A DNA stretch of 63,641 nt from an uncultured Craurococcus sp. (lineage in GTDB: Bacteria; Pseudomonadota; Alphaproteobacteria; Acetobacterales; Acetobacteraceae): the NCBI GenBank assembly GCA_902805545.1, contig CADCTD010000076.1, forward strand, positions 1 through 63,641, written 5' to 3'. Shown one piece after another: positions 1 through 63,641 of this stretch. Below the pieces are notes generated by a model. That model ran no database searches and was not told the DNA's origin. It was given only the letters and a program-made list of their open reading frames with translations. Each line of letters starts with the position of its first letter. Within the stretch, counting starts at the first letter, position 1. Made by a program: the position numbers and the translations under genes.

Positions 1-1
1 C

Positions 2-40
2 GCTGCCCTCGCCGCCCATGGATGGTGGGCGGCGGGCAGC
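2..40 (-). terminator. Hairpin downstream of nhaA
   Basis: Positions 2-18 and 26-40 pair as a stem of about 15 base pairs with a two-base bulge (9-10) and a seven-base loop. It lies 28 bases past the nhaA stop on the minus strand. No T-tract is visible before the window edge, so it is a probable terminator or RNA-stabilising hairpin rather than a proven intrinsic terminator. Confidence 0.5.
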
Positions 41-67
41 GCCGGGAGCAAGCGGAATCGCCGCCGC

Positions 68-1255
68 TCAGCGCGGCGGCACCAGCCGCAGCACCAGCGC
101 CCCGAGCAGCCCCGCCATCACCGAGCCGGCGAGGATGCCGATCTTCACCTCCGCCTGCAGCAGCGGCTGGCCCTCGAAGGCGAGCATGCCGATGAAGAGG
201 CTCATGGTGAAGCCGATGCCGCAGAGCAGCGCCGTCCCCAGCAGGTGCCCCCAATGCGCGTCCACCGGCATATCCGCCCAGTCGAGCTTGATCGCCGCCG
301 CCGCCGCGCCGAAGACGCCGATCAGCTTGCCCACCAGCAGCCCGAGCGCGACGCCGAGGGTCAGCGGATCGGTCAGCGCCTCCAGGGTCAGCCCATCGAA
401 GGAGACGCCGGCATTGGCGAAGCCGAAGACCGGGACGATGAGGAAAGCGACCGGCAGGTGCAGCGCATGCTCCAGCCGGTGCAGCGGCGAGGCCGCCAGG
501 TCGTCCGCCCCGCCCGGCCGGTTGCGCAGCGGGATGGTGAGGGCGAGCACCACGCCGGCCACCGTCGCATGCACGCCGGAGCGGAGCGTCAGCCACCACA
601 GCACCGCGCCGAGCAGCAGGTAGGGCAGGAGCCGGCACACCCCCGCCCGGTTCAGCCCGACCAGCACGAGCGAGACGAGGACGGCGAGGCCGAGGAAGGG
701 CAGGGCGATCTCGCCGGTGTAGAAGACCGCGATGATGGCGACCGCGCCGAGGTCGTCGAGGATGGCGAGCGCCGTCAGGAAGATGCGGAGCGAGGCCGGC
801 ACCCGCGGCCCGAGCAGCGCCAGCACCCCGAGCGCGAAGGCGATGTCGGTCGCCGCCGGGATGGCCCAGCCCCGCAGCGTCTCCGGATTGCCCGCGTTGA
901 AGGCCACGTAGATCAGCGCCGGCACCGCCATGCCGCCTGCCGCCGCGATGCCGGGCAGGATGCGCCGCCCCCAGCCGGCAAGCTGCCCGTCCAGCATCTC
1001 CCGCTTGATCTCGAGCCCGACCAGCAGGAAGAACACCGCCATCAGCGCGTCGTTGATCCAGTGCAGCAGGCTGAGCGGGCCGAGATAGGTCTCGAGCGCG
1101 CCGAAATAGACCGCGGAGAGCGGCGAATTGGCCAGGACGAGGGCGAGCAGCGCCGCCGCCATCAGCACCAGCCCGCCCGAGGCACTGTTGTCCAGGAAGT
1201 CCCGCAGCAGCGAACGAGCTCGGCGCGAGGCGGGCATCACGGGCATGTCCGGCAT
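68..1255 (-). CDS. nhaA: Na+/H+ antiporter NhaA
   Basis: This is an inner-membrane sodium/proton antiporter of 395 residues, a normal length for the family, used in pH and sodium homeostasis. The sequence is a series of hydrophobic helices. The paired aspartates of the ion site are at 167-168 (AILDDLG) and a further conserved Asp is at 137 (ATDIAF). The reading frame stays open about 88 codons upstream, but that part is arginine/cysteine-rich and non-membrane-like. The ATG at 1255 ([12 protein letters not shown]) is therefore chosen, directly before the amphipathic N-terminal helix. The gene is divergent from the transglutaminase-like pseudogene, with about 230 bases between starts for both promoters. 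Confidence 0.93.
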
Positions 1256-1487
1256 GGCAGGGCTCCTTCGGGGTCGGCGATGCTGAGCCGTGCTGCCGAA
1301 ATTGGGGAAGAAAGGCAATCCGCCCCGGCTGACATCCCCGCCAGCCTTCGGATGGCACCGGCATTGCATCGCCGTCCGCCCATGCCGGCGCCCGGCTCGG
1401 GCGATGCAGGCACGGGCCTGCGCCGGCTGCATTCCTGCTGCAAGCGGTCCCTCAGATCGTCCCACCCAGGACCTCCGGAAGCCCTCG

Positions 1488-3399
1488 ATGCCGCCGCACG
1501 TCGCCCTGAACCACGCCACCCGCTACAGCTACGAGCGCGCCATCACGCTCGGCCCGCAGACCATCCGCCTGCGCCCGGCGCCGCATGCCCGCACGCCGAT
1601 CGTCAGCTATGCGCTGAGCATCGAGCCGCGGCCGCATTTCCTGAAATGGATGCAGGACCCGCAGGGCAACCAACTGGCGCGCGTCCTCTTCCCCGGGCGG
1701 GTGACGCATTTCGAGGTGACGGTGGACCTCGTCGCCGGCATGGCGACGATCAACCCATTCGACTTCTTCCTCGAGCCCGAGGCGGAGACCTGGCCCTTCA
1801 GCTACGACCCGGTGCTGGAGCAGGAACTCGCCCCCTTCCGCCGGACGGAGCCGGCGGGGCCGCTGCTCCAGGCCCTGCTCGCCGCCATCTCGCGCCAGGA
1901 GTAGCCGACCGTCGACATGCTGGTCGGGCTGAACCGCATGGTGCAGGAGCGCACCGCCTATGTGGTACGGCTGGAGCCGGGCGTCTGGACGCCGGAGGAG
2001 ACGCTCGGCAATGCGCGCGGCTCCTGCCGCGACAGCGCCTGGCTGCTGGTGCAGGTGCGGCGGCAGCTGGGATACGCGGCGCGCTTCGTCTCCGGCTACC
2101 TGATCCAGCTCGTCGCCGACCAGAAGCCTGTCACCGGCCCCGAGGGCCCAGCCGGCGACTTCACCGACCTCCACGCCTGAGCCGAGGTCTACCTGCCCGG
2201 CGCCGGCTGGATCGGGCTCGACGCCACCTTTGGCCTGATGGCAGGAGAGGGGCACATCCCGCTCGCCGCCAGCCCGGGGCCTGCCTCGGCCGCGCCGATC
2301 ACTGGCCTGGTCGAGAAGGCGGAGGCCGAGTTCGGCTTCGCCATGGCGGTGACGCGGGTGCGCGAGACGCCGCGGGTGACGAAGCCCTATACCGAGCGGC
2401 AGTGGCAGGACATCCTCGCCCAGGGCGAGCGGGTGGAGCGGGCGCTGAAGGCGGGCGATGTCCGCCTGACCATGGGCGGCGAGCCGACCTTCATCGCCGC
2501 CGGCGACATGGACGCGCCGGAATGGAACACCGACGCGCTCGGCCCGGCCAAGCGCCGCCATGCCGGTCGGCGGCTGCGCCGCCTGGCCGGGCTCTGGTCC
2601 CCGGGCGCCGCGCTGCAATACGGCATGGGCAAGCAGTATCCCGGCGATCAGCTCCCGCGCTGGGCGCTGCACGCCCATTGGCGGCGCGACGGCGAGTTGG
2701 TCTGGAGGGACCCCGGCCTCCTCGCCTCGGACGACGACACCGACACGGCGACGGCGGCCGATGCCGCCCGCTTCGCCGGGATGCTCGCCGAGCGGCTCCA
2801 GGTCGACCCCTCGCTGGTCAACCCGGCGCGTGGGGACATCCCCTACTACCTGTGGCGGGAGGGGCGCCTGCCGGCCAATGTCGTCGCCGAGGATGCGAAG
2901 CTGCGCGACCCGCTGGAGGCCCTGGCATGTGCTGGGCAGGGAGCCGGCCGCCGGCGGCACCGCCCGCTATGTCGACAGCAGCACGGACCGGCTGCAGGCT
3001 CGCGTGACGGGCTGGGTCGCGGAGCGCTATACCCTGGCCTGCAACGGATTCGAGGTTCCGCTGGTGCCGACCGACACCCAGGGCGAGCATGTCGGCGGCA
3101 TCCGCTTCAAGGCCTGGGACCCGCCCTCGGCCCTGCACCCGACCATCCGCGCCCAGGGGCCGCTGGTCTTCGACCTCTATGACCGCTGGACGGGGCGGAG
3201 CCTCGGCGGCCTCACCCATCATGTCGTGCATCCGGGCGGCCGCAGCTACGACACGCTGCCGGTGAACGCCAACGAGGTGGAGGCGCGCCGCCGCACCCGC
3301 TTCCAGCCCTTCGGCCACACGCCGGGGCCGATGGCGCCGCCGGTCGCCGTGCCGGCGCGGGAGGCGCCGCGCAGCCTCGGCCTGCGGCGGGTGGGGTAG
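1488..3399 (+). pseudogene. Broken transglutaminase-DUF2126 (putative amidoligase) gene
   Basis: Intact relatives are about 1,100 residues: an N-terminal transglutaminase domain, then DUF2126, a predicted amidoligase. Here the start ([18 protein letters not shown]) and the transglutaminase core are recognisable. The frame is interrupted by TAG at 1902-1904 and by TGA at 2178-2180, where the family has Trp (HA*AEVYLPGAGWIGLD). The DUF2126 opening (MGGEPTF, PEWNTDALGP) follows from about 2470. Near 2930 the frame shifts and roughly 450 residues are missing before the conserved C-terminal end (RYVDSSTDRLQ to LPVNANEVEARRRTRFQP). With two nonsense codons, a frameshift and a large deletion it cannot make a working enzyme. 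The downstream partner genes are intact. Confidence 0.85.
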
Positions 3400-3400
3400 G

Positions 3401-5917
3401 GTGGAGGCCGGCGCCCCGCTCGACGAGATGGTGGATGGCGCCGGCGGCTTCCGGCCGCACTGGCGCCCGCTGCTCGGGGCGCTGGCCGATCTGGGGCGGG
3501 AGGTGCTGGCCGAGCGCGCCCTGCTCATCGACCGCTTCTTCGCCGACGAGGGGGTGACGAGCCTGCTCGCCCCGCAGGACGGCACGCCCGCCGCCGCCTG
3601 GCGCTGCGACCCGGTGCCGCTGATCCTGCCGCCTGCCGAATTCGACGCGCTGGAGGCCGGCCTCGCCCAGCGCGCCACCTTGCTGGAGGCGGTGCTGCAG
3701 GATGTCTACGGCCCGCAGCGCCTGCTGGCCGAGGGCGCCCTGCCGCCCGCCCTGGTCCAGGCCAACCCCGCCTTCCTCCGCCCCTGCCGCGCGCCGGAGG
3801 GCCGCCGCGACGGCCCGCTGCTGACTCTCTATGCCGCCGACCTGGTCCGCGCCCCGGATGGCGACTGGCGCGTCGTCGCCGACCGCACGGCGAGCCCCAC
3901 GGGCCTCGCCCATGTGCTGGAGAACCGCCGCGTCCTCTCCCGCCACATGCCGGAATTCCTCCGCTCGCGGGAGCTGCGCCAGCTCGGCCCCTTCTTCGAC
4001 CTCTGGCAGGATGCGCTGCAGGGCCTCGCCCCCGGCGGCAACCCGGGGATTGCCCTGCTGACCACCGGCCATGCCAGCCCGCTCTGGTTCGAGCAGGTGA
4101 TCCTCTCGCGCGAGCTGTCCTGCGCCCTGGTCGAGGGCGGCGACCTCAGCGTGCGCGACGGCGTGCTCTACCTGAAGACGCTGCGCGGCCTGCAGCGCGT
4201 CGATGTCCTGCTGCGCCGCCAGGACGGCCGCACCATCGACCCGCTGGAGCTCGAGTCCAGCATGGCCCATGGCGTCGCCGGCCTGCTGGATGCCGCCCGC
4301 GGCGGCGCGGTGAAGATCGTCAACGACCCGGGCGCGGGCTGCGTCGAGGCGCCCGGCCTCGCCGCCTTCCTGCCCCGCCTCGCCCCGCGGCTGATCGGCG
4401 AGGCGCTGCGCCTCGCCGGCGCCCGCACCCTATGGCTCGGCGAGGCCGCCCCCCTCGCCGAGGCGGATTACGATGGCTGGCTGGTGCGCCGCGCCGTCGA
4501 CGGCACCGTCCGCTCCCTCCGCCCCGCCGAGCTCGACCGGCAGGCGCGCGCCGCCCTCCTCGCCCGCATCGCCGCCGCGCCGCAGGATTACGCTCTCTCC
4601 GAGGTGATCCGCCCCTCGGTCGCCCCCTGCGTCGGGACAGCGGGGCTGGCGCCGCGGCCGGTGATGCTCCGCCTCTTCCTCGTCTTCGACGGCGCGCGCT
4701 GGCGGGCGCTGCAGGGCGGCCTCGCCCGGGTGCTGGACGTGGCCGATGGCCCGGCGATCACCAAGGATGTCTGGATCCCGGCCGAGGAGGGCGCCGCCAT
4801 CCAGGGCCCGCACGGCATCGCCGCCGCGCCGCTCGCCATCCGCCGCACCGCCGGCGAGCTGCCGAGCCGCGTCGCCGACAATTTCTTCTGGCTCGGCCGC
4901 TACCTGGAGCGGCTGGAGAGCGCCGCCCGCCTGCTGCGCGCCGGGGCCAGCCGCCTCGGCCGCCCGACGCCGACGCCGCGCGAGCTGGCCGAGCTGAAGA
5001 GCCTGATCGCCTGCCTGGCCCGCGCCGAGCTGCTGGATGCCGAGACGGCCCAGGGCGGCGTGCACGGCCTCGGCGCGCGCGCCCTGACCCGCGCCCTGCT
5101 GCAGGCGATGCGGGAGGGCGGCCCGGTCGCCGGCCTGCTCGCCCGCGTCGCCCACCTCGCCGAGCTGCTGCGCGACCGGCTGACGGGCGAGATGCAGCAT
5201 GCCTTCCACCAGGGCCTCCGCCAGCTCGCCGTCCAGCTCCGCCCGGTGCCGCCCAGGGGCGGGGAGGGGCGGGAGGAGATGCTCGGCCTCGAGCGGCTGA
5301 CCGAGCTGGGCGATGCCATCCTCTCCTTCGCCGCCACCGTCGCCGGGCTCGCCGCCGAGAACATGGTGCGCGGCGGCGGGCGGCTCTTCCTCGACCTCGG
5401 CCGAAGGGTGGAGCGCGCCCAGGCCATCGCCGCCGAGATCGCCCGCGCCCTCGACCAGCCGGGCGCCGCCACCCAGCCGGCGCGGCTGGAGCCGGGGCTG
5501 CGCCTGGCGCTGGAGCTGCGGGATTCCGTCATCACCTACCGCAGCCGCTACCTGACGGCGCTGCAGGCCGGGCCGGTGCTCGACCTCGTGCTGGCGGATG
5601 AGGGGAATCCACGCGGCCTGGCTTTCCAGCTCGCCGCCGCCCGCGACATGCTGGTGGACCTCGACGGCGATGCCGCATCGCCCCTCGGCCTCGCGGCCGG
5701 GCATTTGCTGGAGGAGGCGCGGGCCATGGTGCGGGATGTCGCGGCGGCGCCGGTGCAGGCGGAGGCGGCGCTCGCCCTGCCGCCCCGGCTGCTGGCGATG
5801 GAGGGCGCCATCGCCGCCCTCTCCAACCGCATCGCGCGGCGCTACTTCACCCTGCTGCCGGCGGCCCAAAGCCTCGGCCCGGCGGCTCCGGGCGGCCGGC
5901 TGCGCGGCGCGGCGTGA
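3401..5917 (+). CDS. Circularly permuted ATP-grasp / alpha-E fusion protein
   Basis: This is a 838-residue fusion. About residues 1-480 are the circularly permuted ATP-grasp type (DUF404/DUF407), with typical segments VYGPQRLL, NPAFLRPC, LLTTGHASPLWFEQ and KIVNDPGAG. About 490-820 are the helical alpha-E domain (DUF403), starting DNFFWLGRYLERLESAARLL. In other bacteria these are two adjacent genes. The families are predicted to form peptide-like amide bonds; no product is known. The start is GTG two bases after the pseudogene stop, and its end overlaps the next gene (GTGA), so translation is probably coupled. The ATP-grasp active site was not checked residue by residue. Confidence 0.88.
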   Translation: MEAGAPLDEMVDGAGGFRPHWRPLLGALADLGREVLAERALLIDRFFADEGVTSLLAPQDGTPAAAWRCDPVPLILPPAEFDALEAGLAQRATLLEAVLQDVYGPQRLLAEGALPPALVQANPAFLRPCRAPEGRRDGPLLTLYAADLVRAPDGDWRVVADRTASPTGLAHVLENRRVLSRHMPEFLRSRELRQLGPFFDLWQDALQGLAPGGNPGIALLTTGHASPLWFEQVILSRELSCALVEGGDLSVRDGVLYLKTLRGLQRVDVLLRRQDGRTIDPLELESSMAHGVAGLLDAARGGAVKIVNDPGAGCVEAPGLAAFLPRLAPRLIGEALRLAGARTLWLGEAAPLAEADYDGWLVRRAVDGTVRSLRPAELDRQARAALLARIAAAPQDYALSEVIRPSVAPCVGTAGLAPRPVMLRLFLVFDGARWRALQGGLARVLDVADGPAITKDVWIPAEEGAAIQGPHGIAAAPLAIRRTAGELPSRVADNFFWLGRYLERLESAARLLRAGASRLGRPTPTPRELAELKSLIACLARAELLDAETAQGGVHGLGARALTRALLQAMREGGPVAGLLARVAHLAELLRDRLTGEMQHAFHQGLRQLAVQLRPVPPRGGEGREEMLGLERLTELGDAILSFAATVAGLAAENMVRGGGRLFLDLGRRVERAQAIAAEIARALDQPGAATQPARLEPGLRLALELRDSVITYRSRYLTALQAGPVLDLVLADEGNPRGLAFQLAAARDMLVDLDGDAASPLGLAAGHLLEEARAMVRDVAAAPVQAEAALALPPRLLAMEGAIAALSNRIARRYFTLLPAAQSLGPAAPGGRLRGAA

Positions 5918-6882
5918 TCTACCGGGTCCGCCACAGCACGCGCTATGCCTATGGCAGCACGGTCGACCTCGCCGCGCATCTGCTGCACCTGATCCCGCGC
6001 GCCCTACCGGGCCAGCGCGTGCTCCAGGCCTCGGTCACGGCGACGCCATCCCCTTCCCGCCGGCGGGATGCGCTCGACCATTTCGGCAACCATGCCACCT
6101 GGCTGTTCCTCGACGAGCCGCATGCCGCCTTCGAGGTGGTGGGGGAGGCGATGGTCGATGTCGGCTTCGGCGCCCCGCCGCCGGCCGCGGCGACGCCCGC
6201 CTGGGAGGGGGTGGCGGCGATGGCCCGCGCCGGCGGCCCGGCCGGCTGGCAGGCGGCGGAATTCGCCTTCGGCAGCCCGATGGTCCGGGTGGAGCCTGCC
6301 GCCCGCGCCTACGCCGCGCCGAGCTTCCCCGCCGGCCGGCCGGTGCTGGAGGGGCTGCTCGACCTCAACGCCCGCATCCGGCGGGACTTCGCCTATCGCC
6401 CCGGCGCGACCAGCCTGGCGACTCCGGTGGCCGAGGTGCTGGCCCGGCGAGAGGGGGTCTGCCAGGACTTCTCCCATGTGATGATCAGCGCGCTCCGGGC
6501 ACTCGGCCTGCCGGCGCGCTACGTCTCCGGCTATATCCGCACCCGCCCGCCGCCGGGCACGCCCCCTGGCACGCCCCCCGGCACGCCCCCTGGCACGCCC
6601 CCTGGCCAGCCGCGCCGCCGCGGCAGCGACCAGTCGCATGCCTGGGTCGGCTGCTGGCTCGGCCCGCAGCATGGCTGGGTGGATCTCGACCCGACCAACG
6701 GCACGGTGGTGCGCGACGAGCACCTGGTCGTCGGCTGGGGGCGCGACTATGGCGATGTCAGCCCGGTCAACGGCGTGGTGCTCGGCGGCGGGGAGCACAG
6801 CCTCGGCATCGCGGTCGACCTGGAGCCCGTCGCGGTGGACGCGGCGGGGTGGGGCGTGACGGACCGGGCCCGCCCGGGCTGA
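5914..6882 (+). CDS. Transglutaminase-like cysteine protease family protein
   Basis: This 322-residue protein belongs to the bacterial transglutaminase-like group linked to ATP-grasp/alpha-E genes, thought to cleave or remodel the amide-linked product. An N-terminal beta domain (about 1-90) precedes the papain-like core. The triad is visible: Cys183 (EGVCQDFSH), His242 (SHAW) and Asp257 (WVDLDPTN). The GTG start overlaps the stop of the preceding gene. Between the Cys and the His sits a proline-rich insert of four PPGT-type repeats (about residues 213-231), encoded by a 12-base tandem repeat. No signal peptide is apparent, so a cytoplasmic location is inferred. Confidence 0.88.
   Translation: MIYRVRHSTRYAYGSTVDLAAHLLHLIPRALPGQRVLQASVTATPSPSRRRDALDHFGNHATWLFLDEPHAAFEVVGEAMVDVGFGAPPPAAATPAWEGVAAMARAGGPAGWQAAEFAFGSPMVRVEPAARAYAAPSFPAGRPVLEGLLDLNARIRRDFAYRPGATSLATPVAEVLARREGVCQDFSHVMISALRALGLPARYVSGYIRTRPPPGTPPGTPPGTPPGTPPGQPRRRGSDQSHAWVGCWLGPQHGWVDLDPTNGTVVRDEHLVVGWGRDYGDVSPVNGVVLGGGEHSLGIAVDLEPVAVDAAGWGVTDRARPG
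6553..6600 (+). repeat. 12-bp tandem repeat, four copies
   Basis: Four consecutive 12-base units (CCGGGCACGCCC and CCTGGCACGCCC variants) plus a partial fifth encode the proline-glycine-threonine stretch inside the transglutaminase gene. Being in-frame, copy-number change would lengthen or shorten the loop without breaking the protein. Confidence 0.9.
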
Positions 6883-6976
6883 TGACATCCCGCTTGCCGG
6901 GGCGGTACTAGGCATCCTGGTTCGGAGCGGCGGGAGGGGCCCCGTCGCATGCTCCGGCAGGGAGTGGTGGGACGGG

Positions 6977-8077
6977 ATGCCGGAACAGGGTCGCGGGTTG
7001 TTGCCCGGGTTGCACGGGTTGCGCGCGGTCGCCGCGCTGATGGTGCTGTTCTACCACCTGCACGCCATCCCCAACCTGGCGGTGCCGGCGGCCCTGCCGT
7101 GGATCGCCACGCATTTCGGCCTCGGCGTCCATCTCTTCTTCGCACTTTCGGCCTTCGCGCTGGCCTGGGCGAACCCGCACATGGCCGAGCGGCCCGGGCC
7201 CTACCTCGTGAAGCGGTTCTTCCGCATCGCGCCGCTCTACTATCTCGTTCTGGCCGTGGTCCTGACGCGCGCGGGATGGCCAGGCCTCGAGCGCTTCGCC
7301 GCGGAGGTGACCTTCACCTTCAACCTGGTGCCGGGCTGGCATGGAGGGCTGGTCCCGGCCGGCTGGACCGTCGGCGCGGAGATGCTGTTCTACCTCGTCC
7401 TGCCGCTGCTCATGCGGATCCGCACCGTGGCTGGCATGGCCGCGGCAACCGTGGTGGCGATGCTCTTCTCCGGCGCAGCGAGGTGGCTGCTCACCGAATG
7501 GATGCCCGGCAGCGACTACAGCCTGATCTCCATCGCCGGCAATATCTCGGTTTTCGTCACCGCCCTGCTTGCCTTCCGCATCTTCGAGCGCGTGCGCGGC
7601 ACGCCCGTCGCCGGCCGCGTCGCCGCGCTCGCCGCCGCCACGGCCCTTGGCCTGCTGGCCCTGCTGCTTTCCTCCGCGGCATGGGTCATGGACGGCCCCG
7701 GCGATGCCCGGGTCCTGGCCTTCGGCTGTGCCTTCGCCGCGGCATGCCTGTGGCAGGCGCTGCGGCCTTCCCTGCCGATGCGATGCCGGCCCGCGCTGTG
7801 GCTGGGGGAGCGAAGCTACAGCATCTACCTCTCGCATTTCCTGCTGATCCTGGCGCTGCGTCCGGCCTATGGCTGGATCCTCGGCATCCTCGGCCAGGGC
7901 GGAGCGGCCTACCTGGCCTGCGCCGCCGTCACCTTGCCGCCGCTCTGCCTCGCCGCGGCGCTCGGCTACCGGTTCGTGGAGGTCCCGGGCATGGCCTTCG
8001 GCCGGCGGCTGCTCGGACGCAAAGCGGAGCGGGCCGGCCGGGGAGGCTTCGCGTCATCGCCGCGCGGCGGGGCCTGA
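6977..8077 (+). CDS. Acyltransferase family 3 membrane protein
   Basis: This is a 366-residue integral membrane O-acyltransferase of the OafA/NodX type. The N-terminus carries the family opening (GLHGLRAVAALMVLFYHLH) with the conserved His in the first helix, followed by the helix-rich body and LGERSYSIYLSHFLLIL near the end. Such enzymes move acetyl or other acyl groups onto surface sugars or lipids; the acceptor cannot be told from sequence. It is preceded by about 95 bases of non-coding DNA after the transglutaminase gene and stands alone. Confidence 0.85.
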   Translation: MPEQGRGLLPGLHGLRAVAALMVLFYHLHAIPNLAVPAALPWIATHFGLGVHLFFALSAFALAWANPHMAERPGPYLVKRFFRIAPLYYLVLAVVLTRAGWPGLERFAAEVTFTFNLVPGWHGGLVPAGWTVGAEMLFYLVLPLLMRIRTVAGMAAATVVAMLFSGAARWLLTEWMPGSDYSLISIAGNISVFVTALLAFRIFERVRGTPVAGRVAALAAATALGLLALLLSSAAWVMDGPGDARVLAFGCAFAAACLWQALRPSLPMRCRPALWLGERSYSIYLSHFLLILALRPAYGWILGILGQGGAAYLACAAVTLPPLCLAAALGYRFVEVPGMAFGRRLLGRKAERAGRGGFASSPRGGA

Positions 8078-8240
8078 GACCGCCGGTCACCCGTGGCCAT
8101 CGCCGGGAGGATGCCTCCGATATCGACGGACGAAGGCGATGACGGCCGCCTTGCGCCCGACCGAGGCTGCCGCGCGGCTCATGGAACCATCCGAACCACG
8201 GCGCGTCTCGCCCGCGCCTTCCGGCCCCGACGAGGTCCCG

Positions 8241-9332
8241 ATGAAGCTCTTCCACTGCCAGGCCTGTGCCCAGGTCCTCTACTTCGAGAATGTCCGCTGC
8301 GAGCGCTGCGGCCATGCCCTCGGCTACCTGCCTGGCGAGACCGAGCTTTCCGCCCTCGAGCCGCTCGGGGCCGCCGGGGAGGGCACGCCGCTCTGGCGCC
8401 CGCTCGCCGGCTCGGGCAAGACGGCGCGCCTCTGCTCCAATGCGCAGTACGAGGCCTGCAACTGGCTGGTCGATGCCGATTCGGCCGGAGGCTTCTGCAT
8501 TGCCTGCCGGCACAACCGCACCGTCCCCGACTTTGCGGACCCGGCCAACCTCCTTGCCTGGCAGCGCTGGCAGAGTGCGCTCCACCGGCTGGTCTATACC
8601 CTCTGCCGGCTCGGCCTGCCGCTCGCCAACCGCGCCGACGACCCGGAGCGCGGCCTCGTCTTCGACGTGCTGGCCGACCCGCCCGGGGCGCCGAAGGTGC
8701 TGACCGGGCATGACGAGGGAATCGTCACCCTCGCCCTCTCCGAGGCCGACGATGCCGAGCGCGAGCGCCGCCGCACCGCCATGGGCGAGCCCTACCGCAC
8801 CCTGCTCGGCCATGTGCGGCACGAGACCGGGCACCATTACTGGAACCTGCTGGTGCGCGATGCCGGCCGGCTGGAGGAGTGCCGCGCGGTCTTCGGCGAC
8901 GACAGCCGGGATTACGGCGAGGCGCTGAGGGCCCACTACGCCAACGGTGCGCCTCTCGACTGGCAGGAGGCCTATGTCAGCGCCTATGCGACGGCCCATC
9001 CTTGGGAGGATTTCGCCGAGACCTGGGCGCATTACCTGCACATCGTCGACACGCTGGAAATGGCGGCCGCCTTCGGCCTCCGCATCCGCCCGCGGCTGCC
9101 CCAGGCCGAGGCGACGGCGGCCGCGGTGCTGGCGGCGACGATCGACTTCGACCCCTACGGCCCGGTGACGATCGAGGAGATGATCGAGGCCTGGCTGCCG
9201 CTGACCTATGCGGCGAACAGCCTCAACCGCTGCATGGGCGCGCCGGACCTCTACCCCTTCGTCCTGTCGGCGCCGGCCATCGCCAAGCTCGGCTACATCG
9301 ACAGGCTGGTGCGCGGGACGAATGCGGCTTGA
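8241..9332 (+). CDS. Zinc-ribbon / zinc-binding metallopeptidase family protein
   Basis: A 363-residue cytoplasmic-type protein. The N-terminus has a four-cysteine zinc ribbon (CQAC...CERCGHALG, residues about 5-24), and a second Cys cluster follows (CSNAQYEACNW...CIACRHN). The putative metallopeptidase site is HVRHETGHHYW (HExGH variant), with a downstream glutamate region (PWEDFAETWAHYLHI). The family is widespread in proteobacteria and not characterised biochemically. The frame is open further upstream; the ATG at 8241 is chosen because it begins just before the zinc ribbon and follows a GAGG at six bases. Confidence 0.82.
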   Translation: MKLFHCQACAQVLYFENVRCERCGHALGYLPGETELSALEPLGAAGEGTPLWRPLAGSGKTARLCSNAQYEACNWLVDADSAGGFCIACRHNRTVPDFADPANLLAWQRWQSALHRLVYTLCRLGLPLANRADDPERGLVFDVLADPPGAPKVLTGHDEGIVTLALSEADDAERERRRTAMGEPYRTLLGHVRHETGHHYWNLLVRDAGRLEECRAVFGDDSRDYGEALRAHYANGAPLDWQEAYVSAYATAHPWEDFAETWAHYLHIVDTLEMAAAFGLRIRPRLPQAEATAAAVLAATIDFDPYGPVTIEEMIEAWLPLTYAANSLNRCMGAPDLYPFVLSAPAIAKLGYIDRLVRGTNAA

Positions 9333-9560
9333 ATGGGCATCGGCAAAATGTCACGGTTATGGAACGGGAAAGCGGTGCCCTTTTGTCGTCAAATCGGTTA
9401 ATATTTCCTGGCCTGGTCAGCGTGCAGGCGATTGGCCTCACAACCTGAGAGAGCAATGACAAAGATTGACGTGATGCTAAGCCCCGGCTACGCGCCGATT
9501 TCCGAATCCGGAGCTCCTGCGCCTCACGAGGCGGCCGACCGCGCCAAGGAGGCGGTCCCG

Positions 9561-9878
9561 ATGATGACCATTTGGGCGGAATGCATCGTCTCCGCCGCGC
9601 ACCGCTTCGCGCAGTACGACATGCACGGCCACACCTATACGGTCCGCGTCTCCGTCCGCGAGGGGGTGGACGGCTTTCTCAATGCCGAGTCGTTCCGCGA
9701 CGAGCTCATGCGCATCCGCCAGGGCGTCGACCACCGTTGCCTGAACGACGTGCTCGAGACCCCGACCATGGAGGAACTGGCCCGCTGGTTCGCCCGCGAG
9801 GTCCGGAAGGAGGGCTTCGACGTTACCGAGGTCCAGATCACCCGCCCCGAGGGCGTCGGCTGCCGTCTCTCCCTCTGA
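9561..9878 (+). CDS. 6-pyruvoyl-tetrahydropterin synthase/QueD-like protein
   Basis: A 105-residue protein of the tunnelling-fold PTPS/QueD family. Zinc-type histidines are seen in SAAHRF and HGHTY, the Asp-His pair in VDHRCLND, and the C-terminal Glu in TRPEGVGC. QueD normally carries a catalytic cysteine four residues before HGH; here that place is Gln (QYDMHGH). It may have another activity, or be non-catalytic. The ATG at 9561 is preferred because a near-perfect ribosome site (AAGGAGG) sits eight bases upstream and the protein then begins where the family does. An in-frame ATG at 9456 would add 35 residues without family resemblance. Confidence 0.72.
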   Translation: MMTIWAECIVSAAHRFAQYDMHGHTYTVRVSVREGVDGFLNAESFRDELMRIRQGVDHRCLNDVLETPTMEELARWFAREVRKEGFDVTEVQITRPEGVGCRLSL

Positions 9879-9930
9879 GACTGGATCTCCCCGGGATTTA
9901 TCCGCATCTCCTGGTGGGCGACCTCATTTC

Positions 9931-9954
9931 GCGGCGTTTACGTCAATACGCCGC
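9931..9954. terminator. Seven-bp stem-loop after the QueD-like gene
   Basis: GCGGCGT (9931-9937) pairs with ACGCCGC (9948-9954) around a ten-base loop. A short T-run (CCTTTTTCG) follows about 16 bases later. It lies between the QueD-like gene and the next gene on the same strand, so a weak terminator is plausible. Confidence 0.4.
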
Positions 9955-10053
9955 TGCCAAATCCTCCCTTTTTCGTTTATATGGAATGCAGCTTGTACCC
10001 GGCGCCAGGATCACGCCGCGGGCCGGCATGTCTGTATGGGGTTGGGGGTAACT

Positions 10054-10578
10054 ATGCGGCTGATCGAACGGCGCCGGATGATGCTGGGGGTCGGCCTTCT
10101 CCCACTCGGCCTCGGCCGCGCCAGGGCGCAGGCGCTGCAGCCCCTGCCCACGCCCACCGGCCGGGTCATCCTCACCGTCTCCGGCAAGATCGGCGTCACC
10201 AACGAGGGTGAGACGGCCCGCTTCGACCGCGCGATGCTGGAGGCGATCGGCCTCGCCTCCTTCACCACCGCCACCCCCTGGTATGACGGGCCGGTGACCT
10301 TCGAAGGCGTGCCGATGACGCGGCTGCTGCAGCGCCTCGGCGCCCAGGGCGAGACGGTGCAGGCGGTCGCCCTCAACGACTACTCGACCGACATCCCGGT
10401 GGCCGACTTCAGCCAGCACGGCGTGCTGCTGGCGCTGAAGCGCGACGGCAACTACCTGACGGTGCGGGACAAGGGCCCGCTCTTCATCGTCTACCCCTAT
10501 GATTCGGATCCGGCGCTGAAGTCGCCCCGCTACTACGGCCGCTCCGCCTGGCAGGTGGCGCGCCTGGTCGTCAACTAG
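10054..10578 (+). CDS. Exported SUOX-fold (molybdopterin-binding-like) protein
   Basis: A 174-residue protein with a twin-arginine-like start (RRRMMLGVGLLPLGLGRARAQA), so it is probably exported. The mature part resembles the small oxidoreductase molybdopterin-binding (SUOX) fold: FDRAMLEAIGL, TPWYDGPVTFEGVPMTRLL, VALNDYSTDIPV and a DKGPLFIVYPYD segment. These stand-alone domains often neighbour two-component or cyclic-di-GMP genes and may be ligand sensors rather than enzymes; no molybdenum-ligating cysteine is obvious. The ATG at 10054 has a GGGGGTA ribosome site. The next gene, a GGDEF-EAL protein, starts three bases after the stop, so the two are almost certainly co-transcribed. Confidence 0.72.
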   Translation: MRLIERRRMMLGVGLLPLGLGRARAQALQPLPTPTGRVILTVSGKIGVTNEGETARFDRAMLEAIGLASFTTATPWYDGPVTFEGVPMTRLLQRLGAQGETVQAVALNDYSTDIPVADFSQHGVLLALKRDGNYLTVRDKGPLFIVYPYDSDPALKSPRYYGRSAWQVARLVVN

Positions 10579-10581
10579 CCG

Positions 10582-13074
10582 ATGCCCGGGCGGGAGGCGC
10601 ACCTGCAGACGCAGCCGCCCGCCGGCCTGCCGCGCCTCCAGCGCGCCGGCTTCATCACCATCATCGGCGTGCTGGTCCTGGTCGCCGGCTATGTCTCCGT
10701 CCTCATCAGCCAGCGCCAGCAATCGCTGACCGCGGTCTCGCGCTACAACGTCACCTGGCTGCTGAGCCAGGGCGTGCTGGAGGTGTCGCGGCTGCAGACG
10801 GCCATCGCCTCCTACCGCGCCGAGCCCGACGAGGAGAATCTCGAGACCGTCCAGCTCTGGCTCGACATCGTCGCCAACCGCGCCCAGCTCCTCGGCGGCG
10901 GGGACGTGGCGGTCTTCATCCGCGAGGACCCGGAGCGGCAGGTAACCGTCGCCCAGCTCCAGCGCGCTGTCGCCGCCGCGCAGCCGCTGGCCGAGCGGCT
11001 CGGCGAGCCCGGCATCGCCGAGCGCATGCAGGAGCCCTTCGCCGAGCTGAGCCCGCGCCTGACCCGGCTGGTCGCCGCCGCCTATACCCATGGCAACGAC
11101 CTCGTCTCCGGCGACATCCAGCATCTCGGCCAGCTCTACTGGACCTTCACCGGCGTGCTGGTCGCCCTGCTGCTCTGCTGCGGCGGGCTGATCGCCACGC
11201 TGGTGGCGCATAACCGGATGATCAGGGCTGCCCATGCCGAGGTCCAGGCCCTGGTGCAGGACCTGACGCGCACCGGCCACCAGCTCGCCGTCGCCAAGGA
11301 GCAGGCGCAGGAGGCGATGGCCGAGGTGCAGCAGCAGTACCGCGAGCTGCGCTACCGCGATGCCGAGCTGCACCTGCAGAACACCCGCTTCGATGCGGCG
11401 CTGAACAACATGTCCCAGGCGCTCTGCATGGCGGGCGGCGACGGGCGGCTGATCGTCTGCAACCGCCGCTTCCTCGAATTCTTCGGCCTGGTCGAGGCTG
11501 AGGCCCAGGCCGGGACCGCGATGGACACGCTGCTCCAGGCGGTCTCCAAGGCCGGGCGGATCGACCCTGGCCTGCTGGAGGAGCTGCATGCGGCCCAGCT
11601 CGCGCTGCTCGCCGAGCGGCGGGCCGGGGCCTTCTGGCGCGAGGGGGCGGATGGCCGCGCCATCGCCATCTCCCACCGCCCCATGGCCGATGGCGGCTGG
11701 GTCGCGACCTTCGAGGACATCACCGAGCGCCGCCGGGTCGAGGCCCGCATCAGCTACATGGCGCATCATGACGAGCTGACCGACCTGCCCAACCGCCTGC
11801 TCTTCCGCGAGCGGATGGAGACGGCGCTCGCCTCCGGTCGCGGCCGGGAGCGCGGGCTGGCGCTGCTCTTCCTCGACCTCGACCACTTCAAGAACGTCAA
11901 CGACACGCTCGGCCATCCGCTCGGCGATGCCCTGCTGCGCGACGTGGCGCGGCGGCTGCGCAGCTGCATCCGCGAGGGCGACCTGGTGGCGCGGCTCGGC
12001 GGCGACGAGTTCGCCATCCTCCAGGCCCCGGGCCGATCCGCCGAGGAGGCCGCCGACCTCGCCCAGCGCGTGGTCGACGTCATCTGCGCGCCCTATGAGC
12101 TGCTCGGCTACCGCGCCCAGGTCGGCGCCAGCATCGGCATCGCGCTGGCCGAGCATGTCTCGGGCAATGCCGCGACGGCCGCCGACCTGATGCTGAAGCA
12201 TGCCGACCTCGCCCTCTACCGCGCCAAGGCGGCGGGGCGGCGGACCTGGCGCTTCTTCGAGGCGAGCATGGCGGCGGAGCTGGAGGCCCGGCTGGCGATG
12301 GAGGCCGACCTGCGCGAGGCCCTGCCGCGCAACCAGCTCGAGGTGATGTACCAGCCGATCTTCGGCCTGCAGGCCAACCGCCTCGCCGGCTTCGAGGCGC
12401 TGCTGCGCTGGCGCCACCCGACCCGCGGCATGGTCTCGCCCGCCGAGTTCATCCCGCTGATGGAGGAGACCGGGCTGATCGAGGCGGTCGGCCGCTGGGT
12501 GCTGGAGCAGGCGACGCGCGAGGCCGCCACCTGGCCGGCGCCGCTGAAGGTGGCCGTCAACCTCTCGCCGCTGCAGTTCCGCGCCGCCGACATCGCCAGC
12601 AGCATGCTGCATGTGCTCGGCCAGTCCGGCCTCGCGCCGGGGCGGCTGGAGCTGGAGATCACCGAATCCGCCCTGCTGCAATCCGACGGCGGCGTGGCCG
12701 AGGTGCTGCAGGCCTTCCGCAGCACCGGCATCCGCACCTCGCTCGACGATTTCGGCACGCGCTATTCCTCGCTGAGCTACCTGCTCAGCTTCCCCTTCGA
12801 CAAGATCAAGATCGACCAGTCCTTCGTGCGCGACATGGCGGACCGGTCGGCATCCGTCGCCATCGTCACCTCCGTCGCCCATCTGGCGAACCAGCTCGGC
12901 ATGGCGACGACGGCCGAGGGGGTGGAGACGGCGGAGCAGCTCCGCCGCGTGCGCGAGGCCGGCTGCACCGAGGCGCAGGGCTATTTCTTCGGCCCGCCCG
13001 AATCGGCGACGGAGCTGCGCCGCTGGTTCGACGAGCCGAGCCGCTCGGAGCGCATCCTCCAGGCGGCGCTGTAG
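10582..13074 (+). CDS. Membrane-bound GGDEF-EAL cyclic-di-GMP protein
   Basis: An 830-residue inner-membrane regulator of cyclic-di-GMP. One helix lies near residues 15-37, a periplasmic region follows, a second helix lies near 190-214, then a coiled coil and a PAS-like segment. The GGDEF domain has an intact RLGGDEF at about 470 with the RxxD inhibitory site five residues before it (REGDLVARL). The EAL domain (about 570-815) has FEALLRW, VNLSPLQF, EITES, LDDFGT, KIDQSFV and AEGVET, so all metal and catalytic positions appear present. Both activities are therefore possible. The periplasmic part probably works with the exported SUOX-fold protein encoded just upstream. Confidence 0.92.
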   Translation: MPGREAHLQTQPPAGLPRLQRAGFITIIGVLVLVAGYVSVLISQRQQSLTAVSRYNVTWLLSQGVLEVSRLQTAIASYRAEPDEENLETVQLWLDIVANRAQLLGGGDVAVFIREDPERQVTVAQLQRAVAAAQPLAERLGEPGIAERMQEPFAELSPRLTRLVAAAYTHGNDLVSGDIQHLGQLYWTFTGVLVALLLCCGGLIATLVAHNRMIRAAHAEVQALVQDLTRTGHQLAVAKEQAQEAMAEVQQQYRELRYRDAELHLQNTRFDAALNNMSQALCMAGGDGRLIVCNRRFLEFFGLVEAEAQAGTAMDTLLQAVSKAGRIDPGLLEELHAAQLALLAERRAGAFWREGADGRAIAISHRPMADGGWVATFEDITERRRVEARISYMAHHDELTDLPNRLLFRERMETALASGRGRERGLALLFLDLDHFKNVNDTLGHPLGDALLRDVARRLRSCIREGDLVARLGGDEFAILQAPGRSAEEAADLAQRVVDVICAPYELLGYRAQVGASIGIALAEHVSGNAATAADLMLKHADLALYRAKAAGRRTWRFFEASMAAELEARLAMEADLREALPRNQLEVMYQPIFGLQANRLAGFEALLRWRHPTRGMVSPAEFIPLMEETGLIEAVGRWVLEQATREAATWPAPLKVAVNLSPLQFRAADIASSMLHVLGQSGLAPGRLELEITESALLQSDGGVAEVLQAFRSTGIRTSLDDFGTRYSSLSYLLSFPFDKIKIDQSFVRDMADRSASVAIVTSVAHLANQLGMATTAEGVETAEQLRRVREAGCTEAQGYFFGPPESATELRRWFDEPSRSERILQAAL

Positions 13075-13120
13075 CCGGCCCTGGTTGGCCTCCGCGCCCG
13101 CGGCTGGCAGATAGGGCGCC

Positions 13121-14353
13121 ATGCCGCACCATATCCCCCTCATCACGACGCTTGCCGCAGCACTTGGGGCTGCCCTGCTGTTCGGGGTGCTGGCGCGCAA
13201 GCTGCGCCTGCCGCCGCTCGCCGGCTACCTTTTGGCCGGCATCCTGATCGGGCCGCACACGCCGGGCTTCGTCGGCGACCTGGCGCTGGCCGGGGAGCTC
13301 TCCGAGATCGGCATCATCCTGCTGATGTTCGGCGTCGGCCTGCACTTTTCGCCGAGGGAGCTGGCGGAGGCGCGCAGCGTCGCGGTGCCGGGGGCGGTGG
13401 TGGGAATGAGCGTCGCCACGCTGCTCGGTTGGGGGCTGGCGCGGCTCTGGGGCTGGACGGACGGGCAGGGGCTGGTCTTCGGCATCTGCCTCTCCGTCGC
13501 CAGCACGGTGGTGCTGCTGCGCGCCTTGCAGGAACGCGGCAGCACCGGAAGCCGGGCCGGGCAGGTCGCGGTCGGTTGGCTGGTGGTCGAGGACCTGGCG
13601 ATGGTCGTCGCCCTGGTGCTGGTCCCGGTCGGCGCCGCGCTGCTGGACGGCCGCGTGCCGGCAGGGATGCTGACCGGCATGGGCGTCGGCCCGCAGGATA
13701 TCCTGCTCTCCCTGCTGATCACCCTCGGCAAGGTCGCCGTCTTCGTCGCGCTGATGCTGGTGGTCGGCAGCCGGGTGATGCCCTGGGTGCTGTCCCTGGT
13801 CGGCGGGCTGCGCTCGCGCGAGCTGTTCTCGCTCGCCGCGCTGGTCGCGGCGCTCGGCGTCGCCTACATCGCCTATTTCGCCTTCGGCGTGTCCTTCGCG
13901 CTCGGCGCCTTCCTCTCCGGCCTGGTGCTTGGCCAGTCGCCGCTCAGCCAGAAGGCGGCGGAGCAGACCCTGCCGCTGCGCGACGCCTTCGCGGTGCTGT
14001 TCTTCGTCTCGGTCGGTATGCTGTTCGACCCGCGCATCCTGGTGGAGCGGCCCTTCGCCGTCATCGCCGCGACGCTGGTGGTGATGGTGGGCAAGTCCGC
14101 CGCCGCCTGGGCCATCGCCCGGTTGCGCGGGATGAGCGAGGGCGAGGCGCTGATGATCGCCGCCTCGCTCGCGCAGATCGGCGAGTTCAGCTTCATCCTG
14201 GCGGGGCTCGGCGTGGCGGAGCGGGTGATGCCGGCCATCGGGCGTGACATGGTGCTGGCCGTCGCGCTGCTGACCATCGCGCTGAACCCGGCCGCCTTCT
14301 GGCTGGCGGACCGGATGGCGGCGCGCCTCACGCCTCGCCCAGCACCTCTGTGA
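13121..14353 (+). CDS. CPA2-family cation:proton antiporter
   Basis: A 410-residue membrane antiporter of the KefB/YbaL/GerN group, with about twelve hydrophobic helices and family segments PPLAGYLLAGILIGPHTPGFVGD, FGVGLHFSPREL, SVASTVVLLRAL and VVEDLAMVV. It lacks the cytoplasmic NAD-binding (TrkA-N) tail that KefB/KefC carry, so nucleotide gating is unlikely from this polypeptide. Its last 26 bases overlap the convergent ABC ATPase gene. The transported ion cannot be assigned. Confidence 0.87.
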   Translation: MPHHIPLITTLAAALGAALLFGVLARKLRLPPLAGYLLAGILIGPHTPGFVGDLALAGELSEIGIILLMFGVGLHFSPRELAEARSVAVPGAVVGMSVATLLGWGLARLWGWTDGQGLVFGICLSVASTVVLLRALQERGSTGSRAGQVAVGWLVVEDLAMVVALVLVPVGAALLDGRVPAGMLTGMGVGPQDILLSLLITLGKVAVFVALMLVVGSRVMPWVLSLVGGLRSRELFSLAALVAALGVAYIAYFAFGVSFALGAFLSGLVLGQSPLSQKAAEQTLPLRDAFAVLFFVSVGMLFDPRILVERPFAVIAATLVVMVGKSAAAWAIARLRGMSEGEALMIAASLAQIGEFSFILAGLGVAERVMPAIGRDMVLAVALLTIALNPAAFWLADRMAARLTPRPAPL

Positions 14354-15059
14354 CGGATCCATCTTGTGCGATGCGGCCTGCGTCGAGGCGGATGACGCGG
14401 TTGCACCACTCGCGGACGATGCTCATGTCGTGGGTGGCGAGCACCAGGATCTCGGCCTTGCTGACGAGGGCCTCGAGCTTGGCGCGGGCGCGCTGCATGA
14501 AGTCGGCGTCGCCGGCGAGGAACCACTCGTCCATCAGCAGCACCTCGGGGTCCATCACGGTGGCCATGGCGAAGGACAGCCGGACCGACATCCCTGCCGA
14601 GTAGGCGCGGACGGGGACGTCGAGGAACTCGGCGAGGCCGGAGAAGGCGCCGACCTCCTCGGCGAGGCTGGCGCTCTCGGCCTCGCCGAGGCCCCGGAAC
14701 AGGCCGCGGAGCACGATGTTCTCGCGCCCCGTTGCATGCGGGTCCATCCCGGCGGCCGGGTCGATCAGCGCGCCGATGCTGCCCGCCACCTCGAGCCGGC
14801 CGCCGACCGGCTCGTAGACCCCGGCCAGCGTCCGCAGCAAGGTGGTCTTGCCCGCGCCGTTGTGGCCGACCAGCGCCACCCGCTCGCCGGGGGCGATGCG
14901 GAAGCTGAGCTCGCGCAGCGCCGAGACCACGATGCGGCTGGCCTCGTCCTGGCGCAGCCGCAAGGGCGAGTTGGCGAGGATGCGCTTTTTCAGCGAGCGC
15001 GCGCCCAGGTGGTAGAGCGGGAACTCGATGGTCACCGCCTCGGCTTGGATGTGGGGCAT
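14328..15059 (-). CDS. ABC-2 exporter ATP-binding protein (KpsT/Wzt type)
   Basis: A 243-residue ATPase of the polysaccharide/teichoic-acid export subgroup. Walker A is GHNGAGKT (65-72), the signature is YSAGMSVRL and Walker B is VLLMDEWFLAGD. The long N-terminal lead before Walker A and the GSIGALIDPAAGMDPHATGRENI segment are typical of KpsT/Wzt. It has no C-terminal carbohydrate-binding domain, so it resembles KpsT. The membrane partner gene ends one base upstream. No glycosyltransferases are nearby in this window, so the exported glycan is unknown. Confidence 0.88.
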   Translation of the reverse strand: MPHIQAEAVTIEFPLYHLGARSLKKRILANSPLRLRQDEASRIVVSALRELSFRIAPGERVALVGHNGAGKTTLLRTLAGVYEPVGGRLEVAGSIGALIDPAAGMDPHATGRENIVLRGLFRGLGEAESASLAEEVGAFSGLAEFLDVPVRAYSAGMSVRLSFAMATVMDPEVLLMDEWFLAGDADFMQRARAKLEALVSKAEILVLATHDMSIVREWCNRVIRLDAGRIAQDGSVTEVLGEA

Positions 15060-15060
15060 G

Positions 15061-15900
15061 TCAGACCCAGAAGGCGATGCGGCCGCGGAAGCGGATGAAG
15101 AAGCCGAGCGCGAGCCCGGCCATGGCGGCGGTGAAGAGGCAGGCCGAGGCCCAGACGCCGGGCGAGGCGCCGCCCTCGATCAGCGGCCCGCGCACCGTCT
15201 CCATCACCACGTAGAAGGGGTTGAGCACCAGCCACTCGGCCTTGCCCGGGCCCAGCAGCTCGGGCTTCCACAGCACCGGCGAGAGGAAGAAGGCGAGCTG
15301 CATGACGCTGCCGACGATCGGGGGGATGTCGCGGAAGCGGGCACACAGCATGCCGAGGAAAAGCGCCAGCGCGCAGGCATTGACCGCGAGCAGCGCCAGC
15401 CCCGGCAGCGCCCAGAGCGCCTCCCAGCCCGGCCAGGCGCCGGTGAGGGCGAAGACGGCGAGGATGATGGGCAGGCTGTGGGCGGCGATGACGGCGTTGC
15501 GCCAGACGCAGCGCAGCACATGGACCGTGTAGGGCAGGGGCAGCTGGCGGATGATGCCCTCGGCGCTGGTCAGGCTGGTGCAGGCATCGGTGACGATGGC
15601 GTTGATGGTGTTCCAGGTGATCAGGCTGACGGCGATGAAGGGCAGGTAGTCGACCAGGCTCATCTTGAAGAGCGAGGAGTAGAGCAGCCCGAGCCCGGCG
15701 ATCATCACCGCGTTGGACAGCGTCAGCCAGAACGGCCCGAGCACCGAGCCGCGGTAGCGGTTGCGGATGTCGAGCGAGGCCAGCGCAAAGCTCAGCCGCC
15801 ACCGCCGCACCCCGGTGGCGATGTCCCCGAGCGCCGCCGCGCGACGCCGCGGCGTCCGGGCATCAAAAACATAAAGCGCCTCGGGCCGCGCCCCAGGCAT
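15061..15900 (-). CDS. ABC-2 exporter permease (KpsM/Wzm type)
   Basis: Partner permease of the ATPase that follows it, 279 residues from the ATG at 15900. It has the amphipathic pre-segment (LDIRNRYRGSVLGPFWLTLSN) and six hydrophobic helices of the ABC-2 type. Two further in-frame ATGs (15918, 15954) would add up to 18 residues; 15900 gives MPGARPEALYVFD, but I cannot separate them firmly. Together the two genes should form a complete two-protein exporter for a cell-surface polysaccharide or glycolipid. Confidence 0.85.
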   Translation of the reverse strand: MPGARPEALYVFDARTPRRRAAALGDIATGVRRWRLSFALASLDIRNRYRGSVLGPFWLTLSNAVMIAGLGLLYSSLFKMSLVDYLPFIAVSLITWNTINAIVTDACTSLTSAEGIIRQLPLPYTVHVLRCVWRNAVIAAHSLPIILAVFALTGAWPGWEALWALPGLALLAVNACALALFLGMLCARFRDIPPIVGSVMQLAFFLSPVLWKPELLGPGKAEWLVLNPFYVVMETVRGPLIEGGASPGVWASACLFTAAMAGLALGFFIRFRGRIAFWV

Positions 15901-15997
15901 GGCAGTTCCATCCGGCATGGCGGGGCTATAGACTCTCCTCGATCCGGGCGCCACCGGGCTTGCATCCCGGCCCGAAACTCGTCATATCCCCCGCCGC

Positions 15998-16074
15998 GCC
16001 TGGGTAGCTCAGCTGGTTAGAGCACGGCACTCATAATGCCGGGGTCGCCGGTTCAAGTCCGGCCTCAGGTACCA
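15998..16074 (+). tRNA. tRNA-Met (anticodon CAT), elongator type
   Basis: The 77-base cloverleaf can be drawn. The acceptor is GCCTGGG/CTCAGGT with two G-U pairs, and the D-arm is GCTC/GAGC. The anticodon stem is CGGCA/TGCCG with loop CTCATAA (CAT at 16032-16034). The T-arm is GCCGG/CCGGC with loop TTCAAGT, then discriminator A and encoded CCA. The anticodon arm matches elongator tRNA-Met of other bacteria closely. The tRNA-Ile2 alternative, which also reads CAT, is less likely. Confidence 0.92.
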
Positions 16075-16086
16075 CCTTCCCTCGCG

Positions 16087-17778
16087 CTAGGCGGCCACGA
16101 CGGCCGGCCGCTTGACCAGCCGCAGCGCCAGCGCCGTCACCGCCGTCCCGGCCAGCAGCGCCACCACATAGCCGCCGAGATGCGAGACCGCGTTCGGGAT
16201 CGGCAGTACGAAGACGCCGCCATGCGGCACCCGCAGTTCCGACCCGACCGCCATGGAGATCGCCCCCGCCACCGCGGAGCCGGCGACCAGCGCCGGGATC
16301 ACCCGCAGCGGGTCCTTCGCCGCGAAGGGGATGGCCCCCTCGGAGATGAAGGCCAGCCCCAGGACACCTGCCGCCGGCGCCGCCTCCCGCTCCTCGGGGG
16401 TAAAGCGGTTGCGGAACAGGTAGGCGGCCAGCGCCAGTCCGAGCGGCGGCGTCATCCCCGCCACCATGGCGGCCGCCATCGGGCTGTAGACCTGGCTCGC
16501 CAGCAGCCCGGTCGAGAAGGCATAGGCCGCCTTGTTGACGGGCCCGCCCATGTCGAAGGCCATCATCCCGCCGATGACGAGGCCGAGCACGATCGCCTGG
16601 CTCCCCTGCATCCCGCGCAGGAACTCGGTCAGCCAGGCGAGCGCCGCCGCCACCGGCCCGCCGGCGACATAGATCAGCGCAAGGCCGGTGACCAGCGCGC
16701 CGAGCACCGGCAGGATCAGCACCGGCTTCAGCCCCTCGAGTGTCCGCGGCAGGCGGAGCGTCCGGTTCAGCCAGGCGACCGAGTAGCCGGCGACGAAGCC
16801 GGCCACGATGCCGCCGAGGAAGCCGGCATTGAGCTGCCCGGCGATCATCCCGCCGATCATCCCCGGCGCGATGCCCGGCCGGTCAGCGATGGAATAGGCG
16901 ATGTAGCCGCCGAGCGCCGGCACCATCAGGGCGAGCGCCGCCTTGCCGCCGATCTGGAACAGGGCGCCGGCCAGCGTGTCCCGGTGCGCCTCGTCGAAGG
17001 CGTAGATGCCGCCGAGCGCGAAGGCCAGCGCGATCAGCAGCCCGCCCGCGACGGTGAAGGGCAGCATGAAGGAGACGCCCGTCATCAGGTGCTTATAGGG
17101 GCCGCTGAGCTGCTTCTTGCCCGGGCCCGGCGCCTGCGGGGCGGCCGCATCGCCGCGGATCCTGGCCTCGGCGAAGGCGCGGCGGACCAGCGCCGAGCCA
17201 TCGTTGATCGCCGGCTTGGTGCCGCTGAGGAAGACCGGCTTCGCCCCGAAGCGGGAGAGGTCGACCTGGGTGTCGGCCGCGATCAGGACCAGGTCGGCCC
17301 CGGCGATCTCCTCCGGCGTGAGCGCGTTCTGCGCCCCGACCGAGCCTTGGGTCTCGACGCGGATCGCATGGCCGAGCGCCTTCGCCGCCCCCTCCAGCCC
17401 CTCGGCCGCCATGAAGGTATGGGCGATGCCGGTCGGGCAGGAGGTGATGGCGACAATCCGCCGGCCCTTCGCCTCGGCCGGCGCCGTGCCGCCATCGAGC
17501 CGCGCCAGCACCGCGGCCGGGTCGGCCAGCACCTCCTGGATCCCGGCGCGGATCGCCTGCATGCCGGACAGCGCGTCGGGCGCCGCCGCATCGCCGACCA
17601 GCAGCAGCCCATCGGCCTTGGCGGAGGCGGGCAGGGGGGAGACGACGCCCCGCTCCGTCCGCACCTCGACGGCGAGCTCCCGCCCGCCCTTGCGCGCCGC
17701 CTGGCGCAGCGCCTCGGCCGCCAGCATGGCCTGGACGGGGCTGTCCCCCGCCTCCACCACCGCGATCATCCCGGACAT
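16087..17778 (-). CDS. fruA: Fructose PTS enzyme IIB'BC
   Basis: Fructose-specific membrane permease of the phosphotransferase system, 563 residues, the same length as E. coli FruA. Residues 1-95 are a degenerate IIB' domain and 105-200 the active IIB domain, with the phosphorylated Cys114 ([12 protein letters not shown]). From about 220 on is the membrane IIC domain with [13 protein letters not shown] and [18 protein letters not shown]. It imports fructose and releases fructose-1-phosphate. The ATG at 17778 follows a GGGGAGGA ribosome site. It is the last gene of fruB-fruK-fruA, 16 bases after fruK. Confidence 0.95.
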
Positions 17779-17794
17779 GGCTTCCTCCCCGTCC

Positions 17795-18745
17795 CTACGC
17801 GACCGGCTCGGCGGCCAGCGAGGCGGCGATCGCCTCCACCGCCGCCCGGCCGGGCAGTTGCGCTTCCGTCTTCTGCAGCTTGGCCGCGGCGAAGCCGGCC
17901 GCCCGGCAGGCCAGCGCCGCCAGCGGCAGGGCATCGGCGAGGCCGGTGGCGATGCCGGCCACCATCGCATCCCCGGCGCCGACGCTGCTGGCGGCGGCCG
18001 GCAGGACGGGCGGACGCACCATCACCGCCTCGCCCGCGGTGACGAAGAGCGCTCCCTCCGCCCCGAGCGAGACCACCACCAGCCGCACCCCGCGCCCGGC
18101 GAGGCTGCGCGCCACATCGAGCTTCGCCGCCCGGTCCGGCAGCGGCCGGCCGGCCCAGGCCTCCAGCTCGTGCCGGTTCGGCTTCACCGCATGGGGCAGC
18201 ACCGGCGCCTCCAGCACGGCGGCGAGCGCCGGCCCGCTGGCATCGACCACCACCCGCGCCCCCTGCTCGGTCAGCAGGCCGACAAGGTCGGCATAGGTCT
18301 CGGCGGCGAGGCCTGGTGGCAGGCTGCCGGCCAGCACCGCGACCGTTCCCTTGCCGACCGCCACATGCAGCGCCGCCAGCGCCTCCTCCAGCGCCACCGG
18401 CGCGGGCTCCGTCCCGGGCAGGTTGATGTCGGTGGTGGCGCCGGTCGCGCGGTCGAGCAGCTTGACGTTGGTCCGCGTCTCGCCCGGGATGCGCACGCAG
18501 CAATCTTTGATTCCCCGCTCGGCGAAGAGGGCGCGGTAGGGCGCGTCATTCGCCTCTCCGAGCAGGCCCGTCGCCGTGACCGGCACCCCCCAATCGGCGA
18601 GGCAGGCGGCGACGTTGACGCCCTTGCCCGCCGGGTGCCGCGTGGCGCCGCGCGCCAGGTTGACGGCGCCGGGCCGTAGCGCGTCCAGCTCCACCGTCTG
18701 GTCGATCGCCGGGTTCAGCGAGAGGGTGACGAAGGGCGTGGCCAT
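17795..18745 (-). CDS. fruK: 1-phosphofructokinase
   Basis: A PfkB-family sugar kinase of 316 residues that phosphorylates the fructose-1-phosphate made by FruA to fructose-1,6-bisphosphate. The N-terminus is typical ([14 protein letters not shown]), as are [15 protein letters not shown] and the C-terminal anion-hole/catalytic segment [12 protein letters not shown] with the catalytic Asp. The ATG overlaps the fruB stop (ATGA), indicating translational coupling. Confidence 0.95.
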
Positions 18746-21279
18746 CAGGCGGCCGCCTGCGGCGCCGGCCGCGTCATCGCATCGAGCTCCATCTCCAACT
18801 CCCGCACTTCCGCGGCCGTGCCGCAGGCGATGGCACGCGCGGCCAGCCCGCGCAGCGCCGGCAAGGTGGCGCCGCGCAGCACCGCCTTCACCCCGGGGAT
18901 GTCGCGCGGCGTCATCGAGAGTTCCGCGACGCCGAGTCCCGTGAGCAGCGCGGCGCCGAAAGGCTCGCCCGCCAGCCCGCCGCAGACGCCGACCCAGCGG
19001 CCATGCCGGGTGGCTGCCTCCACCGTCTGGGCGATCAGCCGCAGCACGGCGGGGTGGAGGCTGTCCGCCTCCGCCGCCAGGTCGGGGTTCTGCCGGTCGA
19101 TGGCCAGCACGTACTGAGTCAGGTCGTTGGTGCCGACCGAGAAGAAGTCGACATGCCGGGCCAGCGCATCGGCCAGCACCGCCGCCGCCGGCACCTCGAC
19201 CATGATGCCGACCGGCACCGCCGGCGCGCCGAGCTCCGCCCGGATGCGCTCGCAGGCCGCCCGCAGCGCCACCACCTCCGGCACCGAGGTCACCATCGGG
19301 AACATGATGGAGAGCGGCCCGCCCGCCGCGGCGGCACGGTAGAGGGCGCGGAGCTGCGGCTCCATCAGGTCCGGCCGGCGCAGCAGCAGCCGCGCGCCGC
19401 GCACGCCGAGGAAGGGGTTGGCTTCCACCGGCAGGCGGAGATGCGGCACCTGCTTGTCGCCGCCGATATCGAGGGCGCGGACGATCAGCCGCCGGCCGCC
19501 CAGCGCCTCCAGCATGGCGCGGTAGATGGCGTACTGGTCCTCCTCCCCCGGGGTCTCGCCGCGCTCGAGGAAGAGGAATTCCGTGCGCATCAGCCCGACC
19601 CCCTCGGCCCCCTGGGCAAGGGCGAAGGCGGCCTGGTCCGGCAGGTTGATGTTGGCCGCGACCTCGATCCGGTGGCCGTCCCGGGTCGCCGCCGGCTCCG
19701 CCCGCTGCGCCGCCTCGCGCGCCCGCTGCTCCTGCTGGGCGGCGAGGAAGGCGCGGGCGGAGGCGAGGTCGGCCTCGCCGGGCGCGAGGTGCAGCCGGCC
19801 GGTGGCGCCGTCCAGCACCGCCTCCGTCCCCGGCTCGAGCTCCAGCAGGCCTGGGCCCCCGGCGACCAGCGCGGGCAGGCCGAGGGTGCGGGCGAGGATG
19901 GCGGTATGCGAGGTCGGCCCGCCGGTCGCCGTCGCCAGCCCGATCACGCGGCTCGGGTCGAGGCCCGCCGTGTCGGAGGGGGCGAGGTCCTCGGCGACCA
20001 GGATCACCGGCCCCTCCGGCAGCTCGTGCAGCGAGCCGCCGGCGAGCGAGGGGTCGATCTGCCCCAGCACCCGCCGCCCGACATCGCGCAGGTCGGCCGC
20101 CCGCCCGGCCAGCACCGGGTTGCCGAGGGCGGCGAGGCCGGCCGCCACCCGCTCCACCGCCTGGTGCCAGGACCAGGCGAGGCCATGCCCCTCGACCATG
20201 AGCTGGCAGGTGGTGGTGATGAGGTCCGGGTCCTCCAGCAGCCCGGCATGGGCGCGGAAGATGGCGGCCTCGCCCGGGCCGAGGCGGCGGGCCGTGTCGT
20301 CCTCCAGCGCCTTGAGCTGCGCCCGCGTGACGCGAATCGCCCCCTCCAGCCGTGCCCCGCCCTCGGCCAGCGGCAGCGGCGCATCCGGGATGGCGGCTTC
20401 GGCGTTGGCGAGGACATGGATGCGGCCGATGGCGAGCCCCGGGCTGGCGCCGATGCCGGCGAGCGAGACCAGCGGCCCGGCCGGCTCCCAGCCGCGGGCA
20501 GGTGCCGCGGCGCGCCTGGCCGCCTGCGCGGCATCGGCCTTCTCCTGGGCGCTGAGCCCGGTGATCGCCGCCCGCATTCGCGCCAGCGCCGCCGGCGTCT
20601 CGGCGGAGACGGTGACGGCGTCTCCCGGCTTCAGCCCGAGCTGCAGCAGCCCGACCAGCGCCGCGGCATCGGCCGCCTGGCCGCCATGGCGGATCTGGAC
20701 GCGGCCGCCGGCGGCGCGGGCGGCCTCCACCCAACGCGTCGCCGGGCGGGCATGCAGGCCGGCGGGATAGTCGACCGCCCAGTCCCAGCGCTCGGCGAGG
20801 TCGGCGGCCGGTGCGCCGGGCGCGGCGGCCTCCGGCTCGGCGCCGAGGGCGGCGATGATCGCCTCGGCGTCATCGGTGGTGAAGAGGGCCTGGAGCCGCG
20901 CCGGCTCGTTCAGCAGCCGGGTGAGGCGGCGGAGGATGGCGATGTGCTCGTCCGAGGCGGCGGCGATGCCGATGACGAGATGCGCCACCTGGCCGGGATT
21001 CCACTCGATCCCGTCGCGCACCTGCAGGATGGCGAGGCCGTTCCGCCGCACCAGGCCCCGGTCGGCCCCCATGCCGTGCGGGATGGCGACGCCATGGCCG
21101 AGGAAGGTGTTCGCCGCCCCCTCGCGCCTCGCCATGCTGTCCCCATAGGCCGGATCGACGCAGCCGGCGGCGGCGAGGAGCTGGGCAGCCTCGGCGATGG
21201 CGGCGGCCTTGCCGGCCGGCCTCGCATCGAGGCGGACGAGGTCGCGGCTGATCGGCATGGGGTGCGCGGCTGTGGCCAT
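18745..21279 (-). CDS. fruB: Fructose PTS multiphosphoryl transfer protein (IIA-HPr-EI)
   Basis: An 844-residue triple fusion that carries phosphate from PEP to FruA. The IIA domain is about 1-150 with His68 (GVAIPHG), the HPr domain about 165-255 with His176 (AGLHARPA), and enzyme I about 268-840 with His458 (GGPTSHTAIL). The EI PEP-binding segments GVGLMRTEFLF, NPFLGVRGARLL and SVGTNDLTQYVLA are present. All three phosphohistidines are intact, so the operon needs no separate HPr or EI for fructose. E. coli FruB lacks EI; the fused form is known from Rhodobacter and Xanthomonas. The ATG at 21279 starts the conserved part. Confidence 0.95.
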   Translation of the reverse strand: MATAAHPMPISRDLVRLDARPAGKAAAIAEAAQLLAAAGCVDPAYGDSMARREGAANTFLGHGVAIPHGMGADRGLVRRNGLAILQVRDGIEWNPGQVAHLVIGIAAASDEHIAILRRLTRLLNEPARLQALFTTDDAEAIIAALGAEPEAAAPGAPAADLAERWDWAVDYPAGLHARPATRWVEAARAAGGRVQIRHGGQAADAAALVGLLQLGLKPGDAVTVSAETPAALARMRAAITGLSAQEKADAAQAARRAAAPARGWEPAGPLVSLAGIGASPGLAIGRIHVLANAEAAIPDAPLPLAEGGARLEGAIRVTRAQLKALEDDTARRLGPGEAAIFRAHAGLLEDPDLITTTCQLMVEGHGLAWSWHQAVERVAAGLAALGNPVLAGRAADLRDVGRRVLGQIDPSLAGGSLHELPEGPVILVAEDLAPSDTAGLDPSRVIGLATATGGPTSHTAILARTLGLPALVAGGPGLLELEPGTEAVLDGATGRLHLAPGEADLASARAFLAAQQEQRAREAAQRAEPAATRDGHRIEVAANINLPDQAAFALAQGAEGVGLMRTEFLFLERGETPGEEDQYAIYRAMLEALGGRRLIVRALDIGGDKQVPHLRLPVEANPFLGVRGARLLLRRPDLMEPQLRALYRAAAAGGPLSIMFPMVTSVPEVVALRAACERIRAELGAPAVPVGIMVEVPAAAVLADALARHVDFFSVGTNDLTQYVLAIDRQNPDLAAEADSLHPAVLRLIAQTVEAATRHGRWVGVCGGLAGEPFGAALLTGLGVAELSMTPRDIPGVKAVLRGATLPALRGLAARAIACGTAAEVRELEMELDAMTRPAPQAAA

Positions 21280-21312
21280 GGGGGAGGTTCCTGCCTTCCG
21301 TCGTTGCCGGCG

Positions 21313-21341
21313 AATGAAATCGTTCACACATAGCTTGTCAA
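21313..21341 (-). promoter_or_regulatory. Candidate fruBKA promoter
   Basis: Read on the minus strand, TTGACA (plus positions 21336-21341) is followed after 17 bases by TTCATT (21313-21318), about 34 bases before the fruB ATG. The -10 is weak and overlaps a Cra/FruR-like inverted motif, as expected for a repressed promoter. Confidence 0.5.
21315..21326. promoter_or_regulatory. Candidate FruR operator at the fruB promoter
   Basis: TGAAATCGTTCA is a near-palindrome with TGAA/TTCA arms, resembling the E. coli Cra/FruR site (TGAAACGTTTCA type). It lies over the candidate fruB -10 region, where binding of the divergent LacI-type regulator would block transcription. Confidence 0.45.
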
Positions 21342-21414
21342 AGAAAATCGGGGTTTCTGCGTTGGTTTCGTGTTGCGGCGCTGACGTAGGGACGGCAAGT
21401 TGGCGCGAAGTTTG

Positions 21415-21428
21415 TGCAATCGATTGCA
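21415..21428. promoter_or_regulatory. Perfect 14-bp palindrome before the fru regulator gene
   Basis: TGCAATCGATTGCA is fully self-complementary and has the central CG typical of LacI-family operators. It ends four bases before the regulator ATG (21433), a position suited to autorepression. Confidence 0.6.
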
Positions 21429-21432
21429 GTAC

Positions 21433-22467
21433 ATGACCCCCAGCATCAAGGATGTCGCCCGCGCCGCCGGCGTCTCGCCCGCCACGGTTTCCCGTGCCCT
21501 CGGCAAGGGGCCGATCAGCGAGGCATTGCGTGCCCAGGTGCTGGAGGCGGTGCGCGCCACCGGATACCGCCCGAACCTCGCGGCCCGCCGCCTCCGCTCG
21601 CAGCAGAGCGGCACGGTCGGGCTGATCCTCGCCGATATCGGCAACCCATTCTTCACCGGCGTCGCCCGTGCGGTCGAGGCCGCCGCCTACGAGGCCGGCC
21701 TCCGCGTCCTGCTCTGCAACACCGACGAGGACCCGGCGCGCGAGGCCGCCTATCTCGCCCTGATGCAGGAGGAGCGGGTGGCGGGCCTGATCCTCGCCCC
21801 GACCCGCACCACGGCCGAGCGCCTGGCCGAGGCGCCGCCCGCCATGCCGACGGTGCTGATCGACCGTCCCGGCCCGCCGGGCCTTCTCGATTCCGTCCTG
21901 CTCGACAATGCGGCGGCGAGCGCGGCGCTGGTCGACCACCTGGTGGCGCAGGGCTATCGCCGCATCGCCGGGCTGTTCGGCCAGACCAGCGGCACCGGGG
22001 TGGAGCGGGCCGAGGGCTACCGCGCGGCCATGGCGCGGCACGGGCTGGCCCCGGCGCTGCGCTTCCTCCTGCCACAGCTGGAGGCGGCGGAGGCCGGCTT
22101 CGCCGCGCTCTGCCGCGAGGGTCGGCCGGAGGCGGTGATCGCCAGCAACTCCCTGCTGCTGATGGGCACGCTGCGGGCGATCCGCGCCGCCGGCCTCCGC
22201 ATCCCCGCCGACCTGGCGCTGGCCGGCTTCGACAACGAGCCCTGGACCGAGCTGGTGGAGCCCGGCGTCACGGTGATCGAGCAGCCGCTCGAGGAGATCG
22301 GCCGGCAGGCGATGGCGCTGCTCTCCGAGCGGCTGCGGGCGCCGGCGGCGCCGGTGCGGAGGGTGATGCTCAGCGGCCGCGCCGTGCTGCGCGGCTCGAC
22401 GGCGTCAGCCCCGGCCCGGCGTCAGACTTCGACGAAGACGCCGCCGCCCTCGACCTTCACCTTGTAG
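21433..22467 (+). CDS. LacI-family regulator of the fru operon
   Basis: A 344-residue LacI/GalR-type repressor. The helix-turn-helix is at the very start (SIKDVARAAGVSPATVSRALG), the hinge helix is about 48-58 (NLAARRLRSQQS), followed by a periplasmic-binding-like effector domain (GLILADIGNPFFTGVARAV to FDNEPWTELVEPGVTVIEQP). It is divergent from fruBKA with operators visible between them, so control of fructose uptake is strongly implied. The effector is probably a fructose phosphate, by inference. Its C-terminal 46 bases overlap the convergent Rieske gene, making the last dozen residues unlike the family. Confidence 0.88.
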   Translation: MTPSIKDVARAAGVSPATVSRALGKGPISEALRAQVLEAVRATGYRPNLAARRLRSQQSGTVGLILADIGNPFFTGVARAVEAAAYEAGLRVLLCNTDEDPAREAAYLALMQEERVAGLILAPTRTTAERLAEAPPAMPTVLIDRPGPPGLLDSVLLDNAAASAALVDHLVAQGYRRIAGLFGQTSGTGVERAEGYRAAMARHGLAPALRFLLPQLEAAEAGFAALCREGRPEAVIASNSLLLMGTLRAIRAAGLRIPADLALAGFDNEPWTELVEPGVTVIEQPLEEIGRQAMALLSERLRAPAAPVRRVMLSGRAVLRGSTASAPARRQTSTKTPPPSTFTL

Positions 22468-22730
22468 GTGGCGACCGGCACCTCCGCCGGCTCGTTCAGC
22501 GCGGCGCCGGTGCGGATGTCGAAGCAGGCCTGGTGGAGCGGGCATTCCAGCTTGCCGTCCTCGCAGTACCCGTCGGACAGCAGCGCATATTCATGCGTGC
22601 AGATGTCGTTGACCGCGAAGATGCCGTCCTCGAGCCGCACCACGGCGATGCAGGCATCGCCGATGCGGACGGGCAGCGGCATGTTCTCGGCCAGGTCGCC
22701 CTCCTCGGCGACGCGGTGCCATTCGGCCAT
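22422..22730 (-). CDS. Rieske [2Fe-2S] ferredoxin
   Basis: A 102-residue soluble ferredoxin of the dioxygenase type. The cluster ligands are Cys44/His46 (CTHEYALL) and Cys63/His66 (CPLHQACF). Such proteins pass electrons to Rieske oxygenases, but no oxygenase or reductase gene is adjacent, so its partner must lie elsewhere. It overlaps the end of the convergent LacI-type regulator gene by 46 bases. Confidence 0.92.
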   Translation of the reverse strand: MAEWHRVAEEGDLAENMPLPVRIGDACIAVVRLEDGIFAVNDICTHEYALLSDGYCEDGKLECPLHQACFDIRTGAALNEPAEVPVATYKVKVEGGGVFVEV

Positions 22731-22774
22731 GGGTCCTGGATTCCCTCGATCTCTCGCCGCGAAGGCTAGCCCGC

Positions 22775-23650
22775 TCAGGCGGCGCTCGCCACCCGCTGCG
22801 GGATGGCGGGGGCATTGCCCTGCCAGATGGAGAGGGCGACGTATTCCACCGGGTCATGCGTGCAGAAGACGGCGAGCGAGGTGTCCGGCTCCGCCAGCAG
22901 ATGGCGCAGCCGGGCCTGGTTGGCGCGGGCGAGGCGCCCATCCCAGGCCATGAAGCGCTCATAGGCGGCGGTGCCGGCGGGGCAGCCGGGCAGGCGCTCA
23001 TGCACCTCGCTGCGGCTGAAATAGGCATCGCCCGCATGCAGCATCCAGCCGCGCGGCCCCTCGATGGCGACGCCGGCATGGCCCGCGGTGTGGCCGGGCA
23101 GGGGCACCATCAGGATCTCGGGCGGCAGGCCCTCGAGCTCCGTCACCGCATCGAAGCCGAACCAGCGGCCGCTGGTGCGGTCGGAATAGGTCCGCCAGCG
23201 GGCGGTGTCGCCCCATTGCGCCGGGCGGTAGCGCAGCCGGTCGAGCCAGCTGCGGCGGCTGCGCGCGGCCTTGGCCTCCGGCGCCATCACATGGACGGCC
23301 GCCTGGGGGAAGTCGATCAGCCCGCCGGCATGGTCGAAATCGAGATGGGTCATCACGATGTGGCGCACGTCATGCGGCGAGTGGCCGAGCCGGCGGAGAT
23401 GCCGCAGCATGGTGCGGTCCGGGTCGAGGCTGAAGCGCAGCAGCGCTGCATTCACGGCGGGCAGGCGAAGCCAGGGCCGCGCCACGTCGCGCAGGCCGAG
23501 GCCGGTATCGACCAGGACGAGGCCGTCCCGGTCGGTCTCGATCGCCAGGCAATGGCAGCTGATGCGGCCGACCGCGCCCGGGCTGGCGCCGTCCATAAGG
23601 GCGCCGCCGAAGGGCCGGGCGGGGCCGCAATCGAGGTGGTGGATGCGCAT
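22775..23650 (-). CDS. Metallo-beta-lactamase-fold hydrolase
   Basis: A 291-residue MBL-fold enzyme resembling the lactonase/quorum-quenching-like branch. The metal motif is THLDFDHAGG, where the common HxHxDH has Asp in place of the second His. Further metal ligands are GHTAGHAG and LHAGDAYF, and CTHDPVEY lies near the C-terminus. The substrate cannot be assigned from sequence. It is 44 bases upstream of the Rieske gene on the same strand and may be co-transcribed with it. Confidence 0.82.
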   Translation of the reverse strand: MRIHHLDCGPARPFGGALMDGASPGAVGRISCHCLAIETDRDGLVLVDTGLGLRDVARPWLRLPAVNAALLRFSLDPDRTMLRHLRRLGHSPHDVRHIVMTHLDFDHAGGLIDFPQAAVHVMAPEAKAARSRRSWLDRLRYRPAQWGDTARWRTYSDRTSGRWFGFDAVTELEGLPPEILMVPLPGHTAGHAGVAIEGPRGWMLHAGDAYFSRSEVHERLPGCPAGTAAYERFMAWDGRLARANQARLRHLLAEPDTSLAVFCTHDPVEYVALSIWQGNAPAIPQRVASAA

Positions 23651-23701
23651 GCCGTGTCCTCCTGCGGGAAGGAACGGCAGCGGGGCGATGCGGGTTGCCC
23701 G

Positions 23702-23875
23702 TCAGCGCGCCGGGGCCGGCAGCCTGGCGCCGGGCGGCAGCGGCAACGGGTCCGGCTTCGGATAGGCGCGGGGATAGATGATCTCCTCCTTGGGGCCCGG
23801 CGCCCGCGGCGGCCCGGCCCGGCCGCACCCGGCGAGCGGCACCAGGGCAAGGAGCGCCAGCAGGAGGCGGATCAC
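23702..23875 (-). CDS. Small lipoprotein, LptM/YifL-like
   Basis: A 57-residue protein starting with GTG. A hydrophobic signal ([15 protein letters not shown]) leads to the lipobox LAGC, and a short proline-rich mature tail follows. LptM-type lipoproteins assist maturation of the LPS transport protein LptD in E. coli, and in proteobacteria they are often encoded next to argH/lysA. Here it overlaps the argH stop (GTGA), which fits that pattern. The functional link is inferred from size, lipobox and context. Confidence 0.72.
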
Positions 23876-25266
23876 GCCAGCCGCTCCCGCCACTCGGCGG
23901 CCATGCGGCGGACATTCTCCGGCGCCGTGCCGCCGTAGCAGGCGCGCGAGGCGACGGAGGCCTCGACCGTCAGGACGCCGAAGACGCCTTCGGTGATGCG
24001 CGGCTCCTCGGCCTGCATCTCGGCGAGCGAGAGGCCGGCGAGGTCGCTGCCCTTCGCCTCCGCCCTGGCGACCAGGCGGCCGGTGACGTGGTGGGCGTCG
24101 CGGAAGGGCATCCTCAGCTCGCGCACCAGCCAGTCGGCGAGGTCGGTCGCGGTGGAGAAGCCGGCGCCGGCGGCCTCGCGGAGGCGGGCGGCATCCGGCT
24201 GCATGTCGCGCACCATGCCGGCGGTCGCGGCGAGGCAGAGCGTCATCGTCTCGGCCGCGTCGAACACGCCTTCCTTGTCCTCCTGCATGTCCTTGCCATA
24301 GGCCATCGGCAGGCCCTTCAGCACGGTCAGCATGCCGATGAGGGCGCCCATCACCCGCCCGGTCTTGCCGCGCACCAGCTCGGCCGCGTCCGGGTTGCGC
24401 TTCTGCGGCATGATGGAGGAGCCGGTGGTGAAGGCGTCCGAGAGCTTTACGAAGCCGAAATAGGGGGTGGTCCAGATCACCACCTCCTCGGCGAAGCGCG
24501 AGAGATGGGTCGCGCACATGGCGCAGGCGAAGAGGAACTCGGCGGCGAAGTCGCGCGAGGCCACGGCGTCGAGGCTGTTGCGGGTCGGCTGATCGAAGCC
24601 GAGATCCCGGGCCGTCATGTGCCGGTCTACGGGGAAGCCGGTGCCGCAGAGGGCGGCGGCGCCGAGCGGGCTCTCGTTCAGGCGCCTGCGGCAATCGGCA
24701 AGGCGCCCGCGGTCGCGCGAGAGCATCTCGACATAGGCCAGCATGTGATGGCCGAAGGTGGTCGGCTGCGCGGGCTGCAGATGGGTGAAGCCCGGCATCA
24801 CCGTCGCCGCATGCGCTTCGGCCTGCTCGACCAGGGCGCGCATCACGTCCTCGATCTGGCCGGTCAGCCCGTCGATGGCGTCCCGCACCCAGAGGCGGAC
24901 ATCGAGCGCCACCTGGTCGTTCCGGCTGCGGCCGGTGTGCAGGCGCTTGCCGGCCTCGCCGATGGCCTCGGTCAGCCGCGCCTCGATGTTCATGTGGATG
25001 TCTTCGAGGGCCTCGTCCCAGGGGAAGTCCCCGGCCTCGATCCGGGCGGCGATGCCGGCGAGCCACTCGCGGATCGCCCTCTCGTCCTCGGCGGTGATGA
25101 TCCCCACATGCGCGAGCATGGCGGCATGGGCGAGGCTGCCCCGGATGTCCTGGCGCCACATCTTGCGGTCGAAGCCGATCGAGGCGTTGATGTCCTGCAT
25201 GATGACCGAGGGACCGCCGGCGAAACGGCCGCCCCATTGGGAGTTCTCAGGAGTGTTGTTCAACAC
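23872..25266 (-). CDS. argH: Argininosuccinate lyase
   Basis: The last step of arginine synthesis, splitting argininosuccinate to arginine and fumarate. The protein of about 464 residues has the family opening [12 protein letters not shown], the HTGRSRNDQ segment, [14 protein letters not shown] and the fumarase-superfamily signature [11 protein letters not shown]. No ATG precedes the conserved start. The likely start is GTG at 25266 ([13 protein letters not shown]), with TTG at 25263 as alternative. It is divergent from the TlpA-like gene, whose ATG begins only two bases away, so neither gene has its promoter in the gap. Confidence 0.93.
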
Positions 25267-25267
25267 G

Positions 25268-25843
25268 ATGGCTGCGCTTTCCGGACTGCGGGCAAGCCGC
25301 CGGGCGACGGCCCTGGCGGCGGCCGGGACCCTAGCGGGAGCCGCCTTCGGGCGCAAAGCCCTCGCTGCCCAGATGGTTGAGTCCGGGCCGAAGCCGCTGC
25401 CGGAGTTCAGCTTCACCGATGCCGAGGGCAAGCCGCACACCGTCGCGGATTTTGCCGGCCGCGGCCTGTTGATCAATCTCTGGGCCACCTGGTGCCCGCC
25501 CTGCGTCGCCGAGATGCCGGCGCTCGACCGCACCCAGGCGGCGCTGGCGGCGGAGGGCATCGTGGTCCTGCCGCTCTCGTCGGACCGTGGGGGGAAGGCG
25601 ATGGTCGAGCCCTTCTACCGCGACAAGGGCATCCGCCTGCTCGGCCTCTGGCTGGACCCGCGCGGGGCGGCGAGCCGGGCGCTCGGCGTGCGCGGCCTGC
25701 CGACGACCCTGGTGGTGGACCGCGAGGGGCGCGAGCGGGCGCGCGCCGAGGGCGACCAGCCCTGGGACTCGCCCGAGATGCTGGCGGCGATCCGCCGGCT
25801 TGTCGGCTCGCCCCCGGCCCCGTCGGACCAGGAAAAGACCTGA
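25268..25843 (+). CDS. TlpA-family thiol:disulfide oxidoreductase
   Basis: A 191-residue exported thioredoxin-like protein. The N-terminus looks like a signal peptide with paired arginines ([21 protein letters not shown], cut near ALAAQ). The redox motif is WATWCPPC (Cys76 and Cys79), with the cis-proline segment GLPTTLVVD. TlpA proteins keep periplasmic thiols reduced, often for cytochrome c or copper-site assembly. It is divergent from argH with one base between the start codons. Confidence 0.9.
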
Positions 25844-25846
25844 CCC

Positions 25847-26824
25847 TCAGGGCTCCAGCTTGACCCCCGTCCGCTCCACCACGGTGCGGAACTTCGCCAC
25901 CTCCCGCTCGAGGAAGGCGCGTGCATCGGCCGGGGCGTTGGGCGCCGTCCAGACATCGACGCCGGCCGTCAGCAGCCGCTGCTGCAGCGCCGGCTCGGCG
26001 AGGGAGGCGACCAGGGCGCGGTTCAGCGCCGCCTGGAGCGGGGCCGGCATGCCGGGCGGGCCGAGGATGATGTTCCAGGTAGCGATGTCGTAGCCGGGCA
26101 CGCCGGCCTCGGCGAGGGTCGGCAGGTCGGGGAAGGAGGGGAAGCGGCGGTTGCCGGTCACCGCGATGCCCCGCACCATGCCGTCCCGCACCTGCTGCGC
26201 GGCGGAGGCGAGCACGGCGATGCCGAACTGCCCCTCGCCCTGGAAGATCGCCGTCAGCATTTGCCCGCCGCTGCGATAGGGCACGTGGACGAAGCGCGTC
26301 TTGAGATCGAGCGCCAGCATCTCGGGGGCCAGATGCACGATCGTGCCGACGCCGGAGGTGGCGTAGGTGACGCTCTCGGGCGGGGCGGCGCGCAGCCGGG
26401 CCAGCACCTCGGGCGCGGTTGCGGCGGGAAAGTCCTTGTTCACGATCATCAGCAGCGGCGCGGTGCCGATGACGCCGAGATGGGAGAAATCGGTCACCGG
26501 ATTGTAGCGCGTGCCGCCGACCAGCGCCGCCGGGGCGATGGCATGCGAAGAGCTCTCGACCAGCATGATGGTGTGCCCGTCCGGCGCCTGCCGCCGCAGC
26601 CAGTCGCTGGCGACGATGCCCGCGGCGCCGGGCCGGTTCTCCACCACCACCCGCGCCTCCGGCCCGAGATTGGCCGCCAGCCGGTCCGCCAGCAGCCGCG
26701 CCGCGATATCGGTGGAGCCGCCGGGCGCGTAGCCCGTGGCCAGCGTGATCGGGCGGTCGGGGAAGGCCGAGGCCGGCAAGGCAGCCAGCAGGAGCGGCAG
26801 GGCAAGCAGCAGGCGGCGCATCAT
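25847..26824 (-). CDS. Bug/TctC-family periplasmic binding protein
   Basis: A 325-residue solute-binding protein of the tripartite tricarboxylate (Bug) family. It has a signal peptide (RRLLLALPLLLAALPASA), then FPDRPITLATGYAPGGSTDIAARL, VVVENRPGAAG and the PDLPTLAEAGVPGYDI segment. It probably binds a carboxylic acid. No TctA/TctB membrane genes are nearby, which is common for this expanded family. It is the last gene of a seven-gene minus-strand block and lies 29 bases after the preceding gene. Confidence 0.9.
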   Translation of the reverse strand: MMRRLLLALPLLLAALPASAFPDRPITLATGYAPGGSTDIAARLLADRLAANLGPEARVVVENRPGAAGIVASDWLRRQAPDGHTIMLVESSSHAIAPAALVGGTRYNPVTDFSHLGVIGTAPLLMIVNKDFPAATAPEVLARLRAAPPESVTYATSGVGTIVHLAPEMLALDLKTRFVHVPYRSGGQMLTAIFQGEGQFGIAVLASAAQQVRDGMVRGIAVTGNRRFPSFPDLPTLAEAGVPGYDIATWNIILGPPGMPAPLQAALNRALVASLAEPALQQRLLTAGVDVWTAPNAPADARAFLEREVAKFRTVVERTGVKLEP

Positions 26825-26853
26825 TGGTTGTTCCTCCCGGTTCGTGCGTCGTC

Positions 26854-27594
26854 TCAGCCGTCCGGCGGCGTGCGGCCGGTGATTCGCCCCATAAGCCCGA
26901 GATCGATCGCCGTGCGATAGATGGCCGCCGCGAAGCCCGGGGTGCCGGCCAGCGCCGCGAGGCGGAGCCGTGCCGCAGGCTCGGCCACCAGCCGCTCCAG
27001 CGCCGGCCCGTCATCGGGCAGGGGAAGGGAGGGGGTCACCGGCCCGCGCTGCGGCGGCATCCCCAGCAGCAGCCGTTCCATCGCCCGGCTGTCGAGCGAG
27101 ACGACGGCGCCGCAGGTCATCGGCAGGTCTTCCTCGGGCCGCGCGAGGCGGGCGCCGACCAGCGCGCCGGGGGGGCGCTCCCGGTCGAGGAAGCGGTCCC
27201 AGATCACCAGGGGCTCGCCATCCGGGAAGCTCTCGGCGCGGACGCCGCCCTCGGCATTCGGCCCGAGGATCCGGTACAGGCCGAAGGAGGCCGTCATCAG
27301 CGCCTCCAGCATGCGGTGCTCCTCGCTGCCCGGCAGCGGCGCCTCGGCGCGGGCCTGGCGCTCGATGGCGCGGGTATGGTCGCCAAGCGGGTCGAGCACG
27401 CCGAGATCGAAGACCACGGCGAGCTGCATCGGATCGGCCGGCACCACCTGCTTGCCGTCCCAGAGCGAGAGGGCGCGCGCCTGCTGGGCCAGGCTCGCCA
27501 GCGGGATGCGCTGGGAGGCCTCGGTGAGGATGCGCCGGCGGATGGCCGCATAGCGGCCATAGCGCGCGGCCGGGGTCAGGTCGTCGTCGCTCAA
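26854..27594 (-). CDS. Unrecognised protein, 246 residues
   Basis: I do not recognise this family. The frame begins with TTG overlapping the stop of the Ldh2-family gene (TTGA); no ATG lies near the start. The protein is soluble and has no signal peptide. It is helix-rich at the start (ARYGRYAAIRRRILTEAS) and includes FDLGVLDPLGDHTRAIE and GEPLVIWDRFLDRERPPG. Its codon use and good conservation-like texture support a real gene. The position between a dehydrogenase and a Bug protein suggests a role in the same catabolic block. Confidence 0.65.
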   Translation of the reverse strand: MSDDDLTPAARYGRYAAIRRRILTEASQRIPLASLAQQARALSLWDGKQVVPADPMQLAVVFDLGVLDPLGDHTRAIERQARAEAPLPGSEEHRMLEALMTASFGLYRILGPNAEGGVRAESFPDGEPLVIWDRFLDRERPPGALVGARLARPEEDLPMTCGAVVSLDSRAMERLLLGMPPQRGPVTPSLPLPDDGPALERLVAEPAARLRLAALAGTPGFAAAIYRTAIDLGLMGRITGRTPPDG

Positions 27595-28676
27595 TTCGGG
27601 ACGGTCACGCCGAGCTTGCGGGCGCAATCGACGATGCCGGCCCAGGTATCCGGCTGCAGCGGCACGCCGTTGGCGAGGCGCTCCGCCTTCAGCCGCGCCT
27701 CGGTCTCGCCAGGGGCCAGCACCTCGCCGCCGGGCCTGGCCGGTCGGCAGGACTTCACCCAGGTGACGTACTCTTCCGCCGCCTGCTTGAACGCCGCCTC
27801 GGTGCCGAAATGCCGGGGCGAGATGTAGATCGAGAGCATGCCATTGGCGATGCGCCCGCGCGCATCCACCGGGCCGGAACAGCCGCCGCCGGTGAAGGCG
27901 CCGGCCAGCAGCTCGCACATGAAGGCGAGGCCGGAGCCCTTGTGCTCGCCGAAGGCACGGATGGCGCCGAGCCCGCCCGAGGGGTTGCGCGGCCCGACCG
28001 GCGGATAGTCGCCATAAAGCGTGTGAGGGTCGCCGGAGAGGGTGCCGTCCGGCTCGATCAGCGCATCCGGCGGCAGCGGCTTGCCGCCGTTGGAGGCGAC
28101 GAGGACCTTGCCCTCGGCGACATGCGAGGTGGCGAAGTCGAGCACCACCGGCGGGTCGGTCGGCACGCCGACGGAAAAGGGCGCGGTGGAGAAGCGCCGC
28201 TCCGTCCCGCCGAAGGGGGCGACGAGCACGCTGCCCGCGACATTGACGAAATGGATGGAGATCAGCCCGGCCGCGACCGCCTGCTCCGCATAGGCGCCGA
28301 TGCGGCCGACATGCCCGGCATTGCGCAGCGCGATGATGGCGGTGCCGTGTTGCCTCGCCCGCTCGATCCCGAGGGCCACGGCCTGAGGTGCCACGGTCTG
28401 GCCGAAGCCGTAGTGCCCGTCGAGCAGGGCGAAGGCGCCGCCATCGGTGACGATCTCGGCCTGCTGGCCGGCGACGACATAGCCGGCCTGCTGCCAGTCG
28501 ACATAGCGCGGCACGCGGGCCACGCCATGGCTGTCATGCCCGGCGAGGTTGGCGCCGAGCAGGTGCTCGGCGATGCGGTCCGCCTCGGCCGCATCGCAGC
28601 CGCTGGCGCGGAAGATGTTGCCGACAAGGGCGGCGAGGGGTTCGGCGCCGATCAGCACCGGTTGGTAGTCTGCCAT
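27591..28676 (-). CDS. Malate/L-lactate dehydrogenase family (Ldh2) oxidoreductase
   Basis: A 361-residue NAD(P)-dependent 2-hydroxyacid/2-ketoacid oxidoreductase of the LdhMDH family, distinct from classical lactate dehydrogenases. It has the conserved GHDSHGVARVPRYVD near residue 50 with the active-site His, then VDFATSHVAEGK-like and GEHKGSGLAFMCELLAGAFTGG segments. Members reduce or oxidise compounds such as 2,3-diketo-L-gulonate, ureidoglycolate or sulfolactate. Co-location with a sugar-type ABC importer suggests a hydroxy- or sugar-acid substrate (inference). Confidence 0.9.
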   Translation of the reverse strand: MADYQPVLIGAEPLAALVGNIFRASGCDAAEADRIAEHLLGANLAGHDSHGVARVPRYVDWQQAGYVVAGQQAEIVTDGGAFALLDGHYGFGQTVAPQAVALGIERARQHGTAIIALRNAGHVGRIGAYAEQAVAAGLISIHFVNVAGSVLVAPFGGTERRFSTAPFSVGVPTDPPVVLDFATSHVAEGKVLVASNGGKPLPPDALIEPDGTLSGDPHTLYGDYPPVGPRNPSGGLGAIRAFGEHKGSGLAFMCELLAGAFTGGGCSGPVDARGRIANGMLSIYISPRHFGTEAAFKQAAEEYVTWVKSCRPARPGGEVLAPGETEARLKAERLANGVPLQPDTWAGIVDCARKLGVTVPN

Positions 28677-28691
28677 GGCGCGATCCTAGCC

Positions 28692-29795
28692 CTAAAGCAC
28701 CATGTCCGTCTTCGGGTCGATCAGGTGCATCTGGTCCATGTCGACCGCCATGGCGGCGACGCGGCCCGGCGCGACCTCGATCGCAGGGTCGAAGCGGGCG
28801 CAGATCTCATGCCCTTCGACCCAGAAATGCAGCAGCGTCTCCATCCCCATCGGCTCGACGACCTCGGGCGCGGCCTCGAAATGGGCGATGTTCGGCCGGT
28901 GCTCGTTCGGGTGCGGCTCTGTCAGGTGCTCCGGACGGATGCCGAAGAGCAGCTCCCGCCCGACATGCGGCGCGTAGCGGGCGGCGCGGGCGGCGGGCAC
29001 CGGCAGCACCGCCCGCTCCGTCATGCGGACGACGAGGCCGGAGCCTGTCTCCTCCAGCCGCGCCGGGATGAAATTCATCGACGGGCTGCCGATGAATCCG
29101 GCGACGAAGCGCGTCTTCGGGTGGTGGTAGAGCTCCTGCGGCGGGCCGACCTGCTCGATCTTGCCGTGGTTCATCACGACCACGCGGTCGGCCAGCGTCA
29201 TCGCCTCGACCTGGTCATGGGTGACGTAGACGGTGGTGGTGCGGACGGTCTGGTGGACCTTCTTGATCTCGGTCCGCATCTGCACGCGCAGCTTGGCGTC
29301 GAGGTTCGACAGCGGCTCGTCGAACAGGAAGACCTTCGGGTCCCGCACGATGGCGCGGCCCATGGCGACGCGCTGCCGCTGGCCGCCCGAGAGCGCCTTC
29401 GGCTTGCGGTCGAGCAGCATGCCGATGTCGAGGATCTTCGCCGCATTCTCGACCCGGCGCCTGATCTCGCCCTTGTCGAACTTCCGCAGGGTGAGGCCGA
29501 AGGCCATGTTGTCGTAGACGGTCATGTGCGGGTAGAGCGCGTAGTTCTGGAACACCATGGCGATGTCCCGGTCGCGCGGGGGGACGTCGTTGACGACGGT
29601 GCCGCCGATATCGATCTCGCCGCTGGAGATCTCCTCGAGCCCCGCGATCATCCGCAGCGTCGTCGACTTGCCGCAGCCGGAGGGGCCGACCAGCACCACG
29701 AACTCATGGTCGGCGATGTCGAGGTCGATCCCCTTCACCGCCTGGACGCCGCCCTCGTATTCCTTGACAACCTTGCGCAGATGCACCTGTGCCAT
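28692..29795 (-). CDS. Sugar-type ABC importer ATP-binding protein (UgpC/MalK family)
   Basis: A 367-residue ATPase. Walker A is GPSGCGKST (37-45), the Q-loop is [17 protein letters not shown], the signature is [14 protein letters not shown], and Walker B is [18 protein letters not shown]-terminal regulatory TOBE domain ([10 protein letters not shown]) completes it, as in carbohydrate importers. It sits directly after the two permeases (eight bases from the second), making the importer complete. Confidence 0.93.
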
Positions 29796-29803
29796 GGCGC
29801 GGC

Positions 29804-30700
29804 TTATCCCTTCGTCGCGCCGGCGGTGAGGCCGGCGATGTAGTAGTCCATGAGGAAGGCGTAGACGACGACCGGCGGCAGGGCCGCCATCAGCGCGCCC
29901 GCCATGATCTGCCCCCAGGCGAAGGTGTCGCCCCGGATGAGCTGCGAGACGACGCCGATGGTCAGCGGCATGTGCTCCGGCGTGGTGACGAAGGCCGTCG
30001 GGTAGACGAAGGCTGCCCAGGACACCGTGAAGGCGAAGATCGTCGCCGCGATGATGCCGGGGAGTGCGACGGGGATGAAGATCTTGGTCAGCATCTGCAT
30101 CCAGCCCGCGCCGTCGATCAGCGCCGCCTCGTCCAGCTCCTTCGGGATGGAGGCGAAGTAGCCGATCATGATCCAGGTGCAGAAGGGCACCGTCAGCGTC
30201 GGGTAGATGAGGATCAGGCCCCAGATCGAGTTCAGCAGGCCGAGCCCGCCGACGATCTGGTAGAGCGGGATGAAGAGCAGCGTGTCCGGCACGAGGTAGG
30301 TCAGGAACACGCCGGTCGCCAGGGCCTGGCTGCCCCAGAATTTCATCCGCGCCAGCGAGAAGGCCGCCAGCACCGAGATCACCATGGAGATGACGACGAC
30401 GCAGAGGGTGATGACCACGCTGTTGACGAAGAAGCCGCGGAACAGCGGGTTGGCGATCAGCTCCATGTAGTTCTCGAGCGTCGGCGCCCGGACGAGCCAG
30501 GGGTTGCCCTGGAGGTTCGAGATCTCCGCGCTGCTCTTCAGGCTGGTGACCAGCATGTAGAAGGGAGGCGCGAGGAAGATGATCGTCGCCACGATCAGCG
30601 AGGCATAGGCCGTCCACAGCGCCCAGCGCCGCTCGGAGCGGAGGCTGCCGAGCTTCTTGCCGGTATAGGAGACGATGGTGTTCGCAGAGCTGGCGGACAT
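29804..30700 (-). CDS. Sugar-type ABC importer permease (MalG-like)
   Basis: A 298-residue inner-membrane permease with six helices and the EAA loop ([27 protein letters not shown]) that contacts the ATPase. The ATG overlaps the stop of the first permease gene (ATGA), so expression is coupled. Confidence 0.92.
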
Positions 30701-31641
30701 CACATCTGCTCCTTGTTGCGGCGGTTGATGCCGCGGAGGATGAAGAAGGCGAAGATCGCCAGCACCGGGAACATGAAGAGGCTCACGGCGGCGCCGCGCG
30801 GCAGGTTGCCGGAGAGGATGCCGACCTGGAAGGCGTAGGAGGCGAAGACCTGCGTCAGGTCGCGCGGCCCGCCATTGGTCAGCACCCGCACGATGTCGTA
30901 ATTGGCGAAGGTCACGATCAGGCTGAACAGCACGGTGATCGAGATGATGTTCTGCATCATCGGCAGTGTCACGTAGCGCAGCCCCTGCCAGCCCGTGGCG
31001 CCGTCGATGGCGGCCGCCTCGTAGAGCTGGTCCGGCACTGATTTCAGCGCCGCCAGGTACATGATCATGAAGAAGGGCGAGCCGTACCAGACATTCACCA
31101 GGATGACCGAGAGGCGCGCCCACCAGGGCTCGCCGAGCCAGGGCACAGCGGGCACGGCGAAGATGTTCAGCAGCCAGTTGATGGAAGAGTAGGAGGGATC
31201 GAACATCCACCACCAGCCGAGGGTCGAGAGCGCCGGCGGGATGACCCAGGGGATGAGCAGCATGCCGCGCCACTTCCGCTGCCCCTTGGCCGGGATGTGG
31301 TGCAGCATGTGCGCCAGCCAGAACCCGATCAGCGCCTTGGCGATCACCGCGCCCACGGCGAAGATGCAGGACTGCCAGATCACCATCCAGAAGGTGTCGC
31401 TCTCGAGCAGGATCTCGAAATTGCCGAGGCCGATATTGGCCGTCATCCGGCGATTGAGCGTCGAGAGCCACATCGCATAGCCGGCCGGATAGACGACGAG
31501 GCCGCCGATCAGCGCGATCAGCGGCAGCGCCATCAGGAAGGCGATGGTCGATCGGCGCCGGGCGAAGCGCTGCATCGTGTTGGAACGCCCGGTGGCAGCC
31601 GGTGCCGGTGCGCCGGCGACGAGGGTGCCGTCCGCGGCCAT
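30700..31641 (-). CDS. Sugar-type ABC importer permease (MalF-like)
   Basis: A 313-residue first permease of the importer, with membrane helices throughout and the EAA loop [24 protein letters not shown]. The ATG at 31641 is chosen over a TTG two codons upstream because a GGAGG lies seven bases before it. Confidence 0.91.
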
Positions 31642-31702
31642 GCTCAATCCTCCCTGGTGGCAGCAAGTATGGCGGGCGGCGCGCGCCGCCCGCCGGTGAT
31701 CG

Positions 31703-33064
31703 TCAGCCGCCGCGGACGATTGTCGTCAACTCACGCTCCAGCCAGCCGAGCGCCTGGTCGACCGTATCGCCGCCCTGGGCGACGCGGGCGATGACCTTGG
31801 TGTTCAGCGCCTGGACGTACATCTGCGCCGCGAATTCGCCCGGTGCGGGAGCGAAGGCGATGGAGGGCTTCGCCTTGTGGTGCGGCTTCAGCGGGTAATT
31901 GTAGACCGTGCCGACCGGCGGGCCCTCGGTCTCCCAGATCTTGAAGTCGCTCATGCTCTGGAAGGGCGGGATGTCGTAGCCGCTGGTCTTGCTGGTCAGC
32001 GCCTCGGCCGAGGACCGCTCGCTGAGGAATTCCAGCAGCACCTTGGCCGTCTGCTTGTTACGGCCGAAATTCCAGATGCCCGAGGTCCAGGGGAGATAGG
32101 CGAGGAAGCGCCCTTCCGGCCCCGCCGGCATCGGGATGGTCCAGCACTTCTCGGCCACCTGCGGCTGGTCGCGCTTGGCCACCGCCCAGGCGGAGGGCGG
32201 GTTGAAGACGAGGGCCGCGCGGCCGGAGATCAGCGCCCGGTTGTTCGAGGCGTCGTCCCAGGCCCAGACATCGTTCGGCAGCGCCTTCGAAAGCCGGACG
32301 GCATACTCGACGGCGGTGCGCAGCTTCTGGTTGCCACGGACGGTCAGCTTGCCCTTCTCGTCCATCATCGAGGCGCCGTAGCTGGCGAAGAGCGCGCCCA
32401 CCCAGTCCACCGCATCGGTGAAGGCACCCATCGGCAGGCCGAAGGGGAAGCCGGCCTTGGAGCATTTCTCGGCTGCGGTGAGGAAGGTATCCCAGGTCCA
32501 GGTATCGGCGCCCGGCCCGGCCTGGCCGCTGGCCGGCCACATGGCGCGGACATCGATGCCGGCATGCTCCTGCATCAGGTCGAAGCGCACGCAGGCCGGC
32601 TTGTTCTGGGTGCCGGAGACGGCGGGGACGCCGCGCCACGCGCCCTCGCGCTTCGCCAGGTATTCGGCGACCGGGTTGATCGGCCCGTACTTGGCGACGA
32701 GGCGGTTGATGACGTCATCCACCGGCTCCAGCACGCCGGCATAGGTGCCGACATCCCAGGGCGCGAGGGAGATGATGTCGTGGCCGCTCTTCGACTGCGC
32801 CTGGGCGGCGCCGGCGAGCTGGAGCTGGTTGCCCGTGGTGTTGATGAAGTCGAGCGTCACCTCGACGCGGTTCTTGTCGCTCCACTCCTTGACCAGGGCG
32901 CGCATCGCGTCGTTCCCGGTCGGGACCCAGTGGTCCCAGAAGGCGACGCGCAGGCTGCCGCCCGTGCCCTGGGCGTGGACCATGGGGGCCGAGAGCACCC
33001 CCGCCGCGATCACGCCGGCACCCGAGCGCAGTGCCCCGCGCCGGGTCATTCCCTTGCTTGCCAT
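31703..33064 (-). CDS. Extracellular solute-binding protein of the sugar-type ABC importer
   Basis: A 453-residue family-1 solute-binding protein. The N-terminus has paired arginines and a signal (TRRGALRSGAGVIAAGVLSAP, cleavage near VHAQ), a possible Tat signal. The mature protein begins with SLRVAFWDHWVPTGNDAMRALVKEW, typical of carbohydrate-binding members. It opens the operon; the permeases follow after 61 bases. The natural ligand is unknown. Confidence 0.9.
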   Translation of the reverse strand: MASKGMTRRGALRSGAGVIAAGVLSAPMVHAQGTGGSLRVAFWDHWVPTGNDAMRALVKEWSDKNRVEVTLDFINTTGNQLQLAGAAQAQSKSGHDIISLAPWDVGTYAGVLEPVDDVINRLVAKYGPINPVAEYLAKREGAWRGVPAVSGTQNKPACVRFDLMQEHAGIDVRAMWPASGQAGPGADTWTWDTFLTAAEKCSKAGFPFGLPMGAFTDAVDWVGALFASYGASMMDEKGKLTVRGNQKLRTAVEYAVRLSKALPNDVWAWDDASNNRALISGRAALVFNPPSAWAVAKRDQPQVAEKCWTIPMPAGPEGRFLAYLPWTSGIWNFGRNKQTAKVLLEFLSERSSAEALTSKTSGYDIPPFQSMSDFKIWETEGPPVGTVYNYPLKPHHKAKPSIAFAPAPGEFAAQMYVQALNTKVIARVAQGGDTVDQALGWLERELTTIVRGG

Positions 33065-33248
33065 TCTTGTCGTCCTTCCCAGCGGGCTGAGGTCGTCCCG
33101 CAGCATCCCTGTCGCGGGCCTGTCCCGGCCCCGTGCACGACTGTGGCGCAGCCCTGCCCCGCTGACAACGGGGAGGTAATGGAACCGGCGGGAACGTGGG
33201 GCGCGGCCGGCCGTTTGGGCGACAATCTGAGACATAAGGACCGTCCCG

Positions 33249-33578
33249 ATGCGCACCATCACCAGCCTGTTCGATTCGCGCGCGGAGGCCGAGCGCGCGG
33301 TCGAGACCCTCGTGCAGCAGCTCAACTATGACCGGGACCGCATTCAGGTGCAGGCGGCCGGGGCGGAAAACGCCACGGCCGGCACCCAGGACCGGCGGAG
33401 CGAGAACCACCACGGCTTCGACCGCGGCCACGGCGGGGGCGAGGGCATCCTCGTCTCCCTCCTGATCGAGGACGACCAGGTGGAGAAGGCGACCCGGGCG
33501 CTCGAGACCAATGGCGGGCGGCTCGGCGAGCAGGCGCCGGGCGACCTGCGGCCGGGGGAGCAGAGCCCGGACATCTGA
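33249..33578 (+). CDS. Small hypothetical protein, stress-protein-17M-like
   Basis: A 109-residue soluble protein. The first 40 residues (MRTITSLFDSRAEAERAVETL) have the pattern of the general-stress-protein-17M-like domain, with a ferredoxin-like alpha/beta layout. The middle is glycine/histidine-rich (HHGFDRGHGGGEG) and the end hydrophilic. Function unknown. It is divergent from the binding-protein gene and stands alone. Confidence 0.65.
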   Translation: MRTITSLFDSRAEAERAVETLVQQLNYDRDRIQVQAAGAENATAGTQDRRSENHHGFDRGHGGGEGILVSLLIEDDQVEKATRALETNGGRLGEQAPGDLRPGEQSPDI

Positions 33579-33620
33579 ACCCGGCTTGCTGCCGCGCCGC
33601 CCGGGGGCGAGCATGGCGGC

Positions 33621-34604
33621 ATGCAGGATCTCCCGAGCTTCGCCGACATCGAGGCCGCCGCCGACCGGCTGCGCGGCCTCGTCCTTCGCACCCCGATGCT
33701 GCGCCACCCGTTGCTGGACGAGCTGACCGGCGGGACCATCCTGGTCAAGCCGGAGCCCCTGCAGCGGACCGGCAGCTTCAAGCTCCGCGGCGCGTTGAAC
33801 GCCGCCCTGCAGCTGCCCCCCGAGGCCAGGGCCGGCGGGGTCGTCACCTATTCCTCCGGCAACCATGCCCAGGCGACGGCCTGCGCGGCGCAGATGCTCG
33901 GTATGCCGGCGATGATCGCGATGCCGGCGGACGGCGCCGTCATCAAGCGCGAGGCGACGCGACGCTGGGGCGCCGAGATCTTGCTCTTCGACCGGCATGA
34001 CGTGGACCGCGAGGCGCTGGCCGCCCGGCTGGTGGCCGAGCGCGGCGCCGCCTTCGTCCCGCCCTTCGACCATCCACAAGTCATCGCCGGCCAGGGCACG
34101 CTGGCGATGGAGCTGGTGGAGGATGCGCGGGCGGCGGGCCTCGCGCTCGATGCGCTCGCGGTCTGCACCGGCGGCGGCGGGCTGGTCGCGGGCTGCGCCC
34201 TGGCGACGGAGGCGCTGGCGCCCGGGGCGGAGGTTTGGGCGGTGGAGCCGGAGGGCTGGGACGACACGCGCCGCAGCCTCGCCGCCGGGGAGCGGGTGGC
34301 GAATGACGGCGCCGGCGACGGGCTCTGCGACGCGCTGCTCGCGCCGCGGCCCGGGGCGCTGACCTTCGCCATCAACCGGCGGCTGCTCGCCGGCGGCCTG
34401 GTGGTGACGGCGGCCGAGGTGTTCCGCGCCATGCGCTTCGCCTTCGAGCACCTGAAGCTCGTCGTCGAGCCGGGCGGGGCGGTGGCGCTGGCGGCGCTGC
34501 TGGCCGGCAGGCTGGAGGCGCGCGGGCGCTGCTGCGGCATCGTGCTCAGCGGCGGCAATGTCGATGCGGCGGTCTTCGCCCGGGCGCTCCAGGCGGAGGC
34601 GTGA
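33621..34604 (+). CDS. PLP-dependent threonine/serine dehydratase
   Basis: A 327-residue fold-II PLP enzyme that deaminates threonine or serine to the keto acid. The cofactor Lys54 is in GSFKLRGA, followed by SSGNHAQATA and the phosphate-binding loop GGGGLVAGCA. There is no C-terminal ACT regulatory domain, so it resembles catabolic or racemase-like members rather than feedback-controlled IlvA. The stop overlaps the next start. Confidence 0.88.
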   Translation: MQDLPSFADIEAAADRLRGLVLRTPMLRHPLLDELTGGTILVKPEPLQRTGSFKLRGALNAALQLPPEARAGGVVTYSSGNHAQATACAAQMLGMPAMIAMPADGAVIKREATRRWGAEILLFDRHDVDREALAARLVAERGAAFVPPFDHPQVIAGQGTLAMELVEDARAAGLALDALAVCTGGGGLVAGCALATEALAPGAEVWAVEPEGWDDTRRSLAAGERVANDGAGDGLCDALLAPRPGALTFAINRRLLAGGLVVTAAEVFRAMRFAFEHLKLVVEPGGAVALAALLAGRLEARGRCCGIVLSGGNVDAAVFARALQAEA

Positions 34605-35248
34605 TGCTGCCCTGGCTGCGCAAGCGGCCGATCCTCGGGGCCGCGGCCGGCCTCGGCCTGCTGGCCGGCGGGTTGGGCTGGCTGCTAGGCCTGCAGGTGC
34701 CGGGCGCGGTGCTGGCCGGCTGGTGCGTCGCGGTCCTCACCGATGCCATCCCGACCTTCACCCTGATGCAGCGGGCGACGCCGGAGATGATCCGCCGCCG
34801 GGCCGAGGAGCTCGACGAGGGGGAGACGGCCGTGCTCTGCGCCAGCTTGGCCTCGGCCATCGCCTCGCTCGTCGCTGTGTTCTGGTATTTGGCCTCGGCC
34901 GAGGGAAAGCCGGGGCCGCAGGAGATCGGCCCGGCCCTGCTGACCATCGCCCTCTCCTGGGGCTTCGTGCACCACCTCTTCGCGGTGCGCTACGCGCATG
35001 AGTACTGGCAGATGGGCGGGCGCGGCCTCGACTTCCCGAAGGAGGCCGAGGGAGAGGAGGAGGAGCCGAACTTCACCGACTTCCTTTATTTCGCCTTCAC
35101 CATCGGCATGACCTTCCAAACCTCCGACGTCGCGGTCAGCGCCCGGCTGATCCGGCAGCTGACGCTGATCCATGCGCTGGTCTCCTTCCTGTTCAACGCC
35201 GTTATCCTGGCGGCGGCGGTGAACCTGGCGGCGAGCCTCGTCGGCTAG
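34604..35248 (+). CDS. DUF1345 membrane protein
   Basis: A 214-residue inner-membrane protein with about five hydrophobic segments and the family signature DFLYFAFTIGMTFQTSDVAVSARLIRQL. Function unknown. The ATG at 34604 has GGAGG four bases before it; a GTG one codon earlier is less well spaced. It overlaps the upstream dehydratase stop by one base. Its stop lies in the self-complementary CTAG shared with the convergent small protein gene. Confidence 0.85.
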   Translation: MLPWLRKRPILGAAAGLGLLAGGLGWLLGLQVPGAVLAGWCVAVLTDAIPTFTLMQRATPEMIRRRAEELDEGETAVLCASLASAIASLVAVFWYLASAEGKPGPQEIGPALLTIALSWGFVHHLFAVRYAHEYWQMGGRGLDFPKEAEGEEEEPNFTDFLYFAFTIGMTFQTSDVAVSARLIRQLTLIHALVSFLFNAVILAAAVNLAASLVG

Positions 35249-35439
35249 ATGTGCGCCTCGCGGCCTCGCTCGGAGCAGGCCCAGCCATGGTCGTGGACCA
35301 GGCCGTCATCGTAGCAGTCGTCGGCCATGGCGATGCGGCGCGGCTCGGGCTCGGCCATCGACTCCTCGCGCCAGGGCATCGGCTCGGCCGCCCAGCCATG
35401 GGAATGGACCAGGCCGTCGTCGTAATCGTCGTTGGACAT
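35245..35439 (-). CDS. Small duplicated YDDGLVH-HGWA protein
   Basis: A 64-residue protein made of two copies of one motif: DDYDDGLVHSHGWA near the start and DDCYDDGLVHDHGWA near the end, joined by an acidic linker. The repeated Asp and His-x-His positions could bind metal, but this is a guess. I cannot name a function. A good ribosome site (GAGGAAA) precedes the ATG. It lies 59 bases after aceA on the same strand, so co-expression with isocitrate lyase is likely. Confidence 0.6.
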   Translation of the reverse strand: MSNDDYDDGLVHSHGWAAEPMPWREESMAEPEPRRIAMADDCYDDGLVHDHGWACSERGREAHI

Positions 35440-35498
35440 GGGACGCTTTCCTCTGGGTTGGGGGAGATGGCCCCACGCCGGGGCGCGGGGCCGGGTGC

Positions 35499-36842
<1,344 letters not shown>

Positions 36843-36876
36843 TCGGTTCTCCAGTCCATCACGTCCCGTAGGACGA

Positions 36877-36889
36877 GTGAATAATTCAC
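36877..36889. promoter_or_regulatory. Perfect palindrome in the aceA/regulator intergenic region
   Basis: GTGAATAATTCAC is an exact inverted repeat about one central base, 35 bases before the aceA ATG. It is AT-rich in a GC-rich genome and is a candidate operator or core promoter element. Another TTCAC occurs at 36905-36909. Confidence 0.5.
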
Positions 36890-36923
36890 ATTGCGGGGCC
36901 GAAGTTCACCGGCTAGATGCTGT

Positions 36924-36938
36924 CAAACCCTGCAAACC
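36924..36938 (+). promoter_or_regulatory. CAAACC direct repeat, candidate regulator site
   Basis: CAAACC occurs at 36924-36929 and again at 36933-36938, nine bases apart, upstream of the regulator GTG. The TGCAAACC part resembles the TTTGCAAA core bound by actinobacterial RamB, a relative of this regulator. An ACATC/GATGT inverted repeat (36966-36982) is closer to the start. Confidence 0.35.
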
Positions 36939-36987
36939 TGTCGAGAATCGCACGGGATCGGGGTAACATCTGTAAAGGATGTGAAGC

Positions 36988-38388
36988 GTGACACGTCCAT
37001 TGATCGGCCGCACGGTTCGCCGCCTGCGGCAGGAGAAGGGCCTGGCGCAACAGGCATTGGCCGCCCGGCTCGGCATCTCGGCCAGCTACCTGAACCTGAT
37101 CGAGCACGACCAGCGCTCCGTCACGGCCAGCCTGCTCATCAAGCTGACCGAAGCTTTGCAGGTCGACATCGCCGCGCTCTCCGGCATCCGCGAGAAGGCG
37201 ATGGAGACGGGGCTGCGCGAGGTGCTCTCCGACCCGCTGCTCGGCCTCGACGAGGTGCCCGAGGAGGAGATCGCCACCATCGCCGGCAGCGCCCCGCATG
37301 CCGGGCGGGCGATGCTGGCGCTCTACCGCGCCTGGCGCGTGGCGCGCGAGGACAGCGGCGGCATCGCGCTGCCGACCGGGCGCCGCCTGCTGCTGCCGAC
37401 CGAGGAGGCGCGCGACTTCTTCCACGACCGCGCCAACCATTTCCCCGTGCTGGAGGCGGCGGCGGAGGCGATCGCCGCCGAGATGCGCACCACGCTGCCC
37501 TCCGAGATGAACCATGCCGTCGCGCAGCGGCTGCGCGAGCGCCACGGCCTCACCGTCGTGGTCGGCCCGCTGCCGGGTGCGCTCCGGCGCTATGATCCGC
37601 AGGGGCGCCGGCTCGAGCTGTCGGAGTCCCTGCCGCGGGAGAGCCGGGGCTTCCACCTCGCCTTCCAGCTCATGCTGCTCGAGGCGGGCGAGGCGGTGCA
37701 GGCGGCGCTCGGCGGCTTCGAGCCCTCGAGCCCGGAGGCAGCGGCGCTCATCCGCATCGGCCTGCTGAACTACGCCGCGGGCGCGCTGCTGATGCCCTAT
37801 GCCGCCTTCTCCTCCGCCGCGCGCAGCCTGCGCCACGACGTGGAGGCGCTGGCCGCGCGCTTTGGCGTCTCCTTCGAGCAGGCCTGCCACCGCCTCACCA
37901 CCCTGCAGCGCGAGGGTGCTCGGGGGGTGCCCTTCTTCTTCCTTCGCGTCGACCCGGCGGGGAATGTCGACAAGCGCTTCAGCGCGGCGGGCTTCCCCTT
38001 CGCCCGCTTCGGCGGCAGCTGCCCCAAATGGATCGTGCATCACGCTTTCGCCATGCCGGGCCAGGTGCGGGTGCAGCTCGCGCAACTGCCGGATGGCGGC
38101 ACCTTCCTCTGCTTCGCCCGTACGGTGCAGGGTGCGCCGACGCGCTGGGGCGAGCCGGCGGCGGTGCATGTCGTCGCCATGGGCTGCGACCTCTCCCGCG
38201 CGCCGGAGGTGGTCTATGGCGACGGGCTGGACCTGGAGAAGGCGATGGTCGGCATCGGCCTGTCCTGCCGGCTTTGCGACCGGCTGGACTGCCGCAGCCG
38301 GGCCTTCCCGCCGCTGGAGCACCGCCTGGCGCTCGACCCGCTGGTGACGACGGCGGCGCCCTACCAGTTCAGCACGCCGAAACGGTGA
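36988..38388 (+). CDS. Short-chain fatty acyl-CoA-type transcriptional regulator (ScfR/RamB-like)
   Basis: A 466-residue regulator. The N-terminal helix-turn-helix (VRRLRQEKGLAQQALAARLGISASYLNLIE) is followed by an IrrE-like DUF955 region at about 150-300 and the C-terminal DUF2083 domain, with a cysteine cluster near the end (GLSCRLCDRLDCRSRAFP). Related proteins sense short-chain acyl-CoA status and control glyoxylate or propionate genes; RamB controls isocitrate lyase in actinobacteria. Divergence from aceA supports that role. The start is GTG with AAGGA upstream. Confidence 0.86.
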   Translation: MTRPLIGRTVRRLRQEKGLAQQALAARLGISASYLNLIEHDQRSVTASLLIKLTEALQVDIAALSGIREKAMETGLREVLSDPLLGLDEVPEEEIATIAGSAPHAGRAMLALYRAWRVAREDSGGIALPTGRRLLLPTEEARDFFHDRANHFPVLEAAAEAIAAEMRTTLPSEMNHAVAQRLRERHGLTVVVGPLPGALRRYDPQGRRLELSESLPRESRGFHLAFQLMLLEAGEAVQAALGGFEPSSPEAAALIRIGLLNYAAGALLMPYAAFSSAARSLRHDVEALAARFGVSFEQACHRLTTLQREGARGVPFFFLRVDPAGNVDKRFSAAGFPFARFGGSCPKWIVHHAFAMPGQVRVQLAQLPDGGTFLCFARTVQGAPTRWGEPAAVHVVAMGCDLSRAPEVVYGDGLDLEKAMVGIGLSCRLCDRLDCRSRAFPPLEHRLALDPLVTTAAPYQFSTPKR

Positions 38389-38561
38389 GGCTGTGTCGAT
38401 TTATCGTCCCGTCATCGCTCTTGCGCAGAACTGCCCCTTGACCGCGGCTCGCTGTGCCGCGAGTTTTGCCAATCGCCAGACCTCGGTTCCCCACGGACCG
38501 GGGCGGCGGGCCGTGCACCAAGGAAGGGGCATGGCTTCAGGAGCACCGAAGAGTTTCCGAT

Positions 38562-39269
38562 ATGGCCAAGAACGAGAGCTGGCGCCCCCGTAAGCCCCGC
38601 AAGCGCGGCTTCGACGACGATACACCCGACTTCCCGGGCGGCTGGGCCCCACCGCCGCCCAGCTTCTCCAGCGGTCCGCCCATGGCCCGCACCCCTTCCG
38701 TCTTCGCCTCCGGGCCGGAGCTGAAGGCTACCGTGAAGTGGTTCAACCCGGAGAAAGGCTTCGGCTTCGTCGAGCTTGGCGATGGCTCGGGCGATGCCTT
38801 CCTGCATGTCTCGGTGCTGCAGCGCGCCGGCACGGATGCGGTGAACCCGGGCGCCGGGCTCCGCGTCCGCGTCGGGCCGGGGCAGAAGGGCCAGCAGGTG
38901 ACCGAGGTGATCGAGATCACCAGTCCCGGCGAGGCCCAGGCGCCGCGCAGCGGCGGCGGCATGTCCGGCGGCTATGGCGCGGGCGGCGGTGGCGGCTTCG
39001 GCGGCCCGCGCCCTCCCCGCGCCCCGGGCGGCGGCGGTGGCTTCATGCCGCAGGGCGACGCGCAGGAGATGCGCGGCACGGTGAAATGGTACAGCCCGGA
39101 GAAGGGCTTCGGCTTCGTCTCCCCCGAGGGCGGCGGGCGCGATGTCTTCGTCCATGCCACGGCGCTGGAGCGCAGCGGCCTCACCCCGCTGGCCGAGGGC
39201 CAGGCGGTGGTGATGAAGGTCGTCCAGGGCAAGAAGGGCCCCGAGGCGGCGACGCTCACGCGCGACTAG
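38562..39269 (+). CDS. Two-domain cold-shock protein
   Basis: A 235-residue protein with two cold-shock domains. The first is about residues 49-105 (ATVKWFNPEKGFGFVELGDGSGDAFLHVS) and the second about 165-232 (GTVKWYSPEKGFGFVSPEGGGRDVFVHAT). Both carry RNP1 (KGFGFV) and RNP2-like (FLHV, VFVH) motifs for single-stranded nucleic acid binding. They are joined by a glycine-rich disordered linker (about 118-155), and a basic, disordered N-terminus precedes them. A leader of about 170 bases separates it from the preceding gene, leaving room for the structured leader common for cold-shock genes. Confidence 0.92.
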   Translation: MAKNESWRPRKPRKRGFDDDTPDFPGGWAPPPPSFSSGPPMARTPSVFASGPELKATVKWFNPEKGFGFVELGDGSGDAFLHVSVLQRAGTDAVNPGAGLRVRVGPGQKGQQVTEVIEITSPGEAQAPRSGGGMSGGYGAGGGGGFGGPRPPRAPGGGGGFMPQGDAQEMRGTVKWYSPEKGFGFVSPEGGGRDVFVHATALERSGLTPLAEGQAVVMKVVQGKKGPEAATLTRD

Positions 39270-39280
39270 GCGTGAATAGA

Positions 39281-39305
39281 CCCGGGCCGCAACGCGCGGC
39301 CCGGG
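39281..39305 (+). terminator. Terminator-like hairpin after the cold-shock gene
   Basis: CCCGGGCCGC (39281-39290) pairs perfectly with GCGGCCCGGG (39296-39305) around a five-base loop, eleven bases after the stop. The T-tract is weak (CCTTGCC). Confidence 0.65.
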
Positions 39306-39373
39306 CCTTGCCCACGACGATACATCGGCATATCACGGTCTCAGGGCGTTGAATCGCCGGGGAGGTCGTGCTT

Positions 39374-39820
39374 ATGCTGCTGCGGCGCGAAAGGGCGATG
39401 ACCGCCATCGCCATCATGCTGGATGTCGCCTTCCATGCAGGGCGCAGCGAGGCGGTGAGCGCGGCCGACATCGCCGAACGTCTGGGCCAGGCCCGGCGGG
39501 GCATCGAGCCCGTGCTGCAGTCCCTCTCGCGTGCCGGCCTGCTCGACAGCATCCGCGGGCCGAAGGGCGGCTACCGCCTCGGCCGGCCGCCGCGCGACCT
39601 GCGCCTGGCGGAGATCGTCTCCACGGCCCTCGACGAGGACGGCGCGCCGGAAGTGCCGCAGGGGCGGCTGCAGGCCGCCGTGGTGGCGCCGCTCTGGAGC
39701 GAGCTGGAGGGTCTCTGCCGCGACCACCTCACCAAGCTGACCGTCGCCGACCTCATCAAGCGCGCCGCCGCCGCCGGGGTGAAGCGGCCGGTGGTGGAGC
39801 CGCTGAACTTCGTCATCTGA
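39374..39820 (+). CDS. Rrf2-family transcriptional regulator without iron-sulfur cysteines
   Basis: A 148-residue protein with the Rrf2 winged-helix layout: MTAIAIMLDVAFHAG, then ADIAERLGQARRGIEPVLQSLSRAGLLDSIRGPKGGYRLGR, where the GPKGGY wing is diagnostic. The three-cysteine cluster of IscR/NsrR is absent, so it is probably not an iron-sulfur sensor. The ATG at 39374 has GGGGAGG eight bases upstream. It overlaps the convergent oxidoreductase gene by eight bases. Its target is unknown. Confidence 0.85.
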   Translation: MLLRRERAMTAIAIMLDVAFHAGRSEAVSAADIAERLGQARRGIEPVLQSLSRAGLLDSIRGPKGGYRLGRPPRDLRLAEIVSTALDEDGAPEVPQGRLQAAVVAPLWSELEGLCRDHLTKLTVADLIKRAAAAGVKRPVVEPLNFVI

Positions 39821-42122
39821 CCCGGGCACGGGCCGCCTGCCAGACCTTCTCCGCCGTCAGCGGCATGTCGAGATGGGTGACGCCGAGCGGCGCGAGCGCA
39901 TCCAGCACCGCCGCCACCACGGTCTGCGGCGCGCCGATCGCCCCCGCCTGGCCGGAGCCCTTCACCCCGAGCGGGTTGGAGAGGGTCGGCAACTCGCCGA
40001 AGGCGACCTCGAGCGGCGGCAGGTCCGCCGCACGGGGAATGCAGTAGTCCATGAAGGAGGCGGAGAGCAGCTGGCCGGAGCCTGGCTCATAGGCCACCTC
40101 CTCCAGCAATGCCTGGCCGATGCCCTGGGCGAGGCCGCCCTGGACCTGCCCCGCCGTCAGGAGCGGGTTGATGAGGCGGCCATAGTCGTCGACAGCCTGG
40201 TAGCGCAGCAGCGTCACCTGCCCGGTCTCCGGATCGACCTCCACCTCGGCGCAATGGGCGCCGGAGGGGAAGGTGACGAGCTCCGAGAGGTTCATCGCCT
40301 CGGCGTCCAGCCCGGGCGGGGTGCCCTCGGGCAGGCTGGCCGGGTCGCGCGCCGCCTCGGCGACGGCCGTGAGCGTCACGCTCCGCTCCGTTCCCCGGAC
40401 CAGGAACCGGCCGCCCGCATAGTCCAACGCCTCGGGCGCCGCCTGGAGCAGATGCGCGGCGATGGGCCGGGCCTTCTCCAGCACCGCCTCCATCGCCATC
40501 ACCAGCGCCGTGCCGCCGACATGCAGCGACCGCGCCCCGCCATGCCCGTTGCCGAAGGCCACCACGGCGGTATCCGCCTGCACCAGCCGGAAGCGCTCCT
40601 CCGGCAGGCCGAGATGGCCAGAGGCGAATTGCGGGAAGCTGGTCTCGTGCCCCTGGCCGTTCGACTGGGTGCCGAGGCAGAGCTCCACCATCCCATCGGC
40701 GGCGAAGCGCACTGCCGCCCATTCCTGCGGGGCGCCGCGCGACGTCTCGAGGAAGCAGGCGATGCCGAGGCCGCGCAGCCGGCCGCGCGCCGCACTTTCC
40801 GCCCGCCGCGCCGTGAAGCCCGGCCGGTCGGCCAGCGCCTCCAGCTCCGCCAGGTTGTCGGCGAAGCGGCCGGTATCCATCAGCATCCCGAGCGCGCTGC
40901 GGTGCGGGAAGGCGGTGACGAGGTTCCGTCGGCGCAGCTCGACCGGGTCGAGGCCGAGCTGCCGGGCCGCGGCCTCCACCAGCCGCTCGGTCAGGTAGTT
41001 GGCTTCCGGCTTGCCGGCGCCGCGATAGGCATCGACCGGCGTGCTGTTGGTGAAGGCGCCCGTCACCTCGAGCCGGATGGCCGGGATGGCATAGACGCCG
41101 CCGATCGCCGTCGAGACGGAGTTGGTCGGGCAGGCCGGGCCGTGGGAGGAGCAGTAGGCGCCCATATCGGCGGCGAGGTCGGCATGCAGGGCCAGGAACC
41201 GCCCCTGGGCGTCGAGGGCGAGGCGCGCACGGCCGCGCAGGTCCCGCGCATGGACGGCGCCCTGGAACTCCTCCGTGTAGTCCGCCGTCCAGCTGACCGG
41301 CTGGCCGAGGCGCCGCGCCGCCAGCAGCAGGCAGACATATTCGGGGAAGAGGAAGTTCTTCAGCCCGAAGCCGCCCCCGACATCGGGGCAATGCAGGCGG
41401 AAATCCTCCTCCGGCAGGCGGAAGACATCGCGGGCGAGCTGGCGGCGGATGCCGTGCACGCCCTGGCCGCTCAACATCAGGTCGAAGCGCGCCCCGTCCC
41501 AGCGGGCGACGGCGGCGCGCGGCTCGATCGGCGCGGCGTGGACGCGGTTGTTGACGAGGTCGAGCTCCACCACATGCGCCGCCACGGTGAAGGCGGCCTC
41601 CACCGCGGCCTTGTCGCCGCGCTCGAAGCGGAAGGCCTCGTTGCCCGGCGCCTCGGGCCAGATCTGCGGCGCACCGGGGGCGAGCGCCGCACGGCTCTCC
41701 ACCACGGCCGGCAGCGTCTCGTACTCCACGGCGATGGCCTCGGCGGCATCGCGCGCCTCGGCCGCCGTCTCGGCGACGACGAAGGCGACTGGCTCGCCCA
41801 CATGCCGCACCGCAGCGCCGGCCAGCGCATGGCGGGGCGGGATGATGATCGGCGCGACGGTCGCCACCACGGCCGGGCAGGGCAGGGGGCCGATGCCCTC
41901 CGCCGCGAGGTCGGCATGGGTGAGCACCAGGCGGACGCCCGGCATGGCCCTCGCCGCTGCGGCATCGAGGCCGAGGATGCGGGCATGCGCATGCGGCGAG
42001 CGCAGCACCACGCCGTGCAGCGCGCCGGGCACCGCGATGTCCGCGACATAGCGCCCCTCGCCGGTGAGGAAGCGCCGGTCCTCCCGCCGCCGGACGGAGC
42101 GGCTGGCCTCGCCCTCCGGCAT
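39813..42122 (-). CDS. Xanthine dehydrogenase-family molybdenum subunit
   Basis: A 769-residue large subunit of the molybdenum hydroxylase family (XDH/CoxL). The N-terminal Ald_Xan_dh a/b-hammerhead begins RREDRRFLTGEGRYVADI. The active-site regions include GGFGLKNFLFPEY, VDAYRGAGKPEANYL (form II-like) and GVKGSGQAGAIGAPQ with the catalytic Glu region near the end. Enzymes of this family also need FAD and iron-sulfur subunits, which are not adjacent here. Its ATG overlaps the stop of the upstream isomerase gene (ATGA), so the two form an operon. The substrate is unknown. Confidence 0.9.
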   Translation of the reverse strand: MPEGEASRSVRRREDRRFLTGEGRYVADIAVPGALHGVVLRSPHAHARILGLDAAAARAMPGVRLVLTHADLAAEGIGPLPCPAVVATVAPIIIPPRHALAGAAVRHVGEPVAFVVAETAAEARDAAEAIAVEYETLPAVVESRAALAPGAPQIWPEAPGNEAFRFERGDKAAVEAAFTVAAHVVELDLVNNRVHAAPIEPRAAVARWDGARFDLMLSGQGVHGIRRQLARDVFRLPEEDFRLHCPDVGGGFGLKNFLFPEYVCLLLAARRLGQPVSWTADYTEEFQGAVHARDLRGRARLALDAQGRFLALHADLAADMGAYCSSHGPACPTNSVSTAIGGVYAIPAIRLEVTGAFTNSTPVDAYRGAGKPEANYLTERLVEAAARQLGLDPVELRRRNLVTAFPHRSALGMLMDTGRFADNLAELEALADRPGFTARRAESAARGRLRGLGIACFLETSRGAPQEWAAVRFAADGMVELCLGTQSNGQGHETSFPQFASGHLGLPEERFRLVQADTAVVAFGNGHGGARSLHVGGTALVMAMEAVLEKARPIAAHLLQAAPEALDYAGGRFLVRGTERSVTLTAVAEAARDPASLPEGTPPGLDAEAMNLSELVTFPSGAHCAEVEVDPETGQVTLLRYQAVDDYGRLINPLLTAGQVQGGLAQGIGQALLEEVAYEPGSGQLLSASFMDYCIPRAADLPPLEVAFGELPTLSNPLGVKGSGQAGAIGAPQTVVAAVLDALAPLGVTHLDMPLTAEKVWQAARARVR

Positions 42123-42727
42123 CAGCCGCGCGCCAGCCGGCGGGCGACGAATTCCAGCCGGTCCTGGCCCCAGAAGATATCCTCGCCGATCACATAGGAG
42201 GGGGCGCCGAAGACGCCGCGTTCCAGTGCCCGCTCGCTGTCGGCGGCGCGCCTCTCCGCCCAGCGCGGCTCCTGCCCAAGGGCGAGCACCGCCTGGCCGT
42301 CGAGCCCCACCTCGTCGATCAGCCGCGCCAGCGTTGCGTCGTCGCCCGGGTCCAGCTCATCCTCCCAGCAGGCCTTCAGCACGCGATGGGCGAGGCGGAT
42401 GGCGGGTGCGTCGCCCATCGTCTCCCGCACCGCGATCACGCAGCAGGCGGCCGGCAGCTCCTTGGCGGGGAAGAATTTCGGCTTGATGTGGATCGGGATG
42501 CCGAGCGCCTCGCGCCAGCGTGCCAGCTCCTGCAGGCGGTAGGCCTGGCGCTGCGGGCTGCGCTTCGGCAGCGGCAGCCCGCCGGAGCCGGCGAAGATGG
42601 TGCCGAAATCGACCGGCCAGATGCGGAGGCTCGCCCCATGCTGCGCCGCCAGCGCCTCGATCCGCGCCGCGCCAAGATGGGTCCAGGGCGAGTTCAGCGA
42701 GGCGTAGTAGTCGATATGCAGGCTCAT
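42122..42727 (-). CDS. 2-hydroxychromene-2-carboxylate isomerase family (NahD-like, DsbA fold)
   Basis: A 201-residue thioredoxin-fold glutathione-dependent isomerase family member, with IDYYASLNSPWTHLG at the start, WPVDFGTIFAGSGGLPLPKRSPQRQAYR, and FGAPSYVIGEDIFWGQDRL near the end. NahD isomerises a chromene intermediate of naphthalene breakdown; related proteins act in other aromatic pathways. Coupling to a molybdenum hydroxylase suggests aromatic or heteroaromatic catabolism (inference). Confidence 0.88.
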   Translation of the reverse strand: MSLHIDYYASLNSPWTHLGAARIEALAAQHGASLRIWPVDFGTIFAGSGGLPLPKRSPQRQAYRLQELARWREALGIPIHIKPKFFPAKELPAACCVIAVRETMGDAPAIRLAHRVLKACWEDELDPGDDATLARLIDEVGLDGQAVLALGQEPRWAERRAADSERALERGVFGAPSYVIGEDIFWGQDRLEFVARRLARG

Positions 42728-42819
42728 GGCGGCGTCCCCCCGGCTGTGGGACAGTCTGCATGCTTGAGGCGGCCGCGGGAATACCGACGGCGGCCCTGGC
42801 TTGCGGAGGAAGGTCCAAG

Positions 42820-44061
42820 ATGAACGACGAGAAAGCGCCCCGGCCGGTGCTGCCGGCCGGACGCCGGGCGGTTATGCTGGCGGCGGCCATCTGGCCGGCG
42901 GGCCGCGCCCTGGCCCAGGCCTCCGACAATGTCGTCAGGCTCGGCGTGCTGGACGACATGTCCGGCCCCTTCGCCGACCAGCAGGGCATGGGCGACGTTG
43001 TCGCGGCCCGCATGGCGATCGAGGATTTCGGCGGCCAGGTGCTGGGCAGCCCGATCGAGTTGGTCTTCGGCGACCTGCAGAACCGGCCGGATGTCGGCAT
43101 GGGCATCGCCCGCCGCTGGTACGACCAGGAGCGGGTGGATGCGATCTTCGGCATCGGCAATTCCGCCGTGGCGCTGGCCGTGCAGCAGCTGACGCGGGAG
43201 AAGAACCGCATCAACATCTCCGTCGCCGCGGGCACGACCGAGCTGACGGGCCGCGGCTGCACGCCGAACGGGCTGCATTGGACCTATGACAACTACGCCC
43301 TCGCCCGCGGCACCGTCTCCGCCATGATCGGCGAGGGGCGGCGGCGCTGGTACTTCCTCACCTCGGACTACGCCTTCGGCCATTCGCTCGAGGCCAACGG
43401 GATCGAGGCGGTGCGTGCCCTCGGCGGCGAGGTGGTCGGCACGACGCGGGCGCCGCTCAACGAGACGGATTTCTCCACCCACCTGCTCCGCGCCGCGCAG
43501 TCCGGCGCCACCGTGCTGGGCCTGGCGGTGGCCGGGACGGACCTGATCAATGCGGTGAAGCAGATGGGCGAATTCGGCCTCATCCGGCGCGGCATCCAGC
43601 CCGCGGCGCTGCTCTGCCTGCTTACCAACGTCAAGGCGATCGGCCTCGAGACGGCCCAGGGGCTGGTCTTCACCGAGGCCTATTACTGGGACCGGGATGA
43701 CGGGACGCGCGCCTTCGCCAGCCGCTTCGCCCGCCTGCATGGCCGGCCGCCGACCATGTTCCAGGCCAGTATGTGGGGCGCGGTGACGCATTACCTGAAG
43801 GCGGTGAAGGCCGCCGGCACGGATGCCGCACCGGCCGTCATGGCGAGGATGCGCGAGATGCCCGTCGCGGATTTCATGACCAGGGGCGGCCGCATCCGCG
43901 AGGATGGCCGCGTCATCCGCGACATGCTGCTGATGCGCGCGAAGCGCCCCGCGGAGTCCCGGGGCGAATGGGATCTGCTCGAGGTGGTGAAGACCATCCC
44001 CGGCGACCAAGCCTTCCGTCCTGCGGAAGAGAGCGAGTGCCAGGCGCTGCGGCGGACCTGA
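42820..44061 (+). CDS. Branched-chain amino acid/urea-type ABC substrate-binding protein
   Basis: A 413-residue type-I periplasmic binding protein, with signal sequence RRAVMLAAAIWPAGRALAQA and then VVRLGVLDDMSGPFADQQGMGDVVAARMAIEDFGG, the family opening. Partner permeases are not in the window. The ATG has a GGAGGA upstream. It is divergent from the isomerase/XDH operon by 92 bases and may share its substrate. The gene is the last one before the mobile-element stump. Confidence 0.88.
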   Translation: MNDEKAPRPVLPAGRRAVMLAAAIWPAGRALAQASDNVVRLGVLDDMSGPFADQQGMGDVVAARMAIEDFGGQVLGSPIELVFGDLQNRPDVGMGIARRWYDQERVDAIFGIGNSAVALAVQQLTREKNRINISVAAGTTELTGRGCTPNGLHWTYDNYALARGTVSAMIGEGRRRWYFLTSDYAFGHSLEANGIEAVRALGGEVVGTTRAPLNETDFSTHLLRAAQSGATVLGLAVAGTDLINAVKQMGEFGLIRRGIQPAALLCLLTNVKAIGLETAQGLVFTEAYYWDRDDGTRAFASRFARLHGRPPTMFQASMWGAVTHYLKAVKAAGTDAAPAVMARMREMPVADFMTRGGRIREDGRVIRDMLLMRAKRPAESRGEWDLLEVVKTIPGDQAFRPAEESECQALRRT

Positions 44062-44118
44062 CGCCGCGCCCTGAGGCTGTCATGGAGCCGTGGCAGGGTA
44101 AGGATCAGGCTGCGGGGC

Positions 44119-44340
44119 ATGGATGCCCGCAGGCCCTGTCCGTCCGATGTCACCGAGGACGCATGGGCTCTGGTCGCGCCCTGCCTGACGCTGCTGCCTG
44201 AGGGTGCCGGGCAGCGTGAGCACGCGCTGCGTGAGGTGCTCAGCAGTCTGCGCTACGCGATCAAGTACGTGATCAGGACCGGGGCACCTTGGCGCTGGAT
44301 GCCGAATGGCCCCTCGCCCCGGGGTATCTATCGCGGTGTG
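44119..44340 (+). mobile_element. Truncated IS5-type transposase N-terminus
   Basis: About 70 codons of an IS5-like transposase remain: CPSDVTEDAWALVAPCLTLL, then REHALREVLSSLRYAIKYVIRTGAPWRWMPNG. The homology stops near 44335, inside the tail of the convergent quinone reductase gene, and the catalytic domain is absent. It marks the join between ordinary chromosome and the accessory region. Confidence 0.75.
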
Positions 44341-45332
44341 GGAAGCTTGACAGTCTGGCCCACTACATCGATCGCCAGCTTACCTCGAAGCCCACGGGAG
44401 CCCCCGCCTTCGAGCAATTCATGCGCTTCGCCGACACGAGCCAGAGGAAGCACCGCGCCGATGACAGGTCGGATCAGGCCGCGTTCGATAAGGTTTGTCA
44501 GCGCGTCGAGCTTGCCTCGGTTCTGACGGGTGAAGACGAAATGGTAGGCGGCGTTCTTTGCCCAGGCCTCGATCAGGTTCTGCGGCTGCGCGATGTCGAC
44601 GATGCTGACCACCCGTCCAGCATCTGCGAGGGCGAGCGCGCTTCTCGTCAGGGTGTCGCCGCCGATGGTGTCGAATACGACGTTGACCCCTCGCCCATGC
44701 GTCAGTTCCGCCACGGCTGAGACGTAGTCATCGGAGGTGTGGTCTATTACATCGTCCGCCCCGAGCGAACGTACGAACTCATGGTTGCTACGGCGCGCCG
44801 TCGTGATGACCCGCGCACCCATCGCCTTGGCAAGCTGGATCGCCACCGTACCCACACCGCCGGCACCACCATGGATCAGGATGGTCTCGTGAACGGCAAG
44901 CTGGGCGCGGGTCACCAAAGCTTCCCAGACCGTCCCCCCAACCAGCGTGAGGCTGGCGGCTTCCAAATGGTTGATATTGTGCGGCTTGCGGGCGACCATA
45001 CCGACATCGGCAACGTGCTGCTCCGCGTACGAGCCAGGTCCGCCGAAGATCTTGGGCGTGTAGTAAACCTCGTCGCCTATGTCGAACTCGCTTACATACG
45101 CCCCCTTCTCTTCCACGACGCCGGACACGTCGTGACCGATGATGGCGGGGAGCGGTACGTAGTCGGCGTAGTCGCCACGTCGGATCTGATAATCCAGGGG
45201 ATTGATGGCGGTGGCGTGGACGCGTACCCGGACCTGCCGAGGTCCGACGACCGGTACGCTAACATCGCGCATCTCGAAAGCGTCGAAGCCACCGAATTTG
45301 CTGAGGACGATCGCCTTCATGGTGCCGGTCAT
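44328..45332 (-). CDS. Zinc-independent quinone oxidoreductase (MDR family)
   Basis: A 334-residue medium-chain dehydrogenase/reductase, NADPH:quinone reductase-like. It has [31 protein letters not shown], the nucleotide-binding [23 protein letters not shown] and the NADP-type [10 protein letters not shown]. No structural-zinc cysteine cluster is visible. Its last codons (TVKLPTPR) run into the transposon stump, so the original C-terminus may be altered. It is divergent from an HxlR-type regulator, the standard arrangement for a stress- or quinone-induced pair. Confidence 0.88.
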
Positions 45333-45441
45333 GCTCTTGCCTTTTCTCAAACCCGACTGATGGTGAGAGCCCGCTTAACGGGTACACACTACCGCTGTAA
45401 TACGCACAAAATCTTCCCTAGGTGCATAGGATGATACTGAC

Positions 45442-45807
45442 ATGGTCAAGCGGCGCCATTCCAGTTTGGATTGCAATCCCGGTTGCGCAGTGGAGGCGGC
45501 AATCAGTCTGATCGACGGAAAATGGAAATGCGTTGCGCTTTGGTATCTCCAGGAAAGAGGTGAGGTCCGCTTTAATGAGTTGATGCGCCTGATGTCCGGG
45601 GTCACACAGAGGACGTTGACCAATCAGTTGCGCGAAATGGAAGCCGACGGGCTCATCAATCGCGTCGTCTACGCTCAGGTGCCGCCCAAGGTCGAATACA
45701 GCTTGTCTGATCGGGGCCGGACATTCGTACCGATCCTTCTATCCCTCTCAGCTTGGGGAGAAGCCAATATGGACCTGTTCCGGCAATCTGAGACAGCGGC
45801 TTCGTAA
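45442..45807 (+). CDS. HxlR-family transcriptional regulator
   Basis: A 121-residue winged-helix regulator. Conserved N-terminal cysteines (CNPGCAVEAAISLIDGKWKCVALWYL) could sense oxidants or electrophiles. FNELMRLMSGVTQRTLTNQLREMEADGLINRVVY is the recognition region. It most likely controls the divergent quinone reductase through the 109 bases between them. Confidence 0.9.
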   Translation: MVKRRHSSLDCNPGCAVEAAISLIDGKWKCVALWYLQERGEVRFNELMRLMSGVTQRTLTNQLREMEADGLINRVVYAQVPPKVEYSLSDRGRTFVPILLSLSAWGEANMDLFRQSETAAS

Positions 45808-46305
45808 CTCCTCGCCAAGCTGCAAGTCCGTGCGATGACATGGACCTCTTCCATACAGGAACCCGTCAGGGGCGCGATCGGGTCACCCGGCCTTTTTCAG
45901 CAGCCCTGGCTGTCTGTACCCGTGCGCTAGTGCCGTCTGCCATTTCGACCGTTAGGCGGTCGACGCACTGAATGACGTGCCTGCGCTATACCCAGGTATC
46001 GTGCGTTTCCAACAGGATAAGGCTTGAGGGTAAAATCGCCCTACATTCATGGTCCGGAGGGTCTCCAACATTTCGGAGAGAGAACCCGGCTCCGCCCCGC
46101 GACTGCATCATCAAGGGTGCCTTGGAAACCCAAGCCAAACCTGCGCCTCAGCGCGCTGGTTTACTCGAAGAGACAGGTTGTGCGGAAACCGACTGGAGCA
46201 GCGTCGGGGACTGGGGAACGAACTTCTCTGATGGGAGACCGATGGAATGTGTATGCTAAAAGCACCAAGCCTAGCGCATCGCCTTGATCCAGTTGTTACG
46301 GGCAG
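45808..46305. other. 498-bp stretch without a recognised gene
   Basis: Short open frames occur on the plus strand (for example 45972-46259) but have no family features, no ribosome site and a composition unlike the neighbours. An imperfect hairpin TCGACCG/CGGTCGA lies at 45945-45963. I see no RNA gene. Confidence 0.5.
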
Positions 46306-46791
46306 TCAGCTTGGCTGAGCGATGACCAGGATCTCCTCTTGCGTGGCTGTGCAGAAGGCGGATCGCAGCGCCGAGCCAAGCACCAAAACGATCAAGGTTG
46401 CGACCCCGAACGCAATCGGATTGCTAAGACCAAGTGCGCTCACTGCCCAGCCCGCTACGGCTGAGGCGGCTCCACGCGCGGTCAGACCCTCGACGGAATG
46501 CGCCTTCTCGTCGCGGCAAATCGCGTCCCGGATCTCAGTGAAAAAAAGCGTCGCGAAGCTGTACGCCCATTGCCGGCTGCGCATGGTGAAGCGGCCGTCC
46601 CGCAGGTCGAACAGCGCCGGGCCAGCGCCCTTTCGCAGAGCGTCTTCGACCTTCGGGTCCAGCTGCGATCCGGCGCCGCTGGCCGAGCGGAAATTGCCCT
46701 GTCCCACGGCCAAGAAGTCGTGCGGCTCGGCCCGACGCAACAGCTTTGTGGCTTCTTTGCGCAGTTCTTGGAAGTCGGTGGTGTCGCTCAT
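46306..46791 (-). CDS. Small membrane protein, third gene of the CHAT operon
   Basis: A 161-residue protein of no family I recognise. The first 95 residues are soluble (TDFQELRKEATKLLRRAEPHDFLAVGQGNF). A hydrophobic pair of segments follows at about 105-145 (AASAVAGWAVSALGL and IAFGVATLIVLVLGSALRS). Its ATG overlaps the stop of the 539-residue membrane protein gene (ATGA). Coupling to a CHAT protease suggests either a membrane effector or a protease substrate. Confidence 0.75.
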   Translation of the reverse strand: MSDTTDFQELRKEATKLLRRAEPHDFLAVGQGNFRSASGAGSQLDPKVEDALRKGAGPALFDLRDGRFTMRSRQWAYSFATLFFTEIRDAICRDEKAHSVEGLTARGAASAVAGWAVSALGLSNPIAFGVATLIVLVLGSALRSAFCTATQEEILVIAQPS

Positions 46792-48407
46792 CTTGTGGAT
46801 ACCTCTATCTGTTCTCGCGGAGCCAGGATTGCCGCCGCCACCTCGCTCGCTGGGGGTAGGGCGCAGTCCTGCCCCCTGATGTAGTCAGCCGCAAAACCGG
46901 GGATCAGGAGGCCGACCGATCCGGCGAAGCAAAAAAACATCGGCCAGATAACGGACGCGGGCGGCAAGACTCCGCTGCCTTGGATACCGCCCTGCACGAA
47001 CAGGCGGAACAACCCGTCGAAGGTGAGATAGGCAGTGCCGACCAGTAACGCGTCGCGCAGCGCGGCGGCGGGGCCGCGCGCATTTGAGATAAGACGGCAG
47101 TCGATCCGCCAAGCGACCGCCACGGCCAGTACCGCGAAGAATAATGAACTGCCGAAAATGAGCAGCGCCGGGCTGGCGCCCGGCGGGCGTGGTGGCCCCG
47201 ACAGCAGCAAAATGGTTGTCAGGATTGCGCCGGCCGCCCACCCAGTTACCCCCACAACCGGGTAGGACTGCCAGGGCAGGCGTCCAAGTGCCGGACGCGC
47301 GGCGTTAAACTGAAGCTTCGGCCAGATCGCCAAGAGGGTCGCCAGCGCCATGCCGGCGGCATGCGTCACCATAAAGGGCAGTCGCAAGGCGAGGTCAGAC
47401 AGTCCGCCAGTCGCAGACCTTGGGCCTGGCGCCACGCCAAACACCCAAGCCACAGCGAAGACGGCAAAATCGATGCCAAACACGGCAAAGAGCGGCCAGA
47501 TCGGCAATCCGTCGGCACGGTCAGCGCGATAGTCGAGCCAGGTCAGCAGGGTATCGCGCGCGCCTGCATCGCGCGGCAGCGAGAGCACGACGCCGGCAAC
47601 CAGGAGGCGAAGCTCCGCAGTCACCGCATCGGCCTCGTCTGCGATAAGGGCGGAGACGCGGTCGCGCAGGCGCTGCTGCCGCTTCTCGCCCGCCCGTTCC
47701 GTGGGTGTCGCGAGCTGCATCGCCAAGTCGTCCGCGAACAATGCGGCCTGTCCCACCCTGCGCAGCAGGCGCCGGTAGCGCAGCGTGACCCGTCCGACAT
47801 CATGGGCGGTACTCGCCCGCCAAGCATGCAGCCGCGCCGGCGTGATCCCGGGAATCCGAGGGTCGGAGTTGAGGTGGTGCAGTCGGTCGTTGAGCCAGTA
47901 CGCCTCGCGCACACTGTACAGCGCTTCCGGACGCAACGCATGGACGACCTCCTCCAATCCGATGCCGTAGGGCTCCAGCTCAGCGGCTAGGGAATGTGTG
48001 CAGTCGTCGCCGCACCAGCGCATAGCGCGGGCGAGTGCCTCGGCGGCGTCAGGATACCCAGCGAAGGCCTGAATTGAATTGCGAATCCATGACCACACAT
48101 TGCACAGCGCCGGCGCCCATTGCAGCGCGCAGATGGTCGCCAGGCTGGCCACCAGCGCGACGGAACCAGCCGCCTCGCGGCGGTCGGCATTGGCCATCGC
48201 AAGAAGCAGCAGCCCAAGGACGAGCAAATAGGCCAAGCAGGCGGCAGCGGTGTGCAGGGCCAGTGCGGCCCAACGTCGGGAGTCCAGAGTAGCGTAAGCG
48301 AGCGCGTCCGGATGGTGTGGGCGGGGCAGGTCACGGACTGCCCAGAGCACCATTACGGCGACACCGAGCCAGTGCGTCCAGGCCTGCAACAACGCGGGAC
48401 CGGTCAT
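46788..48407 (-). CDS. Multi-pass membrane protein, second gene of the CHAT operon
   Basis: A 539-residue protein with about three hydrophobic helices near the N-terminus, a soluble helical, arginine-rich middle (about 105-265; ARLHAWRASTAHDVGRVTLRYRRLLRRV) and six or seven helices in the second half. I do not recognise the family and see no catalytic motif. The start overlaps the CHAT gene stop and the end overlaps the small membrane gene start. The layout suits a membrane effector or sensor controlled by the protease. Confidence 0.78.
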   Translation of the reverse strand: MTGPALLQAWTHWLGVAVMVLWAVRDLPRPHHPDALAYATLDSRRWAALALHTAAACLAYLLVLGLLLLAMANADRREAAGSVALVASLATICALQWAPALCNVWSWIRNSIQAFAGYPDAAEALARAMRWCGDDCTHSLAAELEPYGIGLEEVVHALRPEALYSVREAYWLNDRLHHLNSDPRIPGITPARLHAWRASTAHDVGRVTLRYRRLLRRVGQAALFADDLAMQLATPTERAGEKRQQRLRDRVSALIADEADAVTAELRLLVAGVVLSLPRDAGARDTLLTWLDYRADRADGLPIWPLFAVFGIDFAVFAVAWVFGVAPGPRSATGGLSDLALRLPFMVTHAAGMALATLLAIWPKLQFNAARPALGRLPWQSYPVVGVTGWAAGAILTTILLLSGPPRPPGASPALLIFGSSLFFAVLAVAVAWRIDCRLISNARGPAAALRDALLVGTAYLTFDGLFRLFVQGGIQGSGVLPPASVIWPMFFCFAGSVGLLIPGFAADYIRGQDCALPPASEVAAAILAPREQIEVSTR

Positions 48408-49564
48408 GGTGCCACTACCTTCGGAAGCTCAAAGATCATGCCGCTGGCGCTGCGCGAGAACAGCACGGGGGTGATCCACTCGGGGCCGTAACGCTTCATC
48501 CCCATGCGCGCGAAGCGGACGGCTTGATTCACCGACTCGCCTGCGACCAGATCGCTGTAGAAGCGCCGGCTGAATTCCTGCGCGGCATGACTAGTAATGA
48601 CGAATTGCATCGCCACGACGCAGGGAATGTCGCTGAAGGCAAGGTGGCCGGCTGTGCTTGAGAAGATGTCACCGGTGCGCGATTGAAAGCCTTCGCACGA
48701 ATTCAGCAGAACCAGTCGCGGACCGCCTTTGAAGCTGAGCAACGGGCCGAGGTCCTCGGCGTATACCCGTTCTCCGGCGCGCGAGCCGTCTTGTACAAAG
48801 ACTAGGTAGCCCTGGCCGCGCCGGTCGTCGAAGCCGCCATGACCGATGAAGTGAAACACATCCCAGCCGCTGTGGCGTCGGCTCCGCAGACGGTCTTCCA
48901 CCTCGCCGAGGCTGGCCTTCACAACCTCAAAATGAACTTGGCCCGCCTGCCGCAGTTCGCTGATCGCCTGTTCCATCCACATCAGTTCACGATCGAACAT
49001 CAAAGGGTCGAGGCGCCCGCCCCCCTCCGTGCCGCCGCCATCATCAGTGGCATCCGCGATGGCACACAGGATGCGGAGTTTCGGCGTCTTACGGACCGCC
49101 TTCACGAAATCCTCGGCCGTGCGGGTCAGCCCGACGCGGTCCGAGATAGCCAAGTATTCTCGTCGTTCGGCGTGGTACAGCGTCTCCCAAGGCAGGACGC
49201 CGAGTTCGCGCATTTCCTCCGTCAGGCGAACGTGCAGGCTGATCCGCCCATCGGCTTCAGCCGCCCAGTCTCTCGCTTCGCTGTACAGTGTGAAGACGTC
49301 GCGGCGGAATAGCAGATCGAATAATCGCGTACCGATGCCCTCGATGATGCGTGGCTCAGAGGCGGCTTTCGCGGGTTGAGCAGGCGCACCGCGCATGGGA
49401 AGGCCGATGTGTAGAGCGGTCTGCAACTCGCGCAGGTCACCCTCCATGTCGCGTGGCCGTGGCGCGATTGCCGTTTCCGACTGCCCACGCCAGCGCGCCT
49501 CAACCGTGTAGGGCTTCCCCGGCCGCACGGTGATCTCAAAGATCTCCTCTGTTCCATCAGCCAT
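48404..49564 (-). CDS. CHAT-domain (caspase-like) protease
   Basis: A 386-residue protein. The C-terminal half is a CHAT domain of the caspase/separase clan, with predicted catalytic His242 (FHFIGHGGF) and Cys290 (LLNSCEGFQ). The N-terminal half contains a beta-rich segment and RISLHVRLTEEMRELGVLPWETLY, also typical for CHAT. There are no TPR repeats. Bacterial CHAT proteases activate partner proteins in anti-phage and conflict systems. The ATG at 49564 begins the conserved part. The operon promoter should lie in the AT-richer 480 bases upstream. Confidence 0.88.
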   Translation of the reverse strand: MADGTEEIFEITVRPGKPYTVEARWRGQSETAIAPRPRDMEGDLRELQTALHIGLPMRGAPAQPAKAASEPRIIEGIGTRLFDLLFRRDVFTLYSEARDWAAEADGRISLHVRLTEEMRELGVLPWETLYHAERREYLAISDRVGLTRTAEDFVKAVRKTPKLRILCAIADATDDGGGTEGGGRLDPLMFDRELMWMEQAISELRQAGQVHFEVVKASLGEVEDRLRSRRHSGWDVFHFIGHGGFDDRRGQGYLVFVQDGSRAGERVYAEDLGPLLSFKGGPRLVLLNSCEGFQSRTGDIFSSTAGHLAFSDIPCVVAMQFVITSHAAQEFSRRFYSDLVAGESVNQAVRFARMGMKRYGPEWITPVLFSRSASGMIFELPKVVAP

Positions 49565-50046
49565 AGAGCGGCATCCCGCCGGCGAAGATTTCTGACCACG
49601 CTGCAATGCTTGCCGCAACGACTGGCAACAGAGGAAGCCACGGCGTCGAAATTCCGCACCCATCCTCTGTTTGAACCGATTTTCCCGAATTGCTGGTTCA
49701 ATTGCAAAATTGACGGTAAGTATAACGGCGATCTGATATTTCTTGCATTTAAGACGGCGTTTGATATCACGGCCGTATCAATTGTTCGGGGTTGGTTTTA
49801 TTGACGGAGTTGGTACAAACCCCGGCGTTGTACCGGCTATCGAGCTTGGGTCATGACGGAGGCCAAGGTGTGGCTTACGCCACCGCCGCAGTATTAACTC
49901 TTTCGCCAACGAGGACGATAGCTTCGGCGTGTGGTTCGTGGCGCTCGCAGAGCCCCCGGCCAAGCTCCAAATTGCGAATTTCGGGTTATTGGTTGCGGTC
50001 GAACGGCACTTCGACAGATGGAAGCGCAATGTTTGCGTAACTTCCA
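49565..50046. other. Intergenic stretch upstream of the CHAT operon
   Basis: About 480 bases between the CHAT gene start and the stop of the DUF2235 gene. GC is visibly lower around 49690-49800. It holds an inverted repeat (49812-49834) and presumably the CHAT operon promoter. Short open frames on both strands lack any family features. Confidence 0.5.
49812..49834. repeat. Seven-bp inverted repeat
   Basis: GGTACAA (49812-49818) and TTGTACC (49828-49834) form an exact inverted repeat with a nine-base spacer. It could be an operator for the CHAT operon or a stem-loop ending DUF2235 transcription. Confidence 0.4.
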
Positions 50047-51159
50047 CTAAAACAGCGGCGCTACCAAGTTTTTGGGCCGGTAGGTCATCTGCTCGCCTGG
50101 TGTCTCATCGTGCCCAGCCAGCACCATCACCTCCTGCCCGTAACGCTGTTTCACGCTCGGGTGCAAGGTCTCGTTGATCGGTGACTGAGGGCGACCGTCA
50201 GCGTCCATCGGCCGGTAAAGCCGTTCCAGGAGCCCCACATCCGGTGTCCGCCCCATCACCTCGCGTATAGTCGGTGTCAGGAGGTCCTTGCGCGACCAAC
50301 TTTGGCGAGACTCATGCTGCGGGACGCAGGGATCGAGCACTTGCGCAGGCAGCATGTCGAAGTCCAGCTGGAGCCCCGCCCGCCTCGCCTCCTCTGCCAT
50401 CCAGAGCAACGCGATGTCGGCGAGCCGTCGATCGGTGTAGCCACCACCAACGTCCGAATGCGCACCAGCGAACCAGACCTGCTCAATGTCGCAACCTGAC
50501 GGGGTTTGGCCGGTCCAAAGGGTGGGCACGAATTCGTCCCGGTGTTCGTCGATCGCAAGAGCATGCCGGCCTATCCTCACGATCCGCGAGGGCGTCGTAT
50601 CGTGGAACTGGTAGTTGCGCTCCGTCAGACGGTTCAGGATTGTGCCAGGGATGCCGAGCGCACCCACCGTATCCCAGACACCGAGGAAGGTGATTACTAC
50701 GTTAGTGTGGCAATCGGACCCGTGAAGCTGGCAGAAGTCTGCGGGCGACCGAGGGTCCGCAGTGCGGTAGTAATTCCAAGCCTCGGCGATGTCGCCGAGC
50801 TTCTGGCGCTTTAATAGTCCTGAGGCTGAGACAAAACCGGCCAAGCTTCGGGCCGTAAACGCTCCCCGTGAAAAACCAAACAGGAAGATTTCGTCGCCAG
50901 GTTCATAGTTTTGAGCCAAAAACATGTACCCCGAGCGGATGCTCTCATCGACTCCTGTACCGAAAGCACCGCTAGCAATTCTTTCCAGTGCGATCCCGGT
51001 GGACCCAACACCACGTAGGTAAAGGGTGATCTGTCGCACTCCGTCGGCGCCGCTGTTGGCCCGCACCGCACGGGCAATGCGCGCTACGTTCGTTTCGGAC
51101 CTTTCACTGTCGGCGCTGTTCCAGGTTCCATCGAAGCAAAGCACCAATCGCTTGACCAT
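50047..51159 (-). CDS. DUF2235 hydrolase-like protein
   Basis: A 370-residue alpha/beta-hydrolase-type protein of the DUF2235 family. The opening KRLVLCFDGTWNSADSER, the nucleophile motif GFSRGAF (Ser97) and WFAGAHSDVGGGY are characteristic. Family members include type VI secretion phospholipase effectors and housekeeping hydrolases. Here no secretion genes or VgrG are adjacent, so it may act in the cytoplasm. It is on the same strand as the CHAT operon but 480 bases away. Confidence 0.87.
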   Translation of the reverse strand: MVKRLVLCFDGTWNSADSERSETNVARIARAVRANSGADGVRQITLYLRGVGSTGIALERIASGAFGTGVDESIRSGYMFLAQNYEPGDEIFLFGFSRGAFTARSLAGFVSASGLLKRQKLGDIAEAWNYYRTADPRSPADFCQLHGSDCHTNVVITFLGVWDTVGALGIPGTILNRLTERNYQFHDTTPSRIVRIGRHALAIDEHRDEFVPTLWTGQTPSGCDIEQVWFAGAHSDVGGGYTDRRLADIALLWMAEEARRAGLQLDFDMLPAQVLDPCVPQHESRQSWSRKDLLTPTIREVMGRTPDVGLLERLYRPMDADGRPQSPINETLHPSVKQRYGQEVMVLAGHDETPGEQMTYRPKNLVAPLF

Positions 51160-51389
51160 CGATCGCCCCCGCTGTCTTTTTGAAAAGTTAAGCGTGCTCT
51201 GAAGGCGAGGTCGAGACGCTACCTGTTAACAGCGTCTCTGTTTCCTCTTCACTTTGGCGGACAGGCGACGCGCAAACCTGACTTTGCGGTGATAAGCTCG
51301 TATAAACTGCACGATCCGGGACCCCTTGCAGCTTGAGCGACTTCCTCGCCAAGGCTCCGACGCTCGACGCTAACTAGCGCCGTCATCTT
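51160..51389. other. Non-coding stretch upstream of the DUF2235 gene
   Basis: About 230 bases of lower-GC sequence with no recognisable gene. It presumably carries the DUF2235 promoter and ends where the HNH-type remnant begins. Confidence 0.4.
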
Positions 51390-51870
51390 ATTCGGCCGCA
51401 ACGTCGCCTCCTACAAGTTCGCCCTTGCCAAGACGCTGCTCGGGCTGGTGGATCGCCCAGACGACCGCGTGACGCTGGGGGAGCTGGCCGCCCCCTTCGC
51501 TCGACACCCCTGCGAGCACCTAAAGCTCGTTGACAGGTGGGCCACCTCCCGGTCGAGCAAATTCTTTGACGCGTGCCGTGCCTTTAACCGGGGCGAGCAC
51601 TCCGGGGGTGCGCTGGTCGGCACCACGGCCCGCCTCGGCTTCAACAACGTTATCGACGTTTTCCCATGGTCATTAACGAACCCGTCCCGGTTCGCTTCTC
51701 CAAGGACGAGAGGAGCGGAAACTGCATCGGGGGCGGCGCCATCCGCCTGACCGACGACCTGCAGCGGCTCGCTGGCTCCGTGCCGGGTGGTGGGATCGCC
51801 GACGAGGCGGAGGCGCGCTGGCGGCTGGTGGAGACCGCTGGCAGCTTGACCTGCCCTGGGCGGACGCCGG
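51390..51870 (+). pseudogene. Remnant of an HNH-endonuclease-type protein (N-terminal part)
   Basis: In frame 1, NVASYKFALAKTLLGLVDR, then TSRSSKFFDACRAFNRGE and ALVGTTARLGFNNVID resemble the N-terminal region of a family of HNH-type proteins, as far as I recall it. At about 51660 the frame shifts and continues as VINEPVPVRFSKDER and IRLTDDLQRLAG. No start codon or ribosome site fits, and the rest of the gene, including any HNH centre, is missing. It runs directly into helicase-like sequence, suggesting a deletion that fused two neighbours. The family name is uncertain; the broken state is clear. Confidence 0.45.
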
Positions 51871-51879
51871 TCCTCGGCA

Positions 51880-54305
51880 AGATGGAGGCCTTCGACTCCT
51901 ACCTCGATGCCAACCCTTACGAACCGACGAACTGGGACGACACCATCGACTGGTGCGACCGCTTGATGGCGGCCGTGGCGGAAGACCGCACTCCGGGCGG
52001 CTTCTCCCGGCTGAAAATCGCGCGCCTCGGCGTGGCGCTTTCGTTACGCAATCCCGGACGGCAGCTGATCCAGCTCTATGGCGCTCTGCTCGAGGAGCGG
52101 ACGCCAAGGCGGAGGCTCTCGGCCGATATGACGCGGCGCTGGCCCAATCAAAGCGTCTCGAAGCCGAATTCGCGGATCGCAGGCTGCTGGAGATCCTGGC
52201 TTTCTGCTTCCGCTTCCTCCGCCCGATCGCCGCCTTGCGGCAGTGCGCCAGAGTGGTCGAGTTGGTTTCGCGCCATTCGGACCACAAAGACGCCTACCGG
52301 GAGATGTCCGCCGCTGGGGATCCGGCGGAATGGCACCGCCGAAGGGCGGACGTCGTCGATACCGCCAAGGGCGCGTGGGAGGCTTTGGCCAGACAGGCTT
52401 CCACGCTCTGGTCGGAGATCGACGCCATGACCTCCAGCCACGGCGAGCGCATCGGTAACCTGCGCAGCGCCCATCGGCGGTGCTTGGAGGCGGTCATCTC
52501 CGCCGCGACGGCATCCGCCGCCACGTTGGATGACCTGAGGCGGATGCAGAACGACCTGCATCGGCTCCGTTCAGCCGCCCGCGCTCACCTCGTCGCCCAG
52601 GTCGCAGGACACCCGGAGCCGCCGGTGATACCGGACACCCCAGACTTCTCCGACTTCGACCGCGTGGCCGACATCACGGTCCGGCACGAGATGTTCCAGA
52701 AAGCGATGTGGTACTGGGAGGGTCGTTGGATCCTTGAGATCCGTGGCCTTTCGGAGGCCCGGAAGCGGCCCGCGAACGACCTGCCGGCGTCCATCAGGGC
52801 CAAGCTTGGCGCCGGCCGCGCCGGCACGCTGGCGATGCTCCGCCGCTGGTGCATGCTGACCCCGTGCCTCGACTCGACGTTGCACTCGCTGCCGAAGCAC
52901 TTCCGGCACGCGGCGTTCATGGGCCAGGTCGGGCCGAAACGGGAGTTCGCGTCCAACTTCCTCTGCGACGGCATCGACCTGCCCATCATGAACGAGGCCG
53001 GGCAGGTAGCGCCGCATGTCGGCGCCGCGGCATTCGGCTTGGCAAGACGCGCCGTGGTCGTAGGGGACGTGCACCAGATCGAACCCGTCGTCAGCTGCAC
53101 TCCGCCGTTCCTGTTGGCCCCGCCGGGGGGTGACGAACTCCAGGGAAGCGTCATGCGGCTTGCGCAGGTCGCTAGCGGCGCCACCAGCGTCGGTATGGAA
53201 ACCGAGCCCAGCATCTCCTTGTCGGAGCACCACCGCTGCCAGTCCAACATAATTCGATATTGCAACGAGCTCGCCTACAAGGCGCGGTTGGAACCGCGGA
53301 CGCCGCCGCCGTCTAGGACCCCGCCGCTGCGGCCTCTGAAGTGGGCCCACGTGCAGGGCGCGTGCGTGCGTCGGGCGGCAGCAACCTGAATTAGGCCGAA
53401 GCCGACAGAACTGCGGATTGGGTCGCCAGCAACGCTCGGGCCTGGGCGGAGCATTACGGTGAGCCAATTGAAGAGGTCGTTGCCGTCGTCGCCCCTTTCG
53501 GCCCCAGGCGGATGCGGTGAGGGGTGCGCTTGTGCGGCGCTTGAAGGATCTCTCTCGGGTCACGTGCGGCACGGTCCACGCGCTGCAGGGGGCACAGCGC
53601 CCTATTGTGGTGTTCTCGCCGACGCACAGCATGGACGCTACTCCCCGCGCATTGTTCTTCGATCGCCGCCCTCACATGCTGAACGTCTTGGTTTCCCGAG
53701 CGGAGGACAACCTTGTTGTCTTCGGCGACATGCGCCTATTCAAACGGGCGGGGAACACCCCTTCCGCTCTTTCGGGAAGGAAGATCTTCGCCGACCCGGA
53801 CGACGAGCTGCCCGGGTGCAGCTCCGCGGTCGACCGATTCCCGACGGTGTTCCTGGTGCGGGGCGAGCGCATCTCGACACTCGCCCGGCACCGCGAGGTG
53901 CTGAGGGCCGCACTCTCCGGAGCGAGGCCGCGCGACAGGATAACCATCGTATCGCCGTACATTACCCTACGCGCGGTCGTAGCAGACCGAATCGGTGACC
54001 TCTGCCGCTGCGCGATCGCCGCTGGGGCCTCGGTAGAGATCGTGTTCGACCGCAACCTCGCTTTCGCCGGCGAGAGGCGCGAAGGTCGAAAGGCGGCTGA
54101 GCGCCTGCGGGTTGCCGGCGCTGCTGTCTTCCCCGTCGCGGCGATCCACAGCAAAACGCTGATTGCCGAAGACCGGGAGATCACCGAGGGCTCGTTCAAC
54201 TGACTCTCGGCCCAGCGCGGGAAGGGCGACGCCTATGTAAGACACGAGACCTCGTGGCACATTCCCGGCGACGAGGCCGGACGAGCAATCGAGATGACGC
54301 GTTAA
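51880..54305 (+). pseudogene. Degenerate SF1 helicase with phospholipase-D-like C-terminus
   Basis: Pieces of a large UPF1/DNA2-like helicase are spread over all three frames. An N-terminal part (FDSYLDANPYEPTNWDDTI) lies at 51880-52100. The helicase core runs to 53389, with GRAGTLAMLRRWCMLTPC, a Walker B reading IMNEAGQVAP instead of the usual DEAGQ, AVVVGDVHQIEPV and LSEHHRCQSNII. Broken pieces then bridge to 53516. From 53517 come GTVHALQGAQRPIVVFSP and LNVLVSRAEDNLVVFGDMRLF, then a PLD-like nuclease tail (IHSKTLIAEDREITEGSFN). A TGA at 54201 replaces the expected Trp, and homology runs on to the TAA at 54303. No Walker A is found. At least three frameshifts make it non-functional. Confidence 0.75.
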
Positions 54306-54352
54306 AAATTGGTCGGGCTCGGTGTCAAGCCGCGGGCGCACGGCAGCCCCGT

Positions 54353-54706
54353 CTAACGGCTTCGCGCGGCCGCCCGCCACTCCCAAGGCGGTACCTGCTC
54401 CGCGTCTGGCAGCCTCCAAAGTCCTCGATATTCAGCCTGTGCGGTCTGCTCAAGCCGCAGTAGCGCCGTACCGTAGCTGTGGCGCCGGTCGACCCAGGCG
54501 GCGCTGCGCCTGACCATCTCGGCGTTCACTTCCTCAGAGCCGGCATACACGCGTCCCACAGAGCGGCCATAGCGGTCGGTGTCCCGAACCGCGACCCGCG
54601 CTGCCTTGCCGAAGGCGAGGTCCCGATGAAGCGCGTCGAGGCGAACGGCACGTGCGGCAGAATGCACCAATTCGGCAAGCTGCGTAATAGCACCAATGGC
54701 GTTCAT
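54353..54706 (-). pseudogene. Truncated thermonuclease (SNase-like) protein
   Basis: A 117-residue frame with the C-terminal half of a staphylococcal-nuclease-like domain: LAFGKAARVAVRDTDRYGRSVGRVYAG, VNAEMVRRSAAWVDRRHSYGTALLRLE, GLWRLPDAEQVPPWEWR. The arginine of DRYGR is kept, but the signal peptide and the first half with the catalytic Arg and Glu (DAPE region) are absent. It starts with an ATG overlapping the stop of the DUF3616 gene, so a short protein may still be made. Nuclease activity is unlikely. Confidence 0.6.
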
Positions 54707-55809
54707 GGCACCGGCAACGTGACGCCTCGAAACTGTCTCTGCCTCTCTGCAAGGTCCGAGCAGCCGGTGCCGTTGAGTCGAAGGTCACCGTCGTCGCTCA
54801 GCAACCAAACGGCAGTCCCGTCCGGACTTATAATCATCGCCTCGGGATGAAGAGTGCTCGTCGCGGCAATAGACTCGGCGCGGACGATACTCGGATCCGC
54901 AAGCGCTTCTGCAACCCCGGCTAGCCGGACGGCTCCGACCGCAGGATCCCCCGACCAAGCGTATAGATCGAAGGCAGGTCGCTGTAGCGGCGCTTCGTCG
55001 GCCCTTGGGCCCGCGACGATGATGTAGTCGCGCCGCACTTCTGAATAGTCCATACTCCGGATGCCCCTGCCACCGAGGTCCAACGTCACCGGTGTGCCGA
55101 GCTTCGGCTTGGCATTTCCGTCGACGGCTTCGTGCGGGTTAAGGAACGGGATCAGTACCGCTCGGCCGTCGGCGACAGGATTACGCAGCCCGATTAGCAG
55201 CGACGACCCGTCCGGCCTTGCTGCCAACCCCTCCACATTCAGCCCCTCGCGTTCCGGCGCCAGCCGCTCATCGTCGCTCCCTTGGCCTACTGTCCATCCG
55301 AGCCCGAGCCCGCTCGCGTCGAGCGCCTCACGTAGCTCGTCGAGGAGGCTTACAGCCCGGCCAACTGGCTGCAATCGGATCCCCGCCTCCCCTGCCGTCG
55401 CCGAAGTGGCGAAGAACTGGTGCCGATTGCGGCGGCGCTCACCGTCGCCGTTCCTGCTGTGTGAGCCGATCCAGTAGATGCGGTCACCTAGCCAGGTGCC
55501 CGCTTCAATGTCAGCTTTTCCTTTTCCTTTGCCGCGATCCTGCTGCGAAATACCAAGATGACCGTTTAAGTCGAGAGTTGCGTGGGGTGCTGCGCTGGCC
55601 CGTTCAGCATTGTAGGCGCGCAGCACATTGTCCTCATCATTCGCCACCACGAACCAGCCGGCGAAGCTTCCCCTTGGAATGGCCACCGCGCCGGATGCCT
55701 CGCACATGCCAATGTAGACATGAAGGCCGGCTGGTTGAGCCAAAGGCGACCTCAAATTGGCACCGGCCGCAAGCGCCAGGGCAAGTATGACGAGATGCAA
55801 GCTCCGCAT
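54703..55809 (-). CDS. Exported DUF3616 protein
   Basis: A 368-residue protein with a signal sequence (SLHLVILALALAAGANL). The mature part has DUF3616 features of a beta-propeller-like fold: VANDEDNVLRAYNAE, WIGSHSRNGDGERRRNRHQFFA, NVEGLAARPDGSSLLIGLRNP and the C-terminal SPDGTAVWLLSDDGDL. Function unknown. The ATG at 55809 is chosen because it begins the signal peptide. It overlaps the nuclease remnant downstream. Confidence 0.78.
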   Translation of the reverse strand: MRSLHLVILALALAAGANLRSPLAQPAGLHVYIGMCEASGAVAIPRGSFAGWFVVANDEDNVLRAYNAERASAAPHATLDLNGHLGISQQDRGKGKGKADIEAGTWLGDRIYWIGSHSRNGDGERRRNRHQFFATSATAGEAGIRLQPVGRAVSLLDELREALDASGLGLGWTVGQGSDDERLAPEREGLNVEGLAARPDGSSLLIGLRNPVADGRAVLIPFLNPHEAVDGNAKPKLGTPVTLDLGGRGIRSMDYSEVRRDYIIVAGPRADEAPLQRPAFDLYAWSGDPAVGAVRLAGVAEALADPSIVRAESIAATSTLHPEAMIISPDGTAVWLLSDDGDLRLNGTGCSDLAERQRQFRGVTLPVP

Positions 55810-56085
55810 GCCAAGTGGCTCCTGCTTGCTGACGAGAACAGCGGCCAGGCTCAATTCTAGCCCTTCTCTCCTAGATGCCGCCAGCTTGAGTTACCTGATG
55901 GCCGGGCGCGGACTGTTAGCCGGAAATCTCAGCCGTTCCAGTCTCCGCTTGGCTCACGAGCCCAACAGAGCGAATGGTCGGTCACGCGCCGCTGTGAACG
56001 CCGGCGCGCTGCCTCGACCAGCTGCCTGGCGGGGCTTCGGGTTGTAGCATCTGGTTGGTCGGGTGCCGCACCCAAGAGCCCCGAC

Positions 56086-56840
56086 ATGGCCCTCTCCGGC
56101 ACCGCCTGCCGCATCCTCGACGAGGCCGCTCAGCATCTGCTGCGGCTAGCCGTACCGCCCGACAAACTCCCCACCGCTGCGGCCCGGGCGGTGCTGACGA
56201 GCCTCCTCAAACACGGCTACGTCGAGGCGTGCGAGGCCCCCGGCGAGTTCGCCGACCTGCGCTGGCATCAGCGAGATGGCAGCCGGCCTACTGTGCGCAT
56301 CAGCGAGGGAGGGATCGCCGCCTTTGGCGCGCCGCCAATCGTCACCGCGACGCCGACCGACACCGAGGCCGCAAGCGCCGACACCGACCTCGCCGAAACG
56401 GTCCACGAGCCCGGTAGCACGCCGCTTGCGGCGCCTGAGGTTGCAGAGCCCCTTGAGGGACCGACCGGTGCCGACCCTGCCTTGACGCCCCGCATGGTGT
56501 TCCTGGCACGCCCCAGCCTGCGCGACGCCGCCCACCGGATCCTCGCCGCCTGGGATGACACAACCGGCGGGCGCAAGGACCTGCCTCACGCCATCGCCGC
56601 TCTCCGCGCCATTCTGGTAAAGGCCGCACCGGCAGCTCGTACCAGCGGCGTCCGAAAGCCGCGAGAGGGCAACCAAGCAGCAGCAGGTGCTGGCCCTGCT
56701 GCGCCGGCCGGAGGGTGCGACGGTTGCCCAGATCGCCGAGGCCACCGGCTGGCAGGCGCATACGGTCCGGGGCTTCTTCGCTGGCCTGAAGCGGTGCCAA
56801 GGGGAGCTACACCATCTACCGCATCGCGGAGGCGGGCTGA
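56086..56840 (+). pseudogene. Frameshifted DUF3489 protein gene
   Basis: DUF3489 proteins accompany serine recombinases in alphaproteobacterial cassettes. The N-terminal part (LPTAAARAVLTSLLKHGYVEA, VRISEGGIAAFG) is in frame 1. Near 56650-56680 the frame shifts, and the DNA-binding part continues in frame 2 as QVLALLRRPEGATVAQIAEAT and then TVRGFFAGLK. A deletion of about 50 bases near 56795 then joins to KGSYTIYRIAEAG in the third frame, ending at TGA 56838-56840. It is broken twice. The stop overlaps the next start (TGATG), the normal coupling of this cassette. Confidence 0.75.
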
Positions 56841-57540
56841 TGCGGCCGGCGCTGCCACACGGCGCCGCCCAACTGGCGGTCGGGCTCTGCCGGGTCTTGA
56901 CCGCCGAGCAGCGCCACAGCGGGCTCGGGCTGGAGGCGCAGCAGGCCAGTGTCAGGGCCTATGTCGAGGCTCAGGGCTGGAACTTGGTGGCAGAGTACTC
57001 GGACGCCGCCAGCGGCAAGGACGACCGCCGGCTTGGCTTCCAGGCGGCACTGGCTCGCTGCCGGCAGCTTGGTGCGGTTTTGGTCGCAACCCGGCTCGAC
57101 CGGATTACCCGGCGCGCCCACACTCTCTCAGGAATACCGGAGGAGGGGCACCGGATCCGGGCCGCCGACATGCCGGGCGCCGATGACCTGATGATGCGCA
57201 TTTACGCCGCCATGGCGCAGAAGGAGCGCGAGCTGATCAGCGAGCGCACCAGGGCGGCGCTGCGGGCCGCCAAGGCGCGTGGGGCGGCGCTGGGCGGCGA
57301 CCGGGACTATCGGCCCAGGGCCCCAGCGCCACGGCAGCGGCCCAGGCGCGGCGCATGGCGGCTGAGCGAGTAGCGCACCGGCTGACCTTCGAGGTCGAGC
57401 GGCTGCGGGCGAAAGGTGTCGCCGGCCAGGCGGCGATCGCGCGGGCGCTGACCGAGCGTGGCGTGCCGACGCCGCGGGGCCGCCCTGTCTGGACGCACAC
57501 GACCGTCGCCCGTGTGTTGGCCCGAGCCGAAGCCGGACCC
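56840..57540 (+). pseudogene. Inactive serine recombinase (resolvase/invertase) gene
   Basis: The resolvase domain is recognisable: LAVGLCRVLTAEQRHSGLGLEAQQ, LVATRLDRITR, AAMAQKERELISERTRAAL. The catalytic serine of the RVST motif is replaced by Leu20 (codon TTG, one change from TCG). Near 57312 a frameshift moves the C-terminal DNA-binding part (RAKGVAGQAAIARALTERG, TTVARVLARAEA) into another frame. Either defect would abolish recombination. Confidence 0.78.
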
Positions 57541-57549
57541 ACCTCCCGG

Positions 57550-57753
57550 TCACCGACGCGCGGCGGCAAAAAACTCCTCAGCACGCCGCCGTGCCTCTTC
57601 CTCAATCAGCGGCCAAGGCCATGCCGGATGCGCCGCCAACACGCGCTCCATGAACGCGGCCACGAGATCCCGCTCCGCTGGCGTTACGCGCAGTGCCTTG
57701 GGCTCGAAGAAGCCAAGATGCACAGGGAGGGGCGGCAGGGAGTCGTCTGGCAT
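57550..57753 (-). CDS. Small hypothetical protein, 67 residues
   Basis: Possible gene with a proline-rich start (PDDSLPPLPVHLGFFEPKAL) and an amphipathic helical remainder (AERDLVAAFMERVLAAHP and EEEARRRAEEFFAAARR). There is no recognisable family and no clear ribosome site. It begins close to where the recombinase remnant ends, on the other strand. Coding status is uncertain. Confidence 0.4.
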   Translation of the reverse strand: MPDDSLPPLPVHLGFFEPKALRVTPAERDLVAAFMERVLAAHPAWPWPLIEEEARRRAEEFFAAARR

Positions 57754-57881
57754 GACCGAAGCCTAGAACGAACAGGGAACGTCCTGGTGCCCCTAATTGC
57801 GGGCGGACCTCCCTTATCCCCGATATCCACAGACGGACTGCGCGGGCGCGGCGTCCGGGTGGTTCTCTGCCACCCCGCCAG

Positions 57882-58304
57882 CTACTCTGTCCCTGCTCTG
57901 CCGTCACGCGCCCGGTTCGGCAGCTGACCAACTGGCTTGACCTCGACGGGCGCGACGCCGCTTTGGCGCATGCCAAGCTCCTCGGCGGTGCGCGGCGAGA
58001 CGTCGATCACTCGCCCCTGAACGTAGGGGCCGCGGTCCTCTATCACCACGCGCCGGGTCTCGCCCGTCTCCCGGTTGGTGACGTCCGCCACGGTGCCAAG
58101 CGGAAGGGTCTTACTGGCCGCTGCATTGGACTGCGGGTCGAAGCGATCGCCGTTCGCCATCGGCCGGCCCTCGAAGCGCTCGCCATCGTAGAATGAGGCC
58201 CTGCCGCGTTGTACGTCCGGTTCAGCGTAGACGGGCTGTGCAAATCCCAGGCAGACAATCACGGCAGCAGCCACAACGGCCACATGCGACGGCATGCTTT
58301 GCAT
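57882..58304 (-). CDS. RlpA-like double-psi beta-barrel protein
   Basis: A 140-residue exported protein: signal peptide (VAVVAAAVIVCLGFAQPVYA), then the RlpA barrel with RGRASFYDGERFEGRPMANGD, AASKTLPLGTVADVTN and VIEDRGPYVQGRVIDVSPRTAEELGM. RlpA proteins act on naked glycan strands at the septum in some bacteria. There is no SPOR domain, so it is a minimal form. The ATG at 58304 is preceded by GAGGAGG. Confidence 0.85.
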   Translation of the reverse strand: MQSMPSHVAVVAAAVIVCLGFAQPVYAEPDVQRGRASFYDGERFEGRPMANGDRFDPQSNAAASKTLPLGTVADVTNRETGETRRVVIEDRGPYVQGRVIDVSPRTAEELGMRQSGVAPVEVKPVGQLPNRARDGRAGTE

Positions 58305-58426
58305 CTCGTGCCTCCTCGTTCGTTGACTGGGCGTCAAGACGCGACCACCTTCGACAAGTTGCAGTGCATGTAGCGGCATAGACTGGTCATCGCCGAATGT
58401 CGGCTTGCCCGGTAGGAGACAGTCAC

Positions 58427-58825
58427 ATGGAGTTCTTCGGTCAGCCCGCTCCGGGTGATGCTCGTCCGTTCAGCCGTGTAGTGAAGGCAGGCGGCTTGAT
58501 CTGGGTTTCGGGTCACTCGGCGCCGCACGACCCGGCCCGCGGCGTTCACCGCGGTGCTACCCCGGCCGAGGAGGTGCGCAATGCTCTCGCGTTCATCGCG
58601 GGCTTGCTGGCCGAGGCCGGAAGCAGCCTGGACCGAGTGGTGCAGGTTACGATGCTGATCAGCGACCGGGCCGATTACGCCGCCTGCAACGCCGAATATG
58701 TCAAGCACTTCCCGGGTGGGCTGCCGGCGCGGCACACCGCGCTGTTCGGCGTCCCGACCGAGGCCCGGGTGGGCTTCGCCTGCGTCGCAATGGCGAATGA
58801 TGCTGAGATTTCAACGGCTCGGTAA
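58427..58825 (+). CDS. RidA/YjgF-family protein
   Basis: A 132-residue RidA-superfamily protein. Segments include PFSRVVKAGGLIWVSGHSAPHD, VRNALAFIAGLLAEAGSSLDRVVQVTMLISD and the C-terminal RHTALFGVPTEARVGFACVAMAN. Canonical RidA deaminates reactive enamines and imines with an Arg near the C-terminus in RxxxE-like context; here it is RHTALFGVP with ARVG, so it belongs to a divergent subgroup. The ATG at 58427 has AGGAGA eight bases upstream. Confidence 0.85.
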   Translation: MEFFGQPAPGDARPFSRVVKAGGLIWVSGHSAPHDPARGVHRGATPAEEVRNALAFIAGLLAEAGSSLDRVVQVTMLISDRADYAACNAEYVKHFPGGLPARHTALFGVPTEARVGFACVAMANDAEISTAR

Positions 58826-58867
58826 AGCATGGAGGGGGAGGACAGAACGAAGGTTTCAACGTCTGCG

Positions 58868-59254
58868 TCAGCCGCCGTGTTCCAGGTGCCGTCGCAGCAG
58901 CGCGATGTTGCGGAGGTTGGCCCGAAGGAAAACATCGCCCACGGCCCCGGCCACAGGGACTGCACTGACCAGACTGTCAAGGGCGACATTGCCGGCCATA
59001 CGCAGCAGCAGCGACGAAGGTGCTCCCAACCGACGGGCCTCCCAGATCAGGTAGGCAGATGCGACCGTGCCGGCGACCGGCCCAACGGCTGGGAGCAGGC
59101 TCAGGAGAGCGTCACCGCCGAACCTGACGCGGGTGCCGGGGATCCGCCATCGACCATCGAGCAGGCGCGCTATGGCGTCCAGGCGAACGAGGGCTTTGGC
59201 ATCTGACCTGGCGCGATCTGTCGCACCAGCGGGGATTGCTGTCGTCCTTCGCAT
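58868..59254 (-). CDS. DUF4112 protein
   Basis: A protein of about 128 residues with the DUF4112 pattern: LDAIARLLDGRWRIPGTRVRFGGDALLSLLPAVGPVAGTVASAYLIWEARRLGAP, then a second hydrophobic hairpin (DSLVSAVPVAGAVGDVFLRANLRN). Probably a small membrane-associated protein of unknown function. An ATG at 59269 is an alternative start. Confidence 0.8.
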   Translation of the reverse strand: MRRTTAIPAGATDRARSDAKALVRLDAIARLLDGRWRIPGTRVRFGGDALLSLLPAVGPVAGTVASAYLIWEARRLGAPSSLLLRMAGNVALDSLVSAVPVAGAVGDVFLRANLRNIALLRRHLEHGG

Positions 59255-59332
59255 GGTCTCCCGGCGCATAAGGAGTGGCTCCGGAGGCAACGTCCGGGTG
59301 GCGGTTTGGTGCCCGGCCCTGTTCAACACCGA

Positions 59333-59764
59333 TCAACGGTCGTTGGTCGGTGTTGAACAGGACGGCTTGGTGCCCGACGGCTCCGCTGCGGCGTCCTCGT
59401 CAGCTTCGATGGCCTGCTGGTCGCGCCCGCGCTCGATAATCTCCAGCAGTTCGGCGTCGGACAGCTCCTGCACCGGTGACACGCTGACCCGGATCTCGTG
59501 CTTCTCCCGCCAGCCCGCACGCGCCTTCATCCAGAAGATCGCCGCCGCGACGTTCTTCTCCAGCGTCGCCATGTTGAACAGCGTCTGCGCCACCTTGACG
59601 TTGGCATCGATCGTGCCGCGGTCCAGCTCGCGGCGGGAGTGCTTGCGTAACGTCTTGGCATCGATCTCGAGGTGGGTGGCGATATCCGCCTGCGGCACCC
59701 CGAACCCCGACATGGCGGGGACCGTGCGCCGCTGATCCTCGGTCGGCTCAAACAGCGCCAGCAT
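59333..59764 (-). CDS. Phage terminase small-subunit-like HTH protein
   Basis: A 143-residue protein with an N-terminal helix-turn-helix (RRTVPAMSGFGVPQADIATHLEIDAKTLRKHSRRELD), a helical middle with AQTLFNMATLEKNVAAAIFWMKARAGWREKHEI, and an acidic tail. This is the pattern of small terminase-type DNA-recognition proteins in alphaproteobacterial prophages. No large terminase subunit is present. It overlaps the methyltransferase remnant by 17 bases on the same strand. It could also be a plain phage regulator. Confidence 0.65.
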   Translation of the reverse strand: MLALFEPTEDQRRTVPAMSGFGVPQADIATHLEIDAKTLRKHSRRELDRGTIDANVKVAQTLFNMATLEKNVAAAIFWMKARAGWREKHEIRVSVSPVQELSDAELLEIIERGRDQQAIEADEDAAAEPSGTKPSCSTPTNDR

Positions 59765-61033
59765 GGACCGCCTCCTCTGCCCTCTCGCTGGCCGTGTCGC
59801 CGAAGCTGCGGCCGTCCCGCTCCAGCACCGCCTGCTGCCCGGTAAAGGCCTGCCAGCGGGTCACCGCCACGTCGACATAGGCCGGCGACAGCTCGATGGC
59901 GTGGCAAGCCCGGCCCTCCATCTCGGCCGCGATCACTGCGGTGCCGGAGCCGCAGAAGGGCTCGTACATCGCCTGGCCAGGGCTGGAGTTGTTCCGGATA
60001 GGCCGCGCCATGCACTCGACCGGCTTCTGGGTGCCGTGGGTGGTCTCGACATCCTGGCCGCGGCTGGCGATCTGCCAGAGTGTCGTCTGCTTACGGTCGC
60101 CGCTCCAGTGCGCGGTGCCGCGAACAGCATACCAACAGGGTTCGTGCTGCCAGTGGTAGTGCCCACGGCCCATCACCAGCCGCTCCTTGGCCCACACGAT
60201 CTGGGCGCGGATCTCGAAGCCGCAGGCGGCGAGGCTCTCTGCCACGCTCGTGGCGTGGAGGGCGCCGTGCCAGACATAGGCCACCTCGCCGGGGAACAGC
60301 GCCCAGGCCTCGCGCCAGTCGGCCCGGTGGTCGTTCAGCACCTTCCCGGTGCGCTGGGTTTTGCTGCCCTCCAGGGCTGCGTTGCGCCAGGCTGGGTTAT
60401 AGTCCACGCCATAAGGTGGGTCGGTGCTGTCGCCGCAAAGCAGGCGATGGCGGCCGAGCTGCCAGAGGTCACCCAGACGGCTCACCGGGTTGGCCGGCAC
60501 CTCCGGCACGTCATTGGGATCGGTCAGGCCTGCGGCGGGCTCGACCAGGAGCCCGCTGATCTCGAGCGCGTCGAAGCCGGTCAGCGCGAGGTCAAAGCCG
60601 TCAGCCTGCAGCTCGCCAAGTTCGATCCGCAGAGGTCCTCGTCCCAGCTGGCCGAGAGGGCCACGCGGTTGCCGGCAAGGATGTAGGCCCGACGTTGGGC
60701 TGGCGTTAGGTGCCCGAGCTCGATGGTCAGCACCTCGTTCAGGCCCAGCTTGCGAGCGGCGAGCAAGCGGCCATGGCTGGCGATGACGCCGCGGTCGCCA
60801 TCGACCAGGATGGGGTTGGTGAAGCCGAACTCGCGGATCGAGGCGGCGATTTGAGCCACCTGTGCCTCGGAGTGGGTCGGGGCATTGCGGGCGTAGGGCA
60901 CCAGCTCGGCAATACGCGCTGGCCGGTATGTGGGAAACAGGGGTGAGGCTGGCGCGGCTGGCACACGCGATGTCGCGGTGGCGCTTCCTTGCGGTATGTC
61001 CTCGGGCTGCGGGATGCACTTGCGGCCGGCCAT
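59748..61033 (-). pseudogene. Frameshifted ParB-domain DNA methyltransferase
   Basis: Phage-type fusion of an N-terminal ParB-like nuclease domain (FGFTNPILVDGDRGVIASHGRLLAARKLG) and a beta-class adenine/N4-cytosine methyltransferase (TDPPYGVDYNPAW; C-terminal YEPFCGSGTAVIAAEMEGR). At about 60640 one base is missing (family WDEDLLRIELGELQ; here ctctgcgg instead of ctcctgcgg), which splits the two halves into different frames. In addition LLCGDS is joined directly to TDPPY, where relatives have about 25 more residues. The start is the ATG at 61033. It would need a second start to make even the methyltransferase part. Confidence 0.72.
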
Positions 61034-61245
61034 CGGCAGGGTTCCTGGCGGCGCTGCGGGTGAGCGCTGCGACGCCGATAGGATACCGGATGAGGAATCA
61101 ACGGCGCAACACGACATGCTCTCGCTGTACTACGATCTTCCACGAACAATGGAGCGTTTGGCGGCGCAACCGACGCTTCTCTCGAAGGGGATGCCGCTCG
61201 TAGGTCGGGAAAGGACCCGTACCGAACAAGCTCTAGCCCAACTGG

Positions 61246-61353
61246 AAATGACGCAGATGACGCAAATGACGCCTTCTCCTCATATGATCCCCTATTCACT
61301 TCTCCCGGTCAGACCAATCGATAGAGAACTGCGTCACGGCGCGTCATGCGTCA
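61246..61353. other. Candidate replication origin with inverted TGACGC iterons
   Basis: Three copies of TGACGC, nine bases apart, lie at 61249, 61258 and 61267. Three inverted copies (GCGTCA) lie at 61331, 61341 and 61348. Between the two sets are 58 bases of about 47% GC, low for this DNA. The right-hand set overlaps the last codons and the stop of the VapE gene. Two opposed iteron sets around a meltable gap, at the 3' end of a rep-like gene, is the known plan of SaPI origins. Function here is inferred from layout only. Confidence 0.55.
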
Positions 61354-62249
61354 CGCTGGGTGCCGGGGGCATACCACGGCCTGGCGTCGCTCCGGCGGGC
61401 TCCTTGGATCCACCCAAGCCGTGTCAAGGTGGCCGTGATACGTCGCTGATCTGCCGTCCCAACCTTCGGCACATCCATTGACAGCCCTTTCTGCGCTACT
61501 TCGAGAACTGTGGTTGTTGACCGACTTGCGAGGATCTGGGCAATTGCCTCCTCCCAAGCATCCTCTTCGAACCGGGCCTCTTGCTCAGGCGCGATGTACC
61601 TTGCCTCAAACTCAGCATTGGGCCACCAAGCAGCTCCTTCCCGGAAAAGTCGGACTGCCTCCGCGAAGAGCTGGTCGCGGTCGCGTCGCAGCCCCGCTGT
61701 GTCTATACAGCTGATCCTCACCGGCCAAAATCGACGGCCACCAGTCTCGTCGCGCAGATAGGTCTCTCGATTGGTCTTACCGATAGAGATGCATTGGCGG
61801 GGTTCAACCACTTCGCGGCGCCCATAGCTGGGACGATACCGCTCCACCGGCCGGGTGATGAACGCTTTGAGCGCCGCTGCCTCAGGCTTATCCAGCGCTG
61901 AGGGTTTGGCCACCTCGATAAGCCATTTGCCGTTAAGATGCTGCGACACGTCCTTGCCGCCTCGGATGTCCGGCAGGTTGTCGGAAAACCAACAGCCACC
62001 CAGGATGGCGCAGGCGGTCGACTTCCTTGCCCCTTGAGGCCCTTCTAGGACCAGCATGTAGTCGGCCTTGCACCCAGGTCGGTAGACGCGAGCCACCATG
62101 GCGACCAAGAACATGGTGCCGATGCCGGTGGCGTACTCCCCGGACGCAACACCGAGATAGGCTTGAACGGCTTCAACCAGCGCTGGGTCGCACCACCGGA
62201 GAATCATGTCGCGCAGCGAGAGCTGCTCGTTCTTCGCAGTCCTTGCCAT
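61344..62249 (-). CDS. VapE-type (virulence-associated E) replication ATPase
   Basis: A 301-residue P-loop protein with Walker A GPQGARKST (70-78), CAILGGCWFSDNLPDIRGGKDVSQHL, ALKAFITRPVERYRPSYGRREVVEPRQCISIGKTNRETYLRDETGGRRFWP and a C-terminal winged region. VapE ATPases serve as replication initiator/helicases in phages, ICEs and PICIs. Full-length forms have a primase-like domain in front; here the frame begins just before the ATPase, so it is a short or truncated version. The segment IEVAKPSALDKPEA differs from the usual IEVAEMHAM, so its Walker B region may be altered. Confidence 0.83.
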   Translation of the reverse strand: MARTAKNEQLSLRDMILRWCDPALVEAVQAYLGVASGEYATGIGTMFLVAMVARVYRPGCKADYMLVLEGPQGARKSTACAILGGCWFSDNLPDIRGGKDVSQHLNGKWLIEVAKPSALDKPEAAALKAFITRPVERYRPSYGRREVVEPRQCISIGKTNRETYLRDETGGRRFWPVRISCIDTAGLRRDRDQLFAEAVRLFREGAAWWPNAEFEARYIAPEQEARFEEDAWEEAIAQILASRSTTTVLEVAQKGLSMDVPKVGTADQRRITATLTRLGWIQGARRSDARPWYAPGTQRDA

Positions 62250-62559
62250 TCCTCGACTCCGAGTCGTGGGCTGCAGTTCAATCAAGCAGCTTCCGCCCGC
62301 ACCAGGGTCTTACTGGCCATCACCTCGGCGGTTGGTGCGTCATGAGCTGCCAAGCCGCCGCGGAACCGGCAAAGCCGCACCTCCCACCCCACCTCCGCGA
62401 GGCCTGCTCCCTCCTTGGAGTCGGCTTGTTGCGCCTCCGGTGCCGCACTGCCAAGGATTTCGCCCGCGACGCCGCACAGCCCGGCGACCAGGGAGAAAGT
62501 TCGCTACACTTCCGAGCCGACCAGAGCATGCATGCGAACCGGAGCAACCCGAGACCCGC
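62250..62559. other. Divergent promoter stretch between the VapE and DUF2924 genes
   Basis: About 310 bases with no convincing gene. It separates divergent VapE and DUF2924/recombinase transcription and probably carries both promoters. I saw no clear operator. Confidence 0.45.
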
Positions 62560-63063
62560 ATGCCCCGTATAGCCACGAACCAAGCCGTTCAGGCGCCCAC
62601 GTTCGCTGTCACCGCCATCCCGCAGGCGGACGTCCTGGGCCGCCTAGCTGCCCTACGGTCGGCGCCCATCGCCCATCTGAAGCAGCAATGGCGGGAGCTA
62701 TTCGGCAAGGAGCCGCCGCCCTTCAACCGCACGTACCTCCAGAGCCGCCTCGCCTACCGCATCCAGGAACTGGCGTATGGCGGCTTGAAGCCCGAGACCC
62801 GGGCACGGCTGGAAGCACTTGGCGAGCAGCTCGACGGCGGCAACGTCGTCCTACGTAGCATCTGGGCTAACAGCCGGCCGCTGCCCGGCACACGATTGAT
62901 CCGCGAATACGACGGCGTTCAGCACGTGGTCACGGTCCGGACCGACGACTTCGAGTACGAGGGGCGGCCTTATCGGTCCCTCTCTGCCATCGCCCGCCAC
63001 ATCACCGGCACGCGCTGGAACGGCTGGACCTTTTTTGGCTTGCGCCACCGAGGTGGCGCGTGA
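62560..63063 (+). CDS. DUF2924 protein
   Basis: A 167-residue DUF2924 protein. Typical segments are VLGRLAALRSAPIAHLKQQWRELFGKEPPPFNRTYLQSRLAYRIQELAYGGL, GTRLIREYDGVQHVVTV and FEYEGRPYRSLSAIARHITGTRWNGWTFFGL. It is nearly always encoded just before a large serine recombinase and is thought to assist it. Here its stop overlaps the recombinase GTG start (GTGA). Confidence 0.87.
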   Translation: MPRIATNQAVQAPTFAVTAIPQADVLGRLAALRSAPIAHLKQQWRELFGKEPPPFNRTYLQSRLAYRIQELAYGGLKPETRARLEALGEQLDGGNVVLRSIWANSRPLPGTRLIREYDGVQHVVTVRTDDFEYEGRPYRSLSAIARHITGTRWNGWTFFGLRHRGGA

Positions 63064-63641
63064 GCCGCCGCACGCGCACCGACGCCGCGATTCCGGCGAA
63101 GGTGAAGAAGCTCCGCTGCGCGGTTTATACCCGCAAGAGCACGGACGAGGGGCTCGACCAGGCGTTCAACACCCTCGACGCCCAGCGCGACGCCTGCGAA
63201 GCCTACATCGCCAGCCAGCGCGCCGAGGGCTGGACCCTCGTCCGCGACCGCTACGACGACGGCGGCTTCTCGGGCGGCACCCTGGAGCGCCCGGCGTTGC
63301 GGCGCCTGCTCGCCGACATTGAGGCGGGCCGGTTGGACGTGGTGGTGGTCTACAAGATCGACCGCCTGAGCCGCTCGCTGACCGACTTCGCCAAGCTGGT
63401 GGACGCCTTCGAGGCGCACGGCGTGACCTTCGTCTCCGTGACGCAGGCCTTCAACACCACGACCAGCATGGGCAGGCTGACGCTCAACATCCTGCTCTCC
63501 TTCGCGCAGTTCGAGCGCGAGGTGATCGGGGAGCGGATCCGCGACAAGGTGGCGGCCTCCAAGGCGCGCGGCATGTGGATGGGCGGCAAGGTGCCGCTCG
63601 GCTACGACGTGCGCGAGCGCAAGCTCATGATGAACGAGGCC
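63060..63641 (+). CDS. Large serine recombinase (integrase), cut by the window end
   Basis: The first 194 residues of a large serine recombinase, running off the window. The catalytic Ser27 is in YTRKSTDEG. The resolvase core continues with FNTLDAQRDACEAYIASQ, VYKIDRLSRSLTDFAKL, SFAQFEREVIGERIRDKVAASKARGMWMGGKVPLGYD. All key residues visible are intact, unlike the other recombinase at 56.8 kb. It is the likely integrase of the neighbouring mobile module. The start is GTG at 63060. Confidence 0.9.
   Translation, partial: MSRRTRTDAAIPAKVKKLRCAVYTRKSTDEGLDQAFNTLDAQRDACEAYIASQRAEGWTLVRDRYDDGGFSGGTLERPALRRLLADIEAGRLDVVVVYKIDRLSRSLTDFAKLVDAFEAHGVTFVSVTQAFNTTTSMGRLTLNILLSFAQFEREVIGERIRDKVAASKARGMWMGGKVPLGYDVRERKLMMNEA

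Follow-up and report, generated by a model that had tools for sequence, protein, structure and literature searches.

In satellite P4 (alpha/ori/crr) the primase-helicase binds short iterons, and the loci described below are likened to this system by description only. In descriptions of PICI/SaPI origins, two sets of iterons flank an AT-rich region and come after a rep/pri gene, and in the accessible text this two-set layout is called common to no replicon other than PICIs (PMC6092414). In SCCmec, the isolated C-terminal domain of the D5-type helicase Cch2 binds repeats downstream of the operon; the accessible text reports three direct AAGTG-type iterons, together with inverted repeats that are not needed for binding (PMC7581432). 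The primase-helicase-winged-helix protein of the archaeal Sulfolobus plasmid pRN1 needs a 100-bp stem-loop downstream of its gene, with a stem of 21 nt and a loop of 58 nt according to the available part of the paper (PMC4234260). A literature search, with most subscription papers outside its reach, found no paper joining VapE with iterons.

The locus analysed here belongs to an uncultured Craurococcus sp. (Acetobacteraceae; assembly GCA_902805545.1). The window, i.e. the whole stretch of DNA analysed, is 63,641 nucleotides long, corresponds to the whole of contig CADCTD010000076.1 and ends inside a recombinase gene. An interval at the 3' end of its VapE gene most probably served as the origin of a prophage replication module of the VapE type, which now lies in a decayed remnant. 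In common with SaPI/PICI origins, the site stands directly 3' of the initiator gene and has two short-repeat sets with a lower-GC centre; judged from its sequence, it is very likely an origin of this kind in layout. In contrast to the SaPI/PICI origins, compared by description only, the loci studied here are from prophage and plasmid replicons, their arrays are inverted and often mirror-spaced, their spacer often carries an alternating purine-pyrimidine tract, and their repeat word has been exchanged repeatedly. With the putative SCCmec Cch2 origin they share a D5/primase-type helicase and downstream repeats, whereas two inverted iteron arrays form no part of the description in the accessible text (PMC7581432). 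The pRN1 origin likewise lies just 3' of a primase-helicase-winged-helix gene and has inverted arms and a similar loop length, but the available part of the paper describes it as a stem-loop and not as iteron arrays (PMC4234260).

Repeat arrays and spacer in the window

Exact word counts placed six copies of TGACGC within a span of 105 bp. The left array, distal to VapE (61249-61272, + strand), consists of three direct copies at 61249-61254, 61258-61263 and 61267-61272, spaced 9 and 9; the right array (61331-61353, - strand) consists of three copies at 61331-61336, 61341-61346 and 61348-61353, spaced 10 and 7. The 58-bp spacer in between (61273-61330), a candidate opening region, has 46.6% GC in a GC scan against 62-67% in the flanks, which is lower, yet not AT-rich in absolute terms; a GC content as low as this was found in 0.42% of the 58-bp stretches of the window. 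The right array stands immediately 3' of the initiator gene and overlaps its stop, the VapE stop codon (61344-61346, - strand) being the TGA of the middle inverted copy. Both this position and the presence of two iteron sets (3 + 3 TGACGC) are as in origins of the PICI/SaPI type. The initial annotation had described three direct copies with a period of 9 and three inverted copies around a 58-bp lower-GC gap, with the right set overlapping the VapE stop, and all of these elements were recovered at exact positions.

Taken alone, TGACGC was not over-represented in the window (60 copies found, 52.9 expected; 60 reached in 15 of 100 shuffles). Layouts were scored with a detector that accepted any 6-mer with at least two direct and at least two inverted copies 25-140 bp apart. 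The window scored 6; among 100 dinucleotide shuffles, a score of 5 was obtained once and a score of 4 in 35, and 64 gave nothing. Across the 4.53-Mb assembly there are just two instances of triple TGACGC, namely the two arrays of the window. Chance or coding repeats would account for a period of 9 that is in frame, with a + strand ORF (60930-61481) reading MTQMTQMT across the left array, and a one-sided triple TGACGC is common, being found in 93 of the 120 listed stretches that were selected on DNA alone. However, the window score was reached by 0 of 100 shuffles, a Pfam search at E 0.01 gave no match for the ORF, and in relatives any reading frame is broken by steps of 7, 8 and 10. The probability of this explanation is negligible, and it was ruled out on the recurrence in relatives and the shuffles.

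The layout in VapE relatives

Loci were chosen by similarity to the window VapE. Set 1 comprised 76 loci (47 from viral contigs, 20 from relatives' genomes, the window's own and 8 from annotated plasmids or phages), and set 2 the best 80 of at least 503 VapE relatives on genome contigs; both sets were clustered at 90% identity, giving 119 clusters with the window included. At the VapE 3' end the layout was present in 55/76 loci of set 1 (0/1520 shuffles) and in 38/80 loci of set 2, the best 80 of at least 503; in other overlapping intervals of the 76 loci it was found in 14/2525, some of which were displaced arrays. Set 2 was split into loci L197-L254, of which 36/58 scored, and L255-L276, with 2/22. 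The latter are mostly from Rhodobacteraceae, with a VapE of ~900 aa in most, and 2 of the 22 have too little downstream DNA; their origin, if near VapE, must look different.

The initial annotation had asked for the repeats to be sought in VapE relatives, where their absence or random spacing would count against an origin. Two inverted arrays around a lower-GC spacer were kept at the same place, the VapE 3' end, in 80/119 non-redundant clusters among the matches listed, with at least five repeat copies in 62 of these 80, and absence or random spacing was thus not the case for most; the exact layout is lacking in 39/119. Of these misses, 31 were inspected by eye and several had imperfect arrays and several none; exact 6-mer detection therefore understates the layout. 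At the 80 VapE loci the repeats follow each other in regular steps of 7-10 bp (246/263 steps), the gap between the arrays has a median of 71 bp (range 35-121), and the GC content of the spacer averages 50% compared with 62% in the flanks, being lower in 79/80.

Twelve loci from named phages and plasmids, two of them already in set 1 and one ending at the end of its record, were scored with somewhat looser settings; 4/11 scored, namely Paenibacillus phage FutureBee, Hamiltonella phage APSE-1, Marinobacter phage PS3 and, weakly, Rhodobacter phage RcIroh. Some arrangements differed from the usual one. At L007:4233-4480, two tandem origin-like array sets follow a single VapE, with the words CACAGCGC and then TGACGC. 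At L053 a 3+3 TGACGC layout is displaced from the gene end and stands ~630 bp past the VapE stop, and at L045 a 3+3 TGGGAC layout lies ~2.9 kb after VapE.

Loci selected on DNA alone and D5 primase-helicase loci

For a selection on DNA alone, viral contigs were searched for three close TGACGC copies, which yielded at least 120 stretches; some are near-copies, and the contigs carrying L096 and L137 recur in set 1. Two-sided arrays were found in 27 of the at least 120 stretches, and for 23 of these 27 a gene 3' end is at most ~210 bp away (VapE in 7, D5 in 16). Neither gene was found near the two-sided arrays of L087, L122, L129 and L145, of which L145 and L122 are close to the end of the stretch. 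One-sided stretches, many of which are in-register period-9 repeats, lie within 400 bp of a VapE or D5 3' end in 6/93 among the matches listed, and a triple TGACGC on one side only does not serve as a marker. The D5 profile used here was built from eight of the same loci, where Pfam independently finds D5_N and/or DUF5906.

D5 loci were also collected by family alone, by a D5_N search in 195 relatives' genomes; 30 loci of 35 matches were taken and 29 were testable. The layout was present in 17/29, mostly with words of their own, versus 0/344 control intervals and 0/580 shuffles. The score was the minimal 4 in 13 of the 17, and there are near-copies both here (L304 and L320) and among the misses (several). 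In the window's own genome no D5_N protein was found.

Spacer composition

In 17/17 D5 spacers purines and pyrimidines alternate over a tract of 10 nt or more, versus 62/2417 control stretches and 57/850 shuffled spacers. In these 17 D5 loci (from L294-L322), whose hosts are same-family and same-class relatives, the tract is (CG/CA)n-like in every spacer. The tract was found in 34/80 VapE spacers, compared with 5.8% of shuffled ones, and in 20/25 distinct spacers of the DNA-selected set, near-copies included; the window's own 58-bp spacer, when its sequence was read, contained none. A literature search on origins gave no occurrence of alternating tract or Z-DNA terms among the matches listed. 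The GC content of D5 spacers is 58% compared with 64% in the gene (lower in 14/17), so that these spacers are not AT-rich. The initial annotation had cited an AT-rich melting region for SaPI origins; in the window the spacer has a lower GC content than its flanks, and in the family the spacers are often not AT-rich.

Mirror symmetry and folding

In 14/25 loci with a 3+3 layout the spacings of the two arrays are exact mirror images, whereas random pairing gives 3.6 on average and reached 14 in 0/2000 trials. The inner spacing exceeds the outer one in 39/50 arrays, the reverse being seen in 2. Where at least two copies of TGACGC are present on each strand, the word points inward in 32/39 loci, is mixed in 7 and points outward in 0. 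Mirror spacing and inward words are compatible with a pair of complexes that face each other, and with a stem-loop too. Folding was better than in shuffles (z < -2) for 79/80 loci, a count that is biased because the loci were selected for inverted repeats; z is -3.8 for the window and -6.4 as the median over the 80 loci, with the same selection biasing the values.

The origin might alternatively be recognised as an extruded stem-loop (cruciform), as proposed for pRN1, with the arrays as the stem and the spacer as the loop. The mirrored spacings and the selection-biased folding values speak for it, as does the pRN1 protein with its need for a downstream stem-loop with a 58-nt loop in the available part of the paper (PMC4234260). 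Direct repetition inside each arm, however, is not needed for the function of a stem, and 11 of the 25 3+3 loci, the window included, are not mirror-exact. A stem-loop origin is unlikely, and an origin with two arrays as binding sites of the initiator is preferred.

Repeat word and C-terminal domain

In the 80 VapE loci the word is of the TGACGC type in 46 and another one in 34; for the word tests L023 was placed in the TGACGC group, which gave 47 versus 33. On a tree of the 80 helicase domains, word type takes 17 parsimony changes, of which well-supported branches force only 3. At a helicase identity of at least 80%, the C-terminal parts are 65.5% identical in same-word pairs (19) and 52.5% in different-word pairs (21). 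At matched helicase identity, word and C-terminal divergence gave a partial correlation of 0.24, computed over locus pairs and uncorrected for relatedness, a value reached in 0/1000 label shuffles. Between L026 and L027 the identity is 92% in the helicase and 43% in the C-terminal part, and their words are TGACGC and AACGCT; some same-word pairs also have diverged C-terminal parts. This points to the C-terminal domain of VapE, which from its sequence and by analogy looks like a winged helix, as the putative reader of the repeats.

An operator or transcription-end element of the VapE operon or of a neighbour would suit repeats at the end of a gene, inverted arrays that can form hairpins, and initiators, which often autoregulate. 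Against an operator, the repeats are at the 3' end and not at a promoter; a terminator does not fit with mirrored arrays around a spacer, changing words and the same layout behind D5 genes. Such an element is considered quite improbable.

Gene neighbourhood and replicon type

The VapE-family helicase of the window is a remnant of 313 aa (61344-62285, - strand) with matches to PF05272 (1.3e-64), phrog_256 and PDB 7pds (E=2.3e-33). Its PF05272 score of 218 bits, versus a curated cut-off of 25, places it in the family, and it was the only PF05272 protein found in the window's genome. The molecule name of 7pds, to which it is homologous by sequence, is 'Similar to D. nodosus vapE'; we take 7pds to be SaPI1 Rep. 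The N-terminal half is missing, as tblastn with 11 long open VapE frames from relatives matched their C-terminal part only, from residue 377-511 onward. In the protein, K replaces an E that is present in 51/53 alignment rows, another K replaces T at reference-row position 232, and there are further changes at near-invariant columns; an intact helicase core together with an N-terminal region, as expected of an active VapE initiator, was not found in it. Downstream on the same strand lie the ParB-like part of a ParB/methyltransferase gene (60581-61117, - strand; phrog_15396, phrog_498; with homologues in relatives), the DNA methyltransferase portion of this broken gene in another frame (59748-61019, - strand; PF01555 6.7e-13, phrog_498 1.7e-82) and a terminase small subunit-like ORF (59333-59764, - strand; phrog_309 5.4e-15), whose order matches that in some relatives. 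Since half of VapE is missing and ParB-methylase is in two frames, we read the element as a broken prophage remnant. With VapE truncated and altered in this genome, the window's copy of the origin is probably an inactive fossil. At 56687-57373 there is a recombinase frame of the resolvase type whose start matches DUF3489, separate from a second recombinase at 63060-63641.

The order VapE, arrays, ParB/methylase, terminase small subunit is common to the window and the relatives L041, L215, L222 and L223, all of which score for arrays; in L208 the gene order is as in the window, but the arrays do not score, and in L201 and L202 a TerS-like match also stands before the ParB part. From this shared order, a packaging site or ParB centromere could be proposed for the repeats. 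Homologues of the window's ParB/methylase, however, are near 14/155 relatives within the flanks examined, versus the layout in 80/119 clusters, and the layout also occurs on a 4.3-kb plasmid with no terminase among its listed genes. The proposal was rejected on these two points and has very little probability.

A search for the TerL nuclease (PF20441) and portal (PF04860) families only was carried out in 11 genomes (10 relatives and the window's own). A portal gene was found within ~8 kb of VapE in 3/10 relatives' genomes: G058 and G037 carry a terminase gene as well as a portal gene at this distance and G023 a portal gene, and the other seven gave no PF20441 or PF04860 match near VapE. Both families are absent from the whole genome of the window, where the contig end truncates the remnant. 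Plasmid pGO128 (4340 bp) carries AGTGCT/GGTGCT-type repeats after VapE; among its five genes listed in PLSDB (an incomplete table), VapE is the sole helicase-type gene and a terminase is not listed. The VapE module is thus bound neither to satellites nor to packaging genes, given the portal genes of the relatives and this plasmid. Of the SaPI-like satellite origin beside VapE in the initial annotation, the two sets around a lower-GC gap were upheld; the spacers are often not AT-rich, and the label 'satellite' was dropped as unsupported for the window element on the phage gene order of its relatives and their nearby portal genes.

Proposed mechanism and implications

Beyond the layout, its position and recurrence, the mirror symmetry, the word exchange and the tie to VapE and D5 genes, all of which were observed directly, we infer that protein binding, ring loading, opening and priming would take place at the arrays. 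In intact relatives, VapE has a helicase core, behind which comes the C-terminal domain; the longer forms would also carry a primase-type region at the N-terminus. The C-terminal domain would bind the two mirrored arrays just 3' of its own gene, and one VapE ring may assemble per array, so placed that the two rings face each other. The facing rings would open the lower-GC spacer between the arrays, and priming in the opened spacer would allow the host polymerase to extend in both directions.

As a possible, still tentative joint reading, the window holds a faded copy from a large unnamed class of origins of VapE and D5 helicases, spread over GC-rich bacteria on phages, prophages and small plasmids. 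In this class, words and C-terminal readers would be exchangeable, and the mirrored arrays would flank a core in which an alternating (CG/CA)n tract, instead of AT-rich DNA, serves as the opening or priming element. New here are the wide occurrence of the layout, the swapping of the word along with the C-terminal domain, the mirror-image spacing and the alternating core. The two-array layout is extended from PICIs, for which it is described in the accessible text (PMC6092414), to prophages and plasmids, and a sequence rule is obtained for locating candidate origins of many VapE and D5 replicons from DNA alone. Natural experiments of the L026/L027 type make initiator-iteron specificity directly testable, and the alternating purine-pyrimidine core raises the question of how origins open in GC-rich genomes. 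If the joint reading is true, two-array origins would not be peculiar to PICIs, and the melting region in the origins of GC-rich hosts could be Z-DNA-prone DNA.
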